64,000 bases of DNA from Desulforapulum autotrophicum (lineage in GTDB: Bacteria > Desulfobacterota > Desulfobacteria > Desulfobacterales > Desulfolunaceae). Below the pieces are notes generated by a model. That model saw nothing but the letters and a program-made list of their open reading frames with translations. It did no database searches and had not been told where the DNA came from. Location of the stretch: the NCBI GenBank assembly GCA_020723285.1, contig DYJE01000001.1, positions 1-64,000 of the forward strand, in the 5' to 3' direction. A program made the position numbers and the translations under genes. This document shows positions 1 to 64,000 of this stretch, piece by piece; the first letter of the stretch is position 1; each line of letters opens with the position of its first letter.

Positions 1-55
<55 letters not shown>

Positions 56-69
56 CGTTTAATCACGTA

Positions 70-100
70 AAAGGCACTTTAGATTATCTAAAGTGCCTTT
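70..100 (+). terminator. Hairpin terminator after tRNA-Phe
   Basis: A perfect 14-bp inverted repeat (70-83 with 87-100) has a 3-base loop. Its arms start with AAA and end with TTT, so it can act in both directions. It sits between the tRNA and the convergent lipoprotein gene and could end both transcripts. Confidence 0.75.
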
Positions 101-148
101 GCTATTTGATATCATCTTCACAATGTCACGGTTATCATTTTAACAATA

Positions 149-2026
149 TCAGAAGATTCTGAACGGCTTATCCACTTCTTCCAAATAAAAAATTATATCT
201 TTAGCCATGGTCTGTTCCACATATTGACTGTCCGATATAAACGCATCGAAAACACGGTCATAAATATCAGATGAGCGGGCATAAATATCCAAACGGGTGA
301 TGTTTTTTTCAAATATCATGAAATCATATTCTGTTTCTCCGCTTTTATTCAAAGGGTAGATTTTTCGCTTGATGGCATTGTTTGAAGAGTGTGTGTAGTA
401 GCAGCTGATTTCTTTCCGAACCATATCATTTGCCGTGGTCCATTTGGATTCAAGTTTTGCAGGGCCATCATTAAAAGTGTCTATCTCTGTCTGAAGCGGA
501 TTAACGATGTCACTGAAATACAATAATTTATTAACCGACAGATCGGAGCTGCTTGAGCAACCCTTCTTCACACATCGCTTGTAAACCGATCCGGGAATCG
601 TATTCCCGTCATTGCCATAAAGTGTAAATACATATTCTTCGTTGTCCCTCACAGTTTCGGCGTCTGCAAATTCACAGTAACCCTCGGGTGCTGAACCGGA
701 CGCCACAAACAGTAATCCTCCGCCCTTATGAATCGGTGTCAGAGTGTAACCCGAGGGAATGCCATATCCGGTGACACCGATATGGTGAATATCAGATGCC
801 CGTTCGATAAAGGGTGTCCATGCAAAGACAGAAAAACCGTTGGCCAGGATTTTCTTTGTTGTTATGCTGTAAGCTGAATAAACACCCACATAGCAATCGA
901 CAAGTTGTCGGTTTCCCTTCATACGCCATTGTTCTCCGGATTTAACCATCGTCCAGTGATACTGGTCTTCGGTGTAGCCCTTGTTATTTTTGACTGTAAA
1001 GGAGACCTGAGCTATACCTTCTGAAAAATCAATATAATCATACGAAAGCCCGATGATTCTCATCCCTTCCAAGGTCCCTGTAACCAGCCCATCGTCAAAA
1101 GTGCAGATCTTTTCCAAAAACTCGGTCCGGTTACGGCCATTTTGAAAAAAATCATCCGCAAATAATACAGTCAAATCGCTGTCCGAGCTTAAAGGGAGCC
1201 TTTTGGTGTCTGACGACTCATCATTAAATTTATTTTCCCATGTTTTGAACACCGCCGCGATTGAAGCAATATCTTTCACTGTCACTTGCTGTACCGGAAA
1301 CCCGGAATCATCATCTTCAGTGTAGTCATCCAAAATCTGATCATCGGAAAATATCAGTTTGGCAACCATCTGGGGTGTTTTTTTTCCAGTTTCATCAAGA
1401 ACTATGTTAAACCGAATCACATCCAGAACACCGTCAATACCTGAATGATCCGTGTAAAACGGTGTATTGATCAGACTCAAATCATCTGGGATTTCAAACA
1501 AGTCCATTATGTTTTTAAATCGTTTCTTGATAATATTTTCATGTTTGCTGATGTTAACTGCGGTGGCCGCCTTTGATAAAACATCCTCATCAAACGATTC
1601 GAAAAACAATTCAGGATCGCTTTTCAAAACATTCCCGCAGATCATTTCTGTCATGGGGGTTATGTTTACGGTCGCTGAAACATCTGCCCGTGTACCCAGA
1701 GAGTGTAGACAAATGGCCCTCCCACCTGTAGTTCCTCTGGCTTCAAGAATATAGGGTCCAGTCATATAATTGATTAATAATATGGAATAGTGTCCATTTT
1801 CATCAATAGGTCCGGAAAGAATTTCACCGGTGGTGGCGTTTTTCAGATAAACCGTACCAGCCACTGGTGAACCGGAAGATACTGTTCCACTAATGGTATG
1901 ACTCTTGTTTTCGCTTCCTGCGATTTCTGGATTTCCATGATCCATGGAACAGGATATCAAATGAATCATCGAAAAGATCGTGATAACAATACAGAAAATG
2001 TTGCGAATGATTCCATGGGCTCTCAT
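149..2026 (-). CDS. Large secreted lipoprotein of unknown function
   Basis: This is a 625-residue protein with a type II signal peptide: basic N-terminus, hydrophobic stretch at residues 8-24, then a lipobox LISC with the Cys near residue 26. It is therefore probably lipid-anchored at the cell surface or in the periplasm. Residues 42-105 look like a small beta-sandwich of the carboxypeptidase-regulatory type (SGTVSSG, then a G-Y-S-I pattern), often used for binding or adhesion. I do not recognise the rest. Four cysteines occur in the C-terminal half. The gene stands alone and converges with the tRNA-Phe terminator. Its upstream region holds a strong promoter followed by a terminator-like hairpin, so expression may be attenuated. 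Confidence 0.8.
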   Translation of the reverse strand: MRAHGIIRNIFCIVITIFSMIHLISCSMDHGNPEIAGSENKSHTISGTVSSGSPVAGTVYLKNATTGEILSGPIDENGHYSILLINYMTGPYILEARGTTGGRAICLHSLGTRADVSATVNITPMTEMICGNVLKSDPELFFESFDEDVLSKAATAVNISKHENIIKKRFKNIMDLFEIPDDLSLINTPFYTDHSGIDGVLDVIRFNIVLDETGKKTPQMVAKLIFSDDQILDDYTEDDDSGFPVQQVTVKDIASIAAVFKTWENKFNDESSDTKRLPLSSDSDLTVLFADDFFQNGRNRTEFLEKICTFDDGLVTGTLEGMRIIGLSYDYIDFSEGIAQVSFTVKNNKGYTEDQYHWTMVKSGEQWRMKGNRQLVDCYVGVYSAYSITTKKILANGFSVFAWTPFIERASDIHHIGVTGYGIPSGYTLTPIHKGGGLLFVASGSAPEGYCEFADAETVRDNEEYVFTLYGNDGNTIPGSVYKRCVKKGCSSSSDLSVNKLLYFSDIVNPLQTEIDTFNDGPAKLESKWTTANDMVRKEISCYYTHSSNNAIKRKIYPLNKSGETEYDFMIFEKNITRLDIYARSSDIYDRVFDAFISDSQYVEQTMAKDIIFYLEEVDKPFRIF

Positions 2027-2130
2027 ATAAAAACTTACCCTTTCAGATATGGCGTTATCTTAGTTTAGCAAACGTCAAAAACTCAATACGGGATACGAAA
2101 AATTGAAGGGAGTGTCAACCAAGATCGTTA

Positions 2131-2270
2131 TAAAAAAAAGGGGGTAGTTTTTCAACCACCCCCCCAAAACAGAGGGTTATTGATACAGATGTGGGGACAT
2201 CAAGTATCCTTGGAGGATTCGGTGGTAATCATGATTTGAATTTTTGACCACAATCATGAACCATCATTTT
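2131..2270 (-). ncRNA. Candidate small RNA or attenuated leader
   Basis: On the minus strand a TATAAT box (2282-2277) lies 16 bases after TTGCTT, predicting a start near 2270. The transcript would contain a GTGGT/ACCAC hairpin (2222-2251) and a second stem, GATAC plus GATGT pairing with ACATC plus GTATC (2182-2208). It would end in a strong intrinsic terminator: 10-bp stem 2140-2163, GAAA loop and eight U (2139-2132). RNA polymerase stopping there would give an RNA of about 140 nt. Read-through would reach the lipoprotein gene 105 bp further on. So it is either an independent sRNA or a regulated 5' leader. I recognise no known RNA family. Confidence 0.45.
2132..2163 (-). terminator. Intrinsic terminator upstream of the lipoprotein gene
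   Basis: Read on the minus strand, a 10-bp GC-rich stem with one G-U pair closes a GAAA tetraloop and is followed by eight T. It faces the lipoprotein start rather than following a gene, which is the basis for the sRNA/attenuator proposal. Confidence 0.75.
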
Positions 2271-2276
2271 TTACGC

Positions 2277-2303
2277 ATTATACCAGCGTTTAGCTTGAAA
2301 GCA
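2277..2303 (-). promoter_or_regulatory. Sigma-70-type promoter, minus strand
   Basis: On the minus strand TTGCTT is followed by 16 bases and a consensus TATAAT (2282-2277). It would drive the candidate small RNA and/or the lipoprotein gene. Confidence 0.5.
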
Positions 2304-2369
2304 ACAATCATTTTACGACAGTACAATATTTTTAAAAATTCATTCCCTTTGAATGTCCATTGGGGATCA

Positions 2370-2390
2370 GAATGAACGTGCAATTCATTC
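2370..2390. promoter_or_regulatory. Inverted repeat, possible operator of the XRE/cupin gene
   Basis: GAATGAA and TTCATTC are separated by 7 bases, about 60 bp before the regulator start. The right arm lies in the 9-mer CAATTCATT, which also occurs inside the nuoE/DRTGG divergent operator (6510-6518). That hints at one regulator for both. Confidence 0.35.
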
Positions 2391-2451
2391 AAAAAACTGA
2401 TATTGTTGCAAAAAAAATTTTAAACATGATATTTTTTGAAAGGCCCGTTTA

Positions 2452-3756
2452 ATGTTCACTGAAAAGACCAGGGTTTCATCGGGGATAAGCACCCTTGACC
2501 GTCTTCTGGGCGGTCTTTTTATCGGAGACAATGTGATCTGGTACGACGATGCGGGAAGTCTGGCCCTCCCATTCTGTTTGAATCTGATCCAGACATCCCA
2601 GGCCCAGAACAAAGCGATCATCTATGTCAGTTTCGACCGCTCCCCGAAAAATCTCCTTGAAATGCTGGGACCACTTGCTCGAAACAATTATCTCACCATT
2701 CTTGATTGTTTCACCCAGGGAAAAGGTGACGGTTCCGAGGTTTTTGAACAATTTTATGAAAAAAACGGAGCTCAGTGGCCATACCAGATCATCAAGGTCA
2801 ACGAACCCTCAAAACCTGAAAAGGTGATGGAAGCCATATACGGAATTCATAAAACCATGGAAGGGGATGTGAGATTTGTCATTGAAAGCCTCACCGGAAT
2901 GCAGGACCTCTGGGGTGGAGAGGAAGACAGTATCCGGAAGTTTTATTCGCATTCCTGTCCCAGGTTGTACGATCTCAACACCATCGCATACTGGATCATT
3001 GAAAAAGGGGCTCACTCCAATCAGCTTAAAGCCCATATCAACCAGATCGCCCAGGTTGCCATCGACCTTTCCATCCAGGGAGAAGAATCTGCCCTTACCA
3101 TTCTCAAAGCCGAGGGCAGAAATCCGGCAACCCAGAACAAACCCAGCTCATTCAATGTAAAAGGCATGACCATTGATTTCGCCGATGACCGTAAAAACGG
3201 AAAACAGATCAACATCGGCATGAGACTCAAAGAACTTCGTAAAAAGCAAGGTGTCACTCAAGCGGAACTTGCCAGACTGGTGGGCGTAACCCCCAGCAAT
3301 ATCTCCCAGGTCGAAAGCAATCTGATCAGCCCTTCGCTGAACGCGCTTTTAAAAATTGCCGAAGCCATGTTTGTTGACATCACCTATTTTTTCCAGGCTG
3401 ACAGAGGAATCGAAACCCGAATCGTATTTCCCTCAGACCATGCAGTGCCCGTTGCGTTCCCCGACCTGCCAAACAAAAGTATTTCCGGCAACCTTCTGAC
3501 ACCCATGGACTTCGAACCCAAGGCTGAACCGTTCATCATCGAAATCCCGCCGAAAACAAAACTCCCTTCCCATTTTTTCGTCCACAAAGGTGAAGAGATG
3601 GGCTACATGCTCAGCGGTAAACTGACCATGACCACTGGCCGCGAAACGTTTACAGCCAAATCCGGTGACGTGATCTATCTAAAACGTGAGATACCTTCCC
3701 AATGGGAAAACACGGGTTCAAATCCGGCAAAAATCCTTTGGATAAAAATCAAGTGA
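2452..3756 (+). CDS. Regulator: KaiC/RecA-like domain + XRE HTH + cupin
   Basis: A 434-residue fusion. Residues 5-225 follow the RecA/KaiC (RAD55/GvpD) fold pattern, with the typical opening SSGISTLDRLLGG. The expected P-loop (GxxxxGK[ST]) is replaced around residues 26-38 by a segment without Gly-Lys-Thr, so ATP hydrolysis is doubtful. Residues 258-314 are a clear XRE/Cro helix-turn-helix (TQAELARLVGVTPSNISQVE). Residues 370-432 are a cupin with H-x-G-E-E and a G-D-V-I-Y motif, as in SutR/PuuR-like small-molecule-responsive repressors. It is probably a DNA-binding sensor. It faces nuoF across a shared terminator and lies beside the redox island, which it may control (inference). AAAGG upstream gives weak support for the ATG. 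Confidence 0.85.
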   Translation: MFTEKTRVSSGISTLDRLLGGLFIGDNVIWYDDAGSLALPFCLNLIQTSQAQNKAIIYVSFDRSPKNLLEMLGPLARNNYLTILDCFTQGKGDGSEVFEQFYEKNGAQWPYQIIKVNEPSKPEKVMEAIYGIHKTMEGDVRFVIESLTGMQDLWGGEEDSIRKFYSHSCPRLYDLNTIAYWIIEKGAHSNQLKAHINQIAQVAIDLSIQGEESALTILKAEGRNPATQNKPSSFNVKGMTIDFADDRKNGKQINIGMRLKELRKKQGVTQAELARLVGVTPSNISQVESNLISPSLNALLKIAEAMFVDITYFFQADRGIETRIVFPSDHAVPVAFPDLPNKSISGNLLTPMDFEPKAEPFIIEIPPKTKLPSHFFVHKGEEMGYMLSGKLTMTTGRETFTAKSGDVIYLKREIPSQWENTGSNPAKILWIKIK

Positions 3757-3770
3757 TCCTGATAAAAAAA

Positions 3771-3799
3771 CAAAGCCGACGGGTATTACGTCGGCTTTG
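3771..3799. terminator. Bidirectional terminator between regulator and nuoF
   Basis: A 10-bp perfect stem (CAAAGCCGAC, 3771-3780, with 3790-3799) has a 9-base loop. It lies between two convergent genes, with an A-run before it and TTTG at the end of the right arm. Confidence 0.8.
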
Positions 3800-3827
3800 A
3801 TTATCGGAATATCCAGAAATATCTGCC

Positions 3828-5615
3828 TTAAAAAATCGCGTCAAACTTGCATTTATCGAAACAGCTCATACACTTCACGCATTTGCCCGTGTCGATGACC
3901 GCAACCTCCTTTTTCTGCCAGGTGATGGCGTTTGCCGGACAGGCTTTATAACAGAGCCCGCATTTCTTGCATTTTTCCGGATCGACTTCAAATTTCAACA
4001 AAGCGATACAGCGTTTGGCAGGACAGACTTTGTCTTTGATATGGGCTTCGTATTCATCCCTGAAAAAGCGCAAGGTGGAAAGAACCGGATTGGCCGCAGT
4101 CTGTCCCAGACCGCACAGTGCAGACTGACTGATCACAGCGGACAGGGTTTCAAGGGTTTCGATATCGCCGTCCTCACCTTCCCCGTGACAGATTTTTTCA
4201 AGAAGCTCAAGCATCCGGCGTGTACCTTCACGACAGGGGGTACATTTACCACAGGATTCATCCTGAATGAAATCCATGAAAAAGCGGGCCATATCCACCA
4301 TGCAGGTGTTTTCATCCATGACAATGGCCCCGCCGGACCCCATAATGGCCCCGACTTTGGCGATTTCTTCATAATCGATGGGAGTATCCAGCTTGTGTTC
4401 TGGAACGCAGCCGCCGGAAGGTCCACCCAGCTGAACGGCTTTGAATTTCTTTCCACCGGGTATGCCGCCCCCGATATCGTAAATCAGTTTGCGAATGGGA
4501 AGGCCCATGGGAACTTCGACAAGACCGATGTTGTTCACATCGCCGGAAAGAGCAAACACCTTTGTTCCCTTGCTCTTCTCAGTTCCAATACTGGCATACC
4601 ATTCGCCGCCGTTCAGGATGATCTGGGGAATGTTGGCCAGGGTTTCCACGTTGTTCAAAATGGTGGGTTTATCCCAGAGCCCTTTGAGGGCCGGGAATGG
4701 CGGTCGTGGCCTGGGCATGCCGCGCTTTCCTTCAATGGATCGCATCAGCGCCGTTTCCTCGCCACAGACGAATGCGCCTGCGCCCTGGTAAATATCGATA
4801 TTGAATGAAAAACCGGAATCCAGAATATTCTCGCCCAGAAGGCCGTATTCCTTGGCTTGCCGGATGGCGATTTCAAGGCGTCTTATGGCCAGCTGGTATT
4901 CGGTACGGCAGTATATATAACCCTGCCTTGCATTGATGGCTTTTGCAGCGATGATCATACCTTCGAGAATGGCATGAGGATCGCTTTCTAAAAGGCTGCG
5001 ATCCATAAACGCGCCGGGATCGCCTTCGTCGGCGTTACAGAGCACGAATTTTTCATCTCCGGAACTTGCCGCTGCAAAGGACCATTTCATGCCGGTTGGA
5101 AAACCAGCGCCCCCTCGCCCACGAATCTGTGAAATCTTCACTTGTTCTACGATCTCTTCGGGTGTCATGTCGTTCAGGGCTTTGGCCGCAGCGAAATAAC
5201 CGTCACGGGCAATGTATTCGTCGATGACTTCGGGATCTATGGCTCCCTTATTTCGCATGGCCCTATAAATCTGATTTGAAAAGAACGGGATGTCGTTGAT
5301 GTTGGGAATGGCTTCTTTGGATTTCTGCTCGACAAAAAACAGCTTTTTCACTGGACGGCCTTTGAGAAAGTGTTCTTCGACCAGAAGTGGCACGTCTTCC
5401 ACCTTTAGTTTCTGATAAAAAACGCCCTCGGGCTGGACCAGCATCACAGGCCCCACAGCACAAAATCCGTTACATCCTGTTTCAATGATCTTGATTTCTT
5501 CCGCAAGTCCCTTGGCTTCGAGTTCCTTCTGCAACGCAAGCTCAAATTTCTTGCTTCCGGTGCTGTGGCAGCCAGTACCGCCGCACAGCATCAACTGCAT
5601 TCTGTTTTTACTCAT
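3828..5615 (-). CDS. nuoF: NuoF/HndC-type NADH-binding flavoprotein subunit
   Basis: 595 residues, the long form typical of hydrogenase- or bifurcation-associated NuoF (HndC/HydB). Domains in order: an N-terminal thioredoxin-like [2Fe-2S] domain (C11, C16, C48, C52); the NADH/FMN core with GRGGAGFPTG (166-175) and N-A-D-E-G-D-P-G; an SLBB segment; the NuoF [4Fe-4S] ligands C455, C458, C461 and C501; and a C-terminal two-[4Fe-4S] ferredoxin (C549/552/555/559 and C579/582/585/589). It oxidises NAD(P)H or reduces NAD(P)+, exchanging electrons with NuoE and a partner. It is downstream of nuoE, 105 bp apart. No catalytic hydrogenase or other partner is adjacent, so the final electron acceptor is not shown. 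Confidence 0.95.
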   Translation of the reverse strand: MSKNRMQLMLCGGTGCHSTGSKKFELALQKELEAKGLAEEIKIIETGCNGFCAVGPVMLVQPEGVFYQKLKVEDVPLLVEEHFLKGRPVKKLFFVEQKSKEAIPNINDIPFFSNQIYRAMRNKGAIDPEVIDEYIARDGYFAAAKALNDMTPEEIVEQVKISQIRGRGGAGFPTGMKWSFAAASSGDEKFVLCNADEGDPGAFMDRSLLESDPHAILEGMIIAAKAINARQGYIYCRTEYQLAIRRLEIAIRQAKEYGLLGENILDSGFSFNIDIYQGAGAFVCGEETALMRSIEGKRGMPRPRPPFPALKGLWDKPTILNNVETLANIPQIILNGGEWYASIGTEKSKGTKVFALSGDVNNIGLVEVPMGLPIRKLIYDIGGGIPGGKKFKAVQLGGPSGGCVPEHKLDTPIDYEEIAKVGAIMGSGGAIVMDENTCMVDMARFFMDFIQDESCGKCTPCREGTRRMLELLEKICHGEGEDGDIETLETLSAVISQSALCGLGQTAANPVLSTLRFFRDEYEAHIKDKVCPAKRCIALLKFEVDPEKCKKCGLCYKACPANAITWQKKEVAVIDTGKCVKCMSCFDKCKFDAIF

Positions 5616-5720
5616 GAGTCATCTCCTGCCTTGTATGCAAGGTCAAAGCTTTTATTGCTTCGCCTTTCAGGATAAATGGGAAACTATCGTCTACCGTTAT
5701 CATAGGGACAACGGTATAAT

Positions 5721-6215
5721 TTAATTGTAATTATCCAAGATACCGACCACCTCGTCAGGCTTCAAATTACCGTGAATGTCTTCTTTTACGATCATGACCG
5801 GAGCGAGACCGCAGGCACCGAGGCATCGGACGCCTTCAAGGGAAAACCGACGGTCTGACATGGTTTCGCCTTCCCTGATACCGTGCTTGTTGGTGATGTG
5901 ACTGATAACTTCTTTGATTCCTTTGACATAGCAGGCCGTACCCGTGCAGACTTTGATGATATTGCGTCCTTTGGGTTTGAGAGTAAACAGGGAATAGAAC
6001 GTCGTGACACCAAAAACCTGGCTTGCAGGAAGATTCATGCCTTCGGCGATATGGTCGATGAGTTCGACAGGCAGATATCCCACAATATCCTGGCTCATTC
6101 TGAGAACGCCAATGACAGAGCCGGCGATGTCTTTGTTGGCGTCAATGATCGCGTCGATTTTTTCCCACATCTCATCGGTGATATCGGGATGGCTGGGATA
6201 AGATTTGATGGACAT
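5721..6215 (-). CDS. nuoE: NuoE/HndA-type [2Fe-2S] thioredoxin-like subunit
   Basis: 164 residues, normal length for NuoE/HndA. It has a helical N-terminal bundle and a C-terminal thioredoxin-like [2Fe-2S] domain with ligands C90, C95, C131 and C135 (CTGTAC and CLGAC motifs). It passes electrons to or from the FMN of NuoF. It is the first gene of the minus-strand pair nuoE-nuoF. A GGAGA Shine-Dalgarno lies just upstream of the ATG. Its promoter region is shared with the divergent DRTGG/H-cluster cluster, so the enzyme and the putative sensor are probably co-regulated. Confidence 0.95.
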   Translation of the reverse strand: MSIKSYPSHPDITDEMWEKIDAIIDANKDIAGSVIGVLRMSQDIVGYLPVELIDHIAEGMNLPASQVFGVTTFYSLFTLKPKGRNIIKVCTGTACYVKGIKEVISHITNKHGIREGETMSDRRFSLEGVRCLGACGLAPVMIVKEDIHGNLKPDEVVGILDNYN

Positions 6216-6479
6216 AACTTAATCTCCTGCGGTTAAAGAGGCTCCACCGTTTCTCCTGTATATGCAGGATAGATTGCGGACCTCAGGCCCGGCTCCTTAA
6301 AGGAACCCGTTAAAATGAAAACACCACTCTCGTGATACGTTCACAGACAGAGATAAGCCCATGACACATGGGATTATAACCGACTGAAATTATGTTTAAT
6401 ATTGGCGAAAGAAAAAAAGGTGTATTGCAACGTTCGTCACCTTAAATATTTTTGGTAAAATTCCACAATAATGCCCAAA

Positions 6480-6522
6480 TGTCAATGAATTGATTTAGAG
6501 TTCCCTGTTCAATTCATTGACA
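6480..6522. promoter_or_regulatory. Perfect 14-bp inverted repeat operator
   Basis: TGTCAATGAATTGA (6480-6493) and its exact reverse complement (6509-6522) flank a 15-base spacer. Each arm contains its own smaller palindrome, TCAAT-NN-ATTGA. Each arm also ends in a TTGACA hexamer pointing outward, so one protein bound here would cover the -35 box of both divergent promoters. Confidence 0.65.
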
Positions 6523-6546
6523 GCACCTGAATAAATATTCTATAGA
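6517..6546 (+). promoter_or_regulatory. Sigma-70-type promoter for the DRTGG/H-cluster operon
   Basis: TTGACA (6517-6522), 18 bases, then TATAGA (6541-6546). The -35 hexamer lies in the right arm of the inverted repeat. The leader would be about 80 bases to the first start codon. Confidence 0.55.
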
Positions 6547-6634
6547 TCCAGAGTATGAATTAATTCGTCATTCTTCGTAACAATCCCGATCAAGCCTGAA
6601 TAACAACTCGGATCTCGAAAGGTTGAAAAACAAC

Positions 6635-6988
6635 ATGAAGCTAAGTGAAATCGCACGCATTCTGGAGTCTGAATTTTTAACGGGCGAAAACAAAAAAGAC
6701 GTGGATTTTCATTACTGCAGAGGATGTGACCTGATGAGCGATGTCCTTGCAGCTTTTGCGGATGGAAGCGTTTTTCTTACAGGCCTCGTGACGATACAGG
6801 CTGTGAGAACCGCTTCAATCTCCGGAGCCGGTGCCATTGTCTTTGTCCGAAACAAAAAACCTTCGGCAGATATCGTTGCACTCGCCCGGGAAGAGGACAT
6901 CCCTCTTTTGGTCACACCGTTGACTATGTTCGTATCATGCGGTCGATTATATGAGGGTGGCCTCACCGGAGTAAATGGGAACAGATAA
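6635..6988 (+). CDS. DRTGG-domain protein (first copy)
   Basis: 117 residues from the ATG at 6635, with AAAGG 12 bases upstream. An in-frame TTG at 6623 sits directly on the Shine-Dalgarno and is less likely. The protein matches the small DRTGG domain found beside phosphotransacetylase and in [FeFe]-hydrogenase-associated operons: alternating beta/alpha, a central TGLVTIQAVRTASISGAG-like strand-turn, and a final I-P-L-L-V-T strand. The biochemical role is unknown. It is first in the plus-strand cluster, and a second DRTGG gene follows at 8937, so the pair may form a heterodimeric ligand sensor (inference). Confidence 0.8.
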   Translation: MKLSEIARILESEFLTGENKKDVDFHYCRGCDLMSDVLAAFADGSVFLTGLVTIQAVRTASISGAGAIVFVRNKKPSADIVALAREEDIPLLVTPLTMFVSCGRLYEGGLTGVNGNR

Positions 6989-7125
6989 CATCCGAAATTT
7001 GAACACATGTTACAATACCTGAGAATGAAGCGAATTTATTGTTTGTAACCCTGATTTGAATTATGTAATAATACGCTTTAATCCTTGGGACATATGATTT
7101 ATCCATTTTAAATTCGGAATTCGAG

Positions 7126-7551
7126 ATGCCGGTTATTCATAAAAGCTACCATGTCACGAAAAACGATTTCATCCATGCGGGTGAAGCTTCAATTCACGTT
7201 AAAAATCTTTTAAAATCGTTGAATTACGATTCTGATCTTGTACGTCGTGTGGCTATCTGCGGTTACGAGGCGGAAATGAATCTGGTCATGCATGGGGGTG
7301 ACGGTGAACTTTCCGTGGATGTGAGCCAGAGCAAGGTTGTCATCGAAGTCACGGATAAAGGACCGGGTATTGCCGATGTGGAACTGGCCATGCAGGAAGG
7401 GTATTCCACAGCCAAGGATGAATATCGGGAAATGGGTTTTGGTGCGGGAATGGGTTTGCCGAACATAAAGAAGAATTCCGATGAAATGACCATCTCATCG
7501 GAACCGGGCAGCGGAACCCACGTCACCATGGTCTTTTTTTGTAAAGGTTGA
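7126..7551 (+). CDS. RsbW-like ATP-binding protein (anti-sigma/HATPase)
   Basis: 141 residues comprising a single GHKL ATPase fold. It shows an N box (E-A-E-M-N-L-V-M-H near residue 50), a G1 box DKGPGI and a G2 region GFGAGMGLPNIKK. It lacks a histidine-phosphorylation domain, as in RsbW/SpoIIAB serine kinases. Such a protein beside a DRTGG gene and an H-cluster protein is a recurrent arrangement in clostridial hydrogenase loci. It probably phosphorylates or sequesters a partner in a redox-signalling relay. Its stop codon lies 5 bp before the next gene's ATG, and AAAGG for that gene lies inside its 3' end, suggesting coupling. Confidence 0.85.
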   Translation: MPVIHKSYHVTKNDFIHAGEASIHVKNLLKSLNYDSDLVRRVAICGYEAEMNLVMHGGDGELSVDVSQSKVVIEVTDKGPGIADVELAMQEGYSTAKDEYREMGFGAGMGLPNIKKNSDEMTISSEPGSGTHVTMVFFCKG

Positions 7552-7556
7552 CGTGT

Positions 7557-8924
7557 ATGAACGAAGCGAACGGATCTCCCAGACACTGTTTTATCCATTT
7601 TGAACAATCCATGTGTTCAGGTTGCGGTCTCTGTGTTAAACGATGCCCCACGAGGGCAATACGGGTCAGAAACGGCAAGGCTACCATTAAAAATTCACTT
7701 TGCATCGGATGCGGCGAGTGCATAAGAATCTGTGAAAGTGGTGCCATAACGGCATCCACTTCGGAGCTCAACTCTCTGAACAGTGATAAAATCACCATTG
7801 CTCTCGTATCACCGGTTCTGTATTCCCAGTTTCCCGGAGTTCTGCCCAGGGATGTACTCCAGGGGCTGAAGAATATGGGGTTCACTCATGCAGTGGACAT
7901 GTCTTACTATTTTGAAATGTTCCAGTGGGCCACTGCGGAATACATTTCACGCAACAGAAAAACAGGCGAATCACCCTGGCCCCTGATCTCCCCTGTCTGC
8001 CCTGTTGTCCTGCGTTTGATTGTATGCAGGTTTCCAAGCCTTCTTCCCCATGTCCATCCGATCATGCGTCCTGTTGCTTTGATGGCCAGGGACGTTATGA
8101 CCCAGTTCAAAGTCCATTACGGTGTGGATGATCAGGATATCGTTCTTTATTACATCAACCCCTGTCCGAGCAAAATGGGCATTCCCAAAAAAGAACTTGA
8201 AACAGCCGGGACATCAGCCGACCTTCATTCAACAGGCGCCCTTGGCATCAACGATATCTACGGAGAATTATCCCGTCAGATCAAACATTTTGAAAAAAAC
8301 GACAAAATCCCCTTCGCCCAGGCCGGCTTTGAATTCGAGCAATGCACTTCAGGGGGCGGTCTCTTGTGGAGCATGACCGGGGGTGAAGCTGAAGCGACAG
8401 GACTCGACAAAATCCTTGCTGTGGCAGGTCTTAACGAAACAATCACATACTTAGAGAAAATCGAACTGGGATTGTTCAACGACCTTGAATACATTGAATT
8501 CCGTACATGCAGGGAGGGATGCATTGGCGGAGCTCTCAACGCCATCGACAAATATCTGGCAAAAAGTGCGGCTCTTAAAATGGCGAAAACGTTAGGTGTT
8601 GGAACACGTCTTAATCGTGAACGTGTTCTGCGCCTTTATGACAACAACTGGTTCTTTCCGAAAACAACACCCCAGGCACTCAAAACCATGGGCATTCAAA
8701 AAGAAAGAACCTTTTCATTCGATGAACTCCGAATGATCGAAAAAATCGTCGGGATCATCGACGGAAAAAACTGCGGTGCCTGCGGATCTCCCGACTGCCG
8801 CACCTTTGCAGAGGATCTAATTCGGGAAGAAGCCGCCCCGGATGACTGCGTTTATCTAAAAATCCGGGGAATAACCATGGATGATATCCTGATGAGGGTA
8901 AAACCAGAACAGGACAAAGATTGA
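7557..8924 (+). CDS. Ferredoxin-H-cluster protein, putative sensory [FeFe]-hydrogenase-like
   Basis: 455 residues from ATG 7557, with AAAGG 9 bases upstream; the TTG at 7548 is in frame but unsupported. Order: two [4Fe-4S] ferredoxin motifs (C20/23/26/30, C49/52/55/59), an H-cluster-like domain, then a separate four-Cys FeS domain (C406, C409, C414, C431) like that of corrinoid/acetyl-CoA proteins. The four cysteines that hold the H-cluster cubane are present: SPVCP (C148), NPCPSK (C203) and CREGC (C318, C322). The neighbouring proton-relay Cys of catalytic enzymes (TSCCP) is Val here. This points to a sensor or redox-relay protein of the group C/HfsB kind rather than a hydrogen-producing enzyme. 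It is embedded among signalling genes. Confidence 0.85.
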   Translation: MNEANGSPRHCFIHFEQSMCSGCGLCVKRCPTRAIRVRNGKATIKNSLCIGCGECIRICESGAITASTSELNSLNSDKITIALVSPVLYSQFPGVLPRDVLQGLKNMGFTHAVDMSYYFEMFQWATAEYISRNRKTGESPWPLISPVCPVVLRLIVCRFPSLLPHVHPIMRPVALMARDVMTQFKVHYGVDDQDIVLYYINPCPSKMGIPKKELETAGTSADLHSTGALGINDIYGELSRQIKHFEKNDKIPFAQAGFEFEQCTSGGGLLWSMTGGEAEATGLDKILAVAGLNETITYLEKIELGLFNDLEYIEFRTCREGCIGGALNAIDKYLAKSAALKMAKTLGVGTRLNRERVLRLYDNNWFFPKTTPQALKTMGIQKERTFSFDELRMIEKIVGIIDGKNCGACGSPDCRTFAEDLIREEAAPDDCVYLKIRGITMDDILMRVKPEQDKD

Positions 8925-8936
8925 CGGGAGTTTGCC

Positions 8937-9269
8937 ATGAAGGTGAAAGAACTTGCTGAAAAATTTGATTTGAAAGTGGTTGCAGGGCACCGGGGTCTTG
9001 ACAGAGATGTTAAAGGCGGTTATTCCGGCGATCTCCTGAGCGAAATCATGGGGAATGCGGGACTTGGCTGCGTCTGGCTCACGGTCCAGGGGCATCAGAA
9101 CATTGTAGCCGTCGCTGTTTTAAGGGAAATGGCCGCTATCGTAATCACTGGAGGAGGCTCACCCTCCCCGGAAACCATCGACAAGGCAGATTCCGAAAAT
9201 ATTCCCCTTCTCACCTACAAAGGTTCTGCTTTCGAACTGGCTGGCAGAATTTTCCCGGAATTCCCATAA
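8937..9269 (+). CDS. DRTGG-domain protein (second copy)
   Basis: 110 residues with a GGGAG ribosome site 7 bases before the ATG. The DRTGG-like fold is visible from the core (GYSGDLLSEIMGNAGLG, then W-L-T-V-Q-G-H-Q-N-I-V-A-V-A) and the closing I-P-L-L-T-Y strand. It aligns by eye with the first DRTGG protein but differs along its length, so it is not a recent duplicate. It starts 12 bp after the H-cluster protein and is very probably in the same operon. Confidence 0.85.
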   Translation: MKVKELAEKFDLKVVAGHRGLDRDVKGGYSGDLLSEIMGNAGLGCVWLTVQGHQNIVAVAVLREMAAIVITGGGSPSPETIDKADSENIPLLTYKGSAFELAGRIFPEFP

Positions 9270-9287
9270 CCTCATCGGGAGTATATT

Positions 9288-10043
9288 GTGGATGACAACG
9301 TCACAGATCTTCACCTGTACCGTGCCGACCTGCACATCCACACCTGCCTTTCCCCCTGTGGTGACTGGGACATGACACCCAGAGCCGTAACAGAACTTGC
9401 AAAGGAAAGACGTCTCGATATCATTGCGGTTACCGATCACAACTCCGCAGAAAACGCCGGAGCTGCATTGGAAAGAGGACGTGCACTCAATATCAGCGTC
9501 CTGCCCGGCATGGAAATCTGTTCCATGGAAGAAGTCCATCTTGTGGCTCTGTTCGACACTATAACTCAAGCTCTTGCCATGCAGGAATTTGTTTACAACA
9601 GACTTCAGGGCGAAAACAACCCTGACGTTTTTGGTTACCAGGTGGTGGCCAATGCCGAGGATGAGGTATTGGATCAGAACCCACGGCTACTCATCGGTGC
9701 GGTTAAGGTGGACCTCAACACTCTGGTTACCAAGATTCATGAGCTTGATGGTCTCGCCATTGCAGCCCATATCGATAAAAACGTTTACAGCATCACCAGC
9801 CAGCTTGGATTCATTCCTCCAGATCTCCCTCTGGATGCTGTGGAGGTTTCTTACCGTTCACGCCCTGAAGAGGCAGGACCCAGATTGCTTATGGGTCTAA
9901 AGATTCCATGCATCACCTCATCGGATGCGCATTTCACAGGAGAAATCGGAAGGGTATCCACTAAATTTCTCCTCAAAACCCCTTGCATTCAAGAAATAAA
10001 ATGGGCTCTTGAAGGTAAAAAAGGGCGAAAAATAGTTCGCTGA
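9288..10043 (+). CDS. PHP-domain metal-dependent phosphoesterase
   Basis: 251 residues from a GTG start with CGGGAG 7 bases upstream. The PHP (polymerase and histidinol phosphatase) metal ligands are visible in order: H16-x-H18 (DLHIHT), D50-H51 (VTDH), E76 (PGMEI), H84, then AAHID and SSDAH toward the C-terminus. It should hydrolyse a phosphoester or nucleotide in a two- or three-metal site; the substrate is unknown. PHP genes recur in DRTGG/H-cluster gene sets, so it may process a signalling nucleotide or phosphoprotein of this pathway (inference). Confidence 0.9.
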   Translation: MDDNVTDLHLYRADLHIHTCLSPCGDWDMTPRAVTELAKERRLDIIAVTDHNSAENAGAALERGRALNISVLPGMEICSMEEVHLVALFDTITQALAMQEFVYNRLQGENNPDVFGYQVVANAEDEVLDQNPRLLIGAVKVDLNTLVTKIHELDGLAIAAHIDKNVYSITSQLGFIPPDLPLDAVEVSYRSRPEEAGPRLLMGLKIPCITSSDAHFTGEIGRVSTKFLLKTPCIQEIKWALEGKKGRKIVR

Positions 10044-10066
10044 ATTATAAAAAAAAGGAAAGTACC

Positions 10067-10375
10067 ATGCCCCTGTCAACAGAAGTGTTTGTCATGGTCA
10101 TATTCATCGCAGGCTATCCGTTTTTTTATGTCATCCTCCATAATATGAAGATGAAAGGACGTCTTTGTTTTCTCTGGGCCTATGGTTTTCTTACCTTGTC
10201 CAACATCGCCACCGTGATCGAAGAATTCTGGTGGAATGCTTTTTTCAATGGGCTTGAGCACCTGTTCATAACCACAGGGTCCATTATGATGCTTATTGCC
10301 GTGACCGCTTTGACTGAAAGAGACGATCGACAGGGAATGCGTGGGGCTAACAAAAGTACCAAAGGTGGCTCATGA
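10067..10375 (+). CDS. Small membrane protein, paralogue of the kinase sensor domain
   Basis: 102 residues with about three hydrophobic segments (6-26, 37-55, 67-88) and a hydrophilic tail. Its middle, YGFLTLSN followed by E and an F-x-x-x-E-H pattern, matches the N-terminal membrane region of the kinase encoded immediately downstream (YGFITLSN). The stop overlaps that kinase's start by 4 bp (ATGA). It may form the other half of a membrane sensor with the kinase. AAAGGAAAG lies upstream of the ATG. Confidence 0.75.
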   Translation: MPLSTEVFVMVIFIAGYPFFYVILHNMKMKGRLCFLWAYGFLTLSNIATVIEEFWWNAFFNGLEHLFITTGSIMMLIAVTALTERDDRQGMRGANKSTKGGS

Positions 10376-12534
10376 ACCCAACCGTCATATTAAGCATCGT
10401 ATCCGCGGTTGTTTTCACTGCAACCCTGATCGTTCTTTTGGTCAGGAAAAAAGACGTGTCGTTAAGCACCGATGTTTTCGTTCCCCTTTCCCTCTCCATC
10501 GTACTCTACGGATTTATCACCTTATCCAATTCTTTAGAACATTCCGGAATAACGGATTTTTTCGATCCAATAGAAGATATCGCCGAAATTGTTTTCACTC
10601 TGATGTATCTGTTTTTTGTTAACAACTGGCGTAAAGATCGATCTGAAACACGATTCAGAGATCTCTTCAGATTCGCGCCCATATCCCTTGCCGAAGTGAC
10701 AACAACGGGCAGTATCATCCGAATTAACGATAACATGATAAAGAAAATGGATTTGTTTTTTGATATCAAAAACCATGAATATCTTACCCTTGACGATCTT
10801 CTTAGTCACACTCATAAAGATGAACACCGGGAAACGATGACAATGTCCTGGAAGAAATCATTGGAGTTGTCTTATAAAACAGGAAGTTCCATCCCCCCTT
10901 CCGAGCTGGAGATAACAATCAAAGACGGAACGAAACGGACCTTGATTGTTGGAGCCAACATCATCGATGAAAATTATTTATTCAGTATGATCGACATCAC
11001 AGAACAAAAGCAGACCGAGCAGTCGTTGAGAGAAAGCGAAACACGTTTCAAAGCTCTTCACAACGCCTCTTTCGGAGGCATTACCATCCACGACAAAGGC
11101 ATTATCCTTGAGTGCAATCAAGGTCTATCTGATATCACAGGATATACCAGCCAGGAACTGATTGGCATGAACGGGCTGCTGCTCATCTCGGAAAAAACAC
11201 GAGACATGGTCATGAAGAACATTCTGGCAGGTTATGAAAAACCATACGAAGCCATTGGATTAAAAAAAAACGGTGAAGAATTCCCCCTCCGGCTTGAGGC
11301 TCGAAACATCCCTTACAAAGGAAAAAACGTCAGAACCGTTGAATTCAGAGACATCACCGAAGCTAAAAATGCTGAAGCAGAAAAGGAGAAACTGAAAAGT
11401 CAGCTGCTCCAGGCCCAGAAGATTGAATCCTTAGGCCGCCTTGCCGGTGGTGTGGCTCACGATTTCAATAACATGCTCAGCGTCATCCTGGGTTATACTG
11501 AACTGACTTTGGAAAAAATTGACGAAAACAACCCGATCCGAAAAGACTTGAACGAAGTGCACAGAGCCGCCAAACGGTCCGCGGATATCACAAGGCAGCT
11601 TCTGGCATTCGCGCGTCAGCAGACTGTCGCCCCCAAAATCCTCGATTTGAACGACACCATTGAAAGCATGCTCAAAATGCTGAGACGGCTCATCGGTGAA
11701 GATATCGATCTTGTATGGAACCCTGGAACCACTTTGTGGCCTGTCCTGATGGACCCGTCCCAGGTTGATCAGATCATGGCCAATTTGTGTGTTAATTCAA
11801 GGGATGCCATAAACGGAGTTGGAAAAATCACGATAGAAACTCAAAACATACACTTTGACAACGAAAAACCGGATTGCCAACCTGATTCCGTTTGCGGTGA
11901 CTACGTCCAGCTTACGGTCAGCGACAATGGCAAGGGTATGACACCCGAGATCATAGAAAATCTGTTCGAACCGTTTTTCACCACGAAAGATATCAACAAA
12001 GGAACGGGTCTCGGACTTGCAACAGTCTATGGTATTGTTAAGCAGAACAAAGGATTCATAAGGGTTAACAGTGAACTGTCCTTAGGGGCGGTATTCAGAA
12101 TCTGTCTCCCTCGTCATTATGGTGATGTGGTGGCTCCGGTCAAAACCGTCAAGGCTGGAGACACCTGTGGAAACGAAACAATCCTTCTGGTGGAAGATGA
12201 ACCGTCTATCCTTCATATGACAACCACAATGTTAAAAAAACTGGGGTACACCGTACTTTATGCCAGCACGGCTTCCGATGCCATAAAACTATCTAAAAAT
12301 CATGGGTCGTCTATAGATCTTGTGATGACGGACGTGATCATGCCCGAAATGAACGGCCGCGAATTGGTGGAGATTCTTCAAACGGAATACCCGAACATCA
12401 AACGCTTGTTCATGTCCGGATATACGGCGGATGTCATTTCAAAGCACGGAGTGCTTGATGAGGGGGTTGAATTCATCCAGAAACCCTTTACCATGCATGA
12501 CCTCGCAGCAGGTGTACGAAGAGCACTTGATTGA
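10372..12534 (+). CDS. Membrane hybrid histidine kinase (PAS-PAS-HisKA-HATPase-REC)
   Basis: 720 residues. Two or three membrane segments lie in residues 1-85, followed by PAS-like domains at about 95-210 and 222-332. HisKA carries H363 (GGVAHDFNN). The HATPase has an N box, DNGKGM and GTGLGLA. A C-terminal receiver has D654 ([10 protein letters not shown]). The first PAS is divergent; the second has the usual GYTSQEL ending. The gene overlaps the preceding small membrane protein by 4 bp and belongs to the redox cluster. It probably passes membrane or redox-state information into it. No separate DNA-binding response regulator is present in the cluster, so the output is unknown. Confidence 0.9.
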
Positions 12535-12566
12535 GCCAGACAACATGTCAATAAACGGGAGACAAC

Positions 12567-13112
12567 ATGAAGGAACTGTCACTTCACATTCTCGATCTTG
12601 CCGAAAACGGTATTACGGCCGGTGCTTCGCTCATCCGGATTCACGTCAACGAAATTCTTTCAGAAAACACCCTGACCATACAAATACAGGACAACGGCAA
12701 TGGAATTCCTCTGGCCATGATTGAAAACATTACCGATCCATTCGTCACCACCCGCACAACACGCCGGGTGGGCATGGGGCTTTCTCTTTTCAAAGCCGCA
12801 GCGGAAAGATGCAACGGTCGATTTGAAATCACTTCCGAACAAGGAAAAGGGACATTGACAAATGGTTCGTTTCAGCACGATCATATCGACCGGGCACCTT
12901 TAGGAGATATGCCCTCCACCCTCGTTTCTTTGATGGCGGGTTATCCTGAAATTGACATTGAGTATACACATCTGTATGATGGCTTGAATTTTACATTCGA
13001 TACGCGGGAAATCAGGGCCGAACTCGACGGTATCCCCTTGAACGAACCCGCAGTTCTTCAGCATTTGAAAAAAGCGATTAAACAAGAGCTTGATCATATC
13101 AAAGGTTCATGA
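12567..13112 (+). CDS. Stand-alone HATPase protein of the redox cluster
   Basis: 181 residues. An N-terminal GHKL ATPase fold has L-A-E-N-G-I in the N-box position, DNGNGI (G1), a T-T-R-T-T-R-R loop and GMGLS (G2). It has no HisKA or receiver. The C-terminal 80 residues are not similar to anything I recognise. This type of ATPase accompanies NuoE/HndB-like genes in hydrogenase clusters of Firmicutes. GGGAGA lies 7 bases upstream of the ATG and the gap after the hybrid kinase is 32 bp, so they are probably cotranscribed. Confidence 0.8.
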   Translation: MKELSLHILDLAENGITAGASLIRIHVNEILSENTLTIQIQDNGNGIPLAMIENITDPFVTTRTTRRVGMGLSLFKAAAERCNGRFEITSEQGKGTLTNGSFQHDHIDRAPLGDMPSTLVSLMAGYPEIDIEYTHLYDGLNFTFDTREIRAELDGIPLNEPAVLQHLKKAIKQELDHIKGS

Positions 13113-13216
13113 TCAGAGATCCTTGAATACGACTGTCCGTATAAATATGTGGCCGTTCATGTTGGAGTGACGGTTTGTGAGGGATGCGGACAGCTAACAG
13201 ATGAATGGAGGATAAG

Positions 13217-13585
13217 ATGGGAAAGTTAAGCGTAAGTGATTTAAAGAACCTGAAGGAAAAAGTTTCAAAGGATATGTCTCTGCGGGAAGGAAAATCAAAA
13301 ATTCTCGTGACAGTCCACATGGGAACCTGTGGAATTGCATCCGGAGCCCGTGAAGTCATGGACGCCCTGATGAAAGAAATGGAAGAAGCGGACAGACAGG
13401 ATATCCGTGTCATGGCTGCCGGCTGCCTTGGCATGTGCAGCAGTGAACCCAACGTGACGGTGGAGATCGAAGGACAACCCCCCATTGCCTATCAGTTCAT
13501 GGATGCGAACAAAATGCGTCAGGTTTTCAAACGTCATGTATTAAAAGGTGAAGTTCAAACCGATTTTGCCCTTGCAAAGATGTGA
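13217..13585 (+). CDS. HndB-like thioredoxin-fold ferredoxin subunit
   Basis: 122 residues from ATG 13217, with GGAGG 5 bases upstream; an ATG at 13205 overlaps that Shine-Dalgarno. It resembles HndB of NADP-reducing hydrogenase: MGTCGIASGAREV in the first cluster loop and AAGCLGMC in the second. Only three cysteines (C38, C70, C74) sit at ligand positions instead of the four in NuoE. A standard [2Fe-2S] cluster is therefore uncertain, although this is usual for HndB relatives. It is the last gene of the cluster and would be expected to pair with NuoE/NuoF encoded on the other strand. Confidence 0.85.
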   Translation: MGKLSVSDLKNLKEKVSKDMSLREGKSKILVTVHMGTCGIASGAREVMDALMKEMEEADRQDIRVMAAGCLGMCSSEPNVTVEIEGQPPIAYQFMDANKMRQVFKRHVLKGEVQTDFALAKM

Positions 13586-13621
13586 AAAATTATTTAAGAA
13601 CAAAGTAACAATGAATTCGAT

Positions 13622-13684
13622 ACAGGATACTGTTCAAGGCGTTCCCCATTCTCTCCTTGGTCTTGACAGTATCCTGTTTTTGTT
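13622..13684 (+). terminator. Strong terminator of the redox cluster
   Basis: A perfect 12-bp stem ACAGGATACTGT (13622-13633 with 13666-13677) has a further inner pairing (TCAAGG/CCTTG) and is followed by a T-rich run. It closes the plus-strand cluster. Confidence 0.85.
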
Positions 13685-13759
13685 TCTATGATTCTTATGC
13701 AAACCCTGTCAGCTTGAATTCGATAAACAAGGATCTGATACGATTTCAGGAATGTCATC

Positions 13760-14359
13760 ATGAACACTATTTTTAAATCATTCATTATTGTGAGTTTGTG
13801 CCTTTTTATTTCCATGCCGTTTCACGGATGCGGAGATAAAGACAATCAGTCATCCGGGCAGAAAATCGAATCCCTTGAAAAAGAAGTGGAGACTCTGACG
13901 GCATTGCTAAATGATGCCAACCAGAAAATTGAAGCTCTGGGAACGAATGACCGTGTGACCAGAAACGACTGTGATGAAATCAGAGAATGGGCTGATTCCA
14001 TGGTCAAGAGCTATGGCCAGGGCCTCTGGTATCCTGGTGAAAGTATATATCCTGTGTTTGTCAAAACCCTGAAATCAGTAGGAATTGAAAAACTAATCGA
14101 GGAACTCAATGCGAGATTCCGGGCCGACAGACTTCCTGAAGTGCTGTATCTGGGTACGGAAAAAGACAAGGTGCTTGTGGGTGTAAGCGACGATCAGCAA
14201 CTGACCGGAGCCATGGGATCCGATGGTGCTTTAAGCTATATGAATGCCGTGACATTTACCTTAGGCTCAATTCCAGGAGTTTCCAAAGTGGAGTTTAAAT
14301 TTGAAGAAGGCGATCACGCTGTTCCGGGAACTTACAGCCGCAGTTTTATCAAAAAATAA
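13760..14359 (+). CDS. GerMN-like lipoprotein with coiled coil
   Basis: 199 residues. The signal peptide ends in a lipobox FHGC (Cys about residue 24). A short coiled coil follows at residues 36-62 (heptads of L/I with E/K). The C-terminal domain (about 80-195) has the beta-alpha pattern of the GerMN/spore-germination-type fold, with a hydrophobic strand, an alpha helix T-F-T-L-G-S-I-P-G-V-x-K-V and a final F-x-F-E strand. Such domains occur in envelope lipoproteins of unknown function. It stands alone between the cluster terminator and a convergent gene. Confidence 0.7.
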   Translation: MNTIFKSFIIVSLCLFISMPFHGCGDKDNQSSGQKIESLEKEVETLTALLNDANQKIEALGTNDRVTRNDCDEIREWADSMVKSYGQGLWYPGESIYPVFVKTLKSVGIEKLIEELNARFRADRLPEVLYLGTEKDKVLVGVSDDQQLTGAMGSDGALSYMNAVTFTLGSIPGVSKVEFKFEEGDHAVPGTYSRSFIKK

Positions 14360-14420
14360 CCGGATCGAACGTATTAAGGTCATTAACACGTCCGTCGAGC
14401 CTTGAATATTTATAACCATC

Positions 14421-15578
14421 TTAGAGAATACATTTGTCGTTCAGATCGGAGATGTCCGAATCCGAATAACCGAATTCCCTGAGAATGTTTTCTGTATCTT
14501 TTCCGAACGATGCGGGAGGCGTCCTCAACGTTCCCGGCGTTTCGTTGAGTTTTACCGGAATTCCAAGCGTTTTATCTTTCACACCCTGTTCGGTTGTGTA
14601 ATCCACAACCATTTCCCTTTCCCTGAACAAACGACTTTCAAGGACATCATCGATGCTGTTGACAGCCCCCCAGCAAACATCCTTGTTTTCAAAAAACTGC
14701 GTCCATTGTTCAAGGGTTTTTTGTCTGAATAACAGGCGCAAATCATCGATCATGCCACATCGTTTATCCTCATCGAACTGGTGATGGATATAATCCCTGC
14801 GATCCAGGCACTCGCAAAGCCTGATCCAGAAACGGGGCTCAAGGCATCCAAGGGCGATATAACGCTGATCGGACGTTTCGTATGTATTGTAAAAAGCGTA
14901 CCGGTGGGAAAGCACCGATTGAGATCGGACAAGCGGCTGCCCTGTCATCTGCCTGAAATCAAGAGCCAGGGTCAGAAGCGCAGCGCACCCGTCAGTCATG
15001 CTTATGTCGATGTACTGCCCCATTCCTGTTTTTTCACGAGCGTAAAGCGCAAGAAGAATACCAATGACACCGTTCATTCCTCCTCCGGCAAGATCCGCCA
15101 CCTGAAATCCCGGAATGGTGGGAGGTGAGTCTGCATCACCGATGAGAGAGAGCAGTCCGGATTCCGCAAGATAATTCACATCATGTCCTGGACGGTCTTT
15201 CAAAGGCCCGGTCTGACCGAAGCCAGTGATTGAACAATAAATGATTCCTGGATTTACAGCTTTTACACTCTCGTAATCCACTCCCAGTTTCATCACAACG
15301 CCTGGCCTGAAACCTTCAATGATCACGTCTGCCTTTTCGACCATTTTATAAAACACGGCTCGCCCTTCATCGGATTTCAGATTAAGGCACATGTGTTCTT
15401 TGTTACGCATCGTCAGTTTAGGAAACCCGCTCTCCGATTCGAATCGTCTGTCTTCGATCATGATCACACGAGCCCCATGATCGGCGAGTATCATGGAACA
15501 ATAGGGTCCGGGCAGAAGCCGTGAAAGGTCGAGAACAACGATTCCTGAAAGCGCTCCGCAACGTGATTTCTGATTCAT
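14421..15578 (-). CDS. CaiB/BaiF (class III) CoA-transferase or alpha-methylacyl-CoA racemase
   Basis: 385 residues, normal length for the family. It has the N-terminal signature LDLSRLLPGP, then EGFRPGVV and SITGFGQTGP. The residues used by alpha-methylacyl-CoA racemases appear in place: H132 in GHDVNYL and D162 in ADLAGGG. That favours a racemase over formyl-CoA transferase, but it is not proof because transferases use an Asp at a similar position. Expected role: epimerising 2-methylacyl-CoA or moving CoA between carboxylic acids during branched-chain or aromatic acid breakdown. It is a single gene with AAGGA upstream of the ATG. Confidence 0.88.
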   Translation of the reverse strand: MNQKSRCGALSGIVVLDLSRLLPGPYCSMILADHGARVIMIEDRRFESESGFPKLTMRNKEHMCLNLKSDEGRAVFYKMVEKADVIIEGFRPGVVMKLGVDYESVKAVNPGIIYCSITGFGQTGPLKDRPGHDVNYLAESGLLSLIGDADSPPTIPGFQVADLAGGGMNGVIGILLALYAREKTGMGQYIDISMTDGCAALLTLALDFRQMTGQPLVRSQSVLSHRYAFYNTYETSDQRYIALGCLEPRFWIRLCECLDRRDYIHHQFDEDKRCGMIDDLRLLFRQKTLEQWTQFFENKDVCWGAVNSIDDVLESRLFREREMVVDYTTEQGVKDKTLGIPVKLNETPGTLRTPPASFGKDTENILREFGYSDSDISDLNDKCIL

Positions 15579-15679
15579 GGATTTTTTCGTCCTTATGTGA
15601 ATGATGAATGACCTGATTCAAAAGCCATAACACATTTCCATCACATGATGCAATCTTTTGCAGGATTTAATAAAAACAA

Positions 15680-17554
15680 TCATAGAAACGTCAGCACAAA
15701 TTCCGTTCCACCTGTTTCTTCGCAGGCTAAGTCTTGATTCAACGCCGAACACTTTTCAGTTTTGCCGGGACAGGGTCCTCTGCCCTCATGGCAGAATGGA
15801 CAGGGTTTTGAGCGCATGGAAAGACTGAATCCGTAGGTTTCTGAAAAAATCTTCATACGAAGCAGGTCTGCACCTTTTCCACCTGCGTTGAAATCGTATG
15901 GTTTTCGGGTGGAATAAGTGGTGATTGACTGGGTGGGGAAAAAACCCTCAAAAATCCGAGGATGAAGATCTTCGGGGATCCCTGTTCCGTAATCCTTGAT
16001 CTTTACATAAACCTCACTGCCGGATTCATAGATGGAACATTCAATCAGCCCACCATCAGGAGTATTTTCAACAGCGTTACGCATGAGACCGTCGATGATC
16101 TTGGACAAAATTTCTTTTGGAATATGGATGGGTCTCGTTTCACTGTGATGCTCCGTAATTCTGATGTCCCGATGTTTAAAACAAGGTTTGATCTCGGCAA
16201 GCCGTGCAAAAAGAAAATCAGCCACGAAGATGTCCTCAGAACAAAGGGACACAGGCTTGAATATTCCTTCTATATGTTTCTTAAGTTTTCCAGCCACATC
16301 AGCATTCCCCGCTTCACGTGCGGCCAGAACGGACAGAAGATCAGAACACTGATCCATGAGAAACAGCATCATGGCTTGAGTTTTCCCATCCTTTCCACCG
16401 ATAATATCCGCCACCTCATCCTTGATATCCATCAGCCGTTTCATATGGCGGCGGATCATGGCGCTAAGGGGTTTCCAGGATTCTTCCGGGACAACGGCAA
16501 GTTCCTCTTCCAAAAGGCTCACAGCCTCCGCAAGAACAGTCAAAGGTGTTTTCAGTTCGTGGGAAAGATGGTTGATGGCTTTGTCTTTGGCTGCGTTGAG
16601 AGCCCGGACTTCACGATATGCTTTTCGAAGTTCTTCGGAGTACCTGACATTTTCAATGGCCAGGGCCACTGTGCCTGACAGGGTGGAAAGCGTTACAGCA
16701 TCACGCTCGGTAAATATCCCCCCTTTTTTATTGATGGCGCATAGCACACCGATGATCCTGTCATCCGAAAAAATGGGGGCTTCCACCAGATTCCGGGTCA
16801 CATAGCCCATTTTGCGATCTCGCTCAAAATACGCCCCGTCGTTATCCAAGGTGTTACGAATCACTGGTTTCCTCAAGCGTATGACTTCCCCTGCCACCAA
16901 TTCGTCAAGTGAAAACCGAAGATCCTTCAACCGTCTTTCCCGTTCAGGGTCGTCGCAGGCAATGCCCGGAAGAAAAAGTTCACCGGCCTCTTCATCGTGC
17001 ATCACCACCAGAGCCCCTTCGGCCGACAGCAGGTCTTTGACCTCCATGCTGATATAACCCAGGATATCCGTCAGGTAAGCATACTTATGAAGTGTCTTGC
17101 TGATTCGAAGCATGACGGAATTGAGTTCGGTCTCACGGTGTTCGGATGTCATGTCCTGCAAGGTTTCCAAGGCTCCGACAACTTCACCTCTGCTGTTTTT
17201 AACCGGAGCTGCCGTAAAAAAAAGCCATCGGCCGTCCTCACCCAGATCTGGGAAAAAATCAAACGCCTCAATGGCCCCGGGCCGGACTGATGATATTTTA
17301 TACTTTCCATTGTAATGTGTTTCGAGGTCGGCCGATAGATTCCCGTTCAGGATGATGTCGGCCATGACCGGCCGTCTTTGTTTGTAAAAAGCCATCCATT
17401 GATTATTCGTCCCGATGATCTCAGCGGCCGTGATTCCCGTGAGTATTTCACAGGATCTGTTGAAATGGGTCACCACATGATTCCTGTCAATCATGAACAT
17501 GGGAATGGGGCTTCCAGAGAAAATCTGGTTCAAGAGATCCTCATTTTCATGCAT
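15680..17554 (-). CDS. Cytosolic sensor histidine kinase (PAS-GAF-HisKA-HATPase) with Cys-rich loop
   Basis: 624 residues from ATG 17554, which has AGGGA 8 bases upstream; the longer ATG at 17584 lacks one. A PAS domain (about 10-135), a GAF domain (about 160-305), HisKA with H332 (HLSHELKTP) and an HATPase with DYGTGI follow. Near the end of the ATPase domain, where the G2 box leads into the last strands, is an insertion with cysteines at 585, 588, 595, 602 and 611 (PCPFC, PCPG, KCS, ACE). That suggests a bound metal or iron-sulfur cluster or a redox switch. No membrane segment is visible. No response regulator is adjacent. Confidence 0.88.
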   Translation of the reverse strand: MHENEDLLNQIFSGSPIPMFMIDRNHVVTHFNRSCEILTGITAAEIIGTNNQWMAFYKQRRPVMADIILNGNLSADLETHYNGKYKISSVRPGAIEAFDFFPDLGEDGRWLFFTAAPVKNSRGEVVGALETLQDMTSEHRETELNSVMLRISKTLHKYAYLTDILGYISMEVKDLLSAEGALVVMHDEEAGELFLPGIACDDPERERRLKDLRFSLDELVAGEVIRLRKPVIRNTLDNDGAYFERDRKMGYVTRNLVEAPIFSDDRIIGVLCAINKKGGIFTERDAVTLSTLSGTVALAIENVRYSEELRKAYREVRALNAAKDKAINHLSHELKTPLTVLAEAVSLLEEELAVVPEESWKPLSAMIRRHMKRLMDIKDEVADIIGGKDGKTQAMMLFLMDQCSDLLSVLAAREAGNADVAGKLKKHIEGIFKPVSLCSEDIFVADFLFARLAEIKPCFKHRDIRITEHHSETRPIHIPKEILSKIIDGLMRNAVENTPDGGLIECSIYESGSEVYVKIKDYGTGIPEDLHPRIFEGFFPTQSITTYSTRKPYDFNAGGKGADLLRMKIFSETYGFSLSMRSKPCPFCHEGRGPCPGKTEKCSALNQDLACEETGGTEFVLTFL

Positions 17555-17614
17555 AGCGTCTTCCCTATTTCTGTCATCAGTCATGGTGCAAACCCCGCTA
17601 TCGATTCCGGGCGT

Positions 17615-18826
17615 TCAAGCTTTATTCCGGTATTCTTCCATGCGTTTTTCAATCATGATCCGAAGATCATCAGGTGCCTGAAACAGTTTGGAATTGGATT
17701 TGATTTTTTCAATGAATGCATCATCCGAAACAAGCCTGTTCACAAGAACCTGATCGTTGGCTATGGTTTTGGCAAGACTTTTACTTCCCAGAATTTTTCC
17801 GGATAAAATTCGATCGGAAAGTATCTTTCGAAGCATGTCCTTGTCGTTCAGTATCAGTGAAACAAACTGGGCATCATGGACAAACAGCGTGGCAAGTCCC
17901 CGGTCATCGTAAAATTTATCGACGTTCACAACGTCCCTCAGGCTTTTGTTTCTGTACCTTGAGCGGGTTTCCGGATCGTTGATCAGGACTTTGCATGCAT
18001 CGATCACAAGATATTTAATGCTTTCAAAACTCGCTCTTTTCTGGATAATACGGTCAACGACACGGCCATCACTGAAGATCCTGTTGATATCTTCGTCTTT
18101 ATAAAAATACTCGGAGAGTCTGTTTTTTGAAATTGTCCGCACAGCCGCCGGTTCTTTCACCATGTTTTCAATCAGTTGATACTCCTCGCACTTGTCGCCG
18201 AGATCCTGATATTTTTTCAGCCTGACCATTTTCCTCAGACCCTGGATATTGATCACAGGAAACAGTTTGCTCTGAAAATTGGCGACTTTCATAGGAACGC
18301 TTCCGCCGGGATTGGCTTTGTGCCTGTAAGTGACCTTGGTCATATTGCGTCCGAAATATTCAAGGAGGTATTCGCCCTCCAGTTCCTTGATGTGGACCAG
18401 TCCCTTTCTCACAGGGTATTCAGGTGAAATCAGCGATTTAAATCGAATAACGGCCCTTCCGGTTTCAAGATCGTACTTCGTCGTATTGGTAATGATAACC
18501 CCGCGATTGGGAACAGGCCAGGGCACGGATGTTTCATTGAAAAAAATCTTGGTGTTTCTGTCGATATCTTTCAATACCTGGGTAGCTTTGCATTTAGCCA
18601 TCCATTGAGGATAAGAAGGGATATCCCGCAGGATCTCACCGATGACCTCCATCCTGGACTCTACGAAACCCGAAGCTTTGAACTCTTTCATTTCCGTACC
18701 CGGAACAATCTTTTCGTATCCGGTTATTCCTTCCTTATTATAGATTAGCTCCCACTCTGAAGAACAGGCATCACTCGCCACAAATGCAAGAATCAGCGTC
18801 AAATACACATAACGTCGTATCATCAT
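17615..18826 (-). CDS. Secreted START-domain lipid-binding protein
   Basis: 403 residues from ATG 18826, with GGAG 6 bases upstream. The longer reading to 18928 runs through the preceding terminator and is rejected. A signal peptide covers residues 1-22. Residues 25-210 match a START-like domain (W-E-L-I-Y-N-K-E-G-I at the start, then S-Y-P-Q-W-M, V-P-W-P-V-P-N-R and a final amphipathic helix). The C-terminal half is helical, charged and unrecognised. START domains bind sterols, phospholipids or aromatic lipids. The upstream neighbour encodes an SCP2 sterol-carrier protein, so both may handle a lipid. Confidence 0.8.
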   Translation of the reverse strand: MMIRRYVYLTLILAFVASDACSSEWELIYNKEGITGYEKIVPGTEMKEFKASGFVESRMEVIGEILRDIPSYPQWMAKCKATQVLKDIDRNTKIFFNETSVPWPVPNRGVIITNTTKYDLETGRAVIRFKSLISPEYPVRKGLVHIKELEGEYLLEYFGRNMTKVTYRHKANPGGSVPMKVANFQSKLFPVINIQGLRKMVRLKKYQDLGDKCEEYQLIENMVKEPAAVRTISKNRLSEYFYKDEDINRIFSDGRVVDRIIQKRASFESIKYLVIDACKVLINDPETRSRYRNKSLRDVVNVDKFYDDRGLATLFVHDAQFVSLILNDKDMLRKILSDRILSGKILGSKSLAKTIANDQVLVNRLVSDDAFIEKIKSNSKLFQAPDDLRIMIEKRMEEYRNKA

Positions 18827-18881
18827 AGGTTTCTCCGGCATGTAACTCGTTGGAATCAAGAATATTGATAATAAACACAAA

Positions 18882-18917
18882 CAAGCCAGCCCGGACCTGT
18901 TTGTCCGTGCTGGCTTG
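18882..18917 (-). terminator. Terminator after the SCP2 gene
   Basis: The stem CAAGCCAGC/GCTGGCTTG (18882-18890 with 18909-18917) contains an inner CGGAC/GTCCG pairing. On the minus strand it is followed by TTTGTGTTTA. It separates the SCP2 gene from the START gene. Confidence 0.75.
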
Positions 18918-19035
18918 AATGTTGACATAAAAACATGACAGGATCAAAGGAAATGTAAGATCTGCGGTTCTTAAAAAACTCCTGTTCTCATATTTTTATG
19001 CGTACCTTACCACACATACTGTGATGAGGGTCTAA

Positions 19036-19602
19036 TCATGTGAAAAGGGGCTGGGTCTGCATGGCGAAAGCCATATCCCCTTCGATCTGCATGGCACCGC
19101 TCATGAAAAGATTCACGGGATGTGCCTGTTTTTTTGCGATTTTTGCAGAATCTTCCGTTTTCATTTTAAACGTGCAGTTGGGAGACGCTGAGCCGTTGCA
19201 TACAGTCTGAATCAGGTAAACACTGCCGTCGGTGTTTTTCAGTTCGGCTTTGAAACTTCCTTTGAGGGATTTAAGTGCGTTATATTTGACCTTGCTCAGA
19301 TCCTGCTGAATACCGAGAAGCATGTCAAGGTTCTGAGTCGCGATCATTTTTTCGAGATCGTCTTTGCTGAGGGCGATTTTTACCATCGGGTCGGCAATGG
19401 CTTCGTTTTTGATGGTGAATTCTTTTCCATCTTTCACGATGTAGCTGTAAACGCCTTCACCCGTGACATCAACCACAAGCGTGAACTCGGTCCCAGCCAG
19501 CTCGGGAAGCTTGCCGGCTTTTTCGATACCTTCTTTGGCAAGACGGGGGCTAAGATCAGTTAAAAGGTCTTTGATGCTGATGTCGGTTGGTATGTTCTGC
19601 AT
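19036..19602 (-). CDS. SCP2 sterol-carrier-domain protein
   Basis: 188 residues with AAGGAG 9 bases before the ATG. Residues 20-110 follow the SCP-2 lipid-transfer pattern (L-V-V-D-V-T-G, then D-P-M-V-K-I-A-L-S-K-D-D-L and M-L-L-G-I-Q). The C-terminal third repeats the F-M-S-G-A-M-Q-I-E-G-D-x-A-x-A-M pattern found in SCP2 and acyl-CoA-binding relatives. No signal peptide is present, so it is cytosolic. It probably binds fatty acyl-CoA or other lipids. A 14-bp palindrome lies about 50 bp upstream of its start, typical of a TetR-family operator. Confidence 0.8.
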   Translation of the reverse strand: MQNIPTDISIKDLLTDLSPRLAKEGIEKAGKLPELAGTEFTLVVDVTGEGVYSYIVKDGKEFTIKNEAIADPMVKIALSKDDLEKMIATQNLDMLLGIQQDLSKVKYNALKSLKGSFKAELKNTDGSVYLIQTVCNGSASPNCTFKMKTEDSAKIAKKQAHPVNLFMSGAMQIEGDMAFAMQTQPLFT

Positions 19603-19649
19603 AATAAAAATCTCCTTTTGATATTCGGTTAAATCGTTTCATTAACTAG

Positions 19650-19663
19650 ACTGACATGTCAGT
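19650..19663. promoter_or_regulatory. Perfect palindrome ACTGACATGTCAGT upstream of SCP2 gene
   Basis: The 14-bp palindrome lies 47 bp upstream of the SCP2 start codon. Its size and symmetry suit a TetR-type repressor. The regulator is not adjacent, and I see no second copy near the TetR gene at 40048. Confidence 0.5.
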
Positions 19664-19747
19664 TTTAATATTTACCAACACACACCGTTTGTCAATATAA
19701 TTTTTCCGAAAGTTAAATTTTTACAGTGCCTACGCGACGGGACATTT

Positions 19748-20986
19748 TCATAAGAATATCCCCGCAACCGCACCGGTCATACAGGTGGCCAGCGTCCCAG
19801 CCACGATGGACCTGAAACCCAGAGAGACAATCTCATCTCTTCGTTCAGGTACCATACATCCCATGCCGCCGATCATGATACCTAAACTGCCCGGATTGGC
19901 GAATCCGCACATGGCATACGAAATGATAATTCTGCTGCGAAGAGATAGAGCTGTTTCAGGGAGTTTGGCAAGATCGAGGTAGGCAATAAACTCGTTCAGG
20001 ATGGTTTTCGTACCCAGGAGTGAACCCGCCGTCAACGACTCGCTCCAGGGAATTCCCGTTAGATAGGCCACAGGAGCCATAACCCAGCCCAGTATCCGTT
20101 GAAGTGTCAAAGGTTCTCCCTTAAAACCAGGAAAAAAAGCAAAGATCATGTTCATCAGACTGACAAGGGCCACAAGCACCACAATCATGGCGACGATATT
20201 GATAAGCAGTTCCACACCCTGAACCGTTCCCTTGGTAATGGCGTCCATGGCACTTTTGTATTCCTGATCGTCGGCGACATCTCCGGCCGTCACGTCTCCC
20301 GTTTCAGGAACCATGATTTTCGCAACAAGAATCCCGGCCGGAGCGCTGATGATGGAAGCCGTGAGAATATGCCCAAGGATTCCGGGGATTACAGGCGTCA
20401 GAATGGAAGCGTATAAAACCATGACCGTTCCGGCAATGGTGGCCATTCCACAGGTCATCAGGGTAAAGATTTCACTTCGGGTCATGGCCGCGAGGTAAGG
20501 TTTCACAAGAAGAGGCGCTTCGACCATGCCTACGAAAATATTGGCGGAAATGCCTATTCCTTCAGCCCCTCCTGTTCTCAGGGTTTTTCCCAATACAAAA
20601 CTGAAGCCCCTTACAACGACAGGAATAATTTTCAAGTAAAACAGAAGGGCTGACAGAGCGCTCATCACAAGGACAATGGGAAGAGCCTTGAAAGCCAGGA
20701 TAAACGAGGCTCCGGGAAATGATTCGGTGAAAGGCAGTGGCGCTCCGCCCAGATACCCGAACACCATGGCGGTGCCGTCCGATGTTGCCTTGTCAAGAGT
20801 CAGCACCAGATTGTTGAGATACAAAAAACCTGTTTGAATCATTTTGAACTTTAAAAGAACAAAACCCAGCACGAGCTGCAGCCCAAGGGCTGAAGTCACC
20901 AGTCTCAATGAAATATTTTTTCTATTCTCACTAAAAACCACCGCCATGAGGCAAATGGCCACAAGTCCCAGCGCGCTTTGTATCAT
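19748..20986 (-). CDS. nupC: CNT-family concentrative nucleoside transporter
   Basis: 412 residues from ATG 20986, with AAAGGG 6 bases upstream; an ATG at 21001 overlaps that site. There are multiple membrane segments. CNT signatures are G-x-S-A-N-I-F-V-G-x-x-E-A-P-L (about 160), M-T-x-G-M-A-T-I-A-G-T, T-K-x-x-x-N-E-F, and a closing C-G-F-A-N-x-x-S/G-L-G-I. It should import nucleosides with Na+ or H+. It stands alone and is divergent from the antiporter gene. Confidence 0.93.
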   Translation of the reverse strand: MIQSALGLVAICLMAVVFSENRKNISLRLVTSALGLQLVLGFVLLKFKMIQTGFLYLNNLVLTLDKATSDGTAMVFGYLGGAPLPFTESFPGASFILAFKALPIVLVMSALSALLFYLKIIPVVVRGFSFVLGKTLRTGGAEGIGISANIFVGMVEAPLLVKPYLAAMTRSEIFTLMTCGMATIAGTVMVLYASILTPVIPGILGHILTASIISAPAGILVAKIMVPETGDVTAGDVADDQEYKSAMDAITKGTVQGVELLINIVAMIVVLVALVSLMNMIFAFFPGFKGEPLTLQRILGWVMAPVAYLTGIPWSESLTAGSLLGTKTILNEFIAYLDLAKLPETALSLRSRIIISYAMCGFANPGSLGIMIGGMGCMVPERRDEIVSLGFRSIVAGTLATCMTGAVAGIFL

Positions 20987-21111
20987 CTCTGTCCCTTTCA
21001 TTATCGGTTTTATTCTTGGCGAGGGACACTATGGCATGACTCAGGGGTAAATCTCAAGATGGCAAAAAACAAAGATGAACGACAGTCCATCAATCATTAG
21101 AAAAAACACGG

Positions 21112-21140
21112 TTGTCCTTCCAGGGGCAATAAAATAATAT
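21112..21140 (+). promoter_or_regulatory. Sigma-70-type promoter of the antiporter gene
   Basis: TTGTCC (21112-21117), 17 bases, TAATAT (21135-21140), about 85 bp upstream of the start codon. Confidence 0.4.
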
Positions 21141-21223
21141 AAAGAACAATTTTTCATTTGGGATCTCTATCAAACAGACCACGATAAAAGTCCAACCCTC
21201 ACGATTAAAAAAGGACAAATCAA

Positions 21224-22435
21224 ATGGAACTTTTCAATATCATAGCAATTCTTTTCACGCTTTCAGCGGTTTTCAGCTACATAAACTACAGATATCTGAA
21301 AATCCAAATGACCATCGGCCTGGTCCTGATCTCACTTTTAATGTCTGTGTGCATGATCCTGATTGACAAGGCCGGTTTCCACCTTGACCTTTCGGATATG
21401 CTGGCGTCCATTGATTTCAACGAAACGGTTCTTGTGGGACTTCTCGCTTTTCTTCTATTTGCAGGGGCTCTTCACGTGGATATCAATGACTTGATCGATC
21501 ACTGGTTTGCCATCGGAATCTTCGCCACAGCGGGCGTGGTCGTCTCCGCCGTCATCATCGGCTCGGTCATGCATTATGCATTCGAATCATTGCATGTTTC
21601 GGTAAGTTATCTTTACTGCCTTCTCTTTGGAGCCTTAATCTCACCCACCGATCCTATCGCCGTCCTTGGAATACTGAAGAGTTCAAACGCACCAAAGGAA
21701 CTTGAAATCCGTATCGCCGGGGAGTCCCTGTTCAATGACGGGGTGGGGGTGGTTGTGTTCATTGTTCTTCTTTCTCTTTTATCAGGAGGCCATGACATTT
21801 CCGTTTCAGGTATCGGCTTTCTCTTTGCCAAAGAAGTGGTGGGCGGCATTTTAGTTGGCCTTGGGATCGGCTGGATTGGCTACATCATGCTCAAGAAGGT
21901 GGATCAGTATCAGGTTGAAATCCTGATTACCCTGGCTCTTGTCACCTCCAGCTATGCCCTTTCATTGAATCTTCATCTATCCGGCCCCATTGCTGTTGTG
22001 GTCATTGGCCTGATGATTGGAAACAACGGACGAAAATTCGCCATGACTGAAAAAACACGCCAACACCTTGACATGTTCTGGGAATTGATCGACGAAATAC
22101 TGAATGCGATCCTGTTTGTACTGATCGGCCTTGAGGTTCTTGTCATATCGGTGACCATGAAAAACCTTATGTTCGGCCTCATGGCCATTCCCGTATCTTT
22201 AATTGCCCGATTCCTGAGTATCGCCGCCCCGGTTATGCTTCTCGGAAAGTGGATGGGCGCAGGTCCGAAAACCATCCGAATCATGACCTGGGGCGGTCTT
22301 CGGGGAGGTATTTCCGTGGCCCTTGCCCTCTCACTACCTGCCGGCATGGAAAAAGACGTGATTCTCACCATGACGTACATGGTGGTTGTCTTCTCTCTGG
22401 TCGTTCAAGGATTGACCTTGAAGCATGTTGTTTGA
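21224..22435 (+). CDS. CPA1-type Na+/H+ antiporter
   Basis: 403 residues with about eleven or twelve hydrophobic segments and no long cytoplasmic tail. CPA1/NhaP signatures are S-P-T-D-P-I-A-V-L and G-E-S-L-F-N-D-G-V-G (transport Asp in the ND pair), then R-G-G-I-S-V-A-L-A near the C-terminus. It exchanges Na+ or K+ for H+ across the cytoplasmic membrane. AAAAAAGGAC lies before the ATG. It is a single gene. Confidence 0.93.
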   Translation: MELFNIIAILFTLSAVFSYINYRYLKIQMTIGLVLISLLMSVCMILIDKAGFHLDLSDMLASIDFNETVLVGLLAFLLFAGALHVDINDLIDHWFAIGIFATAGVVVSAVIIGSVMHYAFESLHVSVSYLYCLLFGALISPTDPIAVLGILKSSNAPKELEIRIAGESLFNDGVGVVVFIVLLSLLSGGHDISVSGIGFLFAKEVVGGILVGLGIGWIGYIMLKKVDQYQVEILITLALVTSSYALSLNLHLSGPIAVVVIGLMIGNNGRKFAMTEKTRQHLDMFWELIDEILNAILFVLIGLEVLVISVTMKNLMFGLMAIPVSLIARFLSIAAPVMLLGKWMGAGPKTIRIMTWGGLRGGISVALALSLPAGMEKDVILTMTYMVVVFSLVVQGLTLKHVV

Positions 22436-22450
22436 CCCGGTGATTTCAGG

Positions 22451-23521
22451 CTAAAATTGAATACCCCGTTTCCCGGCGAGGGCGATCATCTGGTCCGCAC
22501 TGGTCGCAGGAGGTATCATCCTGTTTTTTTCAGGTTTGCTCTCCAGACGGATAGCATCACCGGGACAGGTGGTCACGCACAGTCCGCATCCTATGCATCT
22601 TGCCATATTCACCTCGGCCTTCTCGTCATCCGTCATGCTAAGGGCTGTCATCTGGCATCGGTCAAGACAAGCCTCGCATCCCACACAGGCGTCCTTGTCC
22701 ACTTCAGCGTAATAATTGGAGAAAACAAGATCCGCAGGGTTCGGAACCATATTAAGGGATTTGAGCACACCGCAACAGTCTCCACAGCAGTTGCACATGC
22801 CGCCGGGGTTCTGACTCGTGGCGGGCTGGGTCACAAGGCCCTCTTCCTGTGCTTTGGTAAGAATGGCCACCGCCTCGTCCACCTGAACTTCCCGTCCCAT
22901 GTCATGATCGATGTAATACTGGGCCATGGAGCCGAACATGAAACAGGCTTCGAGAACTCTGCCGCAACCGCCGCCTGTGGTGTTCCTGAGTTTTCGGCAG
23001 ATGCAGTCCGTCACCACGATGAGTTTCTGGTTTTTCAGGATCGCAACCGCATCATCATAAGCCGCGATGTTCTGGGTTGTTTCAATGGCGTGCTGAATAG
23101 GAACGATCCTGAGGAAACCTCCGGCGTTTTCCGACATGGTTCTGGAAAAATCACCGTCGAAATACTCTTCGACCAGCCTGGCGAAATCCTTGTCAAGGCG
23201 GCTGACCTGGAATTCGAACAAGCCATGGACAAAGGGAATTGCCCCGTATTTGATGGAATCTCCTTTTTTCATGCGGAAAAGAAGGCCCCTTCCGGCCATG
23301 TCTTCAAGATGGATTGCCGTTTCTCCCACGTCTCTTCCGATGCGTCCTGCCACGGCTTCCGGTGTTTCCAGCATGGGGGTGAGGGATAGAAAAAGGCGGG
23401 CGTCATCGTCGGAAAACATCCGCTTTAAAATAGTGATTTCAATACCGGAATCCGTTGCCGGAAAACCCACCGAGTACATGTCCAGTCGTTCCTGAAGCTG
23501 GCGGTACAGATCCTTGCTCAT
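22451..23521 (-). CDS. Winged-helix and 2[4Fe-4S] ferredoxin-domain protein
   Basis: 356 residues from ATG 23521, with AGAGG about 10 bases upstream; the ATG at 23551 has no ribosome site. Residues 10-95 look like a winged-helix module (R-M-F-S-D-D-D-A-R-L-F-L, then A-G-R-I-G-R-D-V-G-E-T). The middle carries DCICR and a C-N-C-C-G-D-C-C motif. The end carries two ferredoxin motifs (C-V-G-C-E-A-C-x3-C and C-I-G-C-G-L-C-x3-C-P). Cysteine-dense proteins like this are common in anaerobes beside reductases. The next gene upstream is an Old-Yellow-Enzyme reductase, possibly an electron partner. Function is unproven. Confidence 0.8.
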   Translation of the reverse strand: MSKDLYRQLQERLDMYSVGFPATDSGIEITILKRMFSDDDARLFLSLTPMLETPEAVAGRIGRDVGETAIHLEDMAGRGLLFRMKKGDSIKYGAIPFVHGLFEFQVSRLDKDFARLVEEYFDGDFSRTMSENAGGFLRIVPIQHAIETTQNIAAYDDAVAILKNQKLIVVTDCICRKLRNTTGGGCGRVLEACFMFGSMAQYYIDHDMGREVQVDEAVAILTKAQEEGLVTQPATSQNPGGMCNCCGDCCGVLKSLNMVPNPADLVFSNYYAEVDKDACVGCEACLDRCQMTALSMTDDEKAEVNMARCIGCGLCVTTCPGDAIRLESKPEKNRMIPPATSADQMIALAGKRGIQF

Positions 23522-23592
23522 ATCGGTCATTCCTCTTTTTTTATCATTCATACGTTAACGATATTTTGTATCTTTAATTGCCTGTGAGACTA

Positions 23593-24732
23593 TCAGGTTT
23601 TCTTTCCCATGGCTCCCATCAGTTTCATGACGCGTTTCTGAAAAGCCTTATCCTCTTCAGAAAGATGAAAAAAACACCGGGTCCCTTTAGGGTTGAAGCA
23701 CCCGTTGCAGGATACGCATTCGGCGTCCCTGAGATCGCCGCTCATCCATCGGTTGACCAGGGTTGGTTCCCGGATCAGGGATCGTGACAAGGCCACAGCC
23801 TGAATACCGGTTTCTCCAAGGATGGTTTCGACGGTTGCCAGGTTTCTCAATCCGCCCACAAGCACAACAGACACATCGACTGCTTCCGATAGTTCTTTAG
23901 CAAAATCAAGATGATAGGCTGTATGACTTTTCGATCGTGAAGGCGAATGTTCGCCAAAAAGGGTTCCGCCGCTCACCTCGATGGCATCGATGCCGTTTTC
24001 AGCGAGTTCCCGTGAAAGATCGAGAAACATTTCGCGGTCGAAACCCTTCCCGTCTCTCGAAAAATCCGATCCGTTCAGTTTGATCCATACCGGAAAATCC
24101 ATGCCGCAGCGGGTCTTGATGGCCGTAAGAATTTCAAGAACAAGACGTCGCCTGTTTTCTGGCGATCCCCCGTACTCGTCATCCCGTGTGTTGAAAGCCG
24201 GACTTAAAAAACGGTTGACCAGATATCCGTGAGCCCCATGGATCTGCACTCCGTCAAACCCCGCGGTTTTCAGCCTGAAAGCCCCGTCAGCAAATTCTGA
24301 AACCAGTTCGTTCAGCTGCTTTCCTGTAAAAGGCTCAGGCACAATACCGGTGACAGGGTCCGGAACCGGAGAAGGGCCGAAAACAGTGCCCTTTGGCCTT
24401 GAAAAAATCTGCGTGGTCGAGTGATTCAGCTGGGCCACGATTTTCGTTCCATGGGCATGGACCGTTTCAGCCCAGATCCGAAGACCGTCAATGCAGGCGT
24501 CGTCGGTGACGGTAACCGTGGTCGGGCCGGCATTGTCTGTTTTTGAAACGCAGACGTAGCCCGTGATGATCAGACCTGTCCCGCCCTGAGCAAGCTCCCT
24601 GTGCATGGCAAGAATATCGTCACTGACCTTGTTGTCCCGTGCTGTGCCTTCATGTGTGGCAGACCTGAAAATCCTGTTTTTAACGTCGATGCCGCCCACT
24701 CTGGCGGGATTGAACGCTTTTTTTGCATCCAT
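23593..24732 (-). CDS. Old-Yellow-Enzyme family NADH:flavin oxidoreductase
   Basis: 379 residues from ATG 24732, with GAGGAGG 4 bases upstream; longer readings run into the divergent promoter. TIM-barrel FMN signatures are visible: N-R-I-F-R-S-A-T (start), Q-L-N-H (active-site region), HGAHGYLV-x-R-F-L-S-P (substrate/FMN site), then V-G-G-L-R and S-R-S-L-I-R-E-P (phosphate site). A C-terminal cluster C-V-S-C-N-G-C-F-N-P-K-G-T-R-C could hold a [4Fe-4S] cluster, as in 2,4-dienoyl-CoA reductase relatives, although this protein is shorter and lacks the C-terminal NAD domain. It diverges from a GlxA-type regulator. Confidence 0.88.
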   Translation of the reverse strand: MDAKKAFNPARVGGIDVKNRIFRSATHEGTARDNKVSDDILAMHRELAQGGTGLIITGYVCVSKTDNAGPTTVTVTDDACIDGLRIWAETVHAHGTKIVAQLNHSTTQIFSRPKGTVFGPSPVPDPVTGIVPEPFTGKQLNELVSEFADGAFRLKTAGFDGVQIHGAHGYLVNRFLSPAFNTRDDEYGGSPENRRRLVLEILTAIKTRCGMDFPVWIKLNGSDFSRDGKGFDREMFLDLSRELAENGIDAIEVSGGTLFGEHSPSRSKSHTAYHLDFAKELSEAVDVSVVLVGGLRNLATVETILGETGIQAVALSRSLIREPTLVNRWMSGDLRDAECVSCNGCFNPKGTRCFFHLSEEDKAFQKRVMKLMGAMGKKT

Positions 24733-24780
24733 GATGCCTCCTCGTGTTCGCGTGGTTGATGGGTGAACGGAGCTTAGCAT

Positions 24781-24809
24781 TTGACAGGAAAGGTCAGAAG
24801 TGGCATTAA
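24781..24809 (+). promoter_or_regulatory. Promoter of the GlxA-type regulator gene
   Basis: TTGACA (24781-24786), 17 bases, CATTAA (24804-24809), about 50 bp before the ATG, in the intergenic region shared with the divergent reductase. Confidence 0.4.
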
Positions 24810-24862
24810 TGACAAATAACGATCCATAAACGCCATGATCACCCATGACATAAAAGGAGCCT

Positions 24863-25852
24863 ATGGCAAAAATCAGTTTCATGGTCGCGCCTGGATGCAG
24901 TTTTTCAGGGATTGCAGGCCTTATCGACAGCTTCGGCATCGCCAATCTCTGGCATGCGGACCGGACCTCAGGAGCGACGACCAAGCCCCTTTTCGATACG
25001 GAAATTCTGAGCCTTGACGGAAAACCTGTCCGTGTTGCCGGCGGTTATCAAGTCTGGCCTGATGGCGGCCTTGCGGATCGTGAAAAAACCGACGTGACGG
25101 TTGTCCCATCCTTTCTTCCCAATGTCGACCTCGTACCCAAAAACGCGACGGATATGCTGGAATGGATCCAAAAGCTGTATCGGCGGGGATCTTCCGTCGC
25201 CGCGCTGTGCACCGGGGCTTTTGTTCTGGCCGAGACAGGACTTCTCGATCACCGGCAGGCCACGACCAACTGGCTTTACGTTCGGAAATTCAGGCGAAGG
25301 TATCCCAGGGTCCACCTCAAGCCGAATCAGGTCCTCACCTCAGACGAGGGACTGATCTGTTCGGGTGCCAGTACAGCTTTCTACAGCCTTGGGCTTCATT
25401 TGATCGAGACGTTCGGTTCCACCGATCTGTCCGCACTGTGCTCGAAATCCCTGCTGATTGACACCAGCCGGACAAGTCAGGCATCTTACACGGTTTTCAA
25501 CGCATACAAAAACCATGGGGATCCGGATATCCGGAAAGCTCAGGACTATATGGAAGCCCGACTGGGTGAGACTCTCAACATGGAAAACCTGGCCCGTCAC
25601 GTGGGCATCAGTCCCAGACATTTTATCCGACGATTCCGAAAAGCCACCGGGGAAACCCCCTTGAACTACCTTCAGCAGATCCGCATCGAAACAGCCAAAA
25701 CCATTCTTGAAACACGAAACGCCACGATTGACGAAATCACCCAGACCATCGGTTACGAAAACAGCGGCACGTTCCGGAAACTTTTTAAAACGCACACAGG
25801 TCTGTCTCCACGGGAATACAGAGACAAATTTACCAGGAGAAGCCCAGGTTGA
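24863..25852 (+). CDS. GlxA-family AraC transcription regulator (DJ-1/PfpI + HTH)
   Basis: 329 residues with AAAAGGAG just before the ATG. Residues 5-190 are a DJ-1/PfpI fold with the nucleophile-elbow motif AALCTGAF. Residues 225-325 are an AraC-type double helix-turn-helix (LARHVGISPRHFIRRFRKATG and the final I-G-Y-E-N-S-G-T-F-R-K-L-F pattern). It is an activator or repressor responding to an amide or similar small molecule. It diverges from the Old-Yellow-Enzyme gene, its likely target. Confidence 0.93.
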   Translation: MAKISFMVAPGCSFSGIAGLIDSFGIANLWHADRTSGATTKPLFDTEILSLDGKPVRVAGGYQVWPDGGLADREKTDVTVVPSFLPNVDLVPKNATDMLEWIQKLYRRGSSVAALCTGAFVLAETGLLDHRQATTNWLYVRKFRRRYPRVHLKPNQVLTSDEGLICSGASTAFYSLGLHLIETFGSTDLSALCSKSLLIDTSRTSQASYTVFNAYKNHGDPDIRKAQDYMEARLGETLNMENLARHVGISPRHFIRRFRKATGETPLNYLQQIRIETAKTILETRNATIDEITQTIGYENSGTFRKLFKTHTGLSPREYRDKFTRRSPG

Positions 25853-25900
25853 ACGAGATGAGCCATGCCCTTCGATGCTGACAATGGTTGATGTAAGAAC

Positions 25901-25925
25901 ATTGCCGGGTGCAAAACCCGGCAAT
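25901..25925. terminator. Hairpin between convergent glxA-type and molybdopterin genes
   Basis: ATTGCCGGGT (25901-25910) pairs perfectly with ACCCGGCAAT (25916-25925). A 5-base loop separates the arms. There is no good T-run, but its position between two gene ends supports termination. Confidence 0.6.
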
Positions 25926-25945
25926 ACTCCTCCAACATTTCGTTT

Positions 25946-28183
25946 TCAGCAGGACTCGATCCGGCAGGGCACAAACCGATGGATCGGTGTACCCAGAGGG
26001 TCTCGATGCGTATGGCTTGTCAAATGATTCACATTGATCCCGTATGTTTTACCATCGTAGATCAGGCCGAATCCATGGGGAATGAGAACCGTTCCGTTTC
26101 GAACCTCTTCGCTCACTTCCAGCTCACCCTCGGCGAAACCTGCCAGTGTGGTCACCCGGACACGTTCGCCGTCGGCGAATCCCATGCTCTGAGCCAGGTC
26201 CGGATGGATGGCAATGGTACAGGCCCTTTTCCCTTTGTTCCACTCGGGATTTCGCATCTGGGTGTTCATGGTTTTATCCGTATGACGTCCGGCATTGAGG
26301 ATCAGCGGAAACTCAGCGGGGAGCGCAAGATCACTGGCCTCAGTCCTTGCATCAAGTTTTTCAAGCTCTTCAGAAAGTTCGGGAATCACCAGTTCAATTT
26401 TTCCAGACGGAGTTTTCACAGCGGCAAGGTTATCATCCACATCTGTTTTCCCTACCCAAAGTCCTTCGGGATGATCGAGGATCGCCTGAAACATCCTGTC
26501 TCCCAGATCAAATCCTTTTTCAAATCCTAACCGCAGGGCGTTCTTACGGAAATCTTTGGGGGCTGTCATCATCAGTCCCCAGAGAGCAGAAAGCGCGGCA
26601 CTGTCCCAGGCTTTTCCAAGGGTTTTAGCCAGAACGAAGGGCATGACAGAAAGGGATTCAGGATGGGTCGCTCCCCATTCCATGAGTTTGGCGCCAAAGG
26701 TCATGCGATCACCTGTCGCGGCGGCCGCAAGCTCTTCAGGAATGTCCGGAATCAGCCCCATCTTGTCGGCCAGAAGGGTGAAAATCTGGCTGGCTTCCAG
26801 ACACTCAACCGGCGGTGTGACAATGGGCCGCCGCATCTGGAAATAGATGTTGGGGCAGGTCCAGGGGAAAAACGTGCCGTCCCAGGATTCGTAGAACGTC
26901 CGGCATGGAAGGACGTAATGGGCAAGACGTGCGGTTTCACTCATCACGATGTCGTGGACAACCAGGAGATCAAGATTTGAAAAGGCTTTTTCGAGTGCCT
27001 GGGTATCGGGCCAGGACCGAAGGGGATTGCACACGCTGACGATGGCCGCCCGAAGCCGGTCGGGGTGGTCAGTGAGAATTTCGTCGGGCAGTGCGCTGGG
27101 GGGAAACGAACCGGCCGCCGCAGGAGGCATCTGTGAGACCACGGTTTTCCAGATTTTGGGATTCCGTTCGTCGGCGTGATAGCCCAAGGGCATCACCATT
27201 CCGGGAATGACGTTGCCCCCCCTCTTCCCGAAAATGCCGCAGACCGCGCCAAGAATGTTGAGAAGGTAGGAGTTTAGAGTGCTTCGCCGTCCCATGTAAA
27301 TCCCGAGATCCGGATGGAAGGACCATCTTTTCGAGGTCATCAGGCGAGTGAGGTTCAACACCTCGTCATAATCCAGTTCACAGACAGCAACGGCGGCTTT
27401 GACATCAAAATCCGTGAACAGCGGCCTGATCGCGTCCCAGCCTTCCACATGTTTATTGATGTATTCTGTGTTTTCCCGGCCTTCGGAAACGATCATTGCG
27501 ATCATGGTTTTGACCAGAAGGGCGTCACAGCCGGGTCTTATAGGCAGATGGATGTTGGCAATGGCGGCTGTTTCGCTTTTCCGGGGGTCGATGGACACCA
27601 GAATGCGATCCGGATCCTTGCCGATGGCCGCAAGGACTTTCCGGGCCTGGGGCATCTGGTGGCTTTCCATGCCGTTCCAGCCCCAGGCGATGAGAATCTC
27701 GGTTTCATGCTCGTCAGGACCGGTCAGGATATACTGTTTTCCGAACATACGACCCTGAACCCACCAGCTTCCGGAAAATTCCTGACCGCCCGACGTGTAC
27801 ATGTACTGGGAACCCAGCTTCCGTAAAAGAGTAAGGCCGAAAGACGCTTCAAAATGCCCCCCTTGAGCGCTGGCCCCCATATAGGCCAGAGCCCTGGGGC
27901 CATGATCTGAAAGGGTGATTTTCAGTTTCTCTGCGATTTCGCTGATGGCCTGGTCCCAGGAAACTGGTATAAATTCGCCGTTCACTTTTTTGAGGGGCCG
28001 GGTAAGACGGTCCGCCGGATACTGGTGGTAAATGACATTGAGCCCCTTTCGACAGGCGTAGCCCTCGCTCCGGGGATTTGCCTTGTCCGGCCGTACGCGG
28101 ACCATCCGATTATCTTCCACCAGAATTTCAAGACCGCAGTTCTGTGCGCAGAGCACGCATCCTGTTTTATGCCATTCACCCAT
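25946..28183 (-). CDS. Molybdopterin oxidoreductase (formate dehydrogenase/DMSO-reductase family)
   Basis: 745 residues. The N-terminal [4Fe-4S] motif is C9-x2-C12-x3-C16-x27-C44. This is followed by the molybdopterin domains (VSWDQAISEIAEKL, YMGASAQGG, A-W-G-W-N-G-M-E-S-H-Q) and a C-terminal Molydop-binding domain (LNAGRHTDKTMNTQMRNP, A-D-G-E-R-V-R-V-T-T). There is no twin-arginine signal, so it is cytosolic. It should carry a bis-MGD Mo or W cofactor. The substrate cannot be told from the sequence, and no iron-sulfur or membrane subunit gene is adjacent. AAGGGGG lies before the ATG. It is a single gene. Confidence 0.9.
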   Translation of the reverse strand: MGEWHKTGCVLCAQNCGLEILVEDNRMVRVRPDKANPRSEGYACRKGLNVIYHQYPADRLTRPLKKVNGEFIPVSWDQAISEIAEKLKITLSDHGPRALAYMGASAQGGHFEASFGLTLLRKLGSQYMYTSGGQEFSGSWWVQGRMFGKQYILTGPDEHETEILIAWGWNGMESHQMPQARKVLAAIGKDPDRILVSIDPRKSETAAIANIHLPIRPGCDALLVKTMIAMIVSEGRENTEYINKHVEGWDAIRPLFTDFDVKAAVAVCELDYDEVLNLTRLMTSKRWSFHPDLGIYMGRRSTLNSYLLNILGAVCGIFGKRGGNVIPGMVMPLGYHADERNPKIWKTVVSQMPPAAAGSFPPSALPDEILTDHPDRLRAAIVSVCNPLRSWPDTQALEKAFSNLDLLVVHDIVMSETARLAHYVLPCRTFYESWDGTFFPWTCPNIYFQMRRPIVTPPVECLEASQIFTLLADKMGLIPDIPEELAAAATGDRMTFGAKLMEWGATHPESLSVMPFVLAKTLGKAWDSAALSALWGLMMTAPKDFRKNALRLGFEKGFDLGDRMFQAILDHPEGLWVGKTDVDDNLAAVKTPSGKIELVIPELSEELEKLDARTEASDLALPAEFPLILNAGRHTDKTMNTQMRNPEWNKGKRACTIAIHPDLAQSMGFADGERVRVTTLAGFAEGELEVSEEVRNGTVLIPHGFGLIYDGKTYGINVNHLTSHTHRDPLGTPIHRFVPCRIESC

Positions 28184-28389
28184 AAACGCCCCCTTATTGT
28201 TTCATTTTTATAAACTATTATCCTTACAAAACAGATAATCCACCGTCACGATTTTATATAACAGGCACTATGTTAGCTTTTATCGGTAAAATCACGAATC
28301 AAGACAAGGGGCAATAATGACTTTATTCATGCCATAATAGACATCAAAACAAACTGAAGGAAAAAAGAAAGAAACACGTTACGACAGCT

Positions 28390-31290
28390 TCATGCCACGG
28401 TTCGTTTTTTGTGAAGATCCGTCAGAATATCGCAGGATCTGCGCAATTCCCGGCAGGCGTTCTCAAGCTCTGTCGTCATCTTGTCCGCGTCGATGAACTC
28501 CTTGTTTTCGAGACGGGTTTCATAACCCACGGCGATTTCGTAGAGGGTCCTGGCGGAAATATTGGCGGCGGCCCCTTTGATGGAGTGGAGTTCCTTTTCA
28601 AGATTTGCAGAATCTCCTTGGGGCTGATTCCGCAGATGGGGAATGTTTTCCTGAAAAAAATCACAAAACTGATTGATGATATCGACGTAACACTCTCCAT
28701 CGCATCCCAGGCGTTTCAGACTGTCTGACACGTCGAGACCGGGAAGCTGATCGGGAAAGTTCTCCGTGCCTCCGGCTTCACGATCAACAGCTAAAACATT
28801 TTCCATTTTCGATCTTTTTTTCACATACTTGCCGAGGATGGAAAACATTTTCTGGCGTTCGATGGGTTTTGAAATAAAATCATTCATACCGGACTGGAGA
28901 CAGCGTTCCCTATCGCCCTGCATCACATGGGCCGTCATCGCAATGATGGGCAGAGAGTCTTGACCGATTCCCATGTCATTTCGAATGACGCGGGTCGCCT
29001 CGATGCCGTCCATTTCAGGCATCTGTACATCCATAAGCACAGCATCGAACGTGTTGTTTCTGACCATGTCTATGGCTTCAAGTCCGTTTGACGCGCGGCT
29101 GACATGAACCCCTTCCAAAAGCAGCAGCTCAACGGCCACCATCTGATTGATGGGATTATCCTCCACCAGCAGAACGTTCATGCCCTTAAACACATCCGGA
29201 AGGGTTTCACCCATTTCACGTGTAAAAGGAGCCGGACTTCCATCGCTGACGACTTTCATGATGGTGTCCAGAACATTCGATGATTTGACCGGTTTAATGA
29301 CACATTCATCAATTCCGTACACCTTGAGATTTCGTATGTCTTTTTCCGTTTTTGGCGATCCGAGCCAGATCACGGGCAGATACACGGATTCCTGGTAGGA
29401 TTCTTTGAACACCTTCAGGATTTTCAGAGATTCAGGCGTAAGAATATCCTCGTCCACCATAAAAATATCGTAAATCCTGTTTTCCGGCGGAACAGCTTTC
29501 TGATTGTCCAGGACAGCCAATGCTTTTGAAAAACTGTCCGTCACAAATCGTTTCATGCCAAAAAGCTCAAGCATCTTGGACAGAACGCCCTGGAGGCTGG
29601 TGTTACGAATCACCGCAATGACACCGATTTCCTGAATGCGTTTCCCTGAAGGCAGGGCCACTGACAGGTTGTTTCTCTCATCATCGCGTTCAAGGACCAC
29701 ATTGAAACTGAAGGTGCTTCCCTTCCCCGGTTCGCTCCTGACATCGATGGCACCGCCCATCATGGTCACGATGCGCTTACAGATCGTCAGGCCAAGGCCT
29801 GTGCCACCGTACTTCCGTGTGATTGAACCGTCAGCCTGGGCAAACGCATCGAACAAATTGAAATTTTTGTAAAGATCAATTCCAATGCCGGAATCCACGA
29901 CATCGAACCGAAGATCCACTGCCTGATCCGACATGTCCCGCTTCATTACCCGGACACAGATTTCTCCGTGATCTGTGAATTTAAGGGCATTGCTGATCAG
30001 ATTCAAAAGAACCTGCTGAAGCCGCAACGAATCGCCCTTGACGTAAACCGGAATATCCGGGTCAATATCCACGATAAACTCGATTCCCTTGGAGTGGATG
30101 GTCTCTATAAACATGTCCGTGACATTTTCGATGTACTCACGGAATCTGAAGGACTTGATCTCCAGATCGAGCTTGCCCGCTTCGATTTTTGATAAATCAA
30201 GGATATCGTTGATAATCCCGAGAAGGGAACGTGCCGATTTGCCGATAATGCCGAGATATTCGCTTCTCTGGATCTGACTGATGTTCCGGTTCATGGCCAA
30301 ATCGGACATGCCGATGATGGCGTTCATGGGAGTCCTTATTTCATGGCTCATGTTGGCCAGGAACTCACTTTTCGCCCTGGCGGATGCATCGGCGATTTCC
30401 TTGGCCTTTTCAAGCGCCTTGTTTGTCCTCATCAACTCCATGGTCCTGTTATCCACCCGGATTTCAAGCTCATCTTTGATCTTTGTCAATTCGTCTTCAA
30501 ACTGCTTGCGCCTTTCTATTTCCTCTTTGAGGTTATCATTCAAATCGTTCAATAAAGCAGTTCTTTCAAAGACTCGCCGTTCAAGATCCTCATTGATCTT
30601 TTTGGTCTTTTCCTTTTCGCCCTCAAGCTGGCATTGGATATAAAAATTTTTCCGGTCAAAAAATTCCAGCAGGTAACAAGACGCCATTCCAATAAGATTG
30701 GCTCCGATAAAAAAGAAATTATTGTTGATCAGAACGGCAAAGGGTGGAGAGGTATACGTGATCGCAGAAAATTCGTAAAAAACGACAAGCAGCCATCCTG
30801 CAAGTGTCGCCCAGATAAACCTGATGCGACCGAACGTATACAGAAACATGAAAACCAGGATCAGGCCGGCGTAATAGGAGTACGTGGCCGGCGGGGGTGT
30901 TGTGGCGATCATCACGATAATCCCGCCCCCGCCCACAAAGGCTGTGAGCATGATCACAAACTGCATGGTTTTGTGAAAGTATCGTGTATAGGAAAAAAGA
31001 ATGACACAGATGACAAAAGGAAGAAAAATCCCAAAACGGATGAACAGCATGGGTTTAAAACCGTTGGGAACGAGAAGGTAGTCCAGAATGCCAAACAGGG
31101 AATAGAAAATGCCTGAAATGAAAATGACGGCTCGAATCTCAAACATGTATTTGAGATTTTCCTGAACGCTCCGGTTGTAAGCCTCTTCTAGAAAGGCCTG
31201 AGTTCCTTTGAAGGAAAGCGTAAAAGAGTGAAGATTCATCTCTTCATCGCTTGGAATCATCGGAACTGTCCCGGTCTGGGCAATGTTCAT
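28390..31290 (-). CDS. Membrane hybrid histidine kinase (HisKA-HATPase-pseudoREC-REC-Hpt)
   Basis: 966 residues. About six membrane segments lie in residues 50-210, then a long coiled coil to about 300. HisKA has H316 ([10 protein letters not shown]). The HATPase carries GTGLGL. A divergent receiver at about 555-680 keeps a D-E-D segment near 613 and a K-P. A canonical receiver has D754 ([12 protein letters not shown]). A C-terminal Hpt has H902 ([10 protein letters not shown]). This is a BarA/ArcB-like phosphorelay sensor. No response regulator is next to it. Confidence 0.92.
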
Positions 31291-31464
31291 GATTACCTGC
31301 CGCCAGGATGTTTTAACGCGATATCAGCTGAAAGCACCATCATTTTCCCCCATGTACAAATATGCTATTTCACAGAGCGTATGGAATATCAAGCCCAAAG
31401 AGCCACATACCATGAAACCTTTTTAAAATTGAGTGCGATGACCAACCCTAAGAAACCGGCTCTA

Positions 31465-32220
31465 CTATTCCATACCCCGTTCCTTTTTCACCATTTCGTA
31501 TGCCTCCCTGATTTCCATGAATTTGTCTGCCGCAAATTTTGAAAACTGCTCCGGCAACCCCTTGGAAGCTATTTTATCGGGATGATATTCGTTGACGAGT
31601 TTTCTGTATTGTTTCTTGACAAACTCGTCCGAATCCTGTCTGTCACATCCCAGAATCGCGTGATACTGATCGGATTGTCCGAAATATTTTGACTTCAGTT
31701 TCAGATAATCTTCAGACCTGTAATGAAGGATCCTGACCGCTGCCAGCAAAAGCCCCTCTTCTTCTTCACTCAATCGCCCATCGGCAGATGAAACGCGCAA
31801 CAAAACATCGAGAAGAATTTCAACAAAACGTGGTTGCGATGCGAACTGCATATAAAACTGCGTCGCGAAGCTTTCAAATGAATCTTGAGAGATTGCAGCT
31901 GCCTTAAAAATGGACATGGCCGCATTGCGGCTTTCGGAGTTGAGCTGAAGATCTTTTTTCATAAACAGATCAACGGTATCAATTTCCTTGTCGCACACGT
32001 TTCCATCAGCCGCCGCCATTTTCCCCAGCATGGAAAACACAGCCACAAAAAAAGCCATCTGCGCTTTTTCATTGTTCGACAGCGCAATGGATTCATGGTC
32101 AATCATATCATGCTCATCATGGTCGAAATGATGACCGAACACCGCCCCGGCCACAGCCCCGATAGGGCCGCCCAAAGCAAAGCCGATTGCACCTCCGATT
32201 ACTTTTCCCAACCAACCCAT
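31465..32220 (-). CDS. TerB and J-domain protein (DjlA-like co-chaperone)
   Basis: 251 residues from ATG 32220, with GAGGA 9 bases upstream; an ATG at 32229 sits against the Shine-Dalgarno. Residues 1-30 form a glycine-zipper membrane segment (alternating G-x-x-x-G). Residues 55-165 are a TerB-like helical domain. Residues 183-250 are a J domain with the HPD triad (YHPDK). The membrane-TerB-J order is that of DjlA, which recruits DnaK to the inner membrane. It is a single gene. Confidence 0.88.
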   Translation of the reverse strand: MGWLGKVIGGAIGFALGGPIGAVAGAVFGHHFDHDEHDMIDHESIALSNNEKAQMAFFVAVFSMLGKMAAADGNVCDKEIDTVDLFMKKDLQLNSESRNAAMSIFKAAAISQDSFESFATQFYMQFASQPRFVEILLDVLLRVSSADGRLSEEEEGLLLAAVRILHYRSEDYLKLKSKYFGQSDQYHAILGCDRQDSDEFVKKQYRKLVNEYHPDKIASKGLPEQFSKFAADKFMEIREAYEMVKKERGME

Positions 32221-32329
32221 ATTCAACATTCCTCGTCGTTGTGTTTTTATAAGAATAACAGCGTATCCTTGTAGTTTCAGATAACAAGCCCTGTCATCTG
32301 CCCGTTTCCTTTGTTTCTCAGATTACGTT

Positions 32330-32358
32330 TTGACAGCTCGGTCATTTTTCTTTATAGT
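32330..32358 (+). promoter_or_regulatory. Sigma-70-type promoter for the HEAT-REC operon
   Basis: TTGACA (32330-32335), 17 bases, TATAGT (32353-32358). It gives a leader of about 110 bases to the ATG at 32473. Confidence 0.55.
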
Positions 32359-32472
32359 TTGAGGAAACTTGACGATAATACTTGTAAAGACCAGACGGCT
32401 GTCATATGGCCACCTTGATCACACCATCGTTCATCATTAATGCAACTTGACATTCTTTCGGATCAATAAAAC

Positions 32473-34176
32473 ATGACCATTTCTCCAAAAAATATTGACG
32501 AACGCTTCGTCAGCGAAACAATAAACGCTTTGACATCCAAAGACAAGAATACACTTACAGACCTTCTTGACACATTCAAGGAAAAAAACAAGCTGACCCA
32601 GACACGACTGCTGTACGAGCTGAGTCATGCTGACGATAATGACATATTTTTCGCAGTGAACCTTCTTCTGTCTTCACTTCATGAAAATCCGGACTGCAAA
32701 GGGCTTCTTCTGGATTTCCTACTTGACAAGGCCAGGACAAACGGTTTGTTCATTCTGCCTTTCATCGAACACGGAGACTTGCCCCATCTGAAAGAGGCTG
32801 TTCCCATATTCGCGTCCATCCTTGTCAGCGAAACTGACAGTCATATTCTTCAGAAAACCATTTATGCCATTGGCCTGACCCGTGAAAAATCATGTGTCAA
32901 TGTGGTCGCCGATTTTATTTTTTACGACCATGAAGAGCTGAAGAGAGAAGCTGTCAAGGCTCTGGGGCTTATCGGCGGTCCATCGGCCATCAAGCGGCTC
33001 GCATTTGCCGCCAAAACAAGCAAAACAGATGCACTCCTTGAAACCACGTTAGAACAGCTGGAAGCCGGATTGTCCCTTGACAATCCCAACGATATCGCCC
33101 AAATCGAACAATTCGCCTCAAAAAAACATACACAAAGTGATCATTCCGAAGATTCCAATTTTTCGCAGCTTGTCAGGCTTTTAAACTCAACATCTCCCCT
33201 TGACCGGCTTCTGGCCATGGACTCCCTGATCACATCAGGCGGAAAAGCCATTCCCGTCATTGTCGACAGCATGGATGACACCAATCCTGATTCGCTCGTC
33301 AATTCCCTGGATATCATAGGCAGAATAGCCAGTGAAACAGCCATTCCGTATGTGCTCAAGCGCCTCGACACACGGCATTCCGACCCCAATGTCCGTCTGG
33401 CCCTCTATGAATCCATATCGAGGCTCCCACTTAAATTATCCCCATTGTCCCTGATCGAAGGGATAACCGATCCTGTGGAACAGGTCAGAATCGCCGCAGC
33501 ATCGGCCATGGATAAAAACCCTTCGGACATTCTGATATCCGGGCTTAAAAGCAAGATTGAAACCGGCGGAAAACGATCCATGAAATCCCTGATCACCGCC
33601 GCCATTATAGACAGTCATTCCGGAGTGCTTTTCAACAAACTCCTGGACTCAGACGCCTTTGCCTTTCTCGCTCTGGATTATCTCACAAACTGCCCTGAAG
33701 TTACCGTCCGATTCTTTTCCGACCTTCTCATCCATCGCGGTTTGAAATCCATGGCGATGTCCGTCAGCGAAAACCTGAAAGACAAGCGTGTCGAAAACCC
33801 GTTGACCATTTTCTGTGTGGACTCCTCCGGCATCAATCGAAAATTTTACATGAAAATTTTCCATCACGCAGGTCACATTCCTTTTGCACTGGACAGTGCG
33901 GAAAAAGCCCTGTCCATGTTAAAACGGAAAAAACCTGACCTGATCATGACGGATTTCAACATGACCGGGGTTCATGGTCTTCACCTTGTGGAAAACATAA
34001 GAAATATCTATGGAAAAAGAGAGTTGCCCATCGCTGTGACCACTTACAGGAAAGATCTTCTGGAATCCAACGAAACACATCAGCGGCTATACGAAATCAG
34101 ATGCCTCATGGACCTTGTGATACAGAAGCCTTTTGACCTCAGAGCCCTGAAACCCCTTGTTGACATAAGGGGATGA
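32473..34176 (+). CDS. HEAT-repeat protein with C-terminal receiver domain
   Basis: 567 residues. Residues 1-430 are alpha-helical HEAT/armadillo-like repeats (recurring L-x-x-x-L-x-x-x-x-x-x-A-L and I-G-x-I motifs). Residues 437-560 form a response-regulator receiver: F-C-V-D-S-S-G-I at the acidic end, phospho-Asp in L-I-M-T-D-F-N-M-T-G and KPF at the end. The first acidic pair of the receiver is reduced to a single D, so phosphorylation is not certain. It is probably a scaffold whose contacts depend on phosphorylation. It precedes rsmE by 4 bp. Confidence 0.8.
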   Translation: MTISPKNIDERFVSETINALTSKDKNTLTDLLDTFKEKNKLTQTRLLYELSHADDNDIFFAVNLLLSSLHENPDCKGLLLDFLLDKARTNGLFILPFIEHGDLPHLKEAVPIFASILVSETDSHILQKTIYAIGLTREKSCVNVVADFIFYDHEELKREAVKALGLIGGPSAIKRLAFAAKTSKTDALLETTLEQLEAGLSLDNPNDIAQIEQFASKKHTQSDHSEDSNFSQLVRLLNSTSPLDRLLAMDSLITSGGKAIPVIVDSMDDTNPDSLVNSLDIIGRIASETAIPYVLKRLDTRHSDPNVRLALYESISRLPLKLSPLSLIEGITDPVEQVRIAAASAMDKNPSDILISGLKSKIETGGKRSMKSLITAAIIDSHSGVLFNKLLDSDAFAFLALDYLTNCPEVTVRFFSDLLIHRGLKSMAMSVSENLKDKRVENPLTIFCVDSSGINRKFYMKIFHHAGHIPFALDSAEKALSMLKRKKPDLIMTDFNMTGVHGLHLVENIRNIYGKRELPIAVTTYRKDLLESNETHQRLYEIRCLMDLVIQKPFDLRALKPLVDIRG

Positions 34177-34180
34177 CACC

Positions 34181-34906
34181 TTGAATCTCGTTCTTTTATT
34201 CGAAAGTGATTTTTCTGATCGTACAGGTTTGGCGGTCCTTGAAGACCGGCGGTTCAGACATGTGGTGAATGTGCATCGCGCCGCAACAGGAACTACGCTC
34301 AAAGTGGGTTTTCTCAATGGTCGAACAGGGACTGGACACATTGTCGCCATGGACAGCAAAAGCCTGACGATGGAAGTCGAACTGGTTAACGATCCACCGC
34401 CCCCCCTCCCCTTGAATCTTGTCCTGGCCCTTCCGCGACCCAAAGTGCTCAACCGTGTCATCGCTGCGGCCTCGTCCATGGGCGTGAAAAAAATCTGGCT
34501 GATCCATGCAGCCAAAGTCGAAAAAAGCTATTGGCAGAGCCCGAGACTTTCAGATGAAAACCTTTTTGCGCAGTCCGTTCTTGGGCTTGAACAGGCCAAA
34601 GATACGGTTATGCCTGAAATCATGTTGAAAAGACGTTTCAAGCCCTTTGTCGAAGATGAGATTCCAGGGATCATCGGAAAAAACCTGGCTCTTTGTGCCG
34701 ATCCTTCAGGCTCAGTCCCCTGTCCGTTCAATCAAACAGCCCCGGTCACTCTGGCCATTGGTCCTGAAGGCGGCTTCATACCTTACGAAATCGATCTCCT
34801 TATCCACAACGGTTTCACTCCCGTTCATCTCGGAAAACGAATCCTCAGGGTGGAAACAGCCTTACCCGCTGTGGTATACCGTCTCTTTTCGCCCGATATT
34901 CTCTGA
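34181..34906 (+). CDS. rsmE: 16S rRNA (uracil-1498-N3)-methyltransferase
   Basis: 241 residues from a TTG start with AAGGGG 8 bases upstream; the first residues MNLVLLF fit the family. An N-terminal PUA-like domain contains R-x-F-R-H-V-V-N-V-H-R. A SPOUT domain with a deep knot contains the S-adenosylmethionine loop IGPEGGF and the closing L-G-K-R-I-L-R-V-E-T-A segment. It methylates 16S rRNA in 30S subunits. It follows the HEAT-REC gene and precedes a diguanylate cyclase. Confidence 0.95.
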   Translation: MNLVLLFESDFSDRTGLAVLEDRRFRHVVNVHRAATGTTLKVGFLNGRTGTGHIVAMDSKSLTMEVELVNDPPPPLPLNLVLALPRPKVLNRVIAAASSMGVKKIWLIHAAKVEKSYWQSPRLSDENLFAQSVLGLEQAKDTVMPEIMLKRRFKPFVEDEIPGIIGKNLALCADPSGSVPCPFNQTAPVTLAIGPEGGFIPYEIDLLIHNGFTPVHLGKRILRVETALPAVVYRLFSPDIL

Positions 34907-35044
34907 AGTGTTCATGATCATTCAAAATCCCTTGGCTTCACCATTCAATATGTATATGATGGCTGATCATCACGGGAATGCAATCACGGACGGTCAACAC
35001 GCATGAACACCAGCAGAAAAAAAATAATTAAAGGCGATCATTCC

Positions 35045-36055
35045 ATGACAGGCAAAGAAGAGCTTCTGGCATGCCTTGAAATCGGAAAACTTCTCACGTC
35101 GACGATGAATCATAAAACCATTTTTGAGCACATCATGAAACGGGGAAGCGAACTGATCAAAGCCCAGCACTGGTCGCTTCTCATCAAGGATGACATCACA
35201 GGGCAGCTAAAATTCGAAATCGTCGTGGGCGCGGATAAAACCCTGTTCGATTCCATCGTCCTCCGCTCCGATGAAGGAATAGCGCCCTATGTCGCCAGAA
35301 CCGGTATTCCGATGTTTGTTTCCGATGTCAGCAAAGAACCTCTGTTCAACAGCAAGGTTGACGAAAAAACCGGATTCTCAACCCATTCCATCGTCTGTAT
35401 CCCCCTTGAATCCCATGGTAAAATTTCAGGGGTCATCGAAATCATCAACATCGAAGACATGGAATTCTTCAGTGAAAAAAAATACCCCATCCTTCAGATT
35501 CTGGCCGATTACGCGGCCATCGCCATCGAAAACTCACGATACCTGTCCAGGATTCAGAACATCTGCATTACCGATGAATACACAGGACTTTACAACTCCA
35601 GATACATGCACGATTATCTCGACAGGCATTTCAAGGAACCGGAATCGTCCAGAAAAAGCATTGCGGTGATTTTTATCGACATGGACAATTTCAAATCCAT
35701 TGTGGACACCCACGGGCACCTTCAAGGCTCGGAAATCCTCAGACAGATCGGTTTAACCATCAAGTCAGGACTGTCTGAAAATGATATTCTGATCAAATAC
35801 GGCGGAGACGAATACATCATCATCCTTCCCGGACGAGACAACAAGGGTGCCTTTCTCCTGGCCCAAAGCATCTCCTTGCTTGTCAGATCCACGCCCTATC
35901 CTGTCGATGATGGAAAAACCGTTCAGACCACCGCAAGTTTCGGTATCGCATCATCGCCCGAAAACGCCGCGGATAAGAAATCCCTGCTCATCGCGGCGGA
36001 CAATGCCCTGTTCAAAGTGAAAAGCGCCGATAAAAACGGAATCGTCGTGGCGTGA
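35045..36055 (+). CDS. GAF-GGDEF diguanylate cyclase
   Basis: 336 residues from ATG 35045, with AAAGG 10 bases upstream; an in-frame ATG at 35003 would add 14 lysine-rich residues without a ribosome site. A GAF domain covers about residues 10-160. The GGDEF domain follows, with active-site motif GGDEY. Five residues before it the usual inhibitory RxxD is SEND, so product feedback through that site is unlikely. It should make cyclic di-GMP in the cytosol under control of a GAF ligand. It is followed after 3 bp by a phosphodiesterase-like gene. Confidence 0.9.
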   Translation: MTGKEELLACLEIGKLLTSTMNHKTIFEHIMKRGSELIKAQHWSLLIKDDITGQLKFEIVVGADKTLFDSIVLRSDEGIAPYVARTGIPMFVSDVSKEPLFNSKVDEKTGFSTHSIVCIPLESHGKISGVIEIINIEDMEFFSEKKYPILQILADYAAIAIENSRYLSRIQNICITDEYTGLYNSRYMHDYLDRHFKEPESSRKSIAVIFIDMDNFKSIVDTHGHLQGSEILRQIGLTIKSGLSENDILIKYGGDEYIIILPGRDNKGAFLLAQSISLLVRSTPYPVDDGKTVQTTASFGIASSPENAADKKSLLIAADNALFKVKSADKNGIVVA

Positions 36056-36058
36056 ATC

Positions 36059-36589
36059 ATGGGTGTTCTTCTGGTCACAGCCGATATTCACGGAAGCCTT
36101 TCAGCCTGGATCAAGCTGAGCAGACAATTGAAACCCGGTGACTGCCTGTCCGTTGCCGGAGACCTTTTCGACACACGTTACGGCGACATGGCATCCCGCG
36201 ATTTCAAGCCCGATGTGATCAGGAAAGAATTCGCCGGACTTTCAAAATCCGGCGTATCAACCCATTATGTTTACGGGAATTGCGACGATGAACATTACAT
36301 GGAAGGTTATGGGCATTTCACTTCCTTCGTTTTCGAAGGTCATTCATACTTCATGAGCCATGGTCATCTTCCGCTGCCAGACACCACGGGCACCCATGTC
36401 ATCATTGAAGGCCACAGCCATGTGCCGTTTCTTGACACCCTTTACGGCCTTGTCTTTCTCAACCCCGGATCTCCGGTCCGTCCAAGAAGAAGCCCTCCTT
36501 CCTACGCCCGGGTAGAGCATGGGCTGATCCGGATTCACGACTTCATGTCAGACAGGGTCATTGCCGAAACCCGGCTTCCGTTACTTTAA
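36059..36589 (+). CDS. YfcE-type metallophosphoesterase
   Basis: 176 residues of the calcineurin-like fold: ADIHGS (first metal site), GDLFDTR (second), GNCDDE, S-H-G-H, and E-G-H-S-H-V. This matches the YfcE/MJ0936 family of small phosphodiesterases. It starts 3 bp after the diguanylate cyclase stop and is presumably coupled. The natural substrate is unknown. It converges with a PilT-type gene across 10 bp. Confidence 0.88.
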   Translation: MGVLLVTADIHGSLSAWIKLSRQLKPGDCLSVAGDLFDTRYGDMASRDFKPDVIRKEFAGLSKSGVSTHYVYGNCDDEHYMEGYGHFTSFVFEGHSYFMSHGHLPLPDTTGTHVIIEGHSHVPFLDTLYGLVFLNPGSPVRPRRSPPSYARVEHGLIRIHDFMSDRVIAETRLPLL

Positions 36590-36599
36590 AAAATGACAT

Positions 36600-37649
36600 C
36601 TACCGTTTCATGAAAAGGTTTTTGTCTATGGCTTTTTCGTAGGCGGATTCCATGCTGATTGTCTTCTTGTTGACAAGCTCCATCAGGTGCTGATCCATGG
36701 TCTGCATGCCCTGGCTTGTCCCTGTCTGAATCAGCGAATTGATTTGGGCGATTTTCGAACTCCGTATCAGACTTGCAAGAGCCGGTGAGCCGATAAGGAT
36801 TTCGTTGGCGGCGCATCGTCCGCCACTCACGGTTCGTAGAAGCTGTTGAGCGATAACAGCTCGAAGAGACTCCGAAAGCATGGTTCGGGTCTGTTCCTGC
36901 TGTTCAACAGGAAAGGCATTGATGATCCGATCAATGGTTTTAGCCGCAGAATTGGTGTGAAGCGTTCCGAAGACGAGAATCCCTAATTCTGCGCAGGTCA
37001 AGGCAAGGGCGATGGTTTCAAGGTCCCTCATCTCGCCGACGAGAATGATGTCCGGATCTTCCCTACTGGCCACACGAAGGGCGTCGCTGAAACTCAGTGC
37101 GTGTGCTCCGATCTCCCTTTGCGTAAACAGGCAGCGCTTGTTGTTGTGGACGAACTCCAGCGGATCTTCGATGGTGATGATATGGGCTTCCCGCGTGGTG
37201 TTGACGTAATCGATCATGGCGGCGAGAGTCGTGGACTTGCCGCTGCCTGTGGGGCCGGTAACAAGGACCAGACCTTTTTTGTAGTCGGCTATTTTCTTCA
37301 GGGTATCCGAAAGACCGAGTTGTTCAAGGGTGAGTATGGTGCTGGGAATAATTCTGAACACAGCCCCGATTCCGCGCCGCTGGTACAGAAAGTTACACCT
37401 GAATCTCGCGACACCCTCCAGCTGATACGCCATATCCAGATCTCTGTTCGTTTCAAGATAATCCTGTTTTTCCTTGCTGAGCATTTCAAACAGAATCGCT
37501 TTGTTGGATTCGGGCGTAAGCACAGGATGATCGGTTCTTACCAGCTGACCGCCAAGCCTCAGCATGGGAGGAAAACCCACCACCATGTGAAGGTCGCTGG
37601 CCCCCCTGTCCTTGACCTCCTGGAAATACGTATCGATGGTTAGCGCCAT
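36600..37649 (-). CDS. pilT: PilT-type pilus retraction ATPase (copy 1)
   Basis: 349 residues, normal PilT size. There is an N-terminal PAS-like domain, Walker A GPTGSGKS (132-139), an Asp box (IEDPLEFVH), Walker B V-G-E-M-R-D and a His box (L-H-T-N-S-A). The end of the core has SLIRSSK where PilT usually has AIRNLIRE. It powers depolymerisation of type IV pili. It is downstream of a second PilT-like gene, 77 bp away. Confidence 0.92.
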   Translation of the reverse strand: MALTIDTYFQEVKDRGASDLHMVVGFPPMLRLGGQLVRTDHPVLTPESNKAILFEMLSKEKQDYLETNRDLDMAYQLEGVARFRCNFLYQRRGIGAVFRIIPSTILTLEQLGLSDTLKKIADYKKGLVLVTGPTGSGKSTTLAAMIDYVNTTREAHIITIEDPLEFVHNNKRCLFTQREIGAHALSFSDALRVASREDPDIILVGEMRDLETIALALTCAELGILVFGTLHTNSAAKTIDRIINAFPVEQQEQTRTMLSESLRAVIAQQLLRTVSGGRCAANEILIGSPALASLIRSSKIAQINSLIQTGTSQGMQTMDQHLMELVNKKTISMESAYEKAIDKNLFMKR

Positions 37650-37726
37650 AACCTGACTCCTCGAATAATGATGATTTGTCTTTTATTAAAAAAACAGATT
37701 CAAACCACAGCCCCAGTTTTCAATAA

Positions 37727-38827
37727 TCATGAATTTCTTGAAGCCGCCACCGGCCCCATGGCCGCGGCCCGTGGCCCTAAAAACGCCCGGATCACCGACT
37801 CGTTTTCAGCGCTGGCAAGGGCTGTTTCTTCAGTGATGGCTTTTGTCTTGAGAAGTTCGAGGATGGATTCATCCATGATCTTCATACCAAGATTTTTGCC
37901 TGTCTGCATGAGATTGGGAATCTGAAACACCTTGGAATCCCGGATCATGCTGGCCACAGGTACGGTTCCGATAAGAATCTCCACCGCGAGAACCATCCGG
38001 TCACCATCCGAGCCGGGAAGGAGTTTCTGGGTAATCACAGCTTTCAGGGTTTCACTGAGAGCGGCTCTGACCTGAGCCTGTTCTCCCGACGGATAGGAAT
38101 CGATGATCCTGTCCACTGTTTTCGGGGCATTGGTCGTGGACAGTGTCCCAAGCACCAGATGACCTGTTTCGGCGGCCGATATGGCCAGGGATATGGTTTC
38201 AAGATCTCTCAACTCTCCGATCATGATAACGTCCGGGTCTTCCCTCAATGCCGCCTTCAGGGAATTCTTGTATGACAGGGTGTCGTAATGAAGCTGACGC
38301 TGGTTCACCACCCCTTTTTTAATGGGATGAACAAACTCCACCGGATCTTCAACGGTAAGAACGTGGTGTGCTCTCCGTTCGTTGATATAATCCACCATGG
38401 CCGACAACGTGGTTGTTTTTCCCTGTCCGGTAGCACCTGTCACAAGAATGAGTCCCTGATGGTTGTCGAGAATTTTGGTCACCACATCGGGAAGACCCAG
38501 GCTTTTCAAAGTTGGGATTTCAAGGGGAATGACCCTGAACGTCGCACTCATCCCTTTCTGGTGCATCATGGCACTGCCCCTGAATCGACCGAGCCCTTCA
38601 ATTTCGTAGGAAAAATCAAGCTGGAGATTTTTATCAAAGTTTTCTTTCTGAGCGTCGTCAAGAAGCTCGAAAACCAGTTTTCTGCACAATCCGGGAGTCA
38701 GCGGGGGGCTTTTCGACTTCATCAGTTTACCGAAACGCCGCATAATAAAAGGTTCGAACGGAACAACATGAACATCCGACGCCTTCATTGAAACGGCGAT
38801 TTTAAACACCTTGTCAAGATCGGCCAT
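37727..38827 (-). CDS. PilT/PilU-type ATPase (copy 2) with variant Walker A
   Basis: 366 residues from ATG 38827, with GGAGG 6 bases upstream. The fold is the same as copy 1. The P-loop reads GATGQGKT (131-138), with Q where PilT has S. The Asp box VEDPVEFVH, Walker B I-G-E-L-R-D and the core end VASMIRDSK are kept. It is probably PilU-like, helping the main retraction motor. It lies between copy 1 and a small conserved gene. Confidence 0.9.
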   Translation of the reverse strand: MADLDKVFKIAVSMKASDVHVVPFEPFIMRRFGKLMKSKSPPLTPGLCRKLVFELLDDAQKENFDKNLQLDFSYEIEGLGRFRGSAMMHQKGMSATFRVIPLEIPTLKSLGLPDVVTKILDNHQGLILVTGATGQGKTTTLSAMVDYINERRAHHVLTVEDPVEFVHPIKKGVVNQRQLHYDTLSYKNSLKAALREDPDVIMIGELRDLETISLAISAAETGHLVLGTLSTTNAPKTVDRIIDSYPSGEQAQVRAALSETLKAVITQKLLPGSDGDRMVLAVEILIGTVPVASMIRDSKVFQIPNLMQTGKNLGMKIMDESILELLKTKAITEETALASAENESVIRAFLGPRAAAMGPVAASRNS

Positions 38828-38962
38828 AGGTGCCTCCTTATCATTCGTCAAACAGGACGGGATGACCCGTCACATCATCGATTGCGATGAAATAAACCTA
38901 AACGGCGAAACCGTTCACAGTCACTTTATTTTATAATATTTTTGAAGGACGTTGTTCTTGTC

Positions 38963-39409
38963 TCAGACAGGCTTTTTCCAGACCGTGTGTTCGCGCGAAA
39001 CATAAAGAAGATCACAAAGGTAGCCGTTTGTTTCCACATCATGGATTTCATAAAACCGGCCGTGCTCGTTCTGAAGAAAATCGGAAACCCTGTCATAGCC
39101 TGTCACGTTTACATCGCCTTTGACCATGGCACCATTGATCAGCCTGAACATCAGAGTCTGCCAGTTTCCCACTTTCTGACCGTCGTATTTTTCTCTTGAA
39201 TTGACCCACAGCACCTGTTTTTTGGACAGCATCAGGGTGTCGGCCCCTTTCATGCCGTCAATCAGACAATCGTACATCACGATGTCCGGTTCAGGTCCCT
39301 GAAGGTATGCCGCGATACTTCTTCCCAGGACGTTGATGCATCCGGTAATTCGGCTGTTGTCTGCTGTGAGGACGATGATTTCATGATCCTGCTTCGGGTA
39401 GTCGCTCAT
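38963..39409 (-). CDS. Conserved protein of unknown function near pilT genes
   Basis: 148 residues from ATG 39409, with AGGAG 7 bases upstream. It is mainly beta-strand, with G-C-I-N-V, I-V-M-Y-D-C and a Y-D-G-Q-K segment. It looks like a small beta-barrel, but I do not recognise it and make no functional claim. The nearest same-strand neighbours are the two pilT-type genes. The gap to copy 2 is about 135 bp with only a weak hairpin at 38856-38871, so cotranscription is uncertain. Confidence 0.65.
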   Translation of the reverse strand: MSDYPKQDHEIIVLTADNSRITGCINVLGRSIAAYLQGPEPDIVMYDCLIDGMKGADTLMLSKKQVLWVNSREKYDGQKVGNWQTLMFRLINGAMVKGDVNVTGYDRVSDFLQNEHGRFYEIHDVETNGYLCDLLYVSREHTVWKKPV

Positions 39410-39497
39410 AAGAATCTCCTTTGTTATCAACCCTGAATAACATCCGGGATCTTTCTCGATATTATGACATTTTTAAAAATCTGACAAAGGAATCGTG

Positions 39498-39893
39498 TCA
39501 TCCACGGCAGGCCAGAAAATAATCTGCCGCGACACGATTGAAACCGTAGGCCAGTTCTGTTTTCGCGATGTCATCTTCTTTGAACCATCGCAAAGCCTGG
39601 CCTTCCGTTAAAACAAGTTCATTGCTGTCATAAGGACAAAAAGACTGATACACGTATTCGACACGATCATGGAAATCGTAAACCCTGAACAGCTGGGTTT
39701 CACCGATATCCAGGCCGATTTCCTCCTTCATTTCCCTGACGATGCACTCCTCAGGCGTTTCCCCCTCCTCCACATGTCCCCCCGGAACATCCCACATGTT
39801 GGCATAAGGAAGTCCGGGTTTGTCATCACGAAGAAACAGAAGCAGTTCATTTTTTTCGTTGAAAAAAAGAATACTGGCCCCTTTTCGTTTCAT
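39498..39893 (-). CDS. NUDIX hydrolase
   Basis: 131 residues. The Nudix box G-H-V-E-E-G-E-T-P-E-E-C-I-V-R-E-M-K-E-E-I-G is complete (about residues 38-60), with all catalytic glutamates present. It hydrolyses a nucleoside diphosphate linked to another group; the substrate is unknown. It is a single short gene between the pil-associated gene and a TetR gene. Confidence 0.9.
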   Translation of the reverse strand: MKRKGASILFFNEKNELLLFLRDDKPGLPYANMWDVPGGHVEEGETPEECIVREMKEEIGLDIGETQLFRVYDFHDRVEYVYQSFCPYDSNELVLTEGQALRWFKEDDIAKTELAYGFNRVAADYFLACRG

Positions 39894-40012
39894 GATTTCC
39901 CAGTGAACACAGTTGCCTGCATGATTTATTAAGATATAAACGGTTTGAAACTCAATTGGCTGATCATCGCGATCGCGATAAGGTCATGTTTACAATGCAA
40001 AACTATAAAATC

Positions 40013-40039
40013 AACCTGCTGATCATCGACCAGCAGGTT
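40013..40039 (-). terminator. Terminator of the TetR gene
   Basis: The stem AACCTGCTG/CAGCAGGTT (40013-40021 with 40031-40039) is followed on the minus strand by ATTTTATAGTTTTG. It lies immediately downstream of the TetR stop. Confidence 0.7.
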
Positions 40040-40047
40040 TGAAGTGT

Positions 40048-40707
40048 TCAATCTTTGCTTGAATCGGCGGTGTAAATGATAATTTTTCTCAAACGTGGAA
40101 GAAAGATAAACATCAGAGTTTCCTTGACCCAATCCTTGTAAGCCTGACTCGAAGAATCGAGATTGAGGAACTGGGCGTAAGTGGAACTGGCCCCCAGATA
40201 ATTCGTCGCCACGACGGTAAAGCTGTATACGAAGCGGCGGACATCTTCATCGGGTGCGGTGTAATTGATTTTATCCTTGAACGTTTCAAGAAAATTTTCA
40301 TGAAAAGCCGTGTACTTTTCAGCCCCTGGGAAATTGCCGAAATCTTCCACGTGGGCTGTGTTCTGCATCAACAGCCTGAACAGATCAGGCGAATTGAAAT
40401 GAAAATCGAACAATCTGTCGAGAAAGAGGGAAAAACTCTTTCCGATGGTCATTGTTTCAAGATCTTTGTACCAGGAATTTGCAAAAACTTTAATTTCATC
40501 AAGCAGCTCATCCACAACGGCGTCGAAAAGGCCCGCTTTTTTCGGAAAGTAGTAATGAATAATCGGATGATCAAAGTTCCCCGCTTTGCCGACCATTCGT
40601 ACACTTGCCGAATGATAAGGATGGTTTGAAAAAACTTTACGCGCAGCCTGAAGGATTCGTTTTCTTGTATTTTCCCCTTTCCTGGTATTTTTCCAGTCGT
40701 CACTCAT
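40048..40707 (-). CDS. TetR-family transcription regulator
   Basis: 219 residues. An N-terminal HTH (R-I-L-Q-A-A-R-K-V-F, then A-S-V-R-M-V and H-P-I-I-H-Y-Y-F-P-K-K) is typical of TetR. The rest is a helical ligand-binding domain. It is probably a repressor of a lipid or efflux gene set. Targets are unknown, and the palindrome at 19650 is one candidate. A terminator follows directly. Confidence 0.9.
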   Translation of the reverse strand: MSDDWKNTRKGENTRKRILQAARKVFSNHPYHSASVRMVGKAGNFDHPIIHYYFPKKAGLFDAVVDELLDEIKVFANSWYKDLETMTIGKSFSLFLDRLFDFHFNSPDLFRLLMQNTAHVEDFGNFPGAEKYTAFHENFLETFKDKINYTAPDEDVRRFVYSFTVVATNYLGASSTYAQFLNLDSSSQAYKDWVKETLMFIFLPRLRKIIIYTADSSKD

Positions 40708-40853
40708 TTTTTTAGATTTCCCCTGTTTTAGTTATTGACAATTAAGACAGCCCGAATTTATATGCACTTCACTGAATTGTCAAGCATTTCAATAATTAAT
40801 TAGGCACATCCTGAATTGCATGAAAAAAATGGAGCCTTTTTTTAATGATATCA

Positions 40854-43262
40854 TCACTCAATGACAGTACCGCATAATGCGCAAGCTTTCCATCCTGATT
40901 CCATAGAGTTACCACAGGATTTGCACCGTGCGGCGATTCTGTATCCGCAATACGGGCAGTGGGGGTACCGTTCAGCAAGCAAGGCTTGGCATTTTGGACA
41001 CTCGACTGACATGATGTTCTGTGGGCCAAGGACCCGCAACACTTCTTCACAGGTGGTTTTCCCCTGCCGGATTTTATCGATACCGTCTTCGATAAGGGTT
41101 TTCATCCCCGACAGACGGCTGGCTCTCAGGAGTTCCGATTCTCCGGCTCCTTTATGAATCAGCTGTTTGATCTCGTTGTCGATACGGAACACTTCAAAAA
41201 GACCGACCCGGCCAGCATACCCTGTATGGTGGCAACGTTCGCAACCGATGCCTTTAAAAGATTTGAAATCTTCGGTTTTTGGATCCAAGCCAAGTGATGC
41301 AAGAATTTCGACACTTGTATTATCATCTTTTACGCAATGGGGACAGATTTTTCTGACCAGCCTCTGGGCGATGATGCCGATCATGGCATCGCATATGACA
41401 TAGGGTTTGATTCCCATGTCTTTTAAGCGGGTGATGGAGGCCACGCTGCCGTTGGTGTGAAGGGTGCTGAGAACAAGATGGCCCGTCAAAGCTGCATGAA
41501 AGGCGATTTCCGCCGTTTCGAAATCCCTGATTTCTCCGAGCATGATCACATTGGGGTCCTGACGCAAAATGGCGCGAAGAACCGTTGAAAACGTCAAACC
41601 AATTTTTTCGCGCACCATGACCTGCTCAGCCATGCTCATGAAATATTCCACAGGATCTTCGATGGTTGTGAAATTTTTCGTGATCGTTGCATTTTTTTGA
41701 AGAAGGGCGTAAAGACTGCTGGTTTTACCACTCCCTGTTGGCCCCGTGGTGAGGAGACAGCCCTGGGGCTGACTGATCAGTTGTCTGACGATTTTAAGAT
41801 CCCGTTCGGACATGCCCAGATCATCAATATCCTTGATGGATGAATTCCGGTCCAGGATTCTCAGAACGATTTTTTCTCCATTGATGGTGGGCAAGGTTGA
41901 AAGACGCATGTCCACCATTTTCGCCGATGTTTTCACCGTCACACGTCCATCCTGGGGACGTCTTCGTTCAGCGATATCCAGTTCTGCCATGACTTTGATC
42001 CGTGATACAATGGAAGGGTGCATGGATATGGGAACATGGATCTTGTCCTGGAGAAGACCGTCGACACGGTATCTGACCATAAGAAACTTGGTCTTGGGTT
42101 CAATATGCACATCCGAAGCACCATGACGCAGGGCATCGGAAATAATGGCGTTCACGATCCTAATAGCCGGAGGCTGGTCTTTTTCACTGAAGATTTCATC
42201 GAGCCCGAGGTCATCGTCATCATCGATGATGATCTCGATGGTTTCCGTCGGGTCAGACATGTTCATTTCAGTGATCAGAGCGCCGGTGTCGTCATTGTCC
42301 TCACCATAGACCTCGTTCATTTTGGATCTGATTGACCCCGGCTCCGCGTAAACAGGAATCACGGGCATCCCCGCAATGAATCTCAGATCATCGGTCTTTG
42401 TGAAATCGCTGGGATCCCCCATGGCGACGATCAGCTTCCCCTCGCTCCGTTTCAACGGAATCAATATGTTTTTTTTACATATATCTCTGGGAATCAGTTC
42501 GGCAAGAGCCAGTGGAACCTGAAATTGAGCCGGATCGACCTCATCGATATTCAGTTCGGACTGAAACACTTTTGAAAGAGACTTCCCGTCGCACAAGCCC
42601 ATATCCATCAATATCAGCGGTAGAATCGTATTGTTTCTCGCCTGTTGAGCCAGAGCCTGATCCAGCTGATCCTGGCGAATGATCCGACGTTTGACAAGGG
42701 CCTTGCCGATCTGACTTCGATGGGTGTTGGCAAACCGGCTGAGCTGGGAAATCTTTTTTTGCTGACTGGCCTTCTCTTTCTTTAATTCCTTGTTTTCCTG
42801 AATCAGATCATACTGTTCGAGGGCAAGTCCGACGGTGAGACGCAAATCTTCATCATTCCATGGCTTTGTAATGAATTTATAAACAGCCCCTTCATTGACG
42901 GCTCCCATGATGGCATTCACATCCGCATAGCCTGTGAGCATGATCCGGATAATATCGGGATAGAGCTGCTTGACTTTCGTCAGCATTTCCGCCCCTGTCA
43001 TTCCCGGCATTCTGTGATCGGAGATGACAAGCTGGATTTTTTCTTTTTCCAGAATCGAAAAAGCCTCGATCGCCGAACCGGCAAGCCAGATGTTGTAATT
43101 CTCCCTTCGGAAAAGACGTTTCATGGAATGAAGGACATTTTCTTCGTCATCGACAAAAAGAAGGCCGTACCGTTTAGCGTCACGGATGTCGGATTCGTCT
43201 GAACGAACGGATCCTTCTTTTTTTTCATCCTTACCCAGAAAGAGGGACGAAAGACTGGCCAT
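40854..43262 (-). CDS. PilB-type assembly ATPase with N-terminal receiver and C-terminal zinc ribbons
   Basis: 802 residues. A receiver domain (33-150) has phospho-Asp D82 and the ending KPWND. A linker is followed by a MshEN-like N-domain (about 180-320), known in related ATPases for cyclic di-GMP binding. A GspE/PilB core has Walker A GPTGSGKT (507-514), Walker B I-M-L-G-E-I-R-D (573-580) and the four-Cys motif C640, C643, C674, C677. The last 50 residues contain eight Cys in four pairs (755/758, 769/772, 780/783, 794/797), forming two zinc ribbons. It powers pilus extension and is apparently controlled by phosphorylation and cyclic di-GMP. It is last in the operon. Confidence 0.92.
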   Translation of the reverse strand: MASLSSLFLGKDEKKEGSVRSDESDIRDAKRYGLLFVDDEENVLHSMKRLFRRENYNIWLAGSAIEAFSILEKEKIQLVISDHRMPGMTGAEMLTKVKQLYPDIIRIMLTGYADVNAIMGAVNEGAVYKFITKPWNDEDLRLTVGLALEQYDLIQENKELKKEKASQQKKISQLSRFANTHRSQIGKALVKRRIIRQDQLDQALAQQARNNTILPLILMDMGLCDGKSLSKVFQSELNIDEVDPAQFQVPLALAELIPRDICKKNILIPLKRSEGKLIVAMGDPSDFTKTDDLRFIAGMPVIPVYAEPGSIRSKMNEVYGEDNDDTGALITEMNMSDPTETIEIIIDDDDDLGLDEIFSEKDQPPAIRIVNAIISDALRHGASDVHIEPKTKFLMVRYRVDGLLQDKIHVPISMHPSIVSRIKVMAELDIAERRRPQDGRVTVKTSAKMVDMRLSTLPTINGEKIVLRILDRNSSIKDIDDLGMSERDLKIVRQLISQPQGCLLTTGPTGSGKTSSLYALLQKNATITKNFTTIEDPVEYFMSMAEQVMVREKIGLTFSTVLRAILRQDPNVIMLGEIRDFETAEIAFHAALTGHLVLSTLHTNGSVASITRLKDMGIKPYVICDAMIGIIAQRLVRKICPHCVKDDNTSVEILASLGLDPKTEDFKSFKGIGCERCHHTGYAGRVGLFEVFRIDNEIKQLIHKGAGESELLRASRLSGMKTLIEDGIDKIRQGKTTCEEVLRVLGPQNIMSVECPKCQALLAERYPHCPYCGYRIAARCKSCGNSMESGWKACALCGTVIE

Positions 43263-43282
43263 GAATTTTTCCTGTTCAGTTC

Positions 43283-44680
43283 TTAATGTTCAAAACAGCC
43301 GTGTACCGGCAGTCTGACAGTAAACACAGTACCCACACCCCATTGGCTGTCCACGTTGATCATGCCATGATGCTTTTTCACGATATTGTATACCAGATTC
43401 AGACCCAAACCTGTTCCTTTTCCAACGTCTTTGGTTGTAAAGAACGGATCAAATATCTTCGGCAGTATTTCTTCCGGGATACCGTGTCCGTTATCTTTCA
43501 CAAAGAACTCCACCCATTCACCCTGGTCACGTGTACCGATTTCTATTTCCCCGTGTTTGTCGATAGCCTGTGCCGAGTTCATCAGAAGATTCATGATGAC
43601 CTGATTCAGTTGCCTGGCATAGCAATAGATTCTGGGTATAGGCTCATATGATCGCTTTACTGTGGTTTTGTATTTCAGTTCGTTCCAGATCATGTTCAAC
43701 GTGGATTCTATGCATTGAACAAGGTCGGCATCGGTAGGATTTTCTTCACCGGGATGGGCGAAATCCTTTAAATCAGAGACGATTCTATTGATTCTTTCCG
43801 CTCCGTCCAGGGATTCGTCAAGCAGATGAGGAAAGTCATCAAGAATATAGTCCATATCAAGTTCGCTGACATTATCTTTGAGTTCCACTATCGAAGCTGC
43901 CATTGAATCATTATGGCCCTGAGCTTCAAAGGCAGGTCCCACCTTTTCCATCCAGCCGGCAATGAGATCGGAGGCTTTTCTGATATCCGAATAATAATCT
44001 TTGAGGGTTCTCAGATTGCTGGTTATGAACCCCATGGGATTATTGATCTCATGGGCCACTCCGGCTGCAAGATGGCCGATGGACGCCAGTTTTTCCTGAT
44101 GCATGACATACGCCTGGGCCTCTTTGACTTCCTTGGTTTTACGTAAAACCTCCTTTTCAAGACTCTCAGCAAGATGGCGGTATTTTTTTTCCGATTTTTC
44201 CAGAAGTTCCGTCTTCATCACAATTTCTTGGTACGAGTCGGTGACCACTTGTGAATGAAGGCCTGAACTCATCAGTGTCCGATAATAACATGCAATCACC
44301 TGCTCCACCATCTTCCCTGCAAAACGGCACCAGGCGATTTTCGATGCGGATTCCATCATCATGGATTCAGGGAAGCCCACCATCATAAAAGCAAGGATTT
44401 CAAAGTCATGGTTCAAAGGAACGATGACGTCTCCCATATCATTCATAAAGGTATCAGAGCCGTCGATATCTTCCATTTTACAGTGTTTTTCATCGGATAC
44501 AGCCGGAAATATGCAGACTCCGTTTTTGTCGAAAACGAAAAAACGGTTGACTCCGGCATCCGTCAGCCACCGATGAAGAGAACTGAAAAAAGATGAAGGC
44601 ATCAGCTCATGAACACTGTATTCCCTGTCAAATGGCTGTTCTGCATGGCTCTGAGCCTGGTTTTCTTCCGAGTTATCCAT
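43283..44680 (-). CDS. Cytosolic histidine kinase of the pilus-control operon
   Basis: 465 residues. An N-terminal sensor-like domain (about 20-135) begins around [13 protein letters not shown] and has several cysteines; I do not assign a ligand. A coiled coil (150-195) precedes HisKA H210 ([12 protein letters not shown]) and the HATPase (DNGHGI, GTGLGL). HisKA and the ATPase are close paralogues of the two REC-kinases at 49691 and 50959 in the same operon. It lies 17-20 bp from mglA and pilB. Confidence 0.9.
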
Positions 44681-44697
44681 GTATTCTCATCCTTGTT

Positions 44698-45345
44698 TCA
44701 AACAGCATTGCACAATCGAAGAAAATCCTTTTCATGAATTCCGTATGCCGAAGACAGTTCCAGAATCTCGTCAAGACGGAGGTAACACAAGGCCATGACT
44801 GTCCTGAACGTTTCAACCACACCTTTTCCTTGCAGCGCCGAGGCAAAAACAATGGGAATGCCTGATGGCCCCCAGGTTTCAATAATTTTTTCTTCGGATT
44901 CCACAGAGGCCAGATCCCTTTTGTTGAACTGGACCACAAGAGGCAGATTTGAAAAATCGATCCCGAGCCGCCTGCAATTGTTCTCCAGATTCTCAAAACT
45001 TTCGGCGTTGTTTGTCGACTGCCCGGTCTGGGAGTCCGCCACGAAAACAACGCCGTCCGTTCTGGACAAGACCGCTTTACGGGTGGCGTCATGGGCCACC
45101 TGACCCGGTACAGTAAACAGTTTAACAACAACCCTGAACCGGCTGTCCGTGGTTATGGAAAGAGGGAGCAGATCAAAAAAAAGCGTTCTGTCCCCTTTTG
45201 TGTCAAGGCTCATCAATTCGCCTTTTTCCCCGCCGGTCAGCTGATCGTGAAGGCCGATCAGGTTGGTTGTTTTTCCGCTCAGAGCGGGCCCGTAATACAC
45301 GATTTTCACGGTGAGTTTTTTCCCGGACTCACTGATTTCGGCCAT
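44698..45345 (-). CDS. mglA: MglA-like small Ras-type GTPase
   Basis: 215 residues. P-loop GPALSGKT (19-26), switch region with L-D-T-K-G-D-R-T-L-F-F-D-L-L-P, P-G-Q (80-82) in place of the classical DxxG, and guanine motif NKRD (141-144). These are MglA features. In Myxococcus, MglA marks the leading pole and controls pilus and gliding polarity. No mglB (Roadblock) gene is in the window. It sits in an operon with a PilB-type ATPase, so pilus polarity or activation is the likely role. Confidence 0.9.
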   Translation of the reverse strand: MAEISESGKKLTVKIVYYGPALSGKTTNLIGLHDQLTGGEKGELMSLDTKGDRTLFFDLLPLSITTDSRFRVVVKLFTVPGQVAHDATRKAVLSRTDGVVFVADSQTGQSTNNAESFENLENNCRRLGIDFSNLPLVVQFNKRDLASVESEEKIIETWGPSGIPIVFASALQGKGVVETFRTVMALCYLRLDEILELSSAYGIHEKDFLRLCNAV

Positions 45346-45362
45346 ACCCCATCATTCTCCTC

Positions 45363-46223
45363 TTATATAACCTCCGGAATAAAAGTCACAATCACCCCTT
45401 TTCCTGAAAACTGCCCTGACAGCGGGGCGATATAGACAACATACCGTCCGCCCGGCATATCGTATCCCTCAAGGCGTTCTTCGGTGTCACCGGAGATTGA
45501 GGCCCTGACTTTTTCCATCATGGACGGCTCCACATAATCACCCAGATTGTCGCCGATCACGATGTGCTTTCCGTCTCTGAATATGAGATTCGAAACGTTT
45601 CTGTTCTCAAGAACAATGATATTCTCCTCGCTGACACCAAGTATGGGAAACGGGATATTTTCAAGAATGGCCTGTGACAGTTCAAGAGCCTGATTTCTGA
45701 GTACAAGTTCCCGTGTTCTTTTTTCAACCTTGTCTTCAAGCTCATCGTTCAGTTGTTTAAGAATATCGTTTTGGTGGATGACGGTCCGCGTCAGGTGTTC
45801 GTTGGCCTTGATCAGATCGTACTGATCCAGAGCCTTTCGTATCTCAAGTTTCAAATTGTCGTCGTTCCAGGGTTTCAAAAAAAACTTATAGATATGCCCC
45901 CTGTTGATGGACTCGGTGATGGCGTCCACCTCGGTGTAACCCGTGAGGATGATACGGATCACGTCAGGATATCTCTCCTTGATTTCAGCAAGAAACTCGG
46001 TTCCGTTCATTTCAGGCATCCGCTGGTCCGAAATCACGAGATGGACATCATTTTTCGACAAAATTTCAAGCCCTTCCCTTCCGCTTGACGCGGTGAGCAA
46101 CTCGTAATTTTCTTTACGCAGCAGTCTTTTCAATGTCTGGAGGATGTTCACTTCATCATCCACGCAAAGAACGGTGTGGCGTATTGCAGGAAGGGTTCCA
46201 TTGAGATCCTGTCCGTCACTCAT
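45363..46223 (-). CDS. Response regulator with C-terminal PAS-like domain
   Basis: 286 residues from ATG 46223, with GGAG 10 bases upstream; the longer frame to 46265 lies inside the upstream gene. An N-terminal receiver (TVLCVDDEVNIL, phospho-Asp in VISDQRMPEMNG, KPWND end) and a coiled-coil linker precede a PAS-like domain of about 100 residues. It has no DNA-binding or enzymatic output. Its receiver resembles those of the PilB fusion and the HD-GYP protein at 47171. It overlaps the HDOD gene by 8 bp. Confidence 0.87.
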   Translation of the reverse strand: MSDGQDLNGTLPAIRHTVLCVDDEVNILQTLKRLLRKENYELLTASSGREGLEILSKNDVHLVISDQRMPEMNGTEFLAEIKERYPDVIRIILTGYTEVDAITESINRGHIYKFFLKPWNDDNLKLEIRKALDQYDLIKANEHLTRTVIHQNDILKQLNDELEDKVEKRTRELVLRNQALELSQAILENIPFPILGVSEENIIVLENRNVSNLIFRDGKHIVIGDNLGDYVEPSMMEKVRASISGDTEERLEGYDMPGGRYVVYIAPLSGQFSGKGVIVTFIPEVI

Positions 46224-47118
46224 GATGATCATGCTCCTTTGTATGAATGAAAAACTCGCAGGCATCCCGGATCACATCCATGACATCCGGAAACCAGTTC
46301 ACGGATGTCTGGAACAGATGGTCGAGCTTCTTCTCTAAAGATGGGGCGACGCTTGATAACACAGGATCAACTTTTTCCCTGACCGGATTGAAGGACGATG
46401 GAAAATTCCGCCTGACAATGATGTCTCCCAGATGTATCAGGGTCAGAAGCTCCGGGTTTACAGCGTATTTGTTCGGTGTATGATGGTATTTCAATGTATC
46501 ACAGAGAGCAGGCGGCAACTGCCACCGTTTTGCCATGATTTCAGCGATTTTATTATGCCGGAGAGGAATGGTTTCATGTTCAGCCTGATAGATGGAAATC
46601 CTTTTTTCCATGACCTTGTGCATGATTGCAGACAGAATGTCCGGAAAATACCGAGCCATGATGATCAGTCCTATATCGTGAAGAAGTCCTCCCACAAAGC
46701 AGTCATCCGGGTCCTGCATCCGCGCTTTTTCAGAAAGATATCGGCTCGTGATGGCCACGGCCACAGAATGGGTCCAGAAATCCTGAATGTTGAAGTCCAT
46801 GCCGGCGTCATCGATGGTCAGGCTTTCAAAGACGCTGACGGATAAAACCACGTTCCGGACGGAATTAAAACCCAGCCTCACCACAGCCTCCTGCACAGAG
46901 CTCACCCTCGAACGCACTCCGAAAAATGACGAATTCACAAGTTTCAGCAGTTTCGAGACGATCACCTGATCCTTCTCGATGGTTTGACTCAGCCTGTCCA
47001 CCGTGATGCGGTCATTGGCAAGCATTTTATTCACTTCGAATGTGATGACAGGAAGCGTTGGAAGGTCCTTGATCTCGCTGATCTTTTTGATCATGTCATC
47101 GGAACTCAGGATATACAT
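46216..47118 (-). CDS. HDOD-domain protein
   Basis: 300 residues. The HDOD domain covers about residues 12-210 (L-P-T-L-P-V-I-T-F-E-V at the start, LGFNSVRNVVL, then GLLHDIGLIIMA). HDOD proteins resemble HD hydrolases but usually lack catalysis and act as protein-interaction modules in signalling. AAGGA lies before the ATG. It is in the same operon as two catalytic-type HD-GYP proteins and may bind their partners. Confidence 0.88.
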   Translation of the reverse strand: MYILSSDDMIKKISEIKDLPTLPVITFEVNKMLANDRITVDRLSQTIEKDQVIVSKLLKLVNSSFFGVRSRVSSVQEAVVRLGFNSVRNVVLSVSVFESLTIDDAGMDFNIQDFWTHSVAVAITSRYLSEKARMQDPDDCFVGGLLHDIGLIIMARYFPDILSAIMHKVMEKRISIYQAEHETIPLRHNKIAEIMAKRWQLPPALCDTLKYHHTPNKYAVNPELLTLIHLGDIIVRRNFPSSFNPVREKVDPVLSSVAPSLEKKLDHLFQTSVNWFPDVMDVIRDACEFFIHTKEHDHHE

Positions 47119-47170
47119 AGGAAGATCCTTAAAAAAAAATATGGATAATACTCCAGCAGCCGTTACCCGA

Positions 47171-48541
47171 TTATTTCACAAGAATATAAAAAACATCCGA
47201 CACTTCATGGTTTGCTACGATCACGGAGAGTTTATCGATGATGCGCTCTGTCAGTTCGGTTTTGTGGGGAAGGATAAACCGGCCTTTGAGTGAATAAATG
47301 GGCCGAGTCAGAACAAGCCCCGGTTTCAGTTCACTGATCGTCATCTGCCGTTCACGAACCACGGTAATGCCTCTGTCGTTCAAGACATCGAGAAACACTT
47401 TCACCACGTCCGGATCAAACTCCGTAAACACATTTTTTTTAACGAAGATGATCACCGCCTGCCTGATACGATCCTCCTCGGATTCATATTCCGTCATCGT
47501 GGACAGATCGGCGAAAATTTTATCCCTGGTGTTGTCGCCTTTCCTGAACCTGTATGCCGTTGTCATCCGGTCATACGTATCGGCCACGGCAAGAATCCTG
47601 GACCCCAGGGGTATGTCCCGTTCAAAAAGCCCGTCAGGATACCCTTTGCCATCGTAACGTTCGTGATGATGCCGGATAATGCCCCCCACATCGTCAAGCC
47701 TGTTGATAAAGGCCAGAATGCTCTGGCCTTCCACGGGATGCCTTCTGTACAGTTCTTCCTCTTCTTTTGAACTTCTCCGGTTCCAGTGTTTTTCAGTGAG
47801 ATCGCCCGAAAGTCCCAGAGTTCCGATATCGTGAAGTATGGCGGCGATTTCAATCTGTGTTATTTCTTCCTCGGCAAGTTCCATTTTTCTGCCCATGGCC
47901 ACGGCAAGCTCACTGACACGTTTTCCATGTCCCTTGTTAAATGGCGAATGCATTTCCGTCAGCGTTGCCAGAGCACGGACCGTGTTGAAAAAATTCAGCT
48001 CAAGCTCTTTGTTGAGATACTCCAGAGCCTTGTTTTTTTCAGTGATTTCCTTTGCACGTTCTTCGATTTTTCTTTCCATGTCACGGCCGAAATCGTAAAG
48101 CTGCCTGTTCTGTTTTCGGGTCAACGCCAGCAGATTTCGGTTTTCAAGAACAAGATCGTATTGTTCAAGCCCCCATCGGACCTGCAGCATCAGATCGTCA
48201 TCATTCCAGGGTTTGGTCAGATAACGGTGAATTTCTCCCTTGTTCACTGCAGCGACGATGGCGTCCATTTCAGAATAACCGGTCAACAGGAAACGCATGG
48301 CATCCGGGCAGATCACCCTTGCTTTTTCAAGGAAAGCAGCCCCGTTCATTCCAGGCATTTTCTGATCGGAAACGATGAGGGATATGGAATGCTCTTTTTT
48401 TTCAAGAACCGAAAGAGCCTCCGCGCCTCCCTGTGCGGTCAAAACCGTTAAACCGCTTTTTCGGAACAAACGCACAAGGGATTTCAGGATGGACTCTTCA
48501 TCGTCTACAAACAGAACCGTATGTTTCGCCATTTCAATCAT
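47171..48541 (-). CDS. REC-HD-GYP protein with altered HD motif
   Basis: 456 residues from ATG 48541, with GGA 7 bases upstream; a second ATG at 48532 is also possible. The receiver has VLFVDDEESIL, Asp in LIVSDQKMPGMNG and KPWND. A coiled coil precedes the HD-GYP domain with HDIGT, HHHERYDGKGYPDGL and VADTYDRM. The usual HDxGK lysine is Thr, while the metal-binding His/Asp and the GYP motif remain. Cyclic di-GMP hydrolysis is possible but may be altered. Its start overlaps the end of the next upstream HD-GYP gene by 8 bp. Confidence 0.88.
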   Translation of the reverse strand: MIEMAKHTVLFVDDEESILKSLVRLFRKSGLTVLTAQGGAEALSVLEKKEHSISLIVSDQKMPGMNGAAFLEKARVICPDAMRFLLTGYSEMDAIVAAVNKGEIHRYLTKPWNDDDLMLQVRWGLEQYDLVLENRNLLALTRKQNRQLYDFGRDMERKIEERAKEITEKNKALEYLNKELELNFFNTVRALATLTEMHSPFNKGHGKRVSELAVAMGRKMELAEEEITQIEIAAILHDIGTLGLSGDLTEKHWNRRSSKEEEELYRRHPVEGQSILAFINRLDDVGGIIRHHHERYDGKGYPDGLFERDIPLGSRILAVADTYDRMTTAYRFRKGDNTRDKIFADLSTMTEYESEEDRIRQAVIIFVKKNVFTEFDPDVVKVFLDVLNDRGITVVRERQMTISELKPGLVLTRPIYSLKGRFILPHKTELTERIIDKLSVIVANHEVSDVFYILVK

Positions 48542-49640
48542 GGCTGAATCCATTTTCAGTGTGATGTTTCTTGCCCATAAGACCAGCGTCACCGCGACTT
48601 TCTTCAAGAACGTTGAAAAAAGCGGTCAGGATGTCCGGATCAAATTTTTTCCCGGATAGTTTTGCCATTTCCTCCATGGTTCTGGCCATATCCCAGGCTT
48701 CCTTGTAAGGCCTTTTACTCGTCAGGGCGTCATAAACGTCGGCCACGGCGACGATTCTGGCAGATACAGGAATCTGTTTTCCCGACAGTCCGTCAGGGTA
48801 ACCGGACCCGTCCCAGTTTTCATGGTGCCACCTCGCGATTTCCCTGGCGATGGCGTAATATTTCTTTTTTCCGAGAATCTTTTCACCGGCAAGGGTATGT
48901 GCCCGCATAATGATCCACTCTTCATCATCCAGCGCTCCGGGTTTATTGAGAATTTTGTCCGGAATATGAATTTTTCCCACATCGTGAATCACACTGAAAA
49001 GACTGATGGTTTCGGACAACGAATCGGACAGCTTCAATTCACGGCATATGGCATAGGAGACCTTTTGTATGCGGAGCAGGTGATCGCCGGTTTCCTTGTC
49101 TTTTTCTTCAGCTGCGGTGGCGAGCATCATGACCCCTTCACGCAGCGCGTCTTCCAGCATTTCCGTTCGTTGACGGACTTTGATTTCAAGTTCCTCATTT
49201 AACATGCTGAGTTCTTTGTTCTTGTCCTGGATCAGCATCTGATAATGTTTATTTTCAGCCATAAGGTTGTAATAATCAAAGGCATTCCGCAAGATAGCCC
49301 TGATTTCCTGGGCAGGCCAGGGCTTGATCAGATACCCGAACAGGCGGTGTTGATTGATGGCTTTGAGGGTGGTGTCCATGGTCGCCTGTCCGGTATGAAG
49401 AATCTTGACAATATGATCATACGTGCCTGCCATACGCTCAAACAAGGCCAGTCCGTCCATACCGGGCATGCTGAAGTCAGACACCACCACGGCGATATCG
49501 TTTTCAGACAGCACCCTCAGCCCTTCTTCGCCGGAACCCGCGGTAAAAATCGTATAACCTTCTTTTTTTAGAAGGCTTTTCATCACAGTGACAGCTTCGG
49601 CCTCATCGTCGATCAACAGCAGATTGGTGTTTCTTTCCAT
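48534..49640 (-). CDS. REC-HD-GYP cyclic di-GMP phosphodiesterase
   Basis: 368 residues from ATG 49640, with GGGAGAG 7-9 bases upstream; an ATG at 49694 overlaps the preceding stop and may be used instead. A receiver has D55 (VVVSDFSMPG) and a KPW end. A coiled coil precedes a complete HD-GYP domain: HDVGKI, HHENWDGSGYPDGL and VADVYDAL. It should degrade cyclic di-GMP when its receiver is phosphorylated. In this operon it may tune cyclic di-GMP around the MshEN-type PilB. Confidence 0.9.
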   Translation of the reverse strand: MERNTNLLLIDDEAEAVTVMKSLLKKEGYTIFTAGSGEEGLRVLSENDIAVVVSDFSMPGMDGLALFERMAGTYDHIVKILHTGQATMDTTLKAINQHRLFGYLIKPWPAQEIRAILRNAFDYYNLMAENKHYQMLIQDKNKELSMLNEELEIKVRQRTEMLEDALREGVMMLATAAEEKDKETGDHLLRIQKVSYAICRELKLSDSLSETISLFSVIHDVGKIHIPDKILNKPGALDDEEWIIMRAHTLAGEKILGKKKYYAIAREIARWHHENWDGSGYPDGLSGKQIPVSARIVAVADVYDALTSKRPYKEAWDMARTMEEMAKLSGKKFDPDILTAFFNVLEESRGDAGLMGKKHHTENGFSHD

Positions 49641-49690
49641 ATGATTTTCTCTCCCGGAATACGATTCATCCATTGTAATCAAAGGCGACA

Positions 49691-50917
49691 TCATTCCATT
49701 TTCCTGACAGGCAGAACGATGGTGAATTCAGTCCCTGTTCCTGGTTCGCTCCAGAACTCGATGCTTCCCTTATGTTTTTTGATAATGTTATAAACCACAT
49801 TCATTCCCAGGCCTGTTCCTTTTCCCACCTCTTTTGTCGTAAAAAATGGATCGTATATCCTTGACTGATTCTTTTTCTCTATACCGCACCCGTTATCCCT
49901 GATGCGGATTCGAATTCCGGAAGGAACGAAATCCGTGGTTATGACAATTTCTCCCATGGGATTTTGAATGGCCTGGGCTGAATTCAGCAGCATGTTCATA
50001 AAAACCTGATTCAACTGCTGGGGATAACACACAAGCTCCGGCAGAACGCCGAATTCTTTTTTCACCACCGCCTTGTATTTTATTTCATTCCAGATCACGT
50101 TGAGTGTGGATTCGATGCAGACGTTGATGTCTGCCTCCTGCATGGTTTCTTCACCGGGATGTGCGAAATCTTTGAGATCCATCACGATTTTCTTGATCCG
50201 TTCAAGACCTTCCCCGGACTCTTTCATAAGATCGTCGATGTCTTTTATCACATAATCCAGATCGATAGCCTTTTCATAGGCCTTTATGTCCTCGATTTCG
50301 ACCATTACATCTTTTCCGCAATCCTGCGGCGTTTTCTTCTTAATCATTTCGGACAGATTTCTGTACCTGGCAATCAATCCATGGATATCTTTATGGTATT
50401 CAGCCAGGGATTTCAGATTGCTGCTGACAAAACCCGTGGGATTGTTGATCTCATGGGCCACTCCTGCTGCAAGCTGCCCCACGGAAGCCATTTTTTCAGA
50501 TTGAAGAAGCTGGGTGCTGGCCTTCTTGTATTGGTCTTCAAGCTTGATGATTCGAAGCCCGGTCCTGATCCTTGCCCGGAGTTCTCCCACATTGAGGGGT
50601 TTTACCAGAAAATCATCGGCGCCGGCCTTCAACCCTTCGATGGTGTCCTCCTTTTCGCCGCGTGACGTGATCAGTATGATGTATGTATACGAATCGACAT
50701 CATTTTTTCTTATTTTGTGACACAGATCAATGCCTGACAAACCCGGCATTTCCCAGTCCGTCACAACAATCCGGGCACCTGAAGCCCTGAAAAGATTCCA
50801 GGCTTCATTCCCGTTTTCTGCGATAAGGATATTGAAATCAAGATCCGATAGAAGTTTCAGAACAAGCTTTCTCGCCACAATATCGTCATCAGCAAATATG
50901 ATTTTAATGTTTTCCAT
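49691..50917 (-). CDS. REC-histidine kinase (second gene of operon)
   Basis: 408 residues. An N-terminal receiver has D54 (VVTDWEMPG) and ends KPL. HisKA has H155 ([13 protein letters not shown]). The HATPase has DNGCGI and GTGLGM. There is no membrane segment. Sequence and order match the kinase encoded next upstream (50959), so the two are tandem paralogues. GGGAAG lies 7 bases before the ATG. Its stop overlaps the alternative start of the HD-GYP gene. Confidence 0.9.
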   Translation of the reverse strand: MENIKIIFADDDIVARKLVLKLLSDLDFNILIAENGNEAWNLFRASGARIVVTDWEMPGLSGIDLCHKIRKNDVDSYTYIILITSRGEKEDTIEGLKAGADDFLVKPLNVGELRARIRTGLRIIKLEDQYKKASTQLLQSEKMASVGQLAAGVAHEINNPTGFVSSNLKSLAEYHKDIHGLIARYRNLSEMIKKKTPQDCGKDVMVEIEDIKAYEKAIDLDYVIKDIDDLMKESGEGLERIKKIVMDLKDFAHPGEETMQEADINVCIESTLNVIWNEIKYKAVVKKEFGVLPELVCYPQQLNQVFMNMLLNSAQAIQNPMGEIVITTDFVPSGIRIRIRDNGCGIEKKNQSRIYDPFFTTKEVGKGTGLGMNVVYNIIKKHKGSIEFWSEPGTGTEFTIVLPVRKME

Positions 50918-50958
50918 ATCTTCCCCGATGCTCGTTCATATCCAAGATGCTTGATTTG

Positions 50959-52215
50959 TCAAACCGGAAGAATGATGGTAAACGACGTGCCCACGCCCAC
51001 CGTACTTTCAACAGTTATGGTTCCGTTATGTTTTTCAATGATATTGTAAGCCACATGCATACCAAGTCCCGTTCCCTTGCCCACATCCTTGGTCGTGAAA
51101 AACGGTTCGAAGATCCTGGAGAGGTTTTTTTCAGGAATACCCACTCCGGTATCTTTTATCGTCACTTCAACATGATTTCTCAAGTTTCTGGTGATTATAT
51201 TTACACAGCCTTTTTTTTCGATGGCATGTGCCGCATTGACGAGAATGTTCGCGAACACCTGGCTGAGCTGTTGAGGATAGCAAGGGATATCGGGGAGTGT
51301 TTCGTAATCTTTCTTCACAGTGACTTTGTATTTCAATTCATTCCATACGACGTTCAGCGTCATGTCGATATTGGCATTGATATCTGTAAACACGGGTTTG
51401 TCATCGCCGGGATGGGCGAACACTTTCAGATCGTGCACAATTTTTTTTATTCGTCCGACACCTTCCTCGCTCTCCGAGATCAGGCTCCGGATATCGTTGA
51501 GGATATAATCGATATCCACGGCTTCTTCGAGATCACGTGCTGCATCTGTGGAAGGTTTTAACATGCCAACGTTTTCACATTCCTTACGCAGATTTCTGTA
51601 AGACGTAATGATGTTCAGGATTTCATCGACATATCCCCGCAAGATATTGAGATTACTGCCTACAAACCCCGTGGGGTTGTTGATTTCATGGGCGACTCCG
51701 GCGGCAATCTGACCGATGGCCGCCATTTTCTCCAGCTGAAACAGATGGCGCTGGGTTTTTTCAAGTTCTTTGGTCTGCTCAAAAATCTTCTGTTTTAATT
51801 TTTCCTGATAAAGCCTGTTTTCATTTTCGAGCCTTTGTTTCTCGTCATTCAAATGTTTTACATCCAGAGCCTGCTTGATCGATCGAGCAACCGACTCGGG
51901 CTTGAGAGGTTTTTCCAGGTAATCGAAGGCCCCCAGATGCAACGCCTTTTTTGCCGACTCCAGACTCGGGTCACCTGTGATCATGATAACCGGAAGGTCT
52001 TTGAATTTTTTTTTAATTTTTCTAAGAAGGTCTATTCCGCTCAGTCCCTTGAGATGAATATCGAGAACAACGGTGGAGATTGGAATTCTGTCGATCAAAC
52101 CCATGACTTCATCGACGCGGTCCGTGCAGTGAACCTTACAGGTATCAGGATCTAATAGAGCTTGAAACAAGCGGCATATCAATTTTTCGTCGTCGACAAC
52201 GAGGATCTCCGGCAT
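50959..52215 (-). CDS. REC-histidine kinase (first gene of operon)
   Basis: 418 residues. A receiver has D52 ([12 protein letters not shown]) and ends KPL. A coiled coil covers 125-165. HisKA has H176 ([13 protein letters not shown]). The HATPase has DTGVGI and GTGLGM. It is cytosolic. AAGGAG lies 7 bases before the ATG, and no gene precedes it on this strand, so it probably heads the nine-gene operon running to 40854. The receiver at the input end suggests phosphotransfer from another kinase into this one. Confidence 0.9.
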
Positions 52216-52546
52216 AGTCTCTCCTTATGTTTTGGCTTTGGGCCATTGAACCGGGAATCGCGATGTTAATGGTCAAGACTGTTAAAATGAATCAAATCAA
52301 ATGAATCGCAACTGCAATTGAGGATATTGAATCTGGTGTGTTTTTTAATAAAATTTAACACAGCAAGGATAAGAAGGAAAGGATTGAAACTGCGCCGTTC
52401 AAGAAGATCCTTAAAAGGTCAGTCCTTTGACTTCACGTTTCTTTCTGCCTGTCATTGTACTTGACACTCAAAAAAGCTTCCGTGTATAGACGGATCATAA
52501 TTTTCCAGCAGGTCAATTTTCGAATCATTCAACAAGGACACATGCC
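52216..52546. other. 331-bp divergent intergenic region
   Basis: It lies between the pilus-control operon (minus) and the radical-SAM gene (plus). A good plus-strand promoter is at 52463-52492. On the minus strand I find only weak -35/-10 matches for the operon. No gene or strong terminator is visible. Confidence 0.55.
52463..52492 (+). promoter_or_regulatory. Sigma-70-type promoter of the radical-SAM gene
   Basis: TTGACA (52463-52468), 18 bases, TATAGA (52487-52492), the same hexamers and spacing as the promoter at 6517. The ATG follows about 55 bp downstream. Confidence 0.55.
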
Positions 52547-54532
52547 ATGAACCAGACGCCCAAGCTGGTGAACAACCTGACATTCGTGCTTCACGCTGTT
52601 TGGGGGAAACCCCTTCTTGCGCTCAGGGCATTCCGCTTTTTTCTTCTTAAGGCAGCAGGCAGAAAACCTGTAAGGGGCATGGATATCGCCGTGTCTTACG
52701 ACTGCAATCTGGCTTGCCCCCACTGCAACGTGGCTTTTCAGAAATCACCCTCGCGAAGGGAAATGACGGACCGGGATATCATCAGGGCCATCGGTGAACT
52801 CAAAAATCAGGGCGGATTCTACGTGACATTCACCGGCGGCGAAATCCTGCTTAAAACAGACCGCCTGAAAACCATTATCGACGCTTCCGGAAAAAACTCC
52901 ATGCTGTACCAGGTCCAGACCAACGGCATCCTCCTTGACGACATCATGTGCCGGACGCTTAAATCCATGGGTATCGACAACATCCAGATCAGTTTCGACA
53001 CCTTTCACGAAACCGATTCCTGGCCGAAGGTTCTTGCCCTGAAACTCCGCCAGCTCCGCATGGTCCGGAAACACGGCATGGACGTTTTTTTCACATGGCT
53101 GGCGTCACATCCTTCACTTGCCGGCCATGAAATCCGGGACATCATCCGTTTTTCAAAAACCCACAAGGTCAAAATCGGCCTCAACTTCGCCGTGCCCCAA
53201 GGGCGGTGGAAAAATAACAGGACCATGCTGCTGTCCCCAAAGGACAGCCTCGCCCTGCGCCGGATATCACGATCCAATCCCTATCTTTATATCGATCTCC
53301 AAAACAACCTGATGAACTACGGCTGCCCGGCGTTTTCGGAACGTTTTCACATCAATGCCTACGGGGATGTCCAGCCCTGCACGTTTTTCCAGATCTCTTT
53401 CGGAAACTTCCGAACGGAAAACCTTGTAAATATCCTTAAAAAAGGGCGGGAGAACGCATTGTTCGCGGGTTATCCCGATCATTGCCCCCCGGCGGAAAAC
53501 CGCGAATACATCGAAAAATGGTATTCCCGATGCTGGTCACGGTTCCCGGTCCCCGCAGATGAATTTTTTGATACCTCAAACGCCCCGGCCTGCGCGGTGT
53601 GCGGAGCTTCTGTCACCCGTCCGTTTCTGTCCGGTTTGAAGGAAGTTGAATACGGTACTGACTGGCAGGGAGTCATCATGGCCTGCCCTGCCTGCGGCCT
53701 GATTCAACAGACGCCCATGCTGTCAGTAACGGACGCCCTCGCAGAATACCCCGTAGAATACATCCACTACAACCCGTCAACCACCAGCCTCAAATCATGG
53801 CTTATGAAAATATACATGGGCCGTACCGTGCGTCTTCTGAAAAAACTGAACGTCGGAAAAGGGGCAAGGCTTCTGGATATCGGTTGCGGAGCCGGTGAAA
53901 AACTGGCAATCCTCAGAGACAGCCTCAGCCTCGATGTCCTGGGTGTGGAGCCACACCCCCAGGCTGCAGATAAAGCAAGAACCCTTTTCGGACTTCAGGT
54001 GGCGGATGGTTTTTTTTCATCAGCGGACTACACCGAAAACAGTTTTGATGTGGTACGAATCAACCATGTGATCGAGCATGTTCCGGATCCTGTGGGTCTT
54101 TTGGACGATATTCACCGCGTTCTCAAGCCGGGCGGAGTTCTGGTGGGCGAAACGGAAAACATCGACTGCCCGAGTTTCAGGATTTTCGGCAGGTACTGGG
54201 CCCTTCTCCATCTGCCCTATCATCTGGTTCTGTTTACGGAAAAAACACTGACCGAGACATTCAACCGCAGCCGTTTCAAATCGGTTCATGTGGAAAGCAC
54301 CGGCGACGCTCCGGCCTGGTCCCTGTCTTTGCAGAATTTTTTACGGCGTAACCTGCCGAAAGACCGGAGAAACTCATCCCGGATGAAAGGCTATATCCCC
54401 CTCACCCTGGCATCGGTCTCTCTGTCCGCCCTTGAAACCCGGCTGTCCGGAGGTCCCGTTCTTGTTTTTCACGCCATCAAAACACCAGACCCAGCGAAGA
54501 AAGCTCACATGACGCTGGGGAATATGGTTTGA
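52547..54532 (+). CDS. Radical-SAM protein fused to zinc-ribbon methyltransferase
   Basis: 661 residues. A radical-SAM domain (about 45-310) has C53-x3-C57-x2-C60 and TFTGGEIL, with a SPASM-like tail (Y-G-D-V-Q-P-C-T-F). A zinc-ribbon block (C-A-V-C about 350, C-P-A-C about 378) leads into a class I methyltransferase (about 430-590) with the SAM loop LLDIGCGAGE, V-E-P-H-P and I-E-H-V. The two halves are usually separate proteins, so this is a two-step modification enzyme on one chain; the substrate is unknown. Its end overlaps the convergent mutY by 28 bp. Confidence 0.88.
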   Translation: MNQTPKLVNNLTFVLHAVWGKPLLALRAFRFFLLKAAGRKPVRGMDIAVSYDCNLACPHCNVAFQKSPSRREMTDRDIIRAIGELKNQGGFYVTFTGGEILLKTDRLKTIIDASGKNSMLYQVQTNGILLDDIMCRTLKSMGIDNIQISFDTFHETDSWPKVLALKLRQLRMVRKHGMDVFFTWLASHPSLAGHEIRDIIRFSKTHKVKIGLNFAVPQGRWKNNRTMLLSPKDSLALRRISRSNPYLYIDLQNNLMNYGCPAFSERFHINAYGDVQPCTFFQISFGNFRTENLVNILKKGRENALFAGYPDHCPPAENREYIEKWYSRCWSRFPVPADEFFDTSNAPACAVCGASVTRPFLSGLKEVEYGTDWQGVIMACPACGLIQQTPMLSVTDALAEYPVEYIHYNPSTTSLKSWLMKIYMGRTVRLLKKLNVGKGARLLDIGCGAGEKLAILRDSLSLDVLGVEPHPQAADKARTLFGLQVADGFFSSADYTENSFDVVRINHVIEHVPDPVGLLDDIHRVLKPGGVLVGETENIDCPSFRIFGRYWALLHLPYHLVLFTEKTLTETFNRSRFKSVHVESTGDAPAWSLSLQNFLRRNLPKDRRNSSRMKGYIPLTLASVSLSALETRLSGGPVLVFHAIKTPDPAKKAHMTLGNMV

Positions 54533-55587
54533 AACAGCTTCAGATTCACCGCGGGAAAAGCATAGGAAGGAATATCGGAAGGCGTGATCCACATGAACGG
54601 CTGATGTTTAAGATCCTTTTCCCGCTGGGCTCCAACCGTGCAGGAAAACACGGAAACATGGATTTTGAAATGGGAATACACGTGAGAAGCCTGAGCCGCC
54701 ATGCCACAGACCTCCACCGTGAGTCCCAGTTCTTCCCGGCATTTTCGTAACATCGCCGTTTCTGCCGACTCATCCCCTTCGGCTTTACCGCCGGGAAGTT
54801 CCCACAAACCGGCCAGATGTCCTTTGCTGGGACGCTTCTGGATCAGGAACCGTCCGTCTTTCATTATCAGGGCCAGTCCCACCGGGTATTGGGGGATTTT
54901 CATTTTTTTTGGAGAAAAGGGATAAAGCGATATGTCCCGATGCTGAAAAGCCCTGCACAGATCGTTCAACGGGCATTCTCCACACAGTGGCTTTTTGGGC
55001 GTACAGACAAGTGCCCCAAGCTCCATCACCGCCTGGTTGAAATCACCGGGAGAGTCTGATGGAATCAGGGCGGCCATCATATCGCGGATCAGCATTCGGG
55101 TCTTTGTTTTGGTTGTGTCGTCGGCGATACGGTAAATCCTTGTGATCACGCGGATCACATTCCCGTCCACCACCGGCAGAACATGGCCGTAGGCAATGCT
55201 CATCACCGCGGCCGTTGTGTAATCGCCCACACCGGGAAGACGTCTGAAAATGTGGGGATCATCCGGGATCCGGCCACCGTAATCGGCGCAGACATCCCGA
55301 ACAGCCGCGATAAAATGATGACAGCGCCTGTAATATCCCAGCCCCTCCCAAAGTTTCAAAACATCGTCTTCAGGGGCTTTTGAAAGGGATTCAGGATCTG
55401 GAAAGACTTCGATAAAACGCTGGTAATAGGGGATCACCGTGTCAACCTGGGTTTGCTGAAGCATCACTTCAGACAGCCAGATCATGTAAGGATCTTTCGT
55501 CTCCCGCCAGGGCATGGCCCTTCTGTTGGCACCGAACCAGGATAACAGTTTTTCGGCGAATGCATCGGAATGTACCGGAACGACCAT
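54505..55587 (-). CDS. mutY: A/G-specific adenine DNA glycosylase
   Basis: 360 residues. The helix-hairpin-helix glycosylase core has M-P-W-R-E-T-K-D-P, the catalytic-Glu segment SEVMLQQTQV, LPGVGDYTTAA and the catalytic Asp in VVDGNV. The [4Fe-4S] motif C-x6-C-x2-C-x5-C (CTPKKPLCGECPLNDLC) is intact. The C-terminal domain is NUDIX-like, with G-G-K-A-E-G-D-E-S-A. It removes adenine opposite 8-oxoguanine. Its ATG overlaps the stop of the upstream antitoxin gene (TGATG), so it appears translationally coupled to a toxin-antitoxin pair. Confidence 0.95.
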   Translation of the reverse strand: MVVPVHSDAFAEKLLSWFGANRRAMPWRETKDPYMIWLSEVMLQQTQVDTVIPYYQRFIEVFPDPESLSKAPEDDVLKLWEGLGYYRRCHHFIAAVRDVCADYGGRIPDDPHIFRRLPGVGDYTTAAVMSIAYGHVLPVVDGNVIRVITRIYRIADDTTKTKTRMLIRDMMAALIPSDSPGDFNQAVMELGALVCTPKKPLCGECPLNDLCRAFQHRDISLYPFSPKKMKIPQYPVGLALIMKDGRFLIQKRPSKGHLAGLWELPGGKAEGDESAETAMLRKCREELGLTVEVCGMAAQASHVYSHFKIHVSVFSCTVGAQREKDLKHQPFMWITPSDIPSYAFPAVNLKLFQTIFPSVM

Positions 55588-55952
55588 CAGTCAAGAATCT
55601 TTCGAAGGCGTTTATCCATGGTGAAATCCTGGACAAGCCCCTCTTCCCATTTTCTGACGCTGTCTTCACAAACGTTCATCAGATCTGCCAGCTGTTTCCG
55701 GGTCAATGCCCTTTTTTTCCTCAATGATTCGATGTCGCAACCCGTGAGCAGTCCTGTCTTCTTCCTGTACTCCTCTGCTATGGCTTTCTGAGTTTCGGAG
55801 GCCTGGAAAACCGTTCCCACTTCGATGCCGCAGCAGGGGCAGACATACGCCGAAGATTCCACATGAACATCCACTCCGTTGCAGCAGGCAGATTTCATCC
55901 GTGTGGTGAGGTTCATGTCCCCTTTGCCGCACGGGCATTTTTTCGTACTCAT
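55587..55952 (-). CDS. MqsA-like antitoxin (zinc finger + XRE HTH)
   Basis: 121 residues from ATG 55952, with GGGGGA upstream. The N-terminal zinc finger has C-P-C (6, 8), a C-C pair (23, 24) and CPCC (38-41). The HTH covers about 75-115 (ALTRKQLADLMNVCEDSVRKWE). This is the YgiT/MqsA plan: the zinc end binds the toxin and the HTH represses the operon. It overlaps the upstream toxin-like gene by 4 bp (ATGA) and mutY by 1 bp. Confidence 0.82.
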   Translation of the reverse strand: MSTKKCPCGKGDMNLTTRMKSACCNGVDVHVESSAYVCPCCGIEVGTVFQASETQKAIAEEYRKKTGLLTGCDIESLRKKRALTRKQLADLMNVCEDSVRKWEEGLVQDFTMDKRLRKILD

Positions 55953-56320
55953 GATTTGTCCCCCTTGTTCCTGTTTTTGTGAAGCGAAATCAGAAAAAGT
56001 TCCTGGTCGAACAGCGTGAATTTCAGATAAATCCGACACTTGAACCGCTCTGAAGGGGCTCTGAAAGGAAACAGCTCGCTCATGATGATCTTATTCTCAT
56101 AAGATCTGGACGGTGGTCTTTTTCCCACATAATGCTCGGGAGTGGTTGATGAAAGTACGGCAAGAAGGACATCAACGAGTTCCGATTCGAGTAGATAACC
56201 CAGCTGAATGGCGTCGGACGCCACGGCCTCGGGATTCACGAGGTTCACCAGGCCCTTTTCCACTGCGGATCTGGCTTCATTGAGCTTGTTGTCCAGCTCT
56301 TTGTATGTAGGTCTGTTCAC
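55949..56320 (-). CDS. Putative MqsR-like toxin
   Basis: 123 residues from a GTG start with GGGAGG 9 bases upstream. The N-terminal half is helical (TYKELDNKLNEARSA). The C-terminal half has the strand pattern I-Y-L-K-F-T-L-F-D-Q-E-L-F-L-I-S-L-H, like the YLKI-end of MqsR/RelE-fold mRNA interferases. Overall similarity is weak. The call rests on that pattern, the size and the overlap with a clear MqsA-type antitoxin gene. It could instead be an unrelated partner of the antitoxin. Confidence 0.55.
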   Translation of the reverse strand: MNRPTYKELDNKLNEARSAVEKGLVNLVNPEAVASDAIQLGYLLESELVDVLLAVLSSTTPEHYVGKRPPSRSYENKIIMSELFPFRAPSERFKCRIYLKFTLFDQELFLISLHKNRNKGDKS

Positions 56321-56419
56321 GGTTTTTAGCCTCCCATGGTATTTCTGCTTCGTCAGCTCCTATCATAAAAACACGTTGAATTCAAAAGCATAAAAACCAT
56401 GCTGATCGCCAAAAAAAAC

Positions 56420-56442
56420 GGGGCGGACCATAGGCCCGCCCC
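56420..56442 (-). terminator. Terminator of the chemoreceptor gene
   Basis: The GC stem GGGGCGG/CCGCCCC (56420-56426 with 56436-56442) is followed on the minus strand by CGTTTTTTTT. Confidence 0.85.
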
Positions 56443-56493
56443 AATTGAATCATAACCTGAAATTTAAAGAACATAAGACTCTTGCGCGAAACA

Positions 56494-58215
56494 TCAGGAT
56501 GTTTTGAATCGATCCATCATCTGGCTGAATTCTTCGGCCATTTTGTTGAGGCTTTCCGAGCTGTTTTTAACCGTGAGGCTTGTTTTCGACATTTCATCCG
56601 ACAACCGGCTCACCTGGGCGATGTCTTTCGCCACTTCGGATGCCACAATGGACGTTTCCGAAACATTGGATGAGACTTCCCGGATTCCGATGGAGGCCTG
56701 GCCCACATTACCGGCGATTTCACGGGTGGTATGAGCCTGTTCGTCAATGGCTGTGAATATTTCGCCCACAATCTCGTTGACACGGATGACTGAGTCGGAA
56801 ATATCGCCAATTTGTGAAATGGTGGCCTTCGTTGAATTTTGAATGCCTTCAATTTTTGCTTTGATCTCATTGGTGGCATGGGCGGTCTGACGCGCCAGTT
56901 CCTTGATTTCGTTGGCCACAACGGCAAACCCTTTTCCGGCCTCACCGGCCCGTGCCGCTTCGATGGTGGCGTTCAGCGCCAGAAGATTGGTCTGTTCAGA
57001 TATTTCTGTGATGGCTTCCGTGACTTTCCCGATTTCAGATGCCGCCTTGCCGAGTTCTCCCACGTTTTCAGAGGCGGTCCTCGACTTTTCCACAGCCTCT
57101 TTCGTGCTCTTGTTGGCAATCTCTGAACGCGATGCGATTTCATTGATGGTTGTGATCATCTGGTCCGATGAACTGGCGATATAAGACACATTGGTGGACG
57201 TTTCCTCCACGGCGGCCGCAACCGTGGTCATGCTCACACTCATCTCTTCGGCCGCCGCCGCAACACTGTTGGATTTTCCCAGAGTTTCACCGGCGCTCTG
57301 TGTCATGATCCCAGAGACCTTACCAAGGTCGCGCCCAGCATCTTTCAGCTGATCAGCCCGGTTTTTGACCGTTGAAAAAATATTTTTAAGTTCAATTCTC
57401 ATGGTGTTCAAAGCCTGGGCCATCACACCAAACTCATCATGGCTTGTGATCTCGACTTCCCTGGTCATATCCCCTGACCCCACGGTTTTAATGAAACTCT
57501 GAAAACGTACAAGAGGTGTTAGGACGTTTTTCTGAATCATCAGCCAGGCGATCACAAGAATGACTCCAAGTATGAATACGGTAAAACCCGTCACGGAAAT
57601 TTTGGCCATGGACACCTTGTCCTCGGCCTCCTTGAGTGAACTGATGATTTCAAAGGCCCCGTGGATTTCTCCTTCTTTCCAGCCTTCCTTGGTTCCACCT
57701 ACCGCATCTTTTTCACCGACTGGGTCACCGTGACAGAACAGACATTCTTTGGTCAGCTTAATGGCTTTGAAATAATGCACATTCAAATTGTCGACGATTA
57801 TTTTTTCATCAAGATTTTTTTCTTTCAGATCTTTTAATACGCCGGATTCGAACTCGGAGGGTGTGTTGGCCGGGTTCCGAGGACTGAACTTGGGTACCCG
57901 GAACTCATAATTCAGTTCAGCGGCCTTCACTTTAGCCGTGTTCATCGCCGTCACTATAGGAACAGCTTCAAGAATATGTGCAGGATCAACTTCTGCAAAG
58001 GGCTTGATAACTCCAAGCTCCAGTTTTATGGCCATGTTTTCTCTTACCGCTTCGGCCAGATGAACGACAGAACGGCTTTTTTCAACCACTGCGTCAATGG
58101 CTCCGGCTCTGATATCCTTAACCCGAAGATAGGATAACATCAAAGCGAGAACGAGAGGGCCGATGGTCGCAATGATTATAATCTTGCCACGAATGCCCAA
58201 GCCTTTTTTTTCCAT
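56494..58215 (-). CDS. Methyl-accepting chemotaxis protein with c-type heme sensor
   Basis: 573 residues. Membrane segments at 11-31 and 205-227 flank a periplasmic DUF3365/Tll0287-like domain with a heme c motif C158-x2-C161-H162 (CLFCH). A HAMP region follows, then a long coiled-coil MCP signalling domain with the conserved hairpin tip ([24 protein letters not shown]-type, visible around 410-435). It senses redox state or a gas through heme and feeds CheA; no che genes are in the window. GGAGG lies before the ATG and the leader upstream is long and structured. Confidence 0.92.
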
Positions 58216-58576
58216 AAATTGCCTCCATGTCGTCTTTTTATATAATCAGCGAGGATAAAAAGGGTTTTTCATGAATGGCAACATGAAAAAAACCCGAAAT
58301 ATTAAACAGGCGGGTCAGCACGGTTACCGCAGCATTCATGGGAGGTAAGCCGCGATTTTATCATGTATCGTCAAAAACACTTTAGAACTTAGGTAAGATT
58401 TTTTAAAAATGATGCGTTTTTTGAATTGGATGAATACGTTTCAAATAATTGTGTGTCATCATACCATAGATCCATGTAAAATATCAACGAACCATAATTC
58501 AGGTTGATATATTCATGGAGAAGATATAAAAGCAAAGGCTTGTCATTTTTATTGAATATACACAATTGAAGGAACT
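58216..58576. other. 361-bp divergent region with structured chemoreceptor leader
   Basis: A minus-strand promoter TTGATA-N18-TATGAT (58487-58458) predicts a start near 58450. The 235-nt leader of the chemoreceptor would fold a hairpin at 58321-58352 and a second hairpin (58262-58295) followed by TTTTTA. The typA start is on the plus strand, with only weak promoter matches. Confidence 0.5.
58257..58295 (-). terminator. Terminator-like hairpin in the chemoreceptor leader
   Basis: On the minus strand GGGTTTTTTTCATG pairs with CATGAAAAACCC (bulged by two T) and is followed by TTTTTA, about 45 bp before the start codon. It may attenuate the gene or end a short RNA. Confidence 0.5.
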
Positions 58577-60406
58577 ATGAAGAACAGCGTAAGAAACGAA
58601 AACATCAGAAACATCGCCATCATCGCCCATGTTGACCATGGCAAAACAACCCTGGTGGACGCCATGTTCAGACAGAGCGGGCTTTTCAGGGAAAACCAGA
58701 GCGTTGAAGAACGGATCATGGACAGCATGGACCTTGAACGCGAACGCGGAATCACCATCTCGGCGAAAAACTGCTCGGTCCAGAGAGGACCGGTGAAAAT
58801 CAACATTCTCGACACACCGGGCCATGCGGATTTCGGCGGTGAAGTGGAACGCGCCCTTTCCATGGTCGACGGTGCCGTGCTTCTGGTGGACGCTTCCGAA
58901 GGCCCTCTGCCCCAGACCCGGTTCGTCCTAAAAAAAACATTTGAAGCGGGCCTCAGGGTCATCGTGGTCATCAACAAGATCGACAGGGCCGACGCGCGCA
59001 TCGAAGAAGTGCTCGATGAAATCTACGATCTGTTCATCGACCTTGACGCCACCGACGAGCAGCTTGACTTCACCTACCTGTACGCCATCGGCCGGGAAGG
59101 CGTGGCCCAGAAAACTCCGGATGAAAAAGGCAAAAATCTCGACATTCTTTTCGACACCATCATCGGTGAAATCCCCGCTCCGGCTTTCGATCCTGACGGC
59201 CCTTTCCAGATGCTGATCTCCGATCTGGGGTACTCGGATTACCTGGGTCGGCTTGCCATCGGTAAAGTCTACAACAAACCTGTATCCGCCAAAGACCCCC
59301 TGGTCTGTGTGGATAAAAACAACGACAGCATTCCGTTCAAGGTCGGAAAACTCCAAGTATACGACGGACTCGCCCTTGCCGAAAGCGCCGAAGCCCAGCC
59401 CGGAGACATCGCCGTTATTTCGGGAACGGATAATTTCCAGATCGGAGACACCATCTGTCATAAAATGACCCCGCTGGCCATGCCCCGAATCACCGTGGAC
59501 GAGCCCACGGTATCCATGCGCTTCAAAATCAACGATTCCCCCTTTGCAGGCCAGGATGGTAAACTGGTCCAGTCCCGCAAGATCAGGGAGCGCCTGGACA
59601 AGGAAACCCTGCTCAATGTGGCCATCCAGATCGAACAGACCGACGAGAAAGACAGTTTCATCGTCAAAGGCCGCGGAGAGTTCCAGCTGGCCATCCTGAT
59701 CGAAACCATGCGCCGCGAAGGTTTCGAATTGTGCGTGGGCCGTCCCAAGGTCATATACAAATACAAGGACGGCGTCAAACTCGAACCCATGGAGCGCCTC
59801 TATGTGGACTGCGACGAAAATTTCATGGGCATCGTCACGGAAAAGCTGTCCATCCGAAAAGGGAAAATGGTGAACCTGGTGAACAACGGCAAAGGCCGTG
59901 TCAACATGGAATTCTCCATTCCATCACGGGCTCTCATCGGATACCGTGACGAGTTTCTCACCGACACACGGGGAACAGGAATCATGAACTCCCTGTTTGC
60001 CGGATACGACGAATTCCGGGGTGAATTCCCCACACGTTTCACCGGCTCCCTGGTCTGCGACCGTCGTGGAACAGCCGTCCCCTATGCCCTTTTCAACCTG
60101 GAACCCCGTGGCCGCCTTTTCATCGTACCCGGTGTTCCGGTGTACGAAGGCATGATCGTCGGTGAGCACAACAAGGACAACGACCTGAACGTCAACGCCT
60201 GCAAGGAAAAAAAGCTGACCAACATGAGGGCTTCGGGCAAGGATGAGCATGTGATCTGCGCGCCCATCAAACCCCTCACCCTGGAGCAGGCCATCAATTT
60301 CATCCGTGATGACGAACTGGTGGAAGTGACACCGCTGACCATCCGCATGCGCAAGGCCACCCTGGGTGTGAAAGATCGTTACAGAAATTCAGGGCAGGAA
60401 GATTAA
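58577..60406 (+). CDS. typA: Ribosome-associated GTPase TypA/BipA
   Basis: 609 residues, full length. G1 AHVDHGKTTLVD, G2 R-G-I-T-I, G3 DTPGHADF, G4 NKID. Domain II and EF-G-like domains III/V follow, with the C-terminal RNA-binding part (G-R-L-F-I-V-P-G-x-P-V-Y-E-G-M-I-V-G). It acts on 70S ribosomes in assembly and stress adaptation. GAAGGA lies before the ATG. It is a single gene followed by a short ORF. Confidence 0.97.
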   Translation: MKNSVRNENIRNIAIIAHVDHGKTTLVDAMFRQSGLFRENQSVEERIMDSMDLERERGITISAKNCSVQRGPVKINILDTPGHADFGGEVERALSMVDGAVLLVDASEGPLPQTRFVLKKTFEAGLRVIVVINKIDRADARIEEVLDEIYDLFIDLDATDEQLDFTYLYAIGREGVAQKTPDEKGKNLDILFDTIIGEIPAPAFDPDGPFQMLISDLGYSDYLGRLAIGKVYNKPVSAKDPLVCVDKNNDSIPFKVGKLQVYDGLALAESAEAQPGDIAVISGTDNFQIGDTICHKMTPLAMPRITVDEPTVSMRFKINDSPFAGQDGKLVQSRKIRERLDKETLLNVAIQIEQTDEKDSFIVKGRGEFQLAILIETMRREGFELCVGRPKVIYKYKDGVKLEPMERLYVDCDENFMGIVTEKLSIRKGKMVNLVNNGKGRVNMEFSIPSRALIGYRDEFLTDTRGTGIMNSLFAGYDEFRGEFPTRFTGSLVCDRRGTAVPYALFNLEPRGRLFIVPGVPVYEGMIVGEHNKDNDLNVNACKEKKLTNMRASGKDEHVICAPIKPLTLEQAINFIRDDELVEVTPLTIRMRKATLGVKDRYRNSGQED

Positions 60407-60515
60407 AAAAAAATATGAATTTTTTTCATCTTTGATATTGCAATGCAGCAAATCTGACTTAATGTATTGTTAAAGGTTTTATGAAAAACCATAACCCGAC
60501 GAACCGGAGGTTATT

Positions 60516-60641
60516 ATGAATACATTGATCAAAGAAGTTGAAAAAAACATCATTAAAGTAAAGAGCATCGGGAAAACCGTGAAAAACATTGAAAAGGAAT
60601 ACCTTAACTTTTCCCTGACATGGCCCCCGAAAACCTACTGA
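60516..60641 (+). CDS. 41-residue small protein of unknown function
   Basis: The ATG at 60516 has a strong GGAGG 5 bases upstream. The frame gives 41 residues: a basic amphipathic helix (K-E-V-E-K-N-I-I-K-V-K) followed by a non-helical tail with W-P-P. A perfect terminator follows at 60682. It has no annotated match that I know. It lies 110 bp after typA and could be cotranscribed or have its own promoter. The complete ribosome site-ORF-terminator unit favours a real gene. Confidence 0.6.
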   Translation: MNTLIKEVEKNIIKVKSIGKTVKNIEKEYLNFSLTWPPKTY

Positions 60642-60681
60642 TAACCGGACCAGGACTTTGACAGCCTGAATATGCCATAAC

Positions 60682-60711
60682 AAAAGGCCCTGCTTCTGCA
60701 GGGCCTTTTTT
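60682..60711 (+). terminator. Terminator after the small ORF
   Basis: The 12-bp stem AAAAGGCCCTGC/GCAGGGCCTTTT (60682-60693 with 60698-60709) has a TTCT loop and continues into T. Confidence 0.9.
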
Positions 60712-60731
60712 GTTAAAAAAGAAGAGGCGTA

Positions 60732-61166
60732 ATGACATTCTGGCTACTATCAAAAAGCTATATCGCTCTTTTTTTATGGAGTTTTCTTGCTGCGACCCTT
60801 GTCCCCATAGGTTCGGAATGGTATCTCGCGGCCCTGGCCCTGAAGTCCTATGATCCGCTGCTTCTCCTTGCCGTGGCCACGGCAGGAAACGTGCTTGGGG
60901 CTCTCAGCACTTACGCCGTCGGCTATCTGGGAAGATCGGGGCTTTCGAAAAACGTTTTGCGCGTGAAACCTGAAAACCTCGAAAAAGCCCAAAGGATCTT
61001 CCTCAAATACGGATCCTGGTCCTTTCTTTTTTCATGGCTTCCGGTCATCGGAGATACACTATGTTTTGTAGGCGGACTTCTGAAAGCCCCCATGGCTGTA
61101 TTTTTTCCACTTGTTTTCACTGGAAAATGCCTGAGATACATCGTCATTCTATACCTTGTGCGATAG
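60732..61166 (+). CDS. YqaA-family inner-membrane protein
   Basis: 144 residues with four hydrophobic segments. The VTT/DedA-related motif is present: G-S-E-W-Y-L-A-A-L-A, then N-V-L-G-A-L-S-T-Y-A-V-G-Y-L-G and S-W-L-P-V-I-G-D. This is the YqaA form, shorter than DedA. A role in phospholipid flipping has been proposed for the superfamily. GAGG lies 5 bases before the ATG. Confidence 0.87.
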   Translation: MTFWLLSKSYIALFLWSFLAATLVPIGSEWYLAALALKSYDPLLLLAVATAGNVLGALSTYAVGYLGRSGLSKNVLRVKPENLEKAQRIFLKYGSWSFLFSWLPVIGDTLCFVGGLLKAPMAVFFPLVFTGKCLRYIVILYLVR

Positions 61167-61214
61167 TTTCTTCCGCGGGATTCGTGCTTTAGCCCACCGG
61201 CAATTCGCGAAAGG

Positions 61215-62030
61215 CTAACCCAGCGCCACATCAAGGGTCATCATGACGGCAAATCCCACAATGGCTCCGAGACTTGCCACATCAGTATCCTTGTCCATCT
61301 GGGCTTCGGGAATCAGTTCCTCCACGACCACAAAAATCATGGCTCCTGCTGCAAATGAAAGAGCGTAAGGCAAAACCGGTTTCATCACCATGACAAGAGC
61401 TGCGCCGACAACGCCGGCCACGGGTTCAACGATACCTGACATCTGGCCGTACCAGAAACTTTTAAGGCGTGATAAGCCTTCACGGCGAAGGGGTACGGAC
61501 ACCGCAGCCCCTTCCGGGAAATTCTGAATGCCGATTCCAAGAGCCAGAGCCACGGCCCCCGCAAGGGATGCAGATGGAAGATCGGCGGACAGGGCACCGA
61601 AGGCCACACCTACGGCAAGGCCCTCGGGAATGTTGTGGAGAGTGATGGCCAGCACAAGTAGAACACTTCGCTGCCAGCTTGTTTTAATTCCCTCCGCCTC
61701 AGCCATGGAATTCCCCATGTGAAGATGGGGCATGATTTTGTCCGCGAGCCAGAGAAACAAGGCTCCGGAAAGAAAACCCGTGGTAGCCGGAATCCATGAG
61801 GGAATCCCGGAGTTTTCAGCCATTTCGATGGCAGGCGCAAGGAGGGACCAGAAACTTGCCGCAATCATCACCCCTGCAGCGAACCCCAGCATGCCATCCA
61901 GAATTTTTCGCTTGATGGTTTTAAAAAAGAAAACCATACCGGCTCCCAGAGCCGTCAGGAACCAGGTAAACAGGGTGGCAAGAAACGCCTGGGTGACAGG
62001 ATTCAAACCGGCAAACCATTCCACGACCAT
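61215..62030 (-). CDS. ZIP-family divalent metal transporter
   Basis: 271 residues with eight hydrophobic segments. ZIP metal-site motifs are visible: [11 protein letters not shown] (TM4) and N-F-P-E-G-A-A-V (TM5), plus a His-containing loop (H-L-H-M-G) between TM3 and TM4. It imports zinc or other divalent ions (ZupT/GufA type). AAGGAG lies before the ATG. It is a single gene converging with the YqaA-like gene. Confidence 0.92.
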
Positions 62031-62145
62031 GTTTCGGATCTCCTTGGATTATTCATCTGTTCATTTGATTGTCTTTGTCGAAGACTGAAAAGCTGAAAGA
62101 CTATACATAATGGCGTTACCCGTGGTCAAGAGGATCGCCTTGTTT

Positions 62146-64000
62146 TTACACAATTCGCCGGGCCACGGCTCTGTTCCTCCCTGTTTTCTTGGCTTCGTAC
62201 AGGCATTCGTCGGCCATTTCGATAAACTGTTTGATGGTTCTTGCCGTATCCGGTATCAGGGACACAACACCCTGGCTCACTGTCACGTAAGACGCGGCTG
62301 AAGAGCCTTCATGGAGAATATCCAGTACGGACACCCTGTCACGCATCCGTTCGGCGACCAGAAGTGCACCTTCATAATCCGTGTCCGGGAGAACAGCCAC
62401 AAATTCCTCACCTCCGTATCGCGCCACAAGGTCTGTTTCCCTCATGCATCCGGTGACCAAAGCCGACGCGACTTTTTTCAGACACTCGTCACCGGCCTGG
62501 TGGCCGTAACGGTCATTGAACTGCTTGAAATGATCGATATCCATAAGGACCAGGGATAGCTGGTTGTTGTTCCGAAGGCACCTGCGCCAGTCCCTTGCCA
62601 GGATGTCGTCGAACCTCCGTCGGTTGGCGATCTGGGTCAGACCGTCTATGGTGGACATACGCTCCAGAATATCCCTTTGCCTTTTTAATTCCAGCTGGGT
62701 TTTCACACGCATTTTTACAATCGCCGGAACCACAGGCTTGGTAATGTAGTCCACGGCTCCGAGATCAAACCCTCTGGCCTGATCGGTCACTTCTGTTTCC
62801 GCTGTGATGAAGATAACCGGAATATCCTTGGTTTCATCCTGTTCCTTTAATATCCGACACACATCAAAACCACTGATTCCAGGCATGTTGACATCCAGAA
62901 GAATGATGTCCGGCACCTGTTTCCCGCGAGTGAGTTCGAGGGCTTTTTCACCGTCGAGCACTCCGGTCACGCGATAATCCGATTTTAAAAGTTCCATCAG
63001 AATATCGATGTTTTCCGGAACATCATCCACGACAAGAATTTTTTGTGACGACGGATCTCCTTCAACCTCACAGATATCAGGATCAGATTCATGGGACATA
63101 TCCTGGCCCAGACCCAGGGAAAGGTTCATGGTTTCAATGGATGTCAGCACCGTGTTCATTTCATGGGAAAACAGCGTGAACCGTTCAACGGCCTGGGGTA
63201 TGTCCTGGTCTTTCACCGCCTGTTCAAGCCTGGCTGAGACTTCAAAAAGCCCTGTCATTCCAAGATTACCCGCCACCCCCTTGATGGTATGGGCTATGTG
63301 TTTCACAACATCGAACGACCCGTTGTCCAGAGCGCTTTCGATACTGGCGGCACTTTGTCTGTTTCCATTGAAAAATTTTCCAAGCAGCCGGACGTAAAGT
63401 TCTTTGTTGCCAGCAACTTTAAGCAATCCTGATTCCGTATCCACGCCTTCAAGTCTTAAAACACCGTCGTTTTTAATGTTTGTTTCATCGTCTTTATGGG
63501 AAACTTCCATCTCTGACTTTTCAAAGGGGACGAGCACCCGTGTGACAGGCTGAATCCACTTGGCGAGTTGCGAAAACAACGCTTTGGGCTCTATGGGTTT
63601 GGCGACATAATCGTTCATGCCTGATTCTCGGCATTTTTCAATTTCGGATGTAAGGGCATGGGCTGACATGGCGATGACAGGCATGGGCTCCATTCCATTA
63701 TCCGTGTTGTCCTGGCTGTTTTCCCATTCCCTGATACGCTGTGTCGTCTGATAACCGTCCATTTCAGGCATCTGAAGATCCATCAGAACCGCATCGTATG
63801 GATGAACGACTTTCCCGTCTGCGCTTTTTACACGCCCCTTCTTCATGATTTTTTCAAGGGCTTTTGCGCCGCTGTCCGCACAGTCGACCACAATTCCCTG
63901 CTGTTTCATCGTTTCCGTGGCCACTTCGAGATTGATGTCGTTGTCGTCCACCAAAAGGACGCAAGCACCGTGAATCACCCGCCGGATTTCCTCACCGATT
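62146..64000 (-). CDS. C-terminal part of a hybrid signalling protein: REC-Hpt-REC-GGDEF (partial)
   Basis: The reading frame stays open to the window edge; the GTG at 63978 is an internal codon with IGEEIRR before it. At least 617 residues are visible. A receiver (VLLVDDNDIN, Asp in VLMDLQMPEMDG) is followed by an Hpt domain (HIAHTIKGVAGN), a second receiver (ILVVDDVPEN, Asp in ILLDVNMPG) and a GGDEF domain with GGEEF and an upstream inhibitory-site RETD. A start in such a position is typical of the second half of a hybrid kinase, so a kinase core probably lies beyond the edge. It couples a phosphorelay to cyclic di-GMP synthesis with product inhibition. Confidence 0.88.
   Translation of the reverse strand, partial: IGEEIRRVIHGACVLLVDDNDINLEVATETMKQQGIVVDCADSGAKALEKIMKKGRVKSADGKVVHPYDAVLMDLQMPEMDGYQTTQRIREWENSQDNTDNGMEPMPVIAMSAHALTSEIEKCRESGMNDYVAKPIEPKALFSQLAKWIQPVTRVLVPFEKSEMEVSHKDDETNIKNDGVLRLEGVDTESGLLKVAGNKELYVRLLGKFFNGNRQSAASIESALDNGSFDVVKHIAHTIKGVAGNLGMTGLFEVSARLEQAVKDQDIPQAVERFTLFSHEMNTVLTSIETMNLSLGLGQDMSHESDPDICEVEGDPSSQKILVVDDVPENIDILMELLKSDYRVTGVLDGEKALELTRGKQVPDIILLDVNMPGISGFDVCRILKEQDETKDIPVIFITAETEVTDQARGFDLGAVDYITKPVVPAIVKMRVKTQLELKRQRDILERMSTIDGLTQIANRRRFDDILARDWRRCLRNNNQLSLVLMDIDHFKQFNDRYGHQAGDECLKKVASALVTGCMRETDLVARYGGEEFVAVLPDTDYEGALLVAERMRDRVSVLDILHEGSSAASYVTVSQGVVSLIPDTARTIKQFIEMADECLYEAKKTGRNRAVARRIV

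Follow-up and report, generated by a model that had tools for sequence, protein, structure and literature searches.

Within the window, by which we mean the whole 64-kb stretch of DNA analyzed here, genes for a NuoE-like 2Fe-2S protein and a NuoF-like flavoprotein lie divergently from a gene encoding a DRTGG-domain protein and a series of genes for HATPase, hydrogenase-like, PHP, histidine kinase, and 2Fe-2S proteins (Table 1). The region between nuoE and the first DRTGG gene holds a 14-bp inverted repeat, two outward-facing TTGACA hexamers, and a 37-bp block on the nuoE side. We compared this arrangement with the best 80 of 110 related loci, in 41 of which nuoF is visible. The order DRTGG-HATPase-hydrogenase-like-DRTGG-PHP-HATPase, without the histidine kinase, runs uninterrupted in 53 of the best 80 of 110, and many of the remaining loci are interrupted by contig ends. 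The 53 loci span Desulfobacterales, Aminicenantes, and other groups, and the order is often accompanied by nuoE and nuoF. The divergent nuoE/DRTGG layout was found in all eight genomes compared of the window's family and, with gaps of 241 to 6,391 bases, at 26 of the best 80 of 110 loci. In some relatives (L053 and L054), nuoE and nuoF are separated by a second DRTGG gene in the same orientation. A limited look at the open-access subset of the literature returned little on the DRTGG/HATPase/hydrogenase-like cluster and no paper on a regulator of it, and the passages of PMC6288185 examined contain nothing on NuoE/F regulation.

Table 1. Positions of the features discussed in the text, numbered from the first nucleotide of the window
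Feature	Position	Strand	Remark
Perfect 15-bp hairpin, 1-nt loop	70-100		Near the start of the window
XRE/cupin protein	2452-3756		HTH_3 and cupin domains
nuoF-like flavoprotein	3828-5615	-
nuoE-like 2Fe-2S thioredoxin-like protein	5721-6215	-
Predicted nuoE leader	6216-6450		About 235 nt
Extended -10, nuoE promoter	6457-6465	-	TGG (6465-6463) and AATTTT (6462-6457); footprint upstream of nuoE genes
37-bp block	6460-6496	-	Conserved nuoE promoter and probable regulator site; plus-strand form ATTCCACAATAANNNNCAAATGTCAATGAATTGATTT; 33 specified bases
Left arm	6480-6493	+	TGTCAATGAATTGA; contains the nuoE -35 (6485-6480, minus strand) and the palindrome TCAATGAATTGA (6482-6493)
-35 element TTGACA, nuoE promoter	6480-6485	-	Footprint upstream of nuoE genes
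Right arm	6509-6522	+	TCAATTCATTGACA; contains the palindrome TCAATTCATTGA (6509-6520) and the DRTGG -35 (6517-6522)
-35 element TTGACA, DRTGG-operon promoter	6517-6522	+	Footprint in relatives
-10 element TATAGA, DRTGG-operon promoter	6541-6546	+	18-nt spacer
DRTGG-domain protein	6635-6988	+	Start at 6635 suits homologues better than TTG at 6623
HATPase, Fe-hydrogenase-C-terminal-like protein, DRTGG, PHP, small protein and histidine kinase (10067-12534, by eye), HATPase, 2Fe-2S protein	7126-13585	+

The two arms of the repeat are complementary at 14 of 14 positions and lie 15 nt apart, as originally predicted, and each holds the smaller palindrome TCAAT-NN-ATTGA, of which these are the sole two exact copies in the 64-kb window. 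When the window was dinucleotide-shuffled 200 times, arms of at least 14 bp with a loop of at most 30 nt appeared once. At arm lengths of at least 11 bp, the window contains four pairs including the 14-bp repeat; the other three have loops of 1 to 7 nt and look like hairpins or terminators. The hairpin near the start of the window is probably a terminator. The 14-bp repeat is real and statistically nonrandom, and in kind it is ordinary, being a divergent promoter pair. In each arm, the -35 hexamer plus the preceding A (ATTGACA) makes up seven of the 14 bp, so that two identical outward -35 hexamers account for half of the repeat. The other seven read TCAATTC in the promoter sense; the chance of seven extra matches in the right arm is about 2 in 10,000 (an estimate at 30% per site), and such a run is unlikely enough by chance that -35 symmetry alone is insufficient to explain the perfect repeat. 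The repeat-bearing strand is predicted to form a hairpin as DNA (-12.4 kcal/mol, z of -6.1), and we give a cruciform little weight because of the 15-nt loop and the position upstream of both predicted starts. A structured RNA was also considered and rejected, since both arms lie upstream of the predicted starts and Rfam returned no matches in 5600-7200 at E values up to 1.

On the plus strand, the right-hand TTGACA is indeed followed at 18 nt by TATAGA, a pair with 10 of 12 consensus matches that belongs to the canonical sigma-70 type (16- to 18-nt spacer, TATAAT-like -10). TTGACA followed at 17 or 18 nt by TATnnn occurs in 18/18 divergent intergenic regions shorter than 900 bp, a set that includes the window, leaves out longer regions, and accepts TTGACA as the sole -35; the spacer is 18 nt in the window and 17 nt in the 17 other regions. 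With TTGAC[AT] as the -35 and a good -10, matches were found in 25 of the 27 divergent DRTGG upstreams (100 shuffles: mean 0.6, maximum 3), where regions longer than 900 bp were kept and the last 300 to 350 nt were counted, and in 42 of 79 DRTGG upstreams overall (100 shuffles: mean 1.7, maximum 5). Six loci of the genus Desulfoluna (L089, L090, L093, L099, L110, and L111) carry TTTCCATTGACAG and then AATGAAATATA at this promoter, with CAATG in five of the six; together they form an imperfect inverted repeat between the -35 and the -10 that is absent from the window and is possibly a different operator at the same plus-strand promoter.

The minus-strand TTGACA facing nuoE was likewise confirmed, with a 17-nt spacer before AATTTT. 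This -10 had been called weak, and the hexamer has three of six consensus matches, but AATTTT is directly preceded by TGG and with it forms an extended -10 that recurs upstream of nuoE. A TGn motif compensates for a poor -10 hexamer. The complete element, TTGACA-N14-TGG-AATTTT, has TGn before the -10 and 17-nt spacing from the -35, as expected of the extended -10 class. We searched the upstream regions of 33 nuoE genes (window included), excluding hits that begin after residue 12 and upstreams shorter than 150 nt. TTGAC[AT] was present in 24 (200 shuffles: mean 5.3, maximum 10), TTGAC[AT] with TGn at 17 nt in 20 (mean 0.3, maximum 3), and the stricter form with TRTGn in 18 (mean 0.02, maximum 1). 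The 20 aligned promoters give CA-TTGACa-TTTT....ttaTTg-TGa-AATAtt, in which lower case marks 50 to 70% agreement. The 13 upstreams without TTGAC[AT]-17-TGn include all six from Desulfoluna, in which the plus-strand promoter is present. As a general promoter class, TTGACWTTT-N9-TRTG found no support in three genomes (2, 2, and 3 matches versus 2, 2, and 1 in controls); one match in each genome is the one at nuoE. The predicted nuoE leader is similar in length in G001 but spans only some 90 nt in L087. The leader sequence shows poor conservation, and Rfam returned no match to it.

Footprints in relatives on both sides strongly support two divergent promoters, in agreement with the original prediction, which had also described them as symmetrical. 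That description found no support in a comparison across nine genes used as an internal control (window outside the sets; hits beginning after residue 15 and upstreams shorter than 150 nt excluded). TGn at 17 nt was found in 19/33 nuoE upstreams, 0/78 DRTGG upstreams, and 0 to 1 upstream for each of the seven other cluster genes, and TATnnn at 17 nt was found in 0/33, 34/78, and 0 to 3 for each, respectively. This clean split indicates two promoter classes, extended -10 and canonical -10, masked by sequence symmetry. All of these counts come from related loci and hence are not independent. A consensus scanner listed neither of the window's promoters, as AATTTT matches at only three of six positions and TATAGA lacks the T at position 6. 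Back-to-back -35 elements were also considered as a common promoter architecture: a search of 58 genomes, the window's included, returned 107 TGTCAAT-N15-43-ATTGACA pairs, with at least one pair in 39 genomes, against 13 in the reversed control. We dropped this idea because the reversed control is unfair; in the window's genome, two pairs were found and 2.1 are expected from composition. Arms measured in 12 other back-to-back pairs were 7 to 10 bp, shorter than the 14 bp in the window.

The original prediction had named a lack of conservation of the repeat in orthologous regions as grounds for refuting it. By this measure the repeat as such fails, since its perfect form was seen in the window's genome only, although the left arm is identical in three genomes. 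Conservation on the left extends over the 37-bp block, ATTCCACAATAAnnnnCAAATGTCAATGAATTGATTT, which in the two closest loci, L087 (genome G132, judged by coordinates to be the same genome as G389) and L088 (genome G001), is identical at all 33 specified positions. Allowing up to three mismatches, the block was found in 3 of 389 genomes of the order (window's included), with one match each at this same locus and none in the control, and a profile search with the left block returned nothing convincing outside these three genomes (next best E value, 0.47). Agreement at fourfold-degenerate sites of six cluster genes is only 229/594 and 248/595 (39 to 42%) in the two relatives, so the identity of the block reflects strong constraint. 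The right arm, by comparison, matches at 14/14 positions in the window (TCAATTCATTGACA), 12/14 in G001 (TCTATTTATTGACA), and 10/14 in G132/L087 (TTCTTTGATTGACA), with 15, 39, and 14 nt, respectively, between the arms. ATTGACA is the sole run common to all three right arms, which indicates that the rest of the repeat is constrained on the nuoE side alone; on the DRTGG side, the seven nonhexamer base pairs match perfectly in the window's genome only. The G132 locus belongs to a different family from the window and yet shares the block, and its nuoE is the closest (87% identity, versus 75% in the same-family G001). For genes other than nuoE, G001 is at least as close as G132: identities to the window in G132 versus G001 are 91 versus 93% for nuoF and 81 versus 84% for the HATPase. 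The shared block and the closeness of nuoE hint at transfer of the cluster between families.

We consider it likely, from the sequence patterns described above, that the region carries back-to-back divergent promoters, an extended -10 promoter that would transcribe nuoEF from the minus strand and a canonical promoter that would transcribe the DRTGG/HATPase/hydrogenase-like operon from the plus strand. RNA polymerase footprints extend to about -55. Since the two TTGACA hexamers are 31 bp apart, polymerases at the two promoters would overlap and crowd each other, and the promoters would probably compete. The conservation of the 37-bp block suggests that it probably also binds a regulator of nuoE. 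A protein on this left block would occupy the nuoE -35 and spacer and so affect nuoE first, and any effect on the DRTGG promoter would come via crowding or via a second, weaker site on the right arm. One regulator may be shared by both promoters.

The original prediction went further, proposing that one protein switches the enzyme pair and the putative sensor together. In that case, a dimeric regulator would bind TCAAT-NN-ATTGA in both arms, cover both -35 elements, and co-switch nuoEF and the sensor operon. The exact palindrome in each arm, the rarity of the repeat by chance (1/200 shuffles), the perfect preservation of the left arm in three genomes, and the retention of 12/14 right-arm positions in G001 are consistent with such an operator, but the right arm keeps just 10/14 in G132/L087 and the gap of 14, 15, or 39 nt shows that phasing is not kept. 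The window's genome contains 10 exact TCAATNNATTGA sites, two of them here, where composition predicts about 23. Five of the other eight lie within reading frames and three outside, and the sole similarity to a cluster gene near any of them is a general histidine kinase match at one; likewise, five of the seven other exact TGTCAATNNATTGA sites in G001 and the genome of L087 lie within reading frames. A genomewide palindrome regulon was rejected: the reversed control gave 0, but a first-order model of window composition predicts about 23 sites for TCAATNNATTGA and 0.9 for its reverse. With one mismatch allowed, TGTCAATNNATTGA exceeds its reversed control (31 versus 4, 96 versus 11, and 57 versus 3), and we are inclined to read this excess in the same way, as no enrichment. 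Taken together, we find a shared symmetrical operator doubtful. A somewhat better case, though still short of an even one, can be made that mutation produced the perfect right arm, either by two substitutions from a G001-like arm or by a template switch that copied the left arm onto an imperfect right arm, a class of mutation described in PMC8604942 and PMC7202029. The series of 10, 12, and 14 of 14 matches in three genomes around a fixed -35 core is consistent with such an origin, but the genomes compared include no second member of the window's genus by which to set the polarity, and selection for function is equally able to give a perfect arm. Template switching as the source was set aside, as two substitutions from the G001 arm are enough and require no special mechanism.

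Candidates for the regulator itself fared less well. The neighboring XRE/cupin protein, put forward in the original prediction, combines HTH_3 and cupin domains with a gene adjacent in the window, and it has full-length orthologues elsewhere in the two other block-bearing genomes, G001 (83%) and G132 (64%). It is nevertheless unlinked to nuoEF in relatives, being found beside these genes at 0/14 loci and in none of the best 80 of 110 loci, 35 of which have at least 500 bases beyond nuoF. Promoters of 12 orthologues contain no close copy of an arm (best match at 4 to 6 mismatches, compared with 3 in the window), and relatives of the protein are also found in genomes without the block, all of which makes it a quite improbable regulator of the repeat. 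About 250 N-terminal residues of this protein have no Pfam match, and matches over nearly its full length occur in 11 of 15 relatives searched, at varying places. Least probable of all is Rex or another NADH-responsive repressor acting through the conserved nuoE block. Genes of the nuoE type are plausible Rex targets, and TTGTGGAATTTTA within the block resembles a Rex half-site, but none of the three block-bearing genomes returned the Rex DNA-binding domain (PF06971), in a search whose control was positive in 7 of 14 named genomes (6 above the cut-off), and the best upstream match to a TTGTGA-N6-TCACAA-like site has 4 mismatches in the window and 5 and 6 in two relatives. The absence of PF06971 from all three genomes with the block largely refutes Rex, and boxes of the FNR, HcpR, and CRP types had no consistent match across 18 intergenic regions. 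A more elaborate proposal is that an undescribed redox regulator dedicated to this locus, possibly part of the DRTGG/HATPase/hydrogenase-like module, uses the 37-bp block as its operator, and that this operator was mirror-duplicated in this lineage onto the sensor promoter, giving an inverse response of the sensor operon and NuoEF through one site; we regard this as unlikely.

Returning to the back-to-back promoters, these results assign conserved promoters of two different classes to a widespread redox-sensing cluster that is little described in the literature found, and they illustrate that back-to-back -35 elements can account for half of an inverted repeat between divergent genes. The footprint further yields an extended -10 promoter that recurs upstream of nuoE, and a conserved 37-bp block that merits a search for its regulator and may serve as a short bait in it. 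Gene clusters of electron-bifurcating (HydABC-type) hydrogenases with accessory signaling genes offer one comparison. The window resembles them in having NuoE/NuoF-like proteins beside a divergent hydrogenase-like protein, and it differs in that its genome (G000) has no A6-type [FeFe] hydrogenase above the family cut-off. The overlapping Pr/Pc promoters of plasmid pLS20 (PMC4207663) are a divergent sigma-70 promoter pair and another parallel: there, too, two opposed promoters near enough to interfere separate an effector operon from a regulatory gene. The pLS20 pair has a proven regulator and operators, whereas the pair in the window consists of predicted back-to-back promoters whose -35 elements are separated by 31 bp. 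The nuoE promoter also resembles the extended -10 promoters discussed under "mix and match" in PMC2613000, having TGn before a poor -10 hexamer (AATTTT, three of six matches); unlike that type, it additionally retains a -35 close to consensus, followed by a conserved T-run.
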